From an uncultured Negativibacillus sp. (lineage in GTDB: Bacteria; Bacillota; Clostridia; Oscillospirales; Ruminococcaceae): DNA of 33,079 nt. The stretch spans positions 1 to 33,079 of the forward strand of contig NZ_CALXIN010000020.1 of NCBI RefSeq assembly GCF_944388365.1. Reading direction: 5' to 3'. The position numbers and the translations under genes are program-made. Shown here piece by piece: positions 1 through 33,079 of the stretch. The notes under the pieces were generated by a model, which was not told the DNA's origin, searched no databases, and saw only the letters and a list, made by a program, of their open reading frames with translations. Position 1 is the stretch's first letter. Each line of letters starts with the position of its first letter.

Positions 1-665
<665 letters not shown>

Positions 666-699
666 TTAAAAACAATCAATCAAAACGATGTGAATGGAA

Positions 700-1032
<333 letters not shown>

Positions 1033-1053
1033 TCAAACGAAACTTTTTAAGTT

Positions 1054-1080
1054 TTGGCACTCGGTATCTTTAAGTGCTAA
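1054..1080 (-). promoter_or_regulatory. CIRCE operator for HrcA upstream of groES
   Basis: Two 9-base arms, TTGGCACTC (1054-1062) and AAGTGCTAA (1072-1080), flank a 9-base spacer. This is the exact architecture of CIRCE (TTAGCACTC-N9-GAGTGCTAA), with one change in each arm. It sits directly after the -10 box of the groESL promoter, where bound HrcA would block transcription and heat would relieve it. hrcA itself is not in this window. Confidence 0.93.
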
Positions 1081-1084
1081 ATGT

Positions 1085-1112
1085 ATTGTACCTCATTTCC
1101 AGAAAAAATCAA
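1085..1112 (-). promoter_or_regulatory. Sigma-A promoter of groESL
   Basis: On the minus strand, TTGATT (1107-1112) and TACAAT (1085-1090) are separated by 16 bases, close to consensus for the housekeeping sigma factor. Transcription would begin inside or just before the CIRCE element, as expected for HrcA-controlled operons. Confidence 0.8.
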
Positions 1113-1362
1113 GGGATTCCAAAAGAAATTCATAAACAAACGATAAAATTAACATTTTGTTCAAATTATGGATAGAATGCTGCCGTCAATCACCAAAAAT
1201 CCGTCGAAGACGTTTACAAAAAATTATAAGACCAGCGTAGGAAAGAGGGTGAATTTTGCGCCGATTTGTGGTAGGATACAACTATCAGAATATTTCTCTC
1301 AGGTGTGAAATAGAACCGAGAGGAAAAGGAAATTGCTTTACAAATAAAAGGAAGGAAACAGA

Positions 1363-2109
1363 ATGGTAAAAGATAGATGGACACCCAAACAAACACTGTT
1401 TGTGCTTTTGGGAATATTGTTCTTTCTGATGGGACTGGCAGGTGCTGTTCTTGGCGTCTTTAATGTCGGTTCCGGTTTGCTGTGTGGATTTGGATTGTTT
1501 TTATCGGCGATTGTTGTTGTCGAAAGAAAATGGGGACGGAGGGAAAGAGTGCTGACAGTTTTTGCGATATTGATGGCAGCGGTGCTTGTTGTGCACGCTG
1601 TTGTATGGAACTATTTTGCCTATGGACGCAAGCCGCAGACCAGCGGCGAAGCCACGGTCATTGTGCTGGGATGCAAGGTCAACGGCGACCAGCCTTCTCT
1701 GATGCTGCAGCGCCGTCTGCTGGCGGCCAGGGACTATCTGCTGCAGAATCCACAGGCGAACTGCGTAGTGTCCGGTGGAATGGGCGACAACGAAACCAGC
1801 ACCGAAGCCAGTGTGATGAAACAGTTTTTGATTGACAACGGCATCGAGGAATCGCGCATCTATGAGGAGGACCGCTCCACCAACACCGATACCAACATCC
1901 AAAATTCGCTTGCACTGATAAAGCAGGAGGACTTAAGTGAAAATCTGATTGTCTGCACCGATGGATTTCATCAGCTGCGGGCGTGGCTGTACGTCCGCCG
2001 GTATGGAGCAGACGCCCTCGCGATTTCGGGACGGACGCCGGTGCTGGTCATTCCCTCGTATGCTGTGCGGGAATTGTGCGGCATCCTGAAGATGTTTTTG
2101 ATCGGATAG
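1363..2109 (+). CDS. YdcF/SanA-like DUF218 membrane protein
   Basis: The protein has 248 residues. Two or three hydrophobic segments occupy the first ~85 residues (around 10-33, 37-53 and 62-83), followed by a DUF218 domain. The domain is marked by VIVLGCKVNGDQPS, a central VVSGGMG with TEASVMKQFLI, the RIYEEDRSTNTDTNIQNS motif and a C-terminal VCTDGFHQLRAW. The same arrangement occurs in the YdcF/ElyC/SanA family, which is linked to envelope maintenance and peptidoglycan or undecaprenyl carrier metabolism; the biochemical reaction is not settled. The ATG follows a purine-rich AAGGAAGGAAAC site. It stands alone between the divergent groESL operon and thyX. I found no convincing promoter in 1113-1362, apart from weak -10-like matches near 1272-1282. 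Confidence 0.85.
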   Translation: MVKDRWTPKQTLFVLLGILFFLMGLAGAVLGVFNVGSGLLCGFGLFLSAIVVVERKWGRRERVLTVFAILMAAVLVVHAVVWNYFAYGRKPQTSGEATVIVLGCKVNGDQPSLMLQRRLLAARDYLLQNPQANCVVSGGMGDNETSTEASVMKQFLIDNGIEESRIYEEDRSTNTDTNIQNSLALIKQEDLSENLIVCTDGFHQLRAWLYVRRYGADALAISGRTPVLVIPSYAVRELCGILKMFLIG

Positions 2110-2178
2110 CGGGAGATTTTGGAGGAATCTGCACAAAAGTATGGGGACAACGGTAGAAGATTTTGAGACGCTAGCCTC

Positions 2179-2207
2179 TGTTCAATCGGGCTGTGATTTG
2201 CTATAAT
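2179..2207 (+). promoter_or_regulatory. Extended -10 promoter upstream of thyX
   Basis: A perfect TATAAT (2202-2207) is preceded by TGC (2199-2201), making an extended -10 element. At 17 bases upstream lies TGTTCA (2179-2184), a weak -35 that extended -10 promoters can tolerate. It is the likely main promoter of the thyX-to-10333 gene train. Confidence 0.7.
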
Positions 2208-2284
2208 GAGGGGTAAAGGATGGAAGGAGGTAGATTCTGCCCTTCCTGCTTGTGATTTTATGAAAAAGATGGAGGTGTGTCAGG

Positions 2285-3058
2285 ATGGCAAAGGTTACTT
2301 TGATAGCCCATACACCCGACCCCGAAAAACTTGTTGCTGCCTCGGCAAAGCTCTGTTACAGTCCGGCAACCATTGAGGATCTGATGGACGGATTGGACGA
2401 GGAAAAAACAACCGGCTTTTTGCAGATGCTCAGCGACTTTGGCCACCAAAGCCCGATCGAACACATCAGCTTTACCTTTGGCATTGAGGAGGTCTCCCGC
2501 ACACTGCTTGCGCAGATCACCCGCCACCGTATTGCATCCTTTTCGGTGCAGAGCCAGCGGTATGTCAAGGAAAAGCAGTTTTCTTTTGTGACACCACCGC
2601 AGATTGCCGCCGATCCACAGGCCAGCGAGCTGTATCAGCAGGCGATGCGTTCGGCGCACGAGCAGTATCTGCAGCTGACTGACATTCTGCAGAAGAAAAA
2701 CTTTGAACAGCTGATCGCAGAGGGCGTCGACGAAAAGCGCGCCCGCAGCATGGCGGAAAAACGTGCGATTGAGGATGCGCGCTTTGTGCTGCCAAACGCC
2801 TGCGATACCAAGATGATTCTGACTATGAACGCACGCAGCCTGCTTAACTTTTTCCAGCTGCGCTGCTGCAACCGTGCACAGTGGGAGATCCGCGACGTCG
2901 CCACCCAGATGCTGCATCTGGTGCAGCCGATTGCGCCGACCATCTTTGCCAAAGCGGGTCCGGGCTGTCTGCGCGGACCATGTCCGGAAGGAAAGATGAC
3001 CTGCGGAAAGATGGAACAGGTGCGGGCTGAATTTTTGAAGAAAAACAGCCGATGCTAA
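2285..3058 (+). CDS. thyX: Flavin-dependent thymidylate synthase ThyX
   Basis: ThyX makes dTMP from dUMP using methylene-tetrahydrofolate, FAD and NADPH, leaving tetrahydrofolate instead of dihydrofolate. The 257-residue protein has the diagnostic RHRX7S motif: R80-H-R, then S90-Q-R92. Upstream is H60 in SPIEHISFTF, and downstream is the FVLPNACDTKMILTMNARSLLNFF block that packs around FAD and dUMP. A GGAGGTGTG ribosome site precedes the ATG. It is followed 34 bases later by thymidylate kinase, so the first two genes form a dTMP-to-dTDP pair. A folate gene (5-formyl-THF cyclo-ligase) occurs further down the same strand. No thyA is visible. All catalytic positions I can check are present. Confidence 0.96.
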   Translation: MAKVTLIAHTPDPEKLVAASAKLCYSPATIEDLMDGLDEEKTTGFLQMLSDFGHQSPIEHISFTFGIEEVSRTLLAQITRHRIASFSVQSQRYVKEKQFSFVTPPQIAADPQASELYQQAMRSAHEQYLQLTDILQKKNFEQLIAEGVDEKRARSMAEKRAIEDARFVLPNACDTKMILTMNARSLLNFFQLRCCNRAQWEIRDVATQMLHLVQPIAPTIFAKAGPGCLRGPCPEGKMTCGKMEQVRAEFLKKNSRC

Positions 3059-3092
3059 AGAGAGAATACCATCAGGAGAGGACGGACCCTGT

Positions 3093-3758
3093 ATGAAGGG
3101 GAAACTGATTATTATCGAAGGTCTGGACGGCAGCGGAAAGAGCACGCAGATAGAACTGCTGCGTCAGCGCGCCAAGCAGACCGGCAAACAGGTGCGTCAG
3201 ATCAAGTTCCCAAACTATGAGGAAGATTCCTCGGCGCTGGTCAGAGCCTATCTCAGCGGCGAGCTGGGAACGCTCGATCAGGTCGGAGCCTATGCGGCCT
3301 CGGTGCTGTACAGCGTCGACCGCTATGGTACCTGGTGCCGCCACATGCGCGACGACTATGCGCAGGGATGTGTCTTTTTGCTGGATCGCTACACCACAGC
3401 CAATATGTATCATCAGGCGACCAAGCTTCCAAAGGACCAGTGGGATGCGTATCTGGGCTGGCTGGAGGATCTGGAGTACGACAAAATGGGACTGCCAAGA
3501 CCGGATCTGGTTTTGTATCTGGATATGCAGCCGCAGACCTCCCGCAAACTGCTGGAAAAACGCTACCACGGCGATGAGAGCAAAAAAGACCTGCACGAGG
3601 CAAACTTCCAGTATCTTCTTTCCTGCCGCGAGGCAGCACTCTATGCAGCAAAGCGCTGCGGATGGAAGGTGCTGTCCTGCTGTGATGGAGAGCAGCCGCT
3701 GCCTATCGAGCAGATTGCGGAGATGATTTGGGAGCAGGCAGCGCCCTATCTAAAGTAA
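3093..3758 (+). CDS. tmk: Thymidylate kinase
   Basis: This enzyme phosphorylates dTMP to dTDP in the cytoplasm. The 221-residue protein opens with a P-loop, GLDGSGKS (residues 10-17). It carries DRY at 98-100 within LLDRYTTANMYHQ, and a C-terminal lid region rich in Lys and Arg (around 150-165). The DRYTTANMYHQ form differs from the enterobacterial DR(Y/F)xDSSxAYQ, but as far as I recall occurs in clostridial members of the family. The ATG has an upstream AGGAGAGGA site. Together with thyX it supplies dTTP. The length and key residues look intact. Confidence 0.9.
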   Translation: MKGKLIIIEGLDGSGKSTQIELLRQRAKQTGKQVRQIKFPNYEEDSSALVRAYLSGELGTLDQVGAYAASVLYSVDRYGTWCRHMRDDYAQGCVFLLDRYTTANMYHQATKLPKDQWDAYLGWLEDLEYDKMGLPRPDLVLYLDMQPQTSRKLLEKRYHGDESKKDLHEANFQYLLSCREAALYAAKRCGWKVLSCCDGEQPLPIEQIAEMIWEQAAPYLK

Positions 3759-3825
3759 ATAAAGAAAGGAAAAAGATGCCGATATCACTCGGCGACCTTT
3801 CCGAACAGTTGTGAAGGAAATCTAT

Positions 3826-4314
3826 ATGTACACTATTACACCGATGACCCGACCTCTGGCACAGCAGATCTCCCACTGGAAGTATGAAGGGGAGTATGCG
3901 CTGTACAGCTTTACGCCGGATGAGGAGACAATGGCGGAGCTGATGGATGGCAGCTATTTTGCCTGCCAGCAGGACGGGGCGTTGATTGGCTATTTTTGCT
4001 TTGGTGCATCCGCAAGAATTCCGCTTCAGCCGCACGAAGCGACTGTCTATGAACCCGACCTGCTGGATTTTGGTCTGGGGATGGACCCTGCACTGTGTGG
4101 ACAGGGCAGAGGAAGCAGCTTCATGCAGGCAGGACTTGCATTTGCACAGGAAAAGTTTCAGACATCAAATTTTCGTCTGGCAGTAGCGGCGTTTAACCAG
4201 CGGGCAATCCATCTGTATCAGAAGATGGGCTTTGTTCGACGCTGTCAGGTTCATCACCGCTTTTCGGGACAGATGTTTGAAATCATGACAAAGCAGCCAA
4301 AAGACGCAGATTAA
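3826..4314 (+). CDS. GNAT family N-acetyltransferase
   Basis: This 162-residue protein has the GNAT fold signature: the acetyl-CoA pyrophosphate loop in GQGRGSSFM, followed by LAVAAFNQRAIHLYQKMGFV near the C-terminus, which is the classical motif B region. The substrate is unknown. I chose the ATG at 3826 because GAAGGA lies 7 bases upstream; an in-frame GTG at 3811 would add five residues but has no ribosome site. It lies 67 bases after tmk, in the same direction. A short hairpin (GCCGA/TCGGC) sits in that gap without a T-run, so it is unlikely to stop transcription. It is the first of three consecutive genes for GNAT-fold proteins. Confidence 0.85.
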   Translation: MYTITPMTRPLAQQISHWKYEGEYALYSFTPDEETMAELMDGSYFACQQDGALIGYFCFGASARIPLQPHEATVYEPDLLDFGLGMDPALCGQGRGSSFMQAGLAFAQEKFQTSNFRLAVAAFNQRAIHLYQKMGFVRRCQVHHRFSGQMFEIMTKQPKDAD

Positions 4315-4331
4315 AAGAAAGGATCGTTTGC

Positions 4332-5225
4332 TTGGATTTTCACAGAATTACCTTACAGGACAAAGAATGGATGGAAGAACTGCTGGGATACTCCGATTAC
4401 AACAGCTGTGAATACAGCTTTACCGACCTCTTCAACTGGGGACATGTTCACCAGACAGAGGTCGCCAGAATGAATGATTATGGTGTCATTCGCAGCGGTT
4501 TTAAGGAGTTTTCCTACCTTTATCCGTTTGGACGTGGAGATGTGCGTCCGGTCATCGAGGAGATGGCGGCAGATGCACGGAAAAACAATGTCAATTTTAC
4601 TGTTTCGCTGATTCTGGAACCGATGAAACAAGAGCTCCAAACAATATTCCCTGGTCGTTTTACCTTCACCGAGGAACGCGACTATTTTGACTATATCTAT
4701 GAGCGGGAATCGCTGGTGGAGTTAAAAGGCAAAAAGCTGCATGCAAAGAAAAATCATCTGAATGCCTTTAAAACATCTAATCCCGATTGGAGTTTTGAAC
4801 CGATTACCCGAGAGAATATTGACGAATGCTGGCAGATGAATCAGCTGTGGAACGAGCAAAATGAATTGTCGCTGGGCAGCGGACTGCTGAAGGAGCAGGC
4901 GGCACTGCGCTCGGCGTTCGACCACTTTTTTGAGGAGGAGTTGGTGGGTGGACTGATCCGCACCAATGGCCGCATTGTAGCCTATTCGATCGGCCATCCG
5001 CTCAACAGTGACACCTTTGTCGTCCATTTTGAAAAGGCATTTGCCGATGTTCGCGGCGCCTATCAGATGATTAACCAGCAGTTTGCGCTGCACTGCTGTG
5101 AAGGTTACCGCTATATTAACCGAGAGGATGACACCGGATTGGAGGGACTGCGCAAGGCAAAACTGTCCTATCTGCCGCAGATCCTGCTCAAAAAATATGA
5201 TGCAAAACTTGTAGAGACGTTATAA
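4332..5225 (+). CDS. DUF2156 protein (soluble phosphatidylglycerol lysyltransferase-like domain)
   Basis: The protein has 297 residues with no membrane segment and matches the DUF2156 family. This is the duplicated GNAT-like fold that also forms the C-terminal aminoacyl-tRNA-dependent transferase domain of MprF. Family-type stretches include CEYSFTDLFNW near residue 27, LKGKKLHAKKNHLNAF around 133-148, and the C-terminal INREDDTGLEGLRKAKLSYLPQ. MprF uses a membrane flippase domain that is absent here, so the substrate of this stand-alone form cannot be read from sequence. The start is a TTG (4332-4334) with GAAAGGA 8 bases upstream; no better-placed ATG exists nearby. It lies 17 bases downstream of the first GNAT gene and 19 bases upstream of the next. 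Confidence 0.83.
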   Translation: MDFHRITLQDKEWMEELLGYSDYNSCEYSFTDLFNWGHVHQTEVARMNDYGVIRSGFKEFSYLYPFGRGDVRPVIEEMAADARKNNVNFTVSLILEPMKQELQTIFPGRFTFTEERDYFDYIYERESLVELKGKKLHAKKNHLNAFKTSNPDWSFEPITRENIDECWQMNQLWNEQNELSLGSGLLKEQAALRSAFDHFFEEELVGGLIRTNGRIVAYSIGHPLNSDTFVVHFEKAFADVRGAYQMINQQFALHCCEGYRYINREDDTGLEGLRKAKLSYLPQILLKKYDAKLVETL

Positions 5226-5244
5226 AAAACAGAGGGAGCAACCG

Positions 5245-6129
5245 ATGGAACAGATCAGATTTGTGACAGCAGGGGACAACAGTGCAATCGAACAGATGAA
5301 AAAAATCTGGCGGGAATGCTTTGATGCGGACGACGCCTATTTGCAGCTGTATTTTTCCACCCGCTATCGTGCCGACCAGACGCTGGCCTTTTATGATGAC
5401 GACCAGCTGCTTGGGATGCTCACATTGCTGCCCTGCACCTATCGGGGACAGTGGCAGGGCAGAGAGCGGCTGTATCGTGCGTATTATCTGTTTGCTGTGG
5501 GAACGCTGCCTGCGGCTCAGGGCCGACAGATCGCCACAAAGCTGCTGACTGCTGCCGATGAGTGGATGCAGCAGCAGGGAGTAGAGATGGCGCTGCTGGC
5601 GCCAGCCGAACAAAGTCTGTACCACTTTTATCAGAAGCGAGGCTATGAACCCTGGTTTACCCGCTGGCAGCAGACCTTTCCGCCAAAGCAAACCGCCGAC
5701 GCAGCACAGGGATTTGTGCTGACGCCGCTGTCCGATGAGGAATACTGGCAGCATCACTGCCGGTTGATTGGGCAGGACAGCATCCTGTGGCCGCAGAATG
5801 CCATGGCGTTTGCTGCAGGAGAAAGCCGGTTGTATCACGGCGGCATCTATGCACTGACACGTCAGGGCAAGCAGTGCGGTATCTGCTATCTCTACCGCTA
5901 TCAGCCAAACGAAGTGATCGCCAAGGAGCTGCTGCCTGAACCAGGAGAGGACGTCTGGACACTGACCGAGGCGCTGCGCGGAATGTTTTCACAGGCACAG
6001 GTACAGGTGCGCCTGACGGCACAAGCCCAGAAGGAAGCAGAATGGGCGGGAATGGCCAGATTCTATCTGCCGCCGTCGCAGCAGCCGCAGCGTACCGGAC
6101 AGGCTTATCTGCCGTTTATTCTGGATTAA
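5245..6129 (+). CDS. GNAT family N-acetyltransferase, two-domain length
   Basis: The protein has 294 residues. The N-terminal half is a GNAT domain: the strand YLFAVGTLPAAQGRQIATKLL has the acetyl-CoA loop QGRQIA, and LAPAEQSLYHFYQKRGYEPWF is the motif B helix (around 112-135). The second half (about 140-294) is less recognisable and may be a second degenerate GNAT-like or sterol-carrier-like domain, as in longer family members. The ATG follows AGAGGGAG. Its codon use resembles its neighbours. Substrate unknown. It closes a run of three GNAT-fold genes between tmk and the DJ-1 gene. Confidence 0.8.
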   Translation: MEQIRFVTAGDNSAIEQMKKIWRECFDADDAYLQLYFSTRYRADQTLAFYDDDQLLGMLTLLPCTYRGQWQGRERLYRAYYLFAVGTLPAAQGRQIATKLLTAADEWMQQQGVEMALLAPAEQSLYHFYQKRGYEPWFTRWQQTFPPKQTADAAQGFVLTPLSDEEYWQHHCRLIGQDSILWPQNAMAFAAGESRLYHGGIYALTRQGKQCGICYLYRYQPNEVIAKELLPEPGEDVWTLTEALRGMFSQAQVQVRLTAQAQKEAEWAGMARFYLPPSQQPQRTGQAYLPFILD

Positions 6130-6226
6130 CAAAAAGAAAGTTTGGTCAAGGTCAGCGCGGTGTCCAGTGCTGTCTTTGACAGAAAGCAGAGAAACCCAAG
6201 GAATTATAGAAAAGGAGCTGAATGGT

Positions 6227-6784
6227 ATGGTAACTGTATTTCTTGCAGAAGGATTTGAAGAGATGGAAGCACTGGCTCCGATTGACCTGCTCAGACGCGC
6301 AGGCATTCCAGTACAGACCGCAGCAGTCGGCACCGATACAGGGGTGCATGGTGGCCGCATTGTGACCGGTTCGCACGGAGTTTCCTTTTTGTGCGATACC
6401 ACTGCTGCTCAGATTGAGCCGGAAACGATGGAGATGATCGTGCTGCCAGGCGGCAAAAAGGGCACCGAGAATCTGGATCGCTCTCCGATTGTTGACCGCT
6501 TGCTTGCCTATGCTGACCAGCATGGAATCTGGGTGGGCGCCATCTGCGCAGCACCGTCCATTCTGGGCAAACGCGGTTTGTTGGATGGTCGTCAGGCGAC
6601 CTCCTACCCTGGTTTTGAGCCGGCAGGCGCCGTTTATACCGGTGCTCCGGTGGTTATCGACGGTAAATATGTGACCGCCCGCGGCGCAGGAGTCTGCCTG
6701 GAATTTGCGCTGCAGCTGATCACCTGCCTGAAAGGACAGGAGGCGGCCCAGGCTGTAAAGGATGAAATCCAATGCCAAAAGTAG
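6227..6784 (+). CDS. DJ-1/PfpI family protein
   Basis: This is a 185-residue single-domain DJ-1 superfamily protein. The N-terminus VTVFLAEGFEEMEALAPIDLLRRAG carries the conserved Glu of EGFEEME, and the nucleophile-elbow cysteine lies in VGAICAAPSILG (around residue 106). The length and EGFEE/AICAAP pattern fit the YajL/DJ-1 branch (stress protection, thiazole-type annotations) rather than PfpI proteases; the activity is not proven by sequence. I chose the ATG at 6227 because AAAGGAG lies 9 bases before it; an upstream in-frame ATG at 6167 has no such site. The stop overlaps the start of the cyclo-ligase gene by 13 bases, indicating coupled translation. Confidence 0.88.
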   Translation: MVTVFLAEGFEEMEALAPIDLLRRAGIPVQTAAVGTDTGVHGGRIVTGSHGVSFLCDTTAAQIEPETMEMIVLPGGKKGTENLDRSPIVDRLLAYADQHGIWVGAICAAPSILGKRGLLDGRQATSYPGFEPAGAVYTGAPVVIDGKYVTARGAGVCLEFALQLITCLKGQEAAQAVKDEIQCQK

Positions 6785-7422
6785 ATTTGAGGTTATATAA
6801 AAAGGAGATCCGCCAGCAGATGCGCAAGATCCGCCGCGAGATGCCAAAAGAGGTGGCAGAGCGCAAGGATCAGGCCATCTATGAGCGGCTGATCTCGATG
6901 GAGCAGTACCGCGCGGCGAAAACGGTGGTGGCCTATGTTTCCAAGGAGCTGGAAGTGGACACCCTGCGCCTGCTCAAAAAGGCGTGGGAGGATGGAAAAC
7001 AGGTAGCGGTGCCTCGCTGCGTGGAAAACACCCGCCTGATGAATATGCATCTGATTACCGGAATGGAGGACCTGCAGGAGGGAGCCTATGGCATTCTGGA
7101 ACCGCGGGAGGATCTGCCGATCTTGCAAAAGACAAAGAACGCAATCTGTATCGTTCCGGCATTCTGCAATGATTTTCGTGGCTACCGCGTGGGGTATGGG
7201 GGCGGTTACTATGACCGTTACCTGTCAGGATTTGAGGGGGTAAAAATCGGCATCAATTATAGCGACTGTGTGCGCCCAAGATTGATTGGGGGACGCTATG
7301 ATGTGCCTATCGACGTGCTGGTGACCGATCGGTATATCCGCAGATGCCGGCCGTCGGTACATCGCTTCAAACATAAAAAAATCCTGAGCAGAGGACGAAA
7401 GGAGACACAACATGAGGAATGA
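6772..7422 (+). CDS. fau: 5-formyltetrahydrofolate cyclo-ligase
   Basis: This cytoplasmic enzyme uses ATP to convert 5-formyl-THF to 5,10-methenyl-THF, returning a storage folate to the one-carbon pool. The 216-residue protein has the N-terminal basic helix typical of the family (RQQMRKIRREM), and PRCVENTRLMNMHLI, followed by GAYGILEP. The signature GYRVGYGGGYYDRYL (around 146-160) binds ATP and folate. It overlaps the DJ-1 gene upstream by 13 bases and mltG downstream by 11 bases, so these genes are almost certainly co-transcribed. The same transcript carries thyX, which consumes methylene-THF. The C-terminal ~20 residues after RRCRPSVHRF are basic and poorly conserved. Confidence 0.93.
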   Translation: MPKVDLRLYKKEIRQQMRKIRREMPKEVAERKDQAIYERLISMEQYRAAKTVVAYVSKELEVDTLRLLKKAWEDGKQVAVPRCVENTRLMNMHLITGMEDLQEGAYGILEPREDLPILQKTKNAICIVPAFCNDFRGYRVGYGGGYYDRYLSGFEGVKIGINYSDCVRPRLIGGRYDVPIDVLVTDRYIRRCRPSVHRFKHKKILSRGRKETQHEE

Positions 7423-8755
7423 GAAGGACAGGGAGGAACTGAGCCGCTATTTTGGCAGCCATCCCAAGTCAAACAGCTCCAAAAAAGGCGGTGACGACTT
7501 TTTTGGCGATCAGACCATGCAATTTTTTGATAATACGCAGGACGAGGACGACGAGGATATGAAGGTCGTTTCGGATGGGTTTGATGACTTTGCAGGCTAT
7601 GACGAATCGGACGCCAATCGACGCCCTAAAAAACGCCGCGGTCAGTCCAAGCTCAGCCGTTTTGCACAAAGCTTTGTTTTGATCTGCGTGTTTGTGGGTA
7701 TTGCAATCTTCCTGGCCTATTTTGCGCTGACCAGTGCCAGCGATCTGCTGGGTCTGGGTCAGACCGATCAACAGATTGAAGTCACATTGACCGAAGAACA
7801 GGCTGCATCGCTGAGCAAAACAGCGGATGTCCTGAAGGATAACGGCGTTATCACCCACAAATTTGTCTTTGAACTGTATGCAAAGCTCAAGGACAAGGAG
7901 GGCACCTTCCTTGCAAAAACCTTTGTCCTCAACAATAAGTGGGGATATGACCAGATCATGAGCCACCTGTCCGATGACAGCGAAGAGTCGGATATTGTCA
8001 CCATCACCTTTACCGAAGGTATGACTGAACGTCAGATCGGAGAACTGCTGGAAGAAAATAATGTCTGCACCGCGCAGGAATTTTATGATGCGCTGGAAAA
8101 CGGCGACTACGACAGCTATGACTTTGCCGGACTGGTACCGGATGACGAGCTGCGTTTCCGCAAGTATGAGGGCTATATCTTCCCTGATACCTATGAGTTC
8201 TACACCAACATGAATCCGGAGGAGGTTGTCTACAAGTTCTTCCAGAACTTTGATAACCGTGTGGACAGCGAGGTAATGCAGCAGATCCGCAACCTGCCAA
8301 ATGGATTGGGCGAGCTGGACAATCTGATCACCCTTGCCTCGATCATCCAGAAGGAAGCAACCGACCTGGAGAACATGAAGATGGTTTCGTCGGTATTCCA
8401 CAACCGTCTGAACAACAGCGCAAACTATCCGTATCTGCAGTCGGATGCAACCACCAACTATATCCGCGATGATATCCGCAGCTTTATGACCGAGGATAAT
8501 CAGGAAATGTACGACGCGTACGATACTACCAAGGTGGTAGGTCTGCCGGTAGGTCCAATCTGTAACCCTGGTATGGATGCAATCGAAGCTGCCATCAATC
8601 CGGCAGATACCGATTACTACTACTTTGTTTCGGATGATGCTGGCAACTATTATTTTGCAACCACACTGCAAGAGCATGAGGCGAACATTCAGAAGGCTGA
8701 GCAGGTCAATGCACAGCTGGAAAAAGAAGCTGCAGTGGAGGAAACCGGAGAATAA
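7412..8755 (+). CDS. mltG: Endolytic murein transglycosylase MltG
   Basis: MltG cuts nascent glycan strands at the outer face of the membrane and is thought to set glycan length. The 447-residue protein has an unusually acidic cytoplasmic tail (about 1-75, including DEDDEDM), a basic stop RRPKKRRGQSK (70-80) and one membrane segment at about 86-108. The YceG/MltG domain follows, with the catalytic glutamate at about residue 315 in ASIIQKEA and VFHNRLN shortly after. The domain ends with YYYFVSDDAGNYYFATTLQEHE. AAAGGAGA precedes the ATG, which overlaps the cyclo-ligase stop. In B. subtilis the homologue YrrL also sits beside the U32 genes yrrN/yrrO, the same order as here. Confidence 0.94.
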   Translation: MRNEKDREELSRYFGSHPKSNSSKKGGDDFFGDQTMQFFDNTQDEDDEDMKVVSDGFDDFAGYDESDANRRPKKRRGQSKLSRFAQSFVLICVFVGIAIFLAYFALTSASDLLGLGQTDQQIEVTLTEEQAASLSKTADVLKDNGVITHKFVFELYAKLKDKEGTFLAKTFVLNNKWGYDQIMSHLSDDSEESDIVTITFTEGMTERQIGELLEENNVCTAQEFYDALENGDYDSYDFAGLVPDDELRFRKYEGYIFPDTYEFYTNMNPEEVVYKFFQNFDNRVDSEVMQQIRNLPNGLGELDNLITLASIIQKEATDLENMKMVSSVFHNRLNNSANYPYLQSDATTNYIRDDIRSFMTEDNQEMYDAYDTTKVVGLPVGPICNPGMDAIEAAINPADTDYYYFVSDDAGNYYFATTLQEHEANIQKAEQVNAQLEKEAAVEETGE

Positions 8756-8761
8756 ACAACT

Positions 8762-8793
8762 ACAACCTCAGACCACGGACGGTCTGAGGTTGT
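8762..8793 (+). terminator. Perfect 13-bp hairpin between mltG and the U32 gene (attenuator-like)
   Basis: The arms 8762-8774 and 8781-8793 (ACAACCTCAGACC and its exact complement) enclose a 6-base loop. The stem is as strong as an intrinsic terminator, but only a poor T-run follows (TGTCTTG). It may terminate partially, protect mRNA ends or be a processing site. The U32 gene starts 26 bases downstream of the stem. Confidence 0.6.
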
Positions 8794-8818
8794 CTTGAGT
8801 CAATGACGGAGGAACAAC

Positions 8819-10063
8819 ATGGCAAATACACACTATCCCGAGGTGCTGGCACCGGTCGGGGATTTTGAACGACTGACCTATGCGGTAAACTACGGCGCAG
8901 ATGCAGTCTATCTGGGCGGAACAGCCTTTGGAATGCGTGCTTCATCGGCAAACTTTGACTTTGATACCATGAAAAAAGCAGTGGAATATGCACATGCACG
9001 GGATGTCAAGGTCTATCTGACCTGTAATACTCTGCCGCTCAACAGTGAAGTGGAAGAGCTGGCGGACTATCTGCGCAACGCACAGACTGCGGGCGTGGAT
9101 GCGGTGATCGTTGCGGATATCGGTGTACTGATGGAGGCAAAGCGCGTCATTCCTGATGTGGATGTCCACATCTCCACGCAGACCGGCATCGTCAACTATC
9201 TGACTGCCAACGAGCTGTATAAGCTGGGCGCCAAACGAGTTGTGCTGGCAAGGGAGCTGCCGCTGGACGACATCCGCCGCATCCGTGACAAGACACCGCC
9301 GGAGCTGGAGATTGAAACATTTGTCCACGGCGCAATGTGCATGTCCTTTTCGGGCAGATGCCTGCTGTCCAACTATCTGGTGGGACGCGATGCCAACCGT
9401 GGCGAGTGCGCACAGCCTTGCCGCTGGGGCTATCATCTGGTCGAGGAAAAACGCCCTGGTCAGTATTTTCCTATCTTTGAGGATGAAAAGGGAAGCTACA
9501 TCCTCAATGCCAAGGATATGTGCATGATCGAACACATCGACAAGGTGATCGACGCCGGCGTCACCTCCCTGAAGATCGAGGGCCGTGCAAAATCTTTCTA
9601 TTATGTGGCAGTGGTCACCAACGCCTATCGTCAGGCGGTTGATCTGTACAAGAAGGACCCGAAAAACTTCAAGCTCCCATCCTGGCTGGAGGAGGAAACC
9701 CGAAAGGTCAGCCACCGCCAGTATTCCACCGGATTTTACTTTGGACGTCCAGAGCAGGGACAGTACTATGAAAACGGCGGCTATGTCCGTCAGTGGGATG
9801 TTGTTGCTGTGGTGGATAAAACCGAAGGGGATGTACTTTACTGCACCCAGCGCAACAAGTTCTCGGTGGGAGAAGAGGTGGAAATCCTCTGCCCATCGAC
9901 CAGTGAGTATCAGCGCCCGCTGGTATATCAGGTGACCAGCATCACCGATGCAGAGGGCAATGCACGTGAATCGGCAAACAATGCGATGATGAAGTTCACC
10001 ATGCCGGCAAATGGTCTGCACCTGCCGCAGGGAGCGATTATCCGACGCGCCGCAAAGGATTAA
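8819..10063 (+). CDS. trhP: U32 peptidase-family protein, TrhP/YrrO-like tRNA uridine hydroxylase
   Basis: The family was first called peptidase U32. Members of this branch (TrhP/YegQ, B. subtilis YrrN/YrrO) make 5-hydroxyuridine at tRNA position 34 using prephenate. The 414-residue protein starts with PEVLAPVGDFERL and the barrel motif GADAVYLGG. It has the family signature at about 167-201, ETFVHGAMCMSFSGRC followed by NRGECAQPCRW, with cysteines C174, C181, C197 and C201 available for an iron-sulfur cluster. NAKDMCMIEHI and SLKIEGRAKSFYYV follow, then a C-terminal beta domain. GGAGGAAC precedes the ATG. It sits next to mltG as in Bacilli, but trmR, which lies between mltG and yrrN there, is missing. 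Whether it is one of two paralogues in this genome cannot be seen. Confidence 0.87.
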   Translation: MANTHYPEVLAPVGDFERLTYAVNYGADAVYLGGTAFGMRASSANFDFDTMKKAVEYAHARDVKVYLTCNTLPLNSEVEELADYLRNAQTAGVDAVIVADIGVLMEAKRVIPDVDVHISTQTGIVNYLTANELYKLGAKRVVLARELPLDDIRRIRDKTPPELEIETFVHGAMCMSFSGRCLLSNYLVGRDANRGECAQPCRWGYHLVEEKRPGQYFPIFEDEKGSYILNAKDMCMIEHIDKVIDAGVTSLKIEGRAKSFYYVAVVTNAYRQAVDLYKKDPKNFKLPSWLEEETRKVSHRQYSTGFYFGRPEQGQYYENGGYVRQWDVVAVVDKTEGDVLYCTQRNKFSVGEEVEILCPSTSEYQRPLVYQVTSITDAEGNARESANNAMMKFTMPANGLHLPQGAIIRRAAKD

Positions 10064-10081
10064 AGAAAAGAGGCAGAAGAT

Positions 10082-10333
10082 ATGTTGGAGTATAAATTTG
10101 ACACCCAGTTGCTGATCGAAGGCTGCAAACCCAGCGAGGACGAGCTTAACGATTATATTATCGAGCACTTCCAGGGAGATTGTCTGTTGGTAGTGGGAGA
10201 TGAGGAGCTGATGAAGCTGCATTACCACACCAATGAGCCGTGGAAGCTGCTGGAATACTGTGCGACGCTGGGCGAAATCTTCGACATCGTCGTGGAGAAT
10301 ATGGAGCGCCAGTCCGAACATCTGCATGGTTAA
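10082..10333 (+). CDS. Small stand-alone FakA/YloV C-terminal-like domain protein
   Basis: This 83-residue protein resembles a piece of the fatty-acid kinase FakA (YloV, DAK-like). LLVVGDEELMKLHYHTNEPWKLLEY and LGEIFDIVVENMERQSEH match, from memory, the FakA segment with VVGDD(D/E)LVKVHVHTN, then ELSNIKIDNMREQH. The N-terminus YKFDTQLLIEG resembles the start of that segment in FakA (YGYCTEFLI). The ATP-binding DAK2 half is absent, so it cannot be a kinase by itself; it might bind a FakB-like or acyl ligand or another kinase subunit. No ribosome site of strong form is seen (AAGAGGCAGAAGAT precedes the ATG). It ends the long plus-strand train, 18 bases after the U32 gene and before a bidirectional terminator. 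Confidence 0.7.
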   Translation: MLEYKFDTQLLIEGCKPSEDELNDYIIEHFQGDCLLVVGDEELMKLHYHTNEPWKLLEYCATLGEIFDIVVENMERQSEHLHG

Positions 10334-10340
10334 TCAATAA

Positions 10341-10359
10341 GAGGTTTTTGTAAAACCTC
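10341..10359 (+). repeat. Short perfect hairpin before the terminator
   Basis: GAGGTTTT and AAAACCTC (8 bases each) flank a 3-base loop, 8 bases after the preceding stop codon. No T-run follows. It may stabilise the 3' end of the mRNA together with the following terminator. Confidence 0.5.
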
Positions 10360-10369
10360 GGAAGCAATG

Positions 10370-10408
10370 AAAAAGGTCCCGCCGGAACAAGTCCGACGGG
10401 ACCTTTTT
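10370..10408. terminator. Bidirectional intrinsic terminator between convergent genes
   Basis: AAAAAGGTCCCG...CGGA pairs with TCCG...CGGGACCTTTTT around a 5-base loop with one mismatch (C10382/A10396). Runs of five A and five T on the two sides give a U-tail in both directions. It separates the plus-strand train from the convergent yjiL/yjiM-like pair. Confidence 0.93.
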
Positions 10409-10434
10409 AAAAGGAAAAAACCAGGATGTCTGTT

Positions 10435-11196
10435 TTAGGCTTGGCGCTTAACTTTGTTGTAGCCAATAACGGCAGCGCCAATCGCACCTGCATACTGTGA
10501 CAGCGGCGAGGTGTGAACCGGAATCTTCAAATAGCTTTCCAGTGTGGAGCGGAAGATCTCAAACTGAGCAAGTCCGCCGCTGAAGAAAATGTCACCGGTC
10601 AGGTTAAGTTTTTGTGCAAAGAAGGAGGTGCGGCGGCAGATCGAATTGATGATGCCCAGCGCAATATCTCCCTTGTCAGCGCCCTTGGCGAGCAGGCTGA
10701 CGATTTCACTCTCTGCAAAGACGGTGCACATGCTGGTGATGTTGATTGGTTCGTGGCCTTCGACAAAGGAGTCGATGTTTTTGATGTCCTCCTCCAGGAT
10801 GCGCATCATCACTTCGATGAAGCGGCCGGTGCCGGCAGCGCATTTGTCGTTCATGATAAAGTCAACGACGTTCAGTCCGTTGTCCAGCAGGACCGCCTTG
10901 CAGTCCTGACCGCCGATGTCTACAACAGCGCGGATGGTTGGATTCAGAAAAGCAGCGCCGCGGGCATGGCAGGTGATTTCGGTGATCTGTTTGTCTGCTG
11001 TTTCGAGAAGTTCACGGCCGTAACCGGTGGATACGGTGTAGGCAACCTCATCGTTGTACAGCGACTGATAGAGTTTGTGAATGCTGTCTCTGGGATTTGC
11101 CGAGGTCGGCAGGATGCCGGTGCGGACAATCTTTTCTCCGTCGAACAGCACACCTTTGGTGGTGGTGGAACCAGAGTCAATTCCTAATGTGAACAT
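10435..11196 (-). CDS. yjiL: BadF/HgdC-type ATP-dependent activase (YjiL-like)
   Basis: This 253-residue ASKHA-fold ATPase belongs to the activators that fire electrons into dehydratase or double-cubane proteins. FTLGIDSGSTTTKGVLFDG forms the phosphate-1 motif, VVDIGGQDCKAV the phosphate-2 region, and GGLAQFEIFRSTLE the adenosine motif. C119 in NDKCAAGTGRF and C157 in SMCTVFAESE are the two cysteines which, in the dimer, hold one shared [4Fe-4S] cluster. I chose the ATG at 11194-11196 because AAGGAGA lies 6 bases upstream; a GTG at 11202 abuts that site and is unlikely. The partner gene begins its stop 11 bases upstream. Length and partner match E. coli YjiL/YjiM better than the HgdC of glutamate fermentation. 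Confidence 0.92.
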   Translation of the reverse strand: MFTLGIDSGSTTTKGVLFDGEKIVRTGILPTSANPRDSIHKLYQSLYNDEVAYTVSTGYGRELLETADKQITEITCHARGAAFLNPTIRAVVDIGGQDCKAVLLDNGLNVVDFIMNDKCAAGTGRFIEVMMRILEEDIKNIDSFVEGHEPINITSMCTVFAESEIVSLLAKGADKGDIALGIINSICRRTSFFAQKLNLTGDIFFSGGLAQFEIFRSTLESYLKIPVHTSPLSQYAGAIGAAVIGYNKVKRQA

Positions 11197-11207
11197 GGGC
11201 ACTCTCC

Positions 11208-12362
11208 TTACAGCATCTCGATAAATGCAGCCATACGGGTGTTGAGCTGACCGATGTCCGAGGTGGAGTAATCGGTTTCGATTGCCATGTATGGGATGCC
11301 TTTTTTCTCGTTGACAAAGCGTTTGATGCTCAGGGCTTCTACGTTGTAGGTGTGGCAGGCCTGGAGGGTGACTTCAACAACAGCGTCGATGTGGAATTCG
11401 TCGATCAGACGATCCAGCAGCTCGATGCGGTTGCGGTTTGGTGTCATGACCGAGCAGCCAATGCTCAGGTAACGCTCTGCAATCGCCGCGTAAACGTCTG
11501 GATTGCTTTCGTCAACCTCTCTGTCGAAGGATTTTGCACCCGAGCAGTTTTCGAAGCAGACAACATGACCGCCGTTTGCCTCGATCGCCTTGACGCATTT
11601 GTCCGCGCCGCCGCCGAGCGGACAGCCGGTGACCAGAATACGAGGAGCCTTTGGATATTTGTTGGGGTTCTGTTCATATTCTGCCTTGATCTTTTCAACC
11701 AGCGCATGAATTTCCCCTGGCAGAGCTTCTTTGTCGAATTTATACGCGGAGCCGTACAGCACCTTGAACATATCCTGACCGAGCAGCGGAACCGGTTCCA
11801 GCTTCATCAGAGAATAGAATTCTTTCATCGCGCGGCGGACCTTGTTCATGATGCGGATTTGTTTGCGAATGTCATCCTCGGTGATGGTGGTTCCAAAGTG
11901 AGATTCCAGCTTTTCTTTGAGCTTGATGACCTCCTTGGTCCACAGCTCCAGTGCGATCGGACTCTGGGAGTTTGGAAGCTCCATGGTGTAAACAGGCTTA
12001 AACTCGCCCAGATACTCATACATTTTCTTTTTGCCGTCGCAGGTGGTTTCACCGACGATCAGGTCGGAGAAGTAGAAATAAGGGCACTTGTCTGTCTTGG
12101 CAAAACCATAGCTGGATTTGATCAGCGGGCACAGATTGCGAGGCAGGTCCTTTTCTGCATCAGGAATGGTTTCATCCGATGTGGAACACAGACCGACAAC
12201 ACATGCACCCATTGCCAAAGCGATTTCCTGTGGGAAGTAGGTGCAGAAGGTTCCAACAAAAGGAATGTCTTTCTGCTTCAGCTCATAGGCTGCCATGAAA
12301 GATTTTTTGCGCATTTCCCCAAAGTCATTGAAGATTTCGGGCAGCTCTTTTTTAATTTGCAT
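11208..12362 (-). CDS. yjiM: HgdB-superfamily double-cubane-cluster-like protein (YjiM-like)
   Basis: The 384-residue protein belongs to the 2-hydroxyacyl-CoA dehydratase D/HgdB superfamily. It matches from memory the E. coli YjiM pattern: CSTSDETI.DAEKDLPRN, LCPLIKSSYGF, KTDKCPYFYFSDLI and ETTCDGKKKMYEY, ending QACHTYNVE and AIETDYSTSDIGQLNTR. Cysteines at 40, 54, 59, 78, 93 and 108 and later TGCPLGG, ENCSGAK and QACHTY are candidate cluster ligands. In Carboxydothermus this branch forms a homodimer with an [Fe8S9] double cubane that reduces small molecules using ATP; the natural substrate is unknown. The absence of an HgdA-type second subunit, CoA-transferase or acyl-CoA dehydrogenase nearby argues against a classical hydroxyacyl-CoA dehydratase. 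It probably heads the two-gene operon. Confidence 0.88.
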   Translation of the reverse strand: MQIKKELPEIFNDFGEMRKKSFMAAYELKQKDIPFVGTFCTYFPQEIALAMGACVVGLCSTSDETIPDAEKDLPRNLCPLIKSSYGFAKTDKCPYFYFSDLIVGETTCDGKKKMYEYLGEFKPVYTMELPNSQSPIALELWTKEVIKLKEKLESHFGTTITEDDIRKQIRIMNKVRRAMKEFYSLMKLEPVPLLGQDMFKVLYGSAYKFDKEALPGEIHALVEKIKAEYEQNPNKYPKAPRILVTGCPLGGGADKCVKAIEANGGHVVCFENCSGAKSFDREVDESNPDVYAAIAERYLSIGCSVMTPNRNRIELLDRLIDEFHIDAVVEVTLQACHTYNVEALSIKRFVNEKKGIPYMAIETDYSTSDIGQLNTRMAAFIEML

Positions 12363-12453
12363 AGAAACATCTCTCTCTCTTTATTTGGACGACAGAACAG
12401 TGCGATTGTTCGATTCTGCAATGTCATTTAACCAATTTGGCGTTGATAAGATA

Positions 12454-12482
12454 AGAGTATGAAAAAAGGCGAATAAAGTCAA
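12454..12482 (-). promoter_or_regulatory. Candidate promoter of the yjiM-yjiL pair
   Basis: On the minus strand, TTGACT (12477-12482) lies 17 bases before TACTCT (12454-12459). The -35 is good and the -10 is weak (three of six matches). It sits about 90 bases upstream of the start codon. Confidence 0.45.
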
Positions 12483-12573
12483 GCAAACAGCGATTGATAT
12501 TTTTGATGCATTTTTGTTGGTTGATTGCTTTTACAAATACGAAGAGGTGTCCGTTGTAGAATGGGAATATTTT

Positions 12574-12605
12574 TTGAAAAAGAATGGGAAATTCTTTTGT
12601 ATAAA
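12574..12605 (+). promoter_or_regulatory. Candidate long-spacer promoter with inverted repeat upstream of EIIA gene
   Basis: TTGAAA (12574-12579) and TATAAA (12600-12605) are 20 bases apart, too long for an ordinary promoter. The gap is filled by a perfect 8-base inverted repeat AAAAGAAT-GGGAA-ATTCTTTT (12578-12598). An operator inside a stretched spacer is the layout used by MerR-family activators; no such regulator is encoded nearby. The rest of 12363-12688 contains no gene. Confidence 0.3.
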
Positions 12606-12688
12606 AACCCAAGATGCTTGTCAGAAGAAAAACAATGGTGTATCATAGGGATGGGAAACAACATTTGACTGGGGAAAGGAAGATGGCG

Positions 12689-13135
12689 ATGCTCAAAAAT
12701 TATCTGGATCGACAGGCAGTAAAAATGTGTTCGGCAAAAGACTGGCAGGAAGCGATTGAAAAAGCGGCGCAGCCACTGATAGAAGAAAAGAAGATTGAGC
12801 CGGCCTATCTGCAGCGGACATTGGAAAATGTCCGACAGCTGGGCGCGTATATCGTGCTGGCGAAGGGAATTGCGGTGGCACATGCACGTCCAGGGGAGGA
12901 CGTTTCTGCAAGCTGTGTCAGCATGATGGGACTGGAACAGCCGATTCCTTTTGGCCATAAGCAGTATGACCCTGTGCACATTGTTCTGATGATGGCAGCA
13001 CCGGACGATACAGCACACATTCAGCTGATGATGGAGATCGCACAAAAGCTTAGTCAAACCGAAGTGATGCAGGCGCTGGAAAAAGCAGAAAATGAGGATC
13101 AGCTCTTTGCAGCGATGACATGGGGCGAAGAATAA
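12689..13135 (+). CDS. Orphan PTS EIIA component (mannitol/fructose/ascorbate type)
   Basis: This 148-residue protein has the PTS EIIA type-2 fold. The phosphorylated histidine is expected at H65 in GIAVAHARPGEDV, followed by VSMMGLEQPIPFG and PVHIVLMMAAPDDTAHIQLMMEIA. It most resembles the ascorbate (UlaC) branch, which would take phosphate from HPr and pass it to an EIIB. I chose the ATG at 12689 because GAAAGGA lies 8 bases upstream; the ATG at 12683 is only two bases from that site. No EIIB, EIIC or sugar enzyme lies alongside, so it could serve a transporter elsewhere or be a regulatory EIIA. A terminator follows immediately. Confidence 0.85.
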   Translation: MLKNYLDRQAVKMCSAKDWQEAIEKAAQPLIEEKKIEPAYLQRTLENVRQLGAYIVLAKGIAVAHARPGEDVSASCVSMMGLEQPIPFGHKQYDPVHIVLMMAAPDDTAHIQLMMEIAQKLSQTEVMQALEKAENEDQLFAAMTWGEE

Positions 13136-13141
13136 AAACAC

Positions 13142-13176
13142 ACCGGCAGACAGAGATGGACTGCCGGTATTTTTTT
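13142..13176 (+). terminator. Intrinsic terminator after the EIIA gene
   Basis: ACCGGCAG (13142-13149) pairs with CTGCCGGT (13161-13168) over an 11-base loop and is followed by A and seven T. It insulates the EIIA gene from the dcw cluster. Confidence 0.9.
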
Positions 13177-13492
13177 ACCTTCCAATAGGAAAGTGTTGTG
13201 AATTTAATGCAAGGTAAGGTGGGGGCTGGTCCCAAAATGACAGCAGGGAGGTTTCACAAATCGGGACAGAGGTGGGAGGACCGGTCGATTTTTACGGGAT
13301 TTTGCGGAAATTTTATTCGATGTGTGAAAAAAGTACACAGGTCATCTCTGCCATAAAATTCGTGAACAAATGGTGAATAGTGTGCGAAATCCTCGTCATA
13401 ATTACAGGAAAATGCTATGAAATTTAGGATAAAACTGGAAAAAATTGGCGATTTTGTCGTAAAATTATTTCACTTCCTCGGTGGAAAGATAC
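13177..13492. other. Non-coding stretch before the dcw promoter
   Basis: About 315 bases without a credible reading frame, ribosome site or strong hairpin. It becomes AT-rich towards the mraZ promoter. I see nothing identifiable in it, though it could hold further regulator sites for the dcw promoter. Confidence 0.5.
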
Positions 13493-13521
13493 TTGCATTT
13501 TTTTGTAAACAAAGATATAAT
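13493..13521 (+). promoter_or_regulatory. Sigma-A promoter of the dcw cluster
   Basis: TTGCAT (13493-13498) and TATAAT (13516-13521) are separated by exactly 17 bases in an AT-rich context. Transcription should start near 13528, immediately before the MraZ-type repeats and 110 bases or so before mraZ. Confidence 0.88.
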
Positions 13522-13530
13522 AATTACAAA

Positions 13531-13566
13531 GTGGAGAGAAGTGGGGAAAAGTAGGGAACTGCGGTG
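13531..13566 (+). promoter_or_regulatory. MraZ-type operator: 10-bp-spaced GTGGG-like direct repeats
   Basis: GTGGAG (13531), GTGGGG (13541) and GTAGGG (13551) recur every 10 bases, with a degenerate fourth copy GCGGTG at 13561. MraZ from E. coli and Mycoplasma binds TGGGN boxes separated by 5-base spacers, which is this period. They lie just after the expected transcription start and upstream of mraZ, consistent with autoregulation of the cluster. Confidence 0.75.
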
Positions 13567-13640
13567 ATTGATTCCGAAAAAAACCTGCTCCCGTTTTTCT
13601 TTCCGATAAAAAAGGAAATCGCGTTTGGGGTGGTGAAGCG

Positions 13641-14063
13641 ATGCTGATCGGCGAGTACCGGCATAGTCTGGACGCAAAGGGAAGGGTCAACTTTCCGGCA
13701 AAATTGCGCGAAGATCTCGGCGAAAGCTTTGTCCTCTCCAAGGGAATGGGCGTCAAATGTCTGTATGCCTATTCACAGCAGGAGTGGCAGCGGCTCACCG
13801 AAAAGCTCAACGCTCTGCCGGTTTCCAAGGCGGCGGCACTGCAGAGGTATCTGTTTGCCGGTGCCACCGAAGCGCAGCCGGACAAGCAGGGAAGAATCCT
13901 GATTCCACAGAGTCTGCGCGATTACGCCGGACTGCAAAAGGATCTGGTCATCATCGGTGCTTCCAACCGCGCGGAAATCTGGGATCAGGATGCCTGGGAA
14001 CAGATGTGTGCCGAGATCACCCCCGATATGGTGGCACAGATGATGGACGAGCTGGACTTTTAG
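13641..14063 (+). CDS. mraZ: Transcriptional regulator MraZ
   Basis: This 140-residue protein has the two SpoVT/AbrB-like half-sites that define MraZ: LDAKGRVNFPAKLRE (10-24) and PDKQGRILIPQSLRD (about 80-94). MraZ forms a ring-shaped oligomer that binds repeats in its own promoter and usually represses the dcw cluster. It opens with MLIGEYRHSLD, the standard N-terminus, so the start is clear although the ribosome site (GGGGTGGTGAAG) is weak. It is the first gene of the dcw cluster, 65 bases before rsmH. The repeats at 13531 are its probable operator. Confidence 0.96.
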   Translation: MLIGEYRHSLDAKGRVNFPAKLREDLGESFVLSKGMGVKCLYAYSQQEWQRLTEKLNALPVSKAAALQRYLFAGATEAQPDKQGRILIPQSLRDYAGLQKDLVIIGASNRAEIWDQDAWEQMCAEITPDMVAQMMDELDF

Positions 14064-14128
14064 CCGGTTTTGACAAGGAAAAATGCCCGCTGTGCGACAG
14101 AGGGCAGGAGGACGCTGGAGGCTGTGTA

Positions 14129-15064
14129 ATGGAATTTCAACATATTTCGGTTTTGCTCAACGAAACAATCGAAGGGCTGAACATTAAACCTGACGGCATC
14201 TATGTCGATGGAACCGCCGGCGGTGCAGGTCATTCCACACAGGTGGCGATGCGGCTGGACGCTCAAAAGGGCGGCAGGCTGATCGCCATCGACAAAGACC
14301 CCGACGCCATTCAGACGGCGACCGAGCGGCTGTCACCCTATCCGGCAGCACAGGTTGTCCGCGGCGATTTTAAGGATATTCCGCAGATTCTGGATAGCCT
14401 GGGCATCGACAAGGTCGACGGCATTATGCTGGATCTGGGGGTATCCTCCCGCCAGCTGGATACGGCGGAACGCGGATTTTCCTATCATTATGATTCCAAG
14501 CTGGATATGCGCATGAGTCAGCACGGACTCAGTGCCTATGATGTTGTCAACACCTATTCCAAGGAAGATTTAATTCGGATTCTTCGCGATTACGGCGAGG
14601 AGAAATTTGCTCCACGCATCGCCGCTGCCATCGTGCAGGCACGGCAGGAACATCCGATTCAAACCACTTTTGAACTGGTGGATCTGATTAAGCAGGCCCT
14701 GCCCGCTGCGGCAAAGCGCGGCAAGGGACATCCGGCGAAACAAACCTTTCAGGCTATCCGCATCGAGGTAAACCACGAGCTGGATTATCTGAAGGAATGT
14801 ATTGACGGAAGTTTTGAACGTTTAAACTCGGGCGGAAGGTTCTGTATCATTACCTTCCACTCGCTGGAGGACCGCATCGTCAAACAGATGTTTGCCTCCT
14901 ATACGGTGGGATGTACCTGCCCGCCGGAATTTCCAGTTTGCGTCTGCGGCAAAAAGCCGCGTGCAAAGCTGGTTTGCCGAAAGCCTATTGAGCCTAGCCA
15001 ACAGGAAGTTGAACAAAACAATCGAAGCAGAAGTGCAAAGCTGCGGGTTTTGGAACGACTGTAA
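14129..15064 (+). CDS. rsmH: 16S rRNA m4C1402 methyltransferase RsmH (MraW)
   Basis: RsmH adds the N4-methyl group to cytosine 1402 of 16S rRNA at the decoding centre, using S-adenosylmethionine. The 311-residue protein starts MEFQHISVLLNETIEGL and shows the SAM loop YVDGTAGGAGHST (25-37). GIMLDLGVSSRQLDTAERGFSYHYD, LDMRMSQ and CIITFHSLEDRIVK follow, all family hallmarks. A CGC zinc-like cysteine cluster (CTCPPEFPVCVCGKKP) lies near the C-terminus. The ATG follows GGAGGCTG by 5 bases. The frame is open further upstream, overlapping mraZ, but only this start has a ribosome site and matches family length. It is the second gene of the dcw cluster. Confidence 0.97.
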   Translation: MEFQHISVLLNETIEGLNIKPDGIYVDGTAGGAGHSTQVAMRLDAQKGGRLIAIDKDPDAIQTATERLSPYPAAQVVRGDFKDIPQILDSLGIDKVDGIMLDLGVSSRQLDTAERGFSYHYDSKLDMRMSQHGLSAYDVVNTYSKEDLIRILRDYGEEKFAPRIAAAIVQARQEHPIQTTFELVDLIKQALPAAAKRGKGHPAKQTFQAIRIEVNHELDYLKECIDGSFERLNSGGRFCIITFHSLEDRIVKQMFASYTVGCTCPPEFPVCVCGKKPRAKLVCRKPIEPSQQEVEQNNRSRSAKLRVLERL

Positions 15065-15117
15065 CGGCCGTGCAGCCCGTGGGGAGCCTCGTTAAAAAGT
15101 AAAGGTGGTCGATCCTC

Positions 15118-15615
15118 ATGCAGAAACCAAACAATCTGGCATATGATTTAAGAAGATTTGAGACACATTCCCAGCCCAAAACCCGTCCGCAGATCAAAGT
15201 GGTCCGGCAGAGGGAACAGGCAAGAAGAACCCGCAATCTGATTGCCAAAACTGCGGTTTGCGTTGTCATCTTCTTTGTGGGAATTATCGGTATCATCTTC
15301 AGCCAGGTATCGATCACCGAGATCACAATGAACATTACAAGCCAGACACAGAAGCTGGAGCAGCTGCAATCGGAGTACCGCACTTTGACTGCTGAGCTGG
15401 AGAGTTCCATGGCGCTCAACAACATCGAATCCACCGTAACAAGGGAACGGGGAATGTCCAAACTGCGTGACGACCAGGTAACCTATGTTGCTTTCTCCGA
15501 GTCGGAGAGTGTAGACACGGTGGAAAAGCACGATGATTCTTTGCTGGGACAGATCAAGTCCGCAATCGAGCGCGTGATGGAATATCTCAAACCGTCGGAC
15601 AATACAATGGAATAA
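15118..15615 (+). CDS. ftsL: Cell division protein FtsL
   Basis: This 165-residue bitopic membrane protein has a basic cytoplasmic tail (1-40), one membrane segment at about 41-62 and an extracytoplasmic coiled coil at about 70-115 (SQTQKLEQLQSEYRTLTAELE). The conserved IESTVTRERGMSKL marks the FtsL/DivIC motif, with RERGM ahead of the end. FtsL joins DivIB/FtsQ and DivIC to activate the FtsW-PBP septal synthase. FtsL is poorly conserved, so the assignment rests mainly on architecture and its position between rsmH and the class B PBP. The C-terminal tail of about 40 residues is longer than in B. subtilis. Confidence 0.88.
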   Translation: MQKPNNLAYDLRRFETHSQPKTRPQIKVVRQREQARRTRNLIAKTAVCVVIFFVGIIGIIFSQVSITEITMNITSQTQKLEQLQSEYRTLTAELESSMALNNIESTVTRERGMSKLRDDQVTYVAFSESESVDTVEKHDDSLLGQIKSAIERVMEYLKPSDNTME

Positions 15616-15681
15616 CGTGCTGCCGCCGGTGAGAATCGCTGACAGCAAAAACAGGCTTTGCGCCGTGACAGGAGTTAAGAA

Positions 15682-18297
15682 GTGAAAAGACGTCTTAGCT
15701 CTTGTTTTGTTTCCGACACAAATCAATTTGAGCAGTACTTGTTTGCAAGGATGGTAACAGAAATGGCAAGTTTATTCAAAGGCAATCTGATGAAAAAGAA
15801 GATTGAGCTGGTAGCGCTGATCCTGTGCGTTATATGCAGTATCGTGCTGATCGGCCGCCTGTTCTATCTGCAGGTGATCGAGGGGGATAAGTATAAACAG
15901 CTGGCGCTCAATCAGCAGCTGCAGGATACGATCATTGAACCGCACCGAGGTTCTATTTACGATACCAATATGAAAACGCTGGCAACCAGCAAAACGGTGT
16001 GGGATGTCGTCTTTGAGCCGGCAAATCTGAGCTCAAACGATGAAACACGCGAAAAGGAATTGCAGGCACTGTGTGATCCGGTCAACGGATTGCCGGCAAT
16101 TTTGGATGTCACAGAAGAGGAAATTCGCGAAAAGGCCAAGAATGAAAACTCCTATTGGCAGGTTCTTGCCTATAAGGTAGATAAGGAAACAGCGGACCAG
16201 GTCCAGAGCTTTATCAACGGCGTCGGTCAGGAGGACCGCGTTGCAATCAACTGCATCAAGCTCAGCCAGGGAACCAAGCGTGTTTATCCGTTTGATGATC
16301 TGGCGGCAACGGTGCTGGGCTTTGTCAATGCCTACGATAACCGTGGCGCCTACGGACTGGAGTCGTATTATAACAAGATCCTCACCGGTACCGAGGGACG
16401 AATTGTTTCTGCAAAAAACGGTCAGAACGGTGAGATGCCGTTCCAGTATGAAAAGCTGTATGAATCGCAGGACGGCAACTCGCTGGTGCTGACGATTGAT
16501 GAGGTTATCCAGCACTTTGTCGAGAAGCATCTGGAAATCGCAGTTGCCGAACATGAGGTCAAAGAGCGAGCACTTGCCGTTGTCATGGATGTGGACACCG
16601 GTGAAATTCTGGCGATGTCCAGCAAACCGGACTTTGACCCAAATAATCCGCGGCAGCTGACCGATAAACAGGCAGTTATTCGTCTGGAAGAAGAGATCGC
16701 AAAGAAAAAACAGGAGCAAAACACCAATCCTGTTCCCGCAGAAGACAATCAGCAGACCGACGAGCAGACGACCGAACAGACAACCGACGAGCAGACACAG
16801 CAGACATCGGTAGAGGTGGAGGAAACAACGATCGCGCTGGAGGATATCACCGCCAATGACCTGCTGACAGAAAACCTTCGTGCAAGAGCACTCAGCGGCG
16901 GTCTGACCGAGGACGAATTTGATGAGTGGCTGCTGACCGAACAGAACCGCCAGTGGAGAAACAAGGTCATCTCTGACCCGTATGAGCCAGGTTCGGTATT
17001 CAAGCTGATTACCGCTTCGGCTGCATTGGACAGCGGCAGCGTAACAATGAACAGCACCTTCCACTGCTATGGATTTAAAGAGGTTGCAGGCAACACCATC
17101 CACTGTTGGAAACGTGACGGCGGTCATGGCGCACAGACGCTGATGGAAGCGGTTAAACATTCCTGTAACCCTTCGTTTATTGAGATCGGTCAGGCGACCG
17201 GTGTGGGAAACTTTACCACCTACTTTGACCGCTTTGGACTGGGTGATCTGACCGAGGTGGATCTGCCAGGTGAGGCGACCGGTATTCACTATACAGCCGA
17301 TGATATGGGAATTGCAGAGCTGAGCTCGAGCGCATTCGGCCAGACCTTTAAGGTGTCGGCTATCCAGCTGATCACTGGCCTGTCGGCATCGCTCAACGGC
17401 GGCAATCTGATGCAGCCGCATGTCGTGCGCCAGATCATTGATTCGGATCATAATATCGTTGAAACGATAGAACCAACGGTCAAACGTCAGGTTATTTCGG
17501 AGGATACTTCTGCGCTGATCTGCTACATGGGCGAGCAGGTTGTCGGCGGCGGTTCGGATGCAACCGGTCGAAATGCAGCCATTCCAGGCTACCGCATCGG
17601 TGGTAAGACCGGTACCTCCGAAAAGCTGGATAACTTTGATGAAAACGGCGTTCAGTACGGTAACGTGCTGTCCTTCCTGGGCTTTGCACCGGCCGACGAT
17701 CCGAAGATCGCTGTGCTGGTTGCACTGGATGAGCCAGTTGTCGGTGACGCACAGTCCTCGACCATCGCTGCACCGGTTGTTGGTGCAATGCTGGAAGATA
17801 TTTTGCCATATTTGGGCTACGAGCCGAGCTTTACCGAAGAGGAACTGGCAGAACAGGGCGATGTCACCGTACAAACCTATCTGGGACAGAAGCCGCATGA
17901 GGCACAGAGTACCATCCGCTCTGCGGGACTTAAGACAGAGATCGTCGGCGATGGAACCAGCGTCCTCAAACAGATTCCGGAACCAGGAAAGACCCTGCCA
18001 TACGGCGGCACAGTCATCCTGTACACCGATGAGGATGAAGCAAACAGCATGGGAACCGTGCCGGATGTCATCGGACGCGGTGTTTCGGATGCAAACCAGA
18101 TTATCACCAATGCCGGATTTAATATCAATATCACCGGAACGGTACCGGAGGGTCAGGAGGAAATCGTCATGACCCAGGACCCACTTCCTGGAACACAGGC
18201 GGAGATCGGCAGCATTGTCACCGTCAGCCTGGAGCCGCCGAGTGAGGAAACCGAAGATACGGCTGCACAGACTGATCAGCCTGTGCAAACGGAATAG
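15682..18297 (+). CDS. Class B PBP with two PASTA domains (PBP2B/SpoVD type)
   Basis: This transpeptidase cross-links septal or spore peptidoglycan. The 871-residue protein has a membrane segment at about 40-64, the PBP dimerisation domain (IIEPHRGSIYD), and then a transpeptidase domain with S438 in YEPGSVFK (SxxK), S494-C-N496 (SxN) and K642-T-G (KTG). Two PASTA domains follow (about 715-785 and 790-855). A linker of about 95 residues (330-425) before the active site contains a Q/T/E-rich low-complexity stretch, discussed separately. The GTG start at 15682 has AGGAG 7 bases upstream; ATGs further in lack a good site. Position after ftsL fits ftsI/pbpB; the PASTA domains also fit spoVD, and one gene may serve both roles. 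Confidence 0.93.
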   Translation: MKRRLSSCFVSDTNQFEQYLFARMVTEMASLFKGNLMKKKIELVALILCVICSIVLIGRLFYLQVIEGDKYKQLALNQQLQDTIIEPHRGSIYDTNMKTLATSKTVWDVVFEPANLSSNDETREKELQALCDPVNGLPAILDVTEEEIREKAKNENSYWQVLAYKVDKETADQVQSFINGVGQEDRVAINCIKLSQGTKRVYPFDDLAATVLGFVNAYDNRGAYGLESYYNKILTGTEGRIVSAKNGQNGEMPFQYEKLYESQDGNSLVLTIDEVIQHFVEKHLEIAVAEHEVKERALAVVMDVDTGEILAMSSKPDFDPNNPRQLTDKQAVIRLEEEIAKKKQEQNTNPVPAEDNQQTDEQTTEQTTDEQTQQTSVEVEETTIALEDITANDLLTENLRARALSGGLTEDEFDEWLLTEQNRQWRNKVISDPYEPGSVFKLITASAALDSGSVTMNSTFHCYGFKEVAGNTIHCWKRDGGHGAQTLMEAVKHSCNPSFIEIGQATGVGNFTTYFDRFGLGDLTEVDLPGEATGIHYTADDMGIAELSSSAFGQTFKVSAIQLITGLSASLNGGNLMQPHVVRQIIDSDHNIVETIEPTVKRQVISEDTSALICYMGEQVVGGGSDATGRNAAIPGYRIGGKTGTSEKLDNFDENGVQYGNVLSFLGFAPADDPKIAVLVALDEPVVGDAQSSTIAAPVVGAMLEDILPYLGYEPSFTEEELAEQGDVTVQTYLGQKPHEAQSTIRSAGLKTEIVGDGTSVLKQIPEPGKTLPYGGTVILYTDEDEANSMGTVPDVIGRGVSDANQIITNAGFNINITGTVPEGQEEIVMTQDPLPGTQAEIGSIVTVSLEPPSEETEDTAAQTDQPVQTE

Positions 18298-18360
18298 AAA
18301 ATCATCAGCTGCTCTTTGATCAAAATACCGGTGCCGGATGGCGCGGGAAGGGGAAGCGTT

Positions 18361-19809
18361 ATGAACCTGCGACAGCTTTTTAGCGAGATATTGCCCGACA
18401 ATCGACTGCCGGAAACACAGGTCACTTCGGTGACCTGCGATTCCCGACAGGTGCAGCGTGGAAGCGTGTTTGTCTGTGTCCGCGGCAGCCGCGGTGATGG
18501 ACACAACCATGTTGCACAGGCGCTGGAGCGCGGAGCGGCGTTGGTGGTGGCACAGACCGACTGCGGCATCCCAAATCAGCTGCTCTTTGCCGATACCCGT
18601 GAAGCGTATAGCCGGCTGTGCGCCGCCTTCTTTGGACATCCGGCAAACCGGATGCGCCTGATCGCCATCACCGGTACCAACGGCAAGACGACCACGGCTT
18701 GGCTGGTGCAGCATGCGCTGGAACAGCTGGGACATAAAGCCGGATTGATTGGAACCATCTGCAACAAGCTGGGTGCCGGACAGGTGCTGCCTGCCCGCTA
18801 TACCACTCCTGATCCCTGGGAGCTGCATGGATTGTTTTCACGCATGCTGCAAAACGGCTGCACCGAAGTGGTGATGGAGGCTTCGTCTCATGCGCTGGAA
18901 CAGCGACGTCTGGAAGGATGCCGCTTTGCCTGCGGCGTGTTTACCAACCTCAGTCCCGAACATTTGGATTACCATCCCGACCTGGAAAGCTATTTTCAGG
19001 CGAAAGCACGGCTGTTTTCGATGTGTGACACAGCAGCGCTCAACGGTGTGGATGTTCATGGGCAGAGGTTATACCGGCAGCTGGAAGGGAAACTTCCGCT
19101 GCTGAGCTTCGGCGAGGGACAGCAGCTTTCTGCGCAGGGTGTTCGTTTGTATGCTGACCGGTGTGAAATGACACTGGTTTATGGGCAGCAGAACTGCCAT
19201 GCCTGTCTGCGGATGCCAGGACAGTTTTCGGTCGAGAACCTGCTGGCAGCGGTAGCGGCATTGCTGCAATGTGGATTTAAATTGGAAGAATCGGTGAACG
19301 CTGTCTGCTCCTGCCAGGGAGTACCCGGGCGCACCGAGGTGTGTATCAGTCAGGACGGCATCACCGTACTGCGCGATTATGCGCATACGCCCGACAGCCT
19401 GCAAAAGGTATTGGATACGGTGCGCGGATTTTGCGAAGGGAGACTCATCGTGGTGTTTGGCTGCCCAGGACGGCGGGACCGCCAGAAACGTCCGCTGATG
19501 GCAAAGGCAGTGTGTGAACGTGCCGACCTGCTGGTGATGACAGCGGATAATCCAAGGGAAGAGCCGCTGGAGCAGATTTTTGCGGATGCTATGCCAGGAC
19601 TTTCCGGAGCAGGACGGCGTGCGCGCGTGATTGCCGACCGCAGGGATGCAATCTCCTGGGCAATCGGGAACAGCCGAGCCGGAGATATTGTGCTGCTGGC
19701 AGGAAAAGGGCACGAAGATTACCAGGTTTTGGAAGATCGCACCATCTGTTTTGACGAAAAAGAGATTGTTATGCAGATTTTTAGCCAAAGATGTGCAGAT
19801 AAAAGGTAA
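18361..19809 (+). CDS. murE: UDP-MurNAc-L-Ala-D-Glu:meso-DAP ligase MurE
   Basis: MurE adds the third residue of the stem peptide. The 483-residue protein has the ATP loop TGTNGKTTT (104-112), SSHALEQRRL, and FTNLSPEHLDYH. D396-N-P-R399 in MTADNPREEP is the motif for meso-diaminopimelate specificity. LLAGKGHEDYQ closes the C-terminal domain. A normally well-conserved GGDRDxxKRP stretch appears here as CPGRRDRQKRP, a change I return to below. The ATG at 18361 has AGGGGAAG upstream; an ATG at 18316 has no site. It is 63 bases downstream of the PBP gene. Confidence 0.95.
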   Translation: MNLRQLFSEILPDNRLPETQVTSVTCDSRQVQRGSVFVCVRGSRGDGHNHVAQALERGAALVVAQTDCGIPNQLLFADTREAYSRLCAAFFGHPANRMRLIAITGTNGKTTTAWLVQHALEQLGHKAGLIGTICNKLGAGQVLPARYTTPDPWELHGLFSRMLQNGCTEVVMEASSHALEQRRLEGCRFACGVFTNLSPEHLDYHPDLESYFQAKARLFSMCDTAALNGVDVHGQRLYRQLEGKLPLLSFGEGQQLSAQGVRLYADRCEMTLVYGQQNCHACLRMPGQFSVENLLAAVAALLQCGFKLEESVNAVCSCQGVPGRTEVCISQDGITVLRDYAHTPDSLQKVLDTVRGFCEGRLIVVFGCPGRRDRQKRPLMAKAVCERADLLVMTADNPREEPLEQIFADAMPGLSGAGRRARVIADRRDAISWAIGNSRAGDIVLLAGKGHEDYQVLEDRTICFDEKEIVMQIFSQRCADKR

Positions 19810-19826
19810 TTTCTATACAAAATAGG

Positions 19827-19855
19827 ATTTCATTTCTTATACAATGTGGTATAAT
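19827..19855 (+). promoter_or_regulatory. Internal extended -10 promoter for murF
   Basis: A perfect TATAAT (19850-19855) is preceded by TGG (19847-19849), making a TGN-extended -10. The -35 at 17 bases upstream, ATTTCA (19827-19832), matches only partly. It would give murF and downstream genes expression independent of the mraZ promoter. Confidence 0.6.
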
Positions 19856-19867
19856 GATTGTCTGCAG

Positions 19868-19919
19868 GGAATGTTTCTGACCGAACCGATAAGAGCGTCG
19901 GTCAGCATTCCACGGTTCG
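19868..19919 (+). promoter_or_regulatory. Structured murF leader with two mutually exclusive hairpins
   Basis: One fold pairs TGACCGA (19878-19884) with TCGGTCA (19898-19904), extended outside by GGAATG/CATTCC (19868-19873 with 19906-19911). A second fold pairs CGAACCG (19882-19888) with CGGTTCG (19913-19919). The two share bases 19882-19884 and interleave, so they cannot both form. The ribosome site GGAGGG is 10 bases after the second stem. Confidence 0.45.
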
Positions 19920-19943
19920 ATCAAAAATGGAGGGTTTTGTGTT

Positions 19944-21368
19944 ATGATACCAATGACACTCGGCGAAATTGCCAAAGCGGTAGGATGCAATGATCCGCAG
20001 ATGGCAACAAATAAGATAAAAATTACATCAATTTCCACAGACTCCCGTCCTCAGCCGGAGGATGGAGATAAAGAGGGATGTCTGTTTGTCGCACTGCGCG
20101 GAGAAAACTTCGACGGACATCAGTATGTCGGCTCGGCGCTGCGCAATAAGGCTTCCTATGCACTGGTCGATCAGAAGGGACGGGAGGAGTTCTGCTCCGA
20201 GATAGACCCTGCCCGCATGATTACCTGCGAAAACACCGAACAGGGCTTTCTTGCGCTGGCAGCTCATTACCGCGACCGTTTTCAGTTTCGGATGGTAGGC
20301 GTCACCGGCAGCGTCGGCAAGACGACCACCAAGGAAATGATTGCGCAGGTTCTGGCGGCAAAATATGAAACATTAAAGACCCAGGGCAACTTCAATAACC
20401 GCGTAGGTCTGCCCAAGACGCTGCTGGAACTGGACGACACCATCCAGGCGGCAGTCATCGAGATGGGTATGAACAGCTTTGGAGAAATCTCCGATCTGAC
20501 GCGCACCGCGCGCCCTGATGCAGCAGTCATCACCAATATTGGTGTTGCACATATCGAATATCTCGGCAGCCGAGAGGGCATTTTAAAAGCAAAGATGGAA
20601 ATTATCGAGGGAATGAAGGACGGTTCTCCGCTGATTCTCAATCACGACGATGACCTGTTGGCTTCGGTACAGTGTCCACAGATGCGCATCATCTACTATG
20701 GCATGGAGAGCGAGGACTGCGATGTTTTTGGCCGCGATGTGGTGGAGGAGGGCAATCAGACCCGCTTTACCATCGTCTGTGATGGAAGGGAATATCCTGC
20801 CTGCATCCCGACCTTCGGACGTCACAATGTGCTCAATGCGCTGGCAGCCTTTGCTGTCGGACGCGAGTTTGATGTCGAGCCGGAAAAAATCATCGAGGCG
20901 CTGACCCACTATAAACCGTCCGGTATGCGCCAGAAGGTGGTGGAACGCCACGGCATCCGTGTGGTCGAGGACTGCTACAATGCCGGCCCTGATTCGATGA
21001 AGGCGGCAATCCGTGCTTTCGGCTCGATGAAACGTCCAAATGGACCCAGCCGCAAGATTCTGGTCATGGGTGATATGCTGGAGCTGGGCGACTATTCCCA
21101 GCAGGCACATTATGAGGCAGGCCACTGTGCCGCCAAAGAGGATATTGATGTCATCTATTGTTATGGCCCACAGTCACAGGCAGCCTGCCAGGGAGCACGC
21201 GAAGCCTGCAACGGACAGTGCGGCAAGGATATCCGCTATTTTACCGACAAGGAAGAGATGACCCAGAGTCTGCTGTCGCTGGTGCATACAGGGGACATCC
21301 TGTGGTTTAAAGCCAGCCGCGGCATGAAGCTGGAAGAGGTGCTCTCCCGCCTGTATGAGCGGTTTTAA
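19944..21368 (+). CDS. murF: UDP-MurNAc-tripeptide:D-Ala-D-Ala ligase MurF
   Basis: MurF adds D-Ala-D-Ala to finish the UDP-MurNAc-pentapeptide. The 474-residue protein has the N-terminal substrate domain with ISTDSRPQPEDG and LFVALRGENFDGHQYV, and then the ATP loop TGSVGKTTTKEM (121-132). TQGNFNNRVGLPKTLLELD, VIEMGMNSFGEISDLTR and NIGVAHIEYLGS follow, then VVEDCYNAGPDSMKAA and VMGDMLELG. All hallmarks are intact. The ATG has GGAGGG 9 bases upstream. An extended -10 promoter and a structured leader lie in the 134-base gap after murE, so this gene may be the head of a sub-operon continuing to ftsZ. Confidence 0.97.
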   Translation: MIPMTLGEIAKAVGCNDPQMATNKIKITSISTDSRPQPEDGDKEGCLFVALRGENFDGHQYVGSALRNKASYALVDQKGREEFCSEIDPARMITCENTEQGFLALAAHYRDRFQFRMVGVTGSVGKTTTKEMIAQVLAAKYETLKTQGNFNNRVGLPKTLLELDDTIQAAVIEMGMNSFGEISDLTRTARPDAAVITNIGVAHIEYLGSREGILKAKMEIIEGMKDGSPLILNHDDDLLASVQCPQMRIIYYGMESEDCDVFGRDVVEEGNQTRFTIVCDGREYPACIPTFGRHNVLNALAAFAVGREFDVEPEKIIEALTHYKPSGMRQKVVERHGIRVVEDCYNAGPDSMKAAIRAFGSMKRPNGPSRKILVMGDMLELGDYSQQAHYEAGHCAAKEDIDVIYCYGPQSQAACQGAREACNGQCGKDIRYFTDKEEMTQSLLSLVHTGDILWFKASRGMKLEEVLSRLYERF

Positions 21369-21402
21369 GATTGTGGACAAAAGAAAGGATTGACATAGAA
21401 AA

Positions 21403-22401
21403 ATGAACTTTATCGCTTTACTGGTGACGCTGGTGTCGTCATTTCTGATTTCGTCGGTCATCGGCCTGTGGCTGATTCCTTTTCTGCATCGTCTGCGCTA
21501 CGGTCAGACCATTCTGGACATCGGTCCGGCCTGGCACAAGAGCAAACAGGGTACTCCGACGATGGGCGGCATCATGTTCATCATCGGCAGCGTGCTGTCC
21601 TGTCTGGCCGGTTGGTGTACACTTTATTTTTCCCAGCAGGGACTGGCGGATGCTGCTCAGAGCGGGCTGTTTTATCTGGTAGGCGGATTTGCAATGGCAC
21701 TGGGCTTTGGTGTCATCGGTTTTCTGGATGACTATATCAAGGTAGTCAAAAAACGCAACCTCGGCTTAAAAGCCTGGCAGAAGTCGGCAGCACAGCTGCT
21801 GGTAGCGGTTGCTTATCTGGCAGCACAGTATTTTTTTGCACCGACAACCCAGCTTTGGATTCCCTTTGCAGGCTCGTTTGACATCGGTCTTTTGTATTTC
21901 CCGCTGATGCTGTTTATCATTATCGGCGCGGTCAATGCGGTCAACCTGACCGATGGCGTCGATGGCTTGGCAGCTTCGGTTACCATGGTTGCAGCGATGG
22001 GCTTTATGGTCATCTCTGCTATCCTGAGCTATTCGCAGATGAACCTGATGGCAGCATCGCTTGCCGGCGGCTGCCTGGGCTTTCTGGTGTGGAACTTCCA
22101 TCCGGCAAAGGTATTCATGGGAGATACCGGTTCGATGTACCTGGGCGGCATGGTAGTGGCACTGGCGTTTGGCCTGCAGATGCCGGTGATCCTCGTCTTT
22201 GTGGGTATCGTCTATGTGGTGGAGACCATGTCGGATATCATCCAGATCGGAAGCGTCAAGCTCACCGGAAAAAGAGTGTTTAAGATGGCGCCGATCCATC
22301 ATCATTTTGAGATGTGTGGCTGGAGCGAGGTAAAGATCGTAGCAGTATTTTCGGCAGTGACAGCGGTTGGCTGTGTGCTGGCGGTGCTGGCAGCTCTCTA
22401 G
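21403..22401 (+). CDS. mraY: Phospho-MurNAc-pentapeptide transferase MraY
   Basis: MraY moves phospho-MurNAc-pentapeptide onto undecaprenyl phosphate, making lipid I. The 332-residue, roughly ten-span membrane protein has GTPTMGGIMFI near residue 45, DDYIKVVKKRNLGL with the DD pair, NAVNLTDGVDGLA, GDTGSMYLGG and APIHHHFE at the C-terminal catalytic loop. These include the Mg-binding aspartates and the HHH motif. The ATG has AAAGGATT upstream. It sits 34 bases after murF. In most relatives murD follows directly; here only 100 non-coding bases separate mraY from ftsW. Confidence 0.97.
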   Translation: MNFIALLVTLVSSFLISSVIGLWLIPFLHRLRYGQTILDIGPAWHKSKQGTPTMGGIMFIIGSVLSCLAGWCTLYFSQQGLADAAQSGLFYLVGGFAMALGFGVIGFLDDYIKVVKKRNLGLKAWQKSAAQLLVAVAYLAAQYFFAPTTQLWIPFAGSFDIGLLYFPLMLFIIIGAVNAVNLTDGVDGLAASVTMVAAMGFMVISAILSYSQMNLMAASLAGGCLGFLVWNFHPAKVFMGDTGSMYLGGMVVALAFGLQMPVILVFVGIVYVVETMSDIIQIGSVKLTGKRVFKMAPIHHHFEMCGWSEVKIVAVFSAVTAVGCVLAVLAAL

Positions 22402-22501
22402 CCCAAAATTGTTTGAGAAAGCATAACACCCATCAGCTGGGGAAAACTTTTAGCGCTGCTCAGGCAGCAAGAGATTCCATTTTGAGAAAGGCGGCGAAAC
22501 G
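22402..22501 (+). other. Intergenic gap where murD is usually found
   Basis: 100 bases between mraY and ftsW with no reading frame of murD type and no remnant motif (no GTNGKTT-like P-loop). It contains only a small GCTGC/GCAGC hairpin (22455-22468) and a weak AAGG ribosome site before the ftsW GTG. Confidence 0.6.
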
Positions 22502-23860
22502 GTGAAGAAAAGACAAGATCCTCCCGCTTTGAGCAAAGGACGTACAACGTCAGGAAATACCCGAAGAAATCAGCAAAATGTGATTTCCTATCCGGGGAAA
22601 AGCACTGTCAGAGGACAAAAACGATATACTCGGCCCAAGGTGGACAGCGGCGCCCGACGAATGACGGTCAAAAAGAGGGTCAGCCGTTCCAAAGCTTATG
22701 CAGACAGCAGAGGAAGCCTTCAGCCAAAGGTGACGCCGCTGTATGTCTGGGGAGATTTTGATGTCCCGTTTCTGCTGCTGGCGCTGGCGCTGTTGGGCTT
22801 TGGACTGGTCATGCTGTTTTCAGCAAGCTATGCCCGTGCCTATTACTATCAGGACAACAGTTTTTACTATATCGGACGTCAGATGCTTTGGTCGGTCATC
22901 GGCGTCGTCGGCATGGTTGCAGCCTCCTTTGTCAATTACCAGTGGCTGCGCCGATTTGCCTGGCCGCTTTATTTTGCTTCGCTGGCCTTGTGTATACTTC
23001 CTTACGCTTTTGATGCGTACAACGGAGCAAGACGAACCGTTTATATCGGCCCGCTGAACTTCCAGCCTTCGGAAATCGGTAAGTTTGCATTGATTCTATT
23101 GTTTGCCCATCTGATGAGCAAGGATCAGAAAAAGATGAAGCACCTGTGGGACGGAACGCTGCGGTATCTGGTGCTGTTTGGCATCATGGCAGTCATCGTT
23201 GTTTTGCAGCCGCATCTGTCGGCGACCGTTCTGATGGTGGGCATCACCGTTGTCATGCTGTTTGTCGGCGGTGCGAACATTATGCACCTGTTGGGCGTTG
23301 GTACGGTTGGCGTCGCAGGAATTGCGGCGATGGTATTTACCATGTGGGGATTCTTCTCCGACCGTTTTGCGCACGTATTGGTGCGTCTGACCTACTGGCT
23401 GGACCCGTTTTCCAGCAATGACGCCGGTGCTTATCAGACCAAACAGTCGCTGATGGCGATTGGCTCCGGCGGACTGCTCGGTGTTGGACTGGGCGAATCC
23501 AGACAGAAGCAGCTTTATCTGCCGGAGGTACAAAACGACTTTATCTTTGCCATTATCTGCGAAGAGCTGGGTTTTGTCGGTGCATGTATCATTATTATTT
23601 TGTTTGCACTGCTCATCTGGCGCGGATATACCATCGCCCTGCATGCAAAGGATCGCTTCGGCGCGTTGTTTGCAGTGGGCATCATCACCCAGATCGGAAT
23701 GCAGGCGATGCTCAATATCATGGTAGTTACCAACACCATCCCTAACACCGGTATCAGCTTGCCGCTGTTCTCCTACGGAGGCACCTCGCTATGTATGATT
23801 ATGGGTGAGATGGGACTATTGTTGTCGGTATCACGACAAGGAATCTATGAAAAAGAGTGA
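22502..23860 (+). CDS. ftsW: SEDS glycosyltransferase FtsW with long basic N-terminal tail
   Basis: FtsW polymerises lipid II glycan at the septum together with its class B PBP. The 452-residue protein has about ten membrane segments starting near residue 88. Family motifs include LGFGLVMLFSAS, LNFQPSEIGKFALILLFAHLM, VVLQPHLSATVL, LGVGLGESRQKQLYLPEVQNDFIFA and NTGISLPLFSYGGTS. The first 85 residues are a Lys/Arg-rich cytoplasmic tail (RQKRYTRPKVDSGARRMTVKKR) absent from most FtsW proteins. The start is a GTG with AAAGGCGG upstream; an inner ATG near codon 54 lacks a good site, so the tail is probably real. The position between mraY and murG, and the ftsL/PBP/ftsQ context, favour FtsW over RodA. 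Confidence 0.93.
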   Translation: MKKRQDPPALSKGRTTSGNTRRNQQNVISYPGKSTVRGQKRYTRPKVDSGARRMTVKKRVSRSKAYADSRGSLQPKVTPLYVWGDFDVPFLLLALALLGFGLVMLFSASYARAYYYQDNSFYYIGRQMLWSVIGVVGMVAASFVNYQWLRRFAWPLYFASLALCILPYAFDAYNGARRTVYIGPLNFQPSEIGKFALILLFAHLMSKDQKKMKHLWDGTLRYLVLFGIMAVIVVLQPHLSATVLMVGITVVMLFVGGANIMHLLGVGTVGVAGIAAMVFTMWGFFSDRFAHVLVRLTYWLDPFSSNDAGAYQTKQSLMAIGSGGLLGVGLGESRQKQLYLPEVQNDFIFAIICEELGFVGACIIIILFALLIWRGYTIALHAKDRFGALFAVGIITQIGMQAMLNIMVVTNTIPNTGISLPLFSYGGTSLCMIMGEMGLLLSVSRQGIYEKE

Positions 23861-23901
23861 CCGGTAGAAGGGTCAGTGCTTTTTGAAAGGAACGGTAGAA
23901 C

Positions 23902-25044
23902 ATGAAAGTATTGTTTGCCTGCGGAGGTACGGGAGGGCATATCAATCCAGCGATTGCCATCGCGTCCACCCTGAAGGCCAAACAGCCGGATGCACAGATT
24001 TTGTTTGCAGGCAATCCCAAGGGAATGGAAGCAAAACTGGTGCCTCAGGCGGGATTTGACTTTGCCCCAATCACCATCAAGGGCTTTCAGAGAAGGCTCA
24101 CTTGGTTTAATATCAAATATAATATTTCGTCGCTGTTTTATCTGACCACCGCTTCGGCTCGGTCCAAAAAGCTGATTGAAAGCTTCGGACCGGATCTGGT
24201 GGTCGGTACCGGCGGCTATGTCAGCGGTCCGATTCTGAGAAAGGCAGCACAGATGGGGATTAAAACTGCCTCCCACGAATCCAATGCCTTCCCGGGCGTG
24301 ACGACCAAGCTGCTCTCGCGCTATGTCGATGAGATTTTGTTGGCGGTACCGGAGGCAAAAAAATATCTGGACCCCAAGTGCAAAGAGGTGATTGTGGGAA
24401 ATCCGGTGCGTGAGTCGATCGTCTATGCCGACCGTGAGCGCGCACGTCAAAAGCTGGGTGTGGGTCAGCGAGTGTGCATTGTATCCTTTGGCGGCAGCCA
24501 GGGCGCGCACCGGCTCAACCAGGCCATCGCAGAGCTGATGGCTTATCACACCAAACCGGACAGCCCTCTGGCAGGAAAAATTCACCACATTCATGCTACC
24601 GGCAAGTATGGGGTGGAGGATTTTCCTCAGATGCTGCGGGAGCACGGCGCCGTGTTTGAGCAGAATCCGCACGTCGATATCCGTGAGTACATCAACGACA
24701 TGGACGACTGTCTGGCGGCAGCCGATCTGGTCATCTGCCGTGCGGGAGCATCCACCCTATCCGAGCTGGAGGCGGCAGGACGGGCATCCATTCTGATTCC
24801 ATCTCCCAATGTAGCGGAGAATCATCAGTACCACAATGGCATGGTGCTGGTCAAAAATGACGCAGCCGTTTTGATTGAGGAAAAGAATCTGACCGGCGAA
24901 AAGCTGTGTCAGACGGTGCAGGAACTCAGCGAAAACCCACAGCGCCTGCGCACCTTGGGTCAGAACGCACAGAAGTTGGCGATGATCGACGCCAACGAGC
25001 GCATTTATCAGGAGCTGATGCGCCTGATGCGGGAAGGACGCTGA
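23902..25044 (+). CDS. murG: Lipid II synthase MurG
   Basis: MurG transfers GlcNAc from UDP-GlcNAc to lipid I on the cytoplasmic membrane face, giving lipid II. The 380-residue GT28 protein has GGTGGHINPAIAIAS near the start (residues 8-22), VVGTGGYVSGPILRKA, and HESNAFPGVTTKLL. The C-terminal domain has VSFGGSQGAHRLNQ, DLVICRAGASTLSEL and SPNVAENHQYHNG, the UDP-GlcNAc binding loops. All key motifs are present. GAAAGGAACG precedes the ATG. It follows ftsW by 41 bases and is followed by a 160-base leader and murA. Confidence 0.97.
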   Translation: MKVLFACGGTGGHINPAIAIASTLKAKQPDAQILFAGNPKGMEAKLVPQAGFDFAPITIKGFQRRLTWFNIKYNISSLFYLTTASARSKKLIESFGPDLVVGTGGYVSGPILRKAAQMGIKTASHESNAFPGVTTKLLSRYVDEILLAVPEAKKYLDPKCKEVIVGNPVRESIVYADRERARQKLGVGQRVCIVSFGGSQGAHRLNQAIAELMAYHTKPDSPLAGKIHHIHATGKYGVEDFPQMLREHGAVFEQNPHVDIREYINDMDDCLAAADLVICRAGASTLSELEAAGRASILIPSPNVAENHQYHNGMVLVKNDAAVLIEEKNLTGEKLCQTVQELSENPQRLRTLGQNAQKLAMIDANERIYQELMRLMREGR

Positions 25045-25204
25045 ATCTTATTGCAGCGTTGGAAAAAAGACTTTTGTTAAGAAAAAAGAGTGAAAAATAA
25101 CTCCCTTTCAGGAAAAGGGACCAAATGCTCCCCGAAAGCATAGTATGACGTAGTAAGACAAAACGCCGCAGAGAGCGGCGGCTATGCAGAAAGGGTGCGT
25201 GAAA
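25045..25204 (+). other. murG-murA spacer with several small hairpins
   Basis: The 160 bases hold three short inverted repeats: CCCTTT/AAAGGG with a 5-base loop, TGCT/AGCA, and CGCCGC/GCGGCG around AGAGA just before the murA ribosome site. No gene is visible. No T-run follows any of them, so they are not classical terminators. Confidence 0.4.
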
Positions 25205-26476
25205 ATGGATACGGATCGCTACATCGTAGACGGCCAGCATCGGCTGGAGGGTCAGGTGTGGGTGCATGGCGCAAAAAATGCGGCATTGCCTATCCTGGCG
25301 GCTTCGCTGTTGTGCGATGGCTGTGAGATTGAAAATTGTCCCGATCTGTCCGACATCCGCGCCGCAGAAAATATCCTGCGGCATCTGGGATGCCGGACGG
25401 CGTGGGACGAGGACAGCAATGGACAGAAAGTGCTTTCGGTGATACCGGCGCCAGCGGCGGTCTGGGATATTCCCGATGCGCTGATGCAGCAGATGCGCTC
25501 CTCGATTGTCTTTCTGGGAGCCATCGTCGCACGGTGCGGACGGGCAAAACTGTCCTATCCTGGCGGCTGTGAGCTGGGGCCGCGTCCGATCGACCTGCAT
25601 CTGTCGTCGCTCAAAAAGCTGGGTGTACAGATTCTGGAAGAAGGAAATGAGCTGGTCTGCTCGGTGCCTCATAAACTGCACGGCGCAAAGATCACCCTGC
25701 CGTTTCCCAGTGTGGGAGCGACAGAAAACATTATGATTGCGGCGACGCTGGCCGAAGGAGAGACGGTGATCTGCAACGCGGCGCGCGAGCCGGAGATCGT
25801 CGATCTGGCGGGCTTTCTCAATGCCTGCGGCGCGCGCATCCGGCTGTGCTCCGACGGCACCATCGCCATCTGTGGAGTGCCAAAGCTGCATGGATGCCGC
25901 TATCGGGTCATCCCTGACCGCATTGTGACCGTCACCTATCTGTGCTGCTGCATGACTGCCACCGGAGAAGTGACGGTGCGTGGAGCGCAGCCGCAGCATC
26001 TGGGAGCGGTGCTTCCGGTGCTGGAGGAGATGGGAGCCCAGCTACATACCGATGGGAATGACATCCATCTGCGGTGCAAAGCGCCGCTTCGGGCAGCCAA
26101 TACCATCTCCACCATGCCTTATCCAGGATTTCCGACCGATGCACTGGCGCCGGTGATGGCGGTGGCTTGCTACGCACAGGGCTCGACCATCTTTGTGGAA
26201 AACATCTTTCAGGATCGTTTTAAGCAGGCGTGGCAGCTGTGCCGAATGGGCGCGGATATTCATGCGGAGGGTCGTGTGGCGGTGGTTCGAGGTCCACAGC
26301 AGCTGCACGGCACAAAGGTGCAGTGTACCGATCTGCGCGGCGGTGCAGCTCTTGTAGTGGCAGCACTGGGAGCGCAGGGAAGGACAGAGATTGAACAGAT
26401 CCACCACATCCTCAGAGGATATGAAAAACTGGATCAGACGCTGCGCACGCTGGGCGCGGCCATCGTCAGAAAATAA
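25205..26476 (+). CDS. murA: UDP-GlcNAc 1-carboxyvinyltransferase MurA
   Basis: MurA transfers enolpyruvate from PEP to UDP-GlcNAc, the first committed step of peptidoglycan synthesis, and is the target of fosfomycin. The 423-residue protein has K24-N25 in GAKNAALP, the active-site cysteine at about C122 in PGGCELGPRPIDLHL (loop Cys plus Arg), FPSVGATENIM, IPDRI, FPTDALAP and ENIFQDRFKQ. A usual EAGT after IPDR is replaced by IVTVTYL. The ATG at 25205 is preferred because AAAGGG lies 10 bases upstream; an earlier ATG at 25184 is poorly supported. Presence of MurA here, instead of MurB/C, is a feature of some clostridial clusters. Cys at the catalytic position predicts fosfomycin sensitivity of this enzyme. 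Confidence 0.95.
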   Translation: MDTDRYIVDGQHRLEGQVWVHGAKNAALPILAASLLCDGCEIENCPDLSDIRAAENILRHLGCRTAWDEDSNGQKVLSVIPAPAAVWDIPDALMQQMRSSIVFLGAIVARCGRAKLSYPGGCELGPRPIDLHLSSLKKLGVQILEEGNELVCSVPHKLHGAKITLPFPSVGATENIMIAATLAEGETVICNAAREPEIVDLAGFLNACGARIRLCSDGTIAICGVPKLHGCRYRVIPDRIVTVTYLCCCMTATGEVTVRGAQPQHLGAVLPVLEEMGAQLHTDGNDIHLRCKAPLRAANTISTMPYPGFPTDALAPVMAVACYAQGSTIFVENIFQDRFKQAWQLCRMGADIHAEGRVAVVRGPQQLHGTKVQCTDLRGGAALVVAALGAQGRTEIEQIHHILRGYEKLDQTLRTLGAAIVRK

Positions 26477-26570
26477 CAGCGTAAATGAAGAAAACAACGG
26501 GCAGGTCCTGTGGCCTGTCCGAAAAGGATAGATCTATACAGTCAGACCAGAAACAAAGGAGGGATGTCTT

Positions 26571-27872
26571 ATGCCGGCAGCGCAGTCCCGTGGCTCGCCC
26601 AAAAAACGAATCATTCGTCGGATGCGGAAATATCTGCTGCATTACGTCCTGCTTTTGCTTTTTTGTCTGGCGATTGCCTTTATCATGTGTTACACCGTTT
26701 TCTTTAAACTGGACAAGATTAAGATCAGCGGTTGTACCATGTACAGTGAAAGTCAGATTGTCGATGAGATCGGCGCCCAAAAAGGGGACAGCCTGTTTCA
26801 GATCAACATCTCCAATGCAGAAAAACGTCTGCTTGGCAAGATGCCCTATCTGAAAACGGTCAACATCTCTCGCCAGTTTCCTACCACCTTGAAGGTGGAG
26901 ATCGTCGAGGAAACCGTGCTGGGCGCAGTATATACCGCCGACGGATTTGCAATCATCTCCGACACAGGCAAGGTGCTTCAGGAAGGAGTGCTTACCTTGC
27001 CGGAAGGAATGCCGCGAATCGTCGGGCTGAAAAACCAGAGTTATGACACCGGTTCTTATCTAAACGAAAGTGTCAGCAGCGGAGGCGGTCTGCAAAAGGA
27101 GATCCTTTCGCTTCAGATTGTCAGCCAGCAGCTGGCGGCCTATCAGTTTGATGATATTACATATTACGATGTCATCGACCTGCGCGACATCAAGGTGATG
27201 ATTGAGGACAGGCTGCTGCTGGAACTGGGCAGCGATACCGATATGGAATACAAGTGCAAGTTTATCCGCGGAGTGCTCGATGGAAAATCGAGCGGCGATG
27301 AAAAGTTCGAGTCCGTTCCCGAGGAGGGTGTACTCGACTTCAGCAATCCGCCCGCACTGCATACGATGTCGATGAGTATCGACAAAGTAAAAAATGAAGA
27401 GGCTTATCTGGACTTTGGTGCAGCAGCAACTCCTGCCACCGACAATGTTGCCGGCGGACAGGAATCCCAGCCACTGACGCCACAGACCAGTGGAGAAGAA
27501 CAAACAGATGCCGATTCTGCCCCAGAGGAAGAAGCCGCCGCCGGTGAAGAAGAGGCAACAAACCCCAGTGGAGCAGAGGATACTGGCGGTGAAGGTGCAG
27601 AACAGACCAGTACCGACACCGAAACTACCTTCAACACTGGCGGAGGAGAAACTGTCACCAATACGGCAGGTGGTCAGGTGGTCACCAACACCGCAGAGGA
27701 GGCAGGCAGCGACACCCAGCAAGCGACAGAAAACACGACCGGAACGCAGTCGGCAGGATCATCGACAGAAGGAACAACTGGCGAAGATCAGGAAAACAGC
27801 GAAACCGGACAGTCAACAACCAGCAACAGCGATGTATACAATGATGCAGGCCGTGCGCCCATTGTAAACTGA
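26571..27872 (+). CDS. ftsQ: Cell division protein FtsQ/DivIB with long acidic Thr-rich tail
   Basis: The protein has 433 residues, well above the usual 250-300. It has a basic cytoplasmic N-terminus, one membrane segment at about 21-42, a POTRA domain at about 48-118 (FKLDKIKISGCTMYSESQIVDEI; LPYLKTVNISRQFPTTLKVEIVE-like), and the FtsQ beta domain to about 250. A tail of about 150 residues rich in Glu, Thr, Gly and Ser follows, with repeated VTNTA/TGG-type units. FtsQ/DivIB scaffolds FtsL and the FtsW-PBP synthase. AGGAGGGATG precedes the ATG at 26571. It lies between murA and ftsZ; ftsA, usually next, is missing. The final assignment is firm; the tail is the odd part. Confidence 0.9.
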   Translation: MPAAQSRGSPKKRIIRRMRKYLLHYVLLLLFCLAIAFIMCYTVFFKLDKIKISGCTMYSESQIVDEIGAQKGDSLFQINISNAEKRLLGKMPYLKTVNISRQFPTTLKVEIVEETVLGAVYTADGFAIISDTGKVLQEGVLTLPEGMPRIVGLKNQSYDTGSYLNESVSSGGGLQKEILSLQIVSQQLAAYQFDDITYYDVIDLRDIKVMIEDRLLLELGSDTDMEYKCKFIRGVLDGKSSGDEKFESVPEEGVLDFSNPPALHTMSMSIDKVKNEEAYLDFGAAATPATDNVAGGQESQPLTPQTSGEEQTDADSAPEEEAAAGEEEATNPSGAEDTGGEGAEQTSTDTETTFNTGGGETVTNTAGGQVVTNTAEEAGSDTQQATENTTGTQSAGSSTEGTTGEDQENSETGQSTTSNSDVYNDAGRAPIVN

Positions 27873-28115
27873 GGTAAAAACGGGCAATTTTTGTGAAAGA
27901 AGCCTTTGAGGAGGAAAACGATTATTCAAATTTTGTCTTTTTTGTCACAGAATCTCTTGAAAAATTTACAAAAATCTGATAAGGTATAGATGTATACTTT
28001 TGACTTTTTATGAATTTCTGTTTCAACATAGATTCTGCCGGTATGGTATCAGATTATTCTGGATAATTGTTTGCAATTTGTATGCTGGAGATAAAGTTTA
28101 GGAGGAACGAAGAAA
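27873..28115 (+). other. AT-rich intergenic region before ftsZ
   Basis: 243 bases with low GC and no reading frame. Several weak promoter-like pieces occur (TTGAAA 27957, TATACT 27993, TTGACT 28000) but none pairs at 16-18-base spacing with good matches. A dedicated ftsZ promoter, possibly for another sigma factor, is likely but I could not define it. Confidence 0.4.
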
Positions 28116-29225
28116 ATGATGGCAAATTTTGAGCTCGACAACGAGTATGATGGCGTAGAGGTGACAATAAAAGTCATCGGTGTTGGCGGCGGCGGCGGAA
28201 ACGCTGTCAACCGCATGATCGAAGGCGGAATGCCAGGTGTGGAATTTATCTCCATCAACACCGATGCACAGGCGCTGAAGAACTCCAAGGCAAGTCAGAA
28301 GATCGTCATTGGCGACCGTCTGACCAGAGGACGCGGCGCAGGCGGCGTGCCGGAAAGAGGCCAGAAAGCTGCTGAAGAAAGCCGCGACGAGATTGCAGCA
28401 GCCATCAAAGGTTGTCAGATGATCTTTATTGCAGCCGGCATGGGCGGCGGTACCGGCACTGGTGCAGCTCCGGTTGTTGCACAGATCGCAAAAGAGATGA
28501 ACATTCTGACGGTTGGTATCGTCACCAAACCGTTTGAATTTGAAGGCAAAAAGAGAATGGAACAGGCAGAACGCGGCATCGCTACCCTCAAAGAGAATGT
28601 CGATGCACTGGTTGTTATCCAGAACGAGCGTCTGCGCCTTGTATCGGAGACCAAGATCACGCTGCTCAATGCCTTTGCCGAGGCGGATAACGTCCTCAAA
28701 CACGGCGTACAGAGCATCTCCGACCTGATCTATACTCCAGGTTTGATTAACCTTGACTTTGAGGACGTCTGCCAGATCATGCGCGGCGCAGGTTCTGCTC
28801 ACATGGGCGTTGGACGTGCCAGCGGCAAGGACAAAGCAGAAATCGCTGCCAAGGCTGCGATCTCCTCTCCACTGCTCGAGTCCTCGATCGACGGTGCAGA
28901 GCGCGTCATCCTCAATATTACTGCTCCATCCGACATCGGTCTGGACGAGGTCAACCTGGCTGCCGATATGATCCGTGCCTGTGCACATCCTGACGTCAAC
29001 CTCATCTTCGGTGTTGCCTTCGATGATACCCTCGACGATGAGATGGTGGTCACTGTCATCGCAACCGGCTTTGAGCTGGATAAAAACTTTGACATTCCTG
29101 ACTACCGCTTCAAAGCAGCTTCCTCCACCGATGCTCCAAAGAAGGAAGAAAGAGAAGATGATACCAAGCAGGACGAGGACGATATGCCATTTGACATTAT
29201 GTCCATCTTTGGTCAGAGAAGATAA
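28116..29225 (+). CDS. ftsZ: Cell division GTPase FtsZ
   Basis: FtsZ polymerises into the Z ring that recruits the divisome. The 369-residue protein has [16 protein letters not shown], the tubulin signature [10 protein letters not shown], and the T7 catalytic loop NLDFED, which completes GTP hydrolysis in the next subunit. The T3 loop region reads [12 protein letters not shown] instead of the usual GLGAGANPEVG form. The C-terminal conserved peptide is [13 protein letters not shown] rather than D(I/V)PxFLR. GGAGG (28101-28105) precedes the ATG by 10 bases. A strong terminator follows 15 bases after the stop, so this ends the cluster. Confidence 0.97.
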
Positions 29226-29240
29226 TAAACGCTTAAAAAG

Positions 29241-29272
29241 AAAAGGTACAACCGATTGGTTGTACCTTTTTT
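29241..29272. terminator. Strong intrinsic terminator after ftsZ, usable from both sides
   Basis: Arms 29241-29253 and 29258-29270 (AAAAGGTACAACC and its complement) pair perfectly over 13 bases around a GATT tetraloop. A T-run of six follows on the plus strand, and a T-rich run is also present on the minus strand, where a convergent gene ends at 29290. Confidence 0.95.
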
Positions 29273-29289
29273 GTGCTTTATGGGATGAT

Positions 29290-29994
29290 TTAGAGGGAGG
29301 ATTCGCTGTCCTTTTTCTGAGCATCACAGCGCTTTTGCAGCAGTTGGAAATCTTCTGCGTTGTGCTCGTCTTCCCAACGAGGACGAAGGGTGTCCAGCGC
29401 CTCCTGAGCCTGTTCATATTCCTTTTTTGAGAGCAGGTCAAAGATAAAAAGCACTGCCAGAGTGCCGCCCAGATGTTGGGAATCCTTCCATTTGGCAAAG
29501 GTTGTCTGCTGGGCCTGCATGATCTGAGAAGCCTTTTCGTCTTCGTCAAGATAGAAATAGGTTAGTGCAAGGTCGGCCCAGTAAACAGGACGGTAGATCG
29601 AAATGACCTTGTTGGATGGAATTTGCTCAAGCATCGAAAGAGCAGCTGGATAATCCTTTTTGCAGCACAGTGCCGCCGCATGGTTGATGATCAAAAGCTG
29701 GCGCAGAGGTTTGGAACGCATATCGTCCAAAAGGTTGTGAATCTGCTGGATGTAAAGGTCGGGATCACGATATAATGTTGGAGTCAGCTCATTGATTTTT
29801 CGAGAGAGTTTTCGCTGCCACAAGAGATTAACGAACAGCGGACAAATACCGATCAAAGTAAGCCAACCCCAGTATACAACCTGCCGGATGGTTCCCTCAA
29901 GATCGAAGGCGGAAATCAGGGCTCCCACCAGAAAACTTCCCAGAATCACGACGGTAAAATAGACAATTCGGATGGTACGGTGATGTTTTTTCAT
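29290..29994 (-). CDS. Membrane-anchored TPR-like protein of unknown function
   Basis: I do not recognise the family. The 234-residue protein has a basic start MKKHHRT, two hydrophobic segments at about 10-29 and 38-58, and a soluble C-terminal part of mainly amphipathic helices. Pairs such as CCKKDYPAALSMLEQIPSN and LALTYFYLDEDEKASQIM have the spacing of TPR helices, and HLGGTLAVLFIFDLLSKKEYEQAQEALDTL a third. It would display a helical repeat domain on the cytoplasmic face, if both segments cross. AAAGGAGCG precedes the ATG. It has its own strong promoter and stands alone between convergent ftsZ and the ABC-F gene. Confidence 0.75.
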   Translation of the reverse strand: MKKHHRTIRIVYFTVVILGSFLVGALISAFDLEGTIRQVVYWGWLTLIGICPLFVNLLWQRKLSRKINELTPTLYRDPDLYIQQIHNLLDDMRSKPLRQLLIINHAAALCCKKDYPAALSMLEQIPSNKVISIYRPVYWADLALTYFYLDEDEKASQIMQAQQTTFAKWKDSQHLGGTLAVLFIFDLLSKKEYEQAQEALDTLRPRWEDEHNAEDFQLLQKRCDAQKKDSESSL

Positions 29995-30021
29995 AATGCG
30001 CTCCTTTTAGTATTTTTGATA

Positions 30022-30050
30022 ATTGTAATATAAAAGGAATATTTTGTCAA
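30022..30050 (-). promoter_or_regulatory. Strong sigma-A promoter of the TPR-like gene
   Basis: On the minus strand, TTGACA (30045-30050, perfect) lies 17 bases before TACAAT (30022-30027). This is among the best promoters in the window and implies steady expression. Confidence 0.9.
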
Positions 30051-30083
30051 CTGGTAAAGAACAATCGTCCACAATTTACATAC

Positions 30084-30126
30084 AAAAAAGGCTTTCCGAG
30101 AAAATCTGTCTCGAAAAGCCTTTTTT
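30084..30126 (-). terminator. Intrinsic terminator after the ABC-F gene
   Basis: AAAAAAGGCTTT plus CGAGA on the left pairs with TCTCG plus AAAAGCCTTTTTT on the right (one bulged C), around a 7-base loop. Both ends have six-base A/T runs, so it could work in both directions. It lies 33 bases beyond the ABC-F stop codon. Confidence 0.92.
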
Positions 30127-30158
30127 ACATCATAAAATCTTCAGAAAGGAATACATTA

Positions 30159-31988
30159 TTATTTCTTTTGCGCTTCAATGCGCTCGGCAAGGTCGTTTAA
30201 GTAAACCCAGCGATCCATCTTTTCAGCAAGTTCTGCTTCCAGTTGTTCTTTCTGTGTGGTCAGCTCCTGCAAAGCGGTGTAGTCGCTGGCACTGTCGGCG
30301 ATTTGCTGTTCGGTCTGGGCAATCTTCTCCTCCAATTCCGCAATGACAGCGTCGATCTGCTCATATTCCCGCTGCTCCTTGAAGGAGAACTTGAGCTTTT
30401 CATGCTGGTTACGTCCGTCGCGGTTCTCTTTTGGAGCAGCTTTCTGCTCCGCTTTTTTAAGCTTTTCCTGTTCGGCAACGTCGGCGCGGTAGTCGGTGTA
30501 GCCGCCGGTGTAGTGGGTGACAACACCGTCACCAGCCAGCACAAAGACGTGGTTCATCAGCTTGTCCAGGAAATAGCGGTCGTGGCTGACGGCGATGACG
30601 ACGCCAGGAAACTCCTCCAGATAATCCTCCAGCACGGACAGCGTTTCGATGTCCAGGTCGTTGGTCGGCTCGTCGAGTACCAGAACATTGGGCGCTTCCA
30701 TCAGAACCCGCAGCAGATACAGACGACGGCGTTCACCGCCGGACAGGCGTCCGATTTCGGTGTGCTGCAGGTCGCTGGAAAACAGGAATTTTTCCATCAT
30801 TTGAGAAGCGGTCAGCATACCCTCGGGAGTGTCGATTTCCTGCGAGATGCTGCGGATGTAGTCGATGGCCTTGGTGGAAGGGTCGCATTCGGAGCCGATG
30901 AACGATTCCTGCGAGAAATAGCCGATGCGCACCGTGTCGCCGTGGATGACCTGACCTTCATCGGGAGCAAGCTGTCCGCAGATCATGCGGACCAGGGTGG
31001 ATTTTCCGTAGCCGTTGGGTCCGATGATGCCCACGCGGTCGCCGCGGAGCAGATTGTAGCTGAAGTCCTTGATGAGCTGTTTGCCGTCAAACGATTTGGA
31101 GATGTGCTCAACCTCGATGATTTTCTTGCCCAGTCGAGAGGAGAGAGCAGATACCTCCAGCTTGCTGTTGTCGGGAACGTAGCCAGGTTGTTTTAGCTCC
31201 TCAAAGCGGTTGACGCGGAACTGCTGTTTGGTGCTGCGCGCTCTTGCTCCGCGCTGAATCCAGGCCAGCTCCTTGCGATAGAGGCTCTGGCGCTTGCGCT
31301 CGGTGGCAAGCAGCATCTCCTCACGCTGGGCTTTCAGCTCCAGATACTGCGAGTAGTTGGCAGGGTAGCTGTACAATTTGCCGCGATCAAGCTCGACGAT
31401 GCGGTTGACCACCCGTTCCAGAAAGTAGCGGTCGTGGGTGACCATCAGCACAGCGCCGCGAAAGCGCATCAGGAAGCCTTCCAGCCAGTCCACCATCTCA
31501 CTGTCGATGTGGTTGGTCGGCTCGTCGAGGATGAGCACCTGCGCTTCAGCTGCCAATGCACAGGCCAGCGCGACGCGGCGTTTCTGTCCGCCGGAGAGCA
31601 GCTCGATCTTCTGGTCGTAATCGGAAAATCCCAACTTGGTCAGGATAGTTTTGCACTGATATTCGTCCGCTTGCTGACGGATGCGGGCTTCATCTGCCTG
31701 TTCCTCATCGATGGCAACTCCCTTCATCACCTGCTCGAGAATGGTTGCCTGAGGTTCAAAGACGGGATTCTGCGGCAGATAGGCCACCTGTACGCCATTG
31801 GCGCGGGTGACGGTGCCGCTGTCTGGAAAGTCCAGGCCGGCAATAATCTTTAAGAGGGTGGACTTGCCGGTGCCGTTGACGCCGATCAAACCGACCTTGT
31901 CTCCCTCATTGATGGCCAGCGAACAGCCGTCCAGCAGCTGTCGGTCGCTGTAACCTTTGGACAAATTTTCTGCGTTGAGTAATATCAA
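30159..31988 (-). CDS. ABC-F family ATPase (Uup type)
   Basis: A 609-residue soluble protein with two ABC domains in tandem and no membrane segment. Domain 1 has Walker A GVNGTGKST, signature LSGGQKRR and LDEPTNH. Domain 2 has GPNGYGKST, LSGGERRR and LDEPTNDLD. The linker between them is charged (YRKELAWIQRGARARSTKQQ), and a coiled coil occupies about 545-609 (EQIDAVIAELEEKIAQTEQQIADS), typical of Uup. ABC-F proteins act on the ribosome or, for Uup, on DNA or ribosome quality. I chose the TTG at 31986-31988 because GGAGG (31998-32002) lies 9 bases upstream; a TTG at 32015 would add nine residues without a site. It is not an antibiotic-resistance ABC-F by any visible feature. Confidence 0.92.
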   Translation of the reverse strand: MILLNAENLSKGYSDRQLLDGCSLAINEGDKVGLIGVNGTGKSTLLKIIAGLDFPDSGTVTRANGVQVAYLPQNPVFEPQATILEQVMKGVAIDEEQADEARIRQQADEYQCKTILTKLGFSDYDQKIELLSGGQKRRVALACALAAEAQVLILDEPTNHIDSEMVDWLEGFLMRFRGAVLMVTHDRYFLERVVNRIVELDRGKLYSYPANYSQYLELKAQREEMLLATERKRQSLYRKELAWIQRGARARSTKQQFRVNRFEELKQPGYVPDNSKLEVSALSSRLGKKIIEVEHISKSFDGKQLIKDFSYNLLRGDRVGIIGPNGYGKSTLVRMICGQLAPDEGQVIHGDTVRIGYFSQESFIGSECDPSTKAIDYIRSISQEIDTPEGMLTASQMMEKFLFSSDLQHTEIGRLSGGERRRLYLLRVLMEAPNVLVLDEPTNDLDIETLSVLEDYLEEFPGVVIAVSHDRYFLDKLMNHVFVLAGDGVVTHYTGGYTDYRADVAEQEKLKKAEQKAAPKENRDGRNQHEKLKFSFKEQREYEQIDAVIAELEEKIAQTEQQIADSASDYTALQELTTQKEQLEAELAEKMDRWVYLNDLAERIEAQKK

Positions 31989-32030
31989 GACGAAAAGCCT
32001 CCGTTTCTGTATCAATCCGGTTTGATGTCC

Positions 32031-32060
32031 ATTATACTATGGATGCACAGCCATCGTCAA
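32031..32060 (-). promoter_or_regulatory. Promoter of the ABC-F gene
   Basis: On the minus strand, TTGACG (32055-32060) and a perfect TATAAT (32031-32036) are 18 bases apart. Transcription would start about 30 bases before the chosen TTG start. Confidence 0.8.
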
Positions 32061-32183
32061 ATCAACTTGCAGCAGAACTGTTCTGCATAAGATTCAGCAT
32101 GGAAAATCTGGACAGAAGGGTTAGGTGCAGCGGGACTGTTTTTAGGGGATGTGATGAAAATATACTTTGTTCAGCTAAAGTGC

Positions 32184-32212
32184 TTGACATTTGCTGTTGT
32201 CTGCGCTATCTT
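32184..32212 (+). promoter_or_regulatory. Promoter of the UPF0126 gene
   Basis: A perfect TTGACA (32184-32189) lies 17 bases before TATCTT (32207-32212). It is divergent from the ABC-F promoter; the two are about 120 bases apart, and the stretch between them contains nothing else I recognise. Confidence 0.75.
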
Positions 32213-32308
32213 AAATTCGATCAATATTTGTTGATTGCGTACAGATTGTATGACAAAAAGTTATCATTCAGATACAATAATTTTCGATTTGTTTGGAGTG
32301 TGAACAAG

Positions 32309-32974
32309 ATGTCAGTTTTAGATGTGGTTGTATTTGCGTTGGAAATGATCGGAACGGTTGTGTTTTCGATCTCCGGAGGACTGGTCGGCATTGAACGTGG
32401 GTTGGACTATTTTGGAATTCCAGTGCTGTCCATGACAACGGCAGTGGGCGGAGGAATGCTGCGGGATCTGATTCTGGGCAAGACACCGCCGAGCATGTTT
32501 ACCAATCCGGTCTATGTTTTTGTCGCTATTGTCACCTCGTCGCTGATGCTGTTCTTGCTGCATCGCTATGGAAACTTTGTGGAGAACGGAAAGTTTGTCA
32601 GCTTTATGGGGCTGATCAACTTCTTTGATGCACTGGGACTGGGAATCTTCACCATCATCGGAGTCAATTCGGCTCTGGACAGCGGCTATCATAACACCTT
32701 TCTGGCAGTGTTTGTCGGTGTTATGACCGGAGTTGGCGGAGGAATGCTGCGCGACATCATGGTACGGCGTACACCATTGGTGCTGCGTCGGGAAATCTAT
32801 GCTGTGGCGGCAATTCCTGGTGCATGGATTTATTATTACCTGCAGGCGTTTCTGCCAAAGACCCTGTGTATGCTGCTGTGTGCATCCTTGATCGTTATTT
32901 TGAGATTGACTTCGATCCGTTTTCATTGGAATCTGCCAAATTCGGTGGAAGCGGGCAAAAGTACAAATATATAG
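32309..32974 (+). CDS. UPF0126/TRIC-family membrane protein (YicG-like)
   Basis: This 221-residue, about seven-span membrane protein is built from two UPF0126 repeats. Each repeat has the hallmark GGGMLRD: TTAVGGGMLRDLILG near residue 45 and MTGVGGGMLRDIMVRRTP near 145. Relatives have been described as trimeric intracellular cation channel-like or glycine transporters; which applies here cannot be told. I chose the ATG at 32309 since it matches the family start (MSVLDVVVFALEMIGTVVFSISG) and has GGAG 10 bases upstream; the frame is open further upstream but the upstream residues look like non-coding. It stands alone. The 3' end lies 34 bases from a probable IS terminus. Confidence 0.88.
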   Translation: MSVLDVVVFALEMIGTVVFSISGGLVGIERGLDYFGIPVLSMTTAVGGGMLRDLILGKTPPSMFTNPVYVFVAIVTSSLMLFLLHRYGNFVENGKFVSFMGLINFFDALGLGIFTIIGVNSALDSGYHNTFLAVFVGVMTGVGGGMLRDIMVRRTPLVLRREIYAVAAIPGAWIYYYLQAFLPKTLCMLLCASLIVILRLTSIRFHWNLPNSVEAGKSTNI

Positions 32975-33008
32975 GCGCAGAGATGCAAAAAGAGCCTGTA
33001 TCTTGAAG

Positions 33009-33079
33009 TGACCCCCAAAAGTTAGACAATATTTGAAAGTAAAAATTGTTTAAGCAACCGAAAGGGCTTGTTGTCTGTG
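33009..33079. mobile_element. Probable end of an IS3-like insertion sequence, cut by the window
   Basis: TGACCCCCAAAAGTTAGACA (33009-33028) has the form of terminal inverted repeats of IS3/IS150-group elements, which often read TGxxCCCCAAAA(A)GTTxGAC. No transposase frame is visible in the 71 bases available, and the partner repeat and target duplication lie outside, so family and orientation are tentative. A short inverted repeat ACAAT/ATTGT follows inside. Confidence 0.5.

Follow-up and report, generated by a model that had tools for sequence, protein, structure and literature searches.

We report that a two-gene operon of an uncultured Negativibacillus sp. is a two-component YjiM/YjiL-type (DCCP/DCCP-R) system of the double-cubane-cluster protein family, and that the evidence as a whole is best explained by an ATP-driven double-cubane reductase that probably acts in selenium acquisition. 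The initial annotation of this DNA had left the role of the pair open, with nothing linked to it; that view is not supported, in that genes of selenium utilisation recur beside homologues and members of the close family occur in selD-bearing genomes only. The window (the whole stretch of 33,079 nucleotides that was analysed) adds one more member to a family whose structure and ATP-driven chemistry are already published.

DCCPs have been called archetypal for the BCR/HAD metalloenzymes, and their biological function was stated to be unknown in 2025 (PMC11971306). Members of the family, including E. coli YjiM/YjiL, are widespread in gut bacteria and are often annotated as dehydratases. The selenium link of DCCP is not wholly new, as a provisional link dates from 2015 and 2023. 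HGD subunits and activases of Slackia appear near YedF, SelD and LysR_Se in a STRING table (PMC5322559), and DCCP has been described as “provisionally linked to selenium metabolism” (PMC10418091). The literature searched yielded no experiment on a selenium phenotype or selenium substrate of DCCP, and DCCP is not mentioned in the M. maripaludis selenium proteomics paper, Haft and Self 2008, ISME J 2016 or the C. difficile SDMH paper. New here are a quantified tie to selD that now takes in the YjiM clade, an internal control and a set of exceptions, together with the observation of a shared activase and the reading of yjiM-yjiL-ytiA. The tie to selD and the operons with selenium genes suggest a missing reductive step in the selenium acquisition of anaerobes, and they make an orphan enzyme directly testable in E. 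coli K-12.

Identification of the gene pair

The two genes described in the initial annotation, coding for 384 and 253 residues, are both present as open reading frames on the minus strand (Table 1). The activase gene begins 11 bp after the reductase gene if its ATG start is used and 5 bp after it from an alternative GTG start at position 11202, which would give 255 residues and lies two codons before the ATG; the ATG is better spaced after the AAGGAG ribosome site. Because the gap is short and the strand is common, we take reductase and activase to form one operon.

Table 1. Coordinates of the operon and of adjoining features in the window
Feature	Position	Strand	Basis
DCCP/YjiM-type reductase, 384 aa	11208-12362	-	NF040772 score, predicted fold, cysteine conservation
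DCCP reductase/YjiL-type activase (ASKHA ATPase), 253 aa from ATG	10435-11196	-	PF01869, TIGR00241, relatives 1HUX and 7YYL-E, Cys numbering
Same activase from the alternative GTG start	10435-11202	-	
Bidirectional terminator-like hairpin, U-tracts on both strands, common to the convergent plus-strand gene	10370-10408	both	fold
Putative promoter: TTGACT (12482-12477), 17 nt, weak -10 TACTCT (12459-12454)	12454-12482	-	alignment with Negativibacillus massiliensis
PTS-IIA gene	12614-13135		
Terminator-like match inside the PTS-IIA coding sequence	12777-12763		
Free-standing FakA-like middle domain, 83 aa	10082-10333	+	PF21645

The reductase matches the NCBIfam model NF040772 (double-cubane-cluster-containing anaerobic reductase) along the complete model (1-372/372) with 534.5 bits, the cut-off being 350, and the Pfam HGD-D family PF06050 with E 2e-122. 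Its AlphaFold2 model (pLDDT 92) superimposes on Carboxydothermus DCCP 6ENO with Z 49.8 and an rmsd of 1.9 over 378 residues, and DCCP (6ENO/7YYL) is the best PDB match by sequence and by fold alike (Z 49.8-50.0, 35% identity), in agreement with the double-cubane reductase family named initially. The protein has 12 cysteines in total. Eight of them (40, 59, 78, 93, 108, 273, 303 and 336) are kept in 96% or more of the 140 rows of an alignment and correspond there to C76, 95, 114, 129, 144, 309, 341 and 374 of Carboxydothermus DCCP, in agreement with the earlier proposal of a set of candidate cluster cysteines. Six of the eight, C40, C78, C108, C273, C303 and C336, are common to BzdN, in which six cysteines ligate the [8Fe-9S] cluster (PMC11971306); these six are candidate [8Fe-9S] ligands, to which the DCCP-specific C59 and C93, found in Carboxydothermus DCCP and absent in BzdN, may be added. 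By homology, the conserved cysteines of the window protein would bind an 8Fe cluster.

The activase belongs to the BcrAD_BadFG family (PF01869, E 4.5e-54) and scores 259 bits against TIGR00241, for which the cut-off is 125. Its best PDB match is 1HUX, and the activator of hydroxyisocaproyl-CoA dehydratase (4EHT) and DCCP-R (7YYL-E) are also among the top matches. The activase pair Cys119 and Cys157 had been placed correctly, in the numbering from the ATG start, and the two are the putative bridging-cluster cysteines.

In a tree of 140 proteins, made by a quick maximum-likelihood method with SH-aLRT support only, a ~424-aa clade that includes Carboxydothermus DCCP (support 89) is separate from a ~384-aa clade to which the window protein and E. 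coli YjiM belong. The YjiM/YjiL assignment stands, with 57% identity to E. coli YjiM and a place in the same clade; the Carboxydothermus DCCP to which the pair had also been related is of the same family but falls in the other clade. The window protein and the Enterobacteriaceae clade belong to one 94-row set (support 99), within which the window protein groups with that of Negativibacillus massiliensis (99) inside an Oscillospiraceae-rich set, although we are unsure of the fine placement of this subclade. BzdN lies outside the DCCPs on a very long branch. It was the sole reference row from the dehydratase side, the tree being without HgdA, HgdB and BcrB/C rows, so that we reject the HgdA, HgdB and BcrB families on the strength of model scores and the lack of a partner.

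On these grounds we regard it as very improbable that the protein is a component of a 2-hydroxyacyl-CoA dehydratase or a benzoyl-CoA reductase serving fermentation or aromatic degradation. Such a role would agree with the common superfamily fold (Z 40-42 to BzdN and to HadC, the beta subunit of 2-hydroxyisocaproyl-CoA dehydratase) and with the frequent automatic annotation of DCCPs as dehydratases. The HadC model NF052456, however, gives 91.8 bits at a cut-off of 700, with no second HGD-D subunit in the genome to support an HgdAB/HadBC identity, and a class I Bzd/Bcr identity is rejected by TIGR03190 (BzdN; 60 vs 453.8) and TIGR02263 (33 vs 421) and by the genome’s lack of a BzdO/BcrB partner; BzdN also has no counterpart of C59 and C93. 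The initial annotation had itself judged a fermentation dehydratase improbable and had named placement with HgdB or BcrB/C, or an HgdA-like partner, as evidence to the contrary. Within the range of the tree, where BzdN represented that side, and of the genome, which is 95% complete in assembly, neither was found. In line with the initial annotation, no CoA-transferase, HgdA or acyl-CoA dehydrogenase was seen among those genes of the window that were inspected (thyX, tmk, yceG, U32/trhP, mraZ, PBP, Mur ligase, ftsW/rodA-type, EPSP-synthase-type and ftsZ).

The operon is flanked by a trhP/FakA-like open reading frame on one side and by a PTS-IIA/mraZ/dcw cluster on the other. The order mraZ, PTS-IIA, DCCP, activase recurs in N. 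massiliensis (DCCP 87%, activase 91%) and in an Oscillospiraceae genome (L141). The pair had been said to lie alone between terminators, which holds for the downstream side, where the hairpin folds with -29.9 kcal/mol (z -6.7) on the minus strand and -25.4 kcal/mol (z -6.1) on the plus strand. The upstream side is instead a divergent promoter region of 250 bp facing the PTS-IIA gene, and the sole terminator-like match there falls within that gene’s coding sequence. An Rfam scan of the locus gave a sub-threshold ncr1175 match on the terminator hairpin and otherwise nothing. The putative promoter box is kept in N. massiliensis, two upstream regions having been aligned; as a promoter and terminator consensus scan of the locus came out scarcely above shuffles, it is this two-species alignment that supports the box. 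Between trhP and the terminator lies the free-standing FakA-like middle domain, which is usually part of a protein of ~550 residues.

Association of DCCP genes with selenium genes

The co-occurrence survey covered ~620 genomes overall (293 of the same class, 276 gammaproteobacterial and 50 named carriers). Among the 293 genomes of the class, 35 had NF040772 over the cut-off and 71 had SelD; selD was present in 35/35 genomes with NF040772 and in 36/258 without it (Fisher p 9e-26). All 50 of the further named DCCP carriers, Enterobacteriaceae included, also have selD (50/50). Co-occurrence with selD is not proof of function, and both could follow an anaerobic life style. A shared life style is argued against by the within-family strata: in the seven families that hold both SelD-positive and SelD-negative genomes, the product of exact probabilities is ~7e-5, a figure limited to genomes with a listed family assignment. 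About half of the SelD genomes in the class (36/71) are without DCCP, from which we conclude that DCCP is not essential to selenium use.

DCCP was found in three of the 276 gammaproteobacterial genomes, one of them a SelD-positive Citrobacter. The other two proteins are divergent, score 356 and 362 bits, just above the cut-off of 350, and occur with an activase in genomes without SelD; the selD tie is therefore limited to the two main DCCP clades, and the divergent branch possibly has a different function. One of these divergent proteins (L191 and L192, in G415 and G450), namely L192, follows a gene that by eye resembles a NapH-like membrane ferredoxin.

The neighbour comparison took in 130 DCCP loci, with partner names confirmed by profile search. 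Of these, 80 were named loci from a second genome collection, and the other 50 came from E. coli and from genomes of the class. Partners in the same operon were the activase (84 loci), a PF11823 Se/S carrier (40), YedF (13), a Sec-lyase-like protein (11), SelD (9), YqeB (8), YqeC (7), MocA (6), SelA (1) and SelB (1). A selenium marker was present in 29/130 loci (p 5e-7 against a rough chance figure that ignores relatedness and is indicative only). Clostridium intestinale has the order Mo hydroxylase genes, DCCP, activase, selD, yedF, Se/S carrier, yqeC, mocA, yqeB; Anaerococcus octavius has activase, DCCP, selD, yedF, Se/S carrier, Sec lyase; and Neofamilia, Holdemanella and Eubacterium aggregans are further clear examples of operons with selenium genes. 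The E. coli order is yjiM-yjiL-ytiA, where ytiA is by profile a PF11823 Se/S carrier. Some DCCPs lie within UROD/RACo/B12-protein clusters of the kind tied to methyl-selenium use (PMC10418091). The window protein is 64-68% identical to Clostridium and Eubacterium proteins adjacent to selenium genes (L065, L071, L072, L080, L081). In its own 15-row Oscillospiraceae-type subclade activase linkage was seen and selenium-gene linkage was not.

Two further arrangements were observed among these loci. In L093 (9364-10152), L096 and L097 a conserved protein of ~260 residues with no Pfam or NCBIfam match is encoded between activase and DCCP, and we see in it a candidate for a new subunit, or for a substrate gene, of the ~424-aa clade. 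In L060, L099 and L156 the operon that holds the DCCP also has ABC-transporter genes and the gene of a DUF3798 protein, possibly an importer of the substrate.

A different account of these data has the system reduce sulfur compounds generally at the expense of ATP, or detoxify small molecules like azide, hydrazine, acetylene or nitro compounds, its co-occurrence with selenium genes in anaerobes being incidental. It draws on the in vitro substrates of Carboxydothermus DCCP, which are acetylene, hydrazine and azide (PMC11971306), on the naming of the carrier family as Se/S, and on the DCCPs found with ABC transporters or UROD/RACo/B12 clusters, where action on methyl-sulfur compounds is possible. 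We nevertheless consider it unlikely: it predicts neither the restriction to selD genomes (35/35 and 50/50) nor operons with selD, selA/selB, yqeB, yqeC and yedF, and the genomes with only other HGD-D subfamilies, the internal control, are SelD-positive in just 17/60.

The selenium role might also be confined to the maturation of selenium-dependent molybdenum hydroxylases (labile Se cofactor, Xdh-like enzymes), given that the nearest Clostridium homologues (L065, L071, L080, L152) lie between selD/yedF/yqeB/yqeC and mocA/Mo-hydroxylase genes and that the window’s genome has two YqeB. We find this quite improbable, since YqeB does not track DCCP among the selD-positive genomes (21/35 with DCCP vs 19/36 without, p 0.63) and many DCCPs stand instead with selA/selB or methyltransferase clusters.

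Selenium genes and a second DCCP in the genome

The genome (2.3 Mb, 95% complete) is that of a selenium user whose selenium genes are present but not beside the DCCP operon. Its selD, with an in-frame TGA, lies beside a LysR gene on contig C4; yedE, a Sec-lyase-like protein and GrdX occur together in one region; and glycine-reductase genes, yedF and Se/S carriers (the latter on contigs C6 and C4) are also found, as is YqeB, twice. The second YqeB (L188; C58, 1951-2712) has one in-frame TGA, aligned by eye to a non-cysteine position of another YqeB, which may stem from an error in sequencing, from decay or from an unusual Sec site. Within the window no selenium gene lies near the DCCP pair, the linkage being seen in relatives only, and no Se/S carrier gene follows the activase before the terminator, as is true of the operons of many type-A relatives.

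A whole-genome search found two HGD-D proteins, both of the DCCP type. The second, on contig C36, is 66% identical to the window DCCP and ends an Opp-type ABC-transporter operon consisting of a binding protein, two permeases and two ATPases (L007, 9592-16483), with no adjacent activase; N. massiliensis has the same order (L134). Apart from the window activase, no stand-alone activase was found in the assembly, which is incomplete, and because the C36 DCCP has none of its own, the window activase probably serves both. One other protein of the genome matches BcrAD clearly, a long fused BadF-type activase on C83 with at least 971 residues (L008, 3520-7903), which runs off the contig and adjoins a DUF2229 protein. 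Elsewhere, in L057, L113 and L114, DCCPs of both length classes stand in tandem or share an operon that has a single activase, an arrangement that also suggests sharing.

Proposed function

Cluster type and ATP-driven electron transfer in the window pair are proposed by analogy with the characterised homologue. An activase homodimer would hold one [4Fe-4S] cluster between its two copies of Cys119/Cys157 and, on hydrolysis of ATP, would drive low-potential electrons into the [8Fe-9S] cluster of a DCCP homodimer, at which a small substrate would be reduced. Most likely a selenium compound would thereby be released or reduced to (methyl)selenol or selenide usable by SelD, and the same activase would probably also drive the C36 DCCP. 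Genomic context makes a selenium role of the window system quite likely in our view. The known in vitro substrates are not selenium compounds, which is a point against such a role, and because some type-A DCCPs lie beside transporters or methyltransferase clusters, handling of sulfur is equally conceivable for them. An anaerobic function fits the observation that expression of yjiM/yjiL drops together with the formate and anaerobic regulon in an E. coli ygfI mutant (PMC9068703).

As to the exact reaction, our preferred guess, made from context, is reductive cleavage of C-Se or Se-S bonds, and a hard reduction that needs ATP fits C-Se bond cleavage better than the reduction of a perselenide. 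We put forward, as a speculation with rather low confidence, that YjiM-type DCCPs are ATP-driven reductases of C-Se (and C-S) bonds, which would supply SelD with (methyl)selenol or selenide set free from organic selenium compounds. Methyltransferase clusters outside selenium use carry the ATP-driven, C-S cleaving MarHDK, and the selenium ones often carry DCCP (PMC10418091), a parallel that would fit C-Se cleavage. On the same tentative footing, such a reaction could make YjiM-type DCCPs the counterpart, independent of nitrogenase, of the 8-Fe methylthio-alkane reductases. The two DCCPs driven by the window activase would, on this reading, differ in their routes of import, one of them being tied to the Opp-type transporter.

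Comparison with known systems

Among the nearest known systems is E. coli YjiM/YjiL (b4335/b4334) with YtiA (b4715), which shares with the window the reductase-activase order on one strand, the protein length, the tree clade and the NCBIfam equivalog (531 bits for YjiM); the E. coli operon has ytiA as a third gene, whereas the nearest carriers in the window’s genome are on other contigs. The DCCP/DCCP-R system of Carboxydothermus hydrogenoformans (6ENO, 7YYL, 7YZM) agrees in fold (Z ~50), in the eight aligned cysteines and in having a cognate activase. Its reductase has an N-terminal extension and belongs to the clade in which a Se/S carrier often follows, and the window protein is ~40 residues shorter. 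BzdN/MbdN of class I benzoyl-CoA reductase has the fold and six of the eight conserved cysteines in common with the window DCCP, and its [8Fe-9S] cluster is known, but it forms a heterodimer with BzdO and acts on a CoA ester. The dehydratases HgdAB/HadBC and their activators HgdC/HadI share the HGD-D superfamily with the window system, the activase structure 1HUX being the best PDB match of the window activase, and differ in having a second subunit along with CoA-transferase and acyl-CoA dehydrogenase. Finally, the type I mlp gene clusters of the selenium clade (PMC10418091) include some type-A DCCPs among their UROD, RACo and B12-protein genes, in contrast to the window locus, which carries its reductase and activase apart from any methyltransferase or corrinoid gene.
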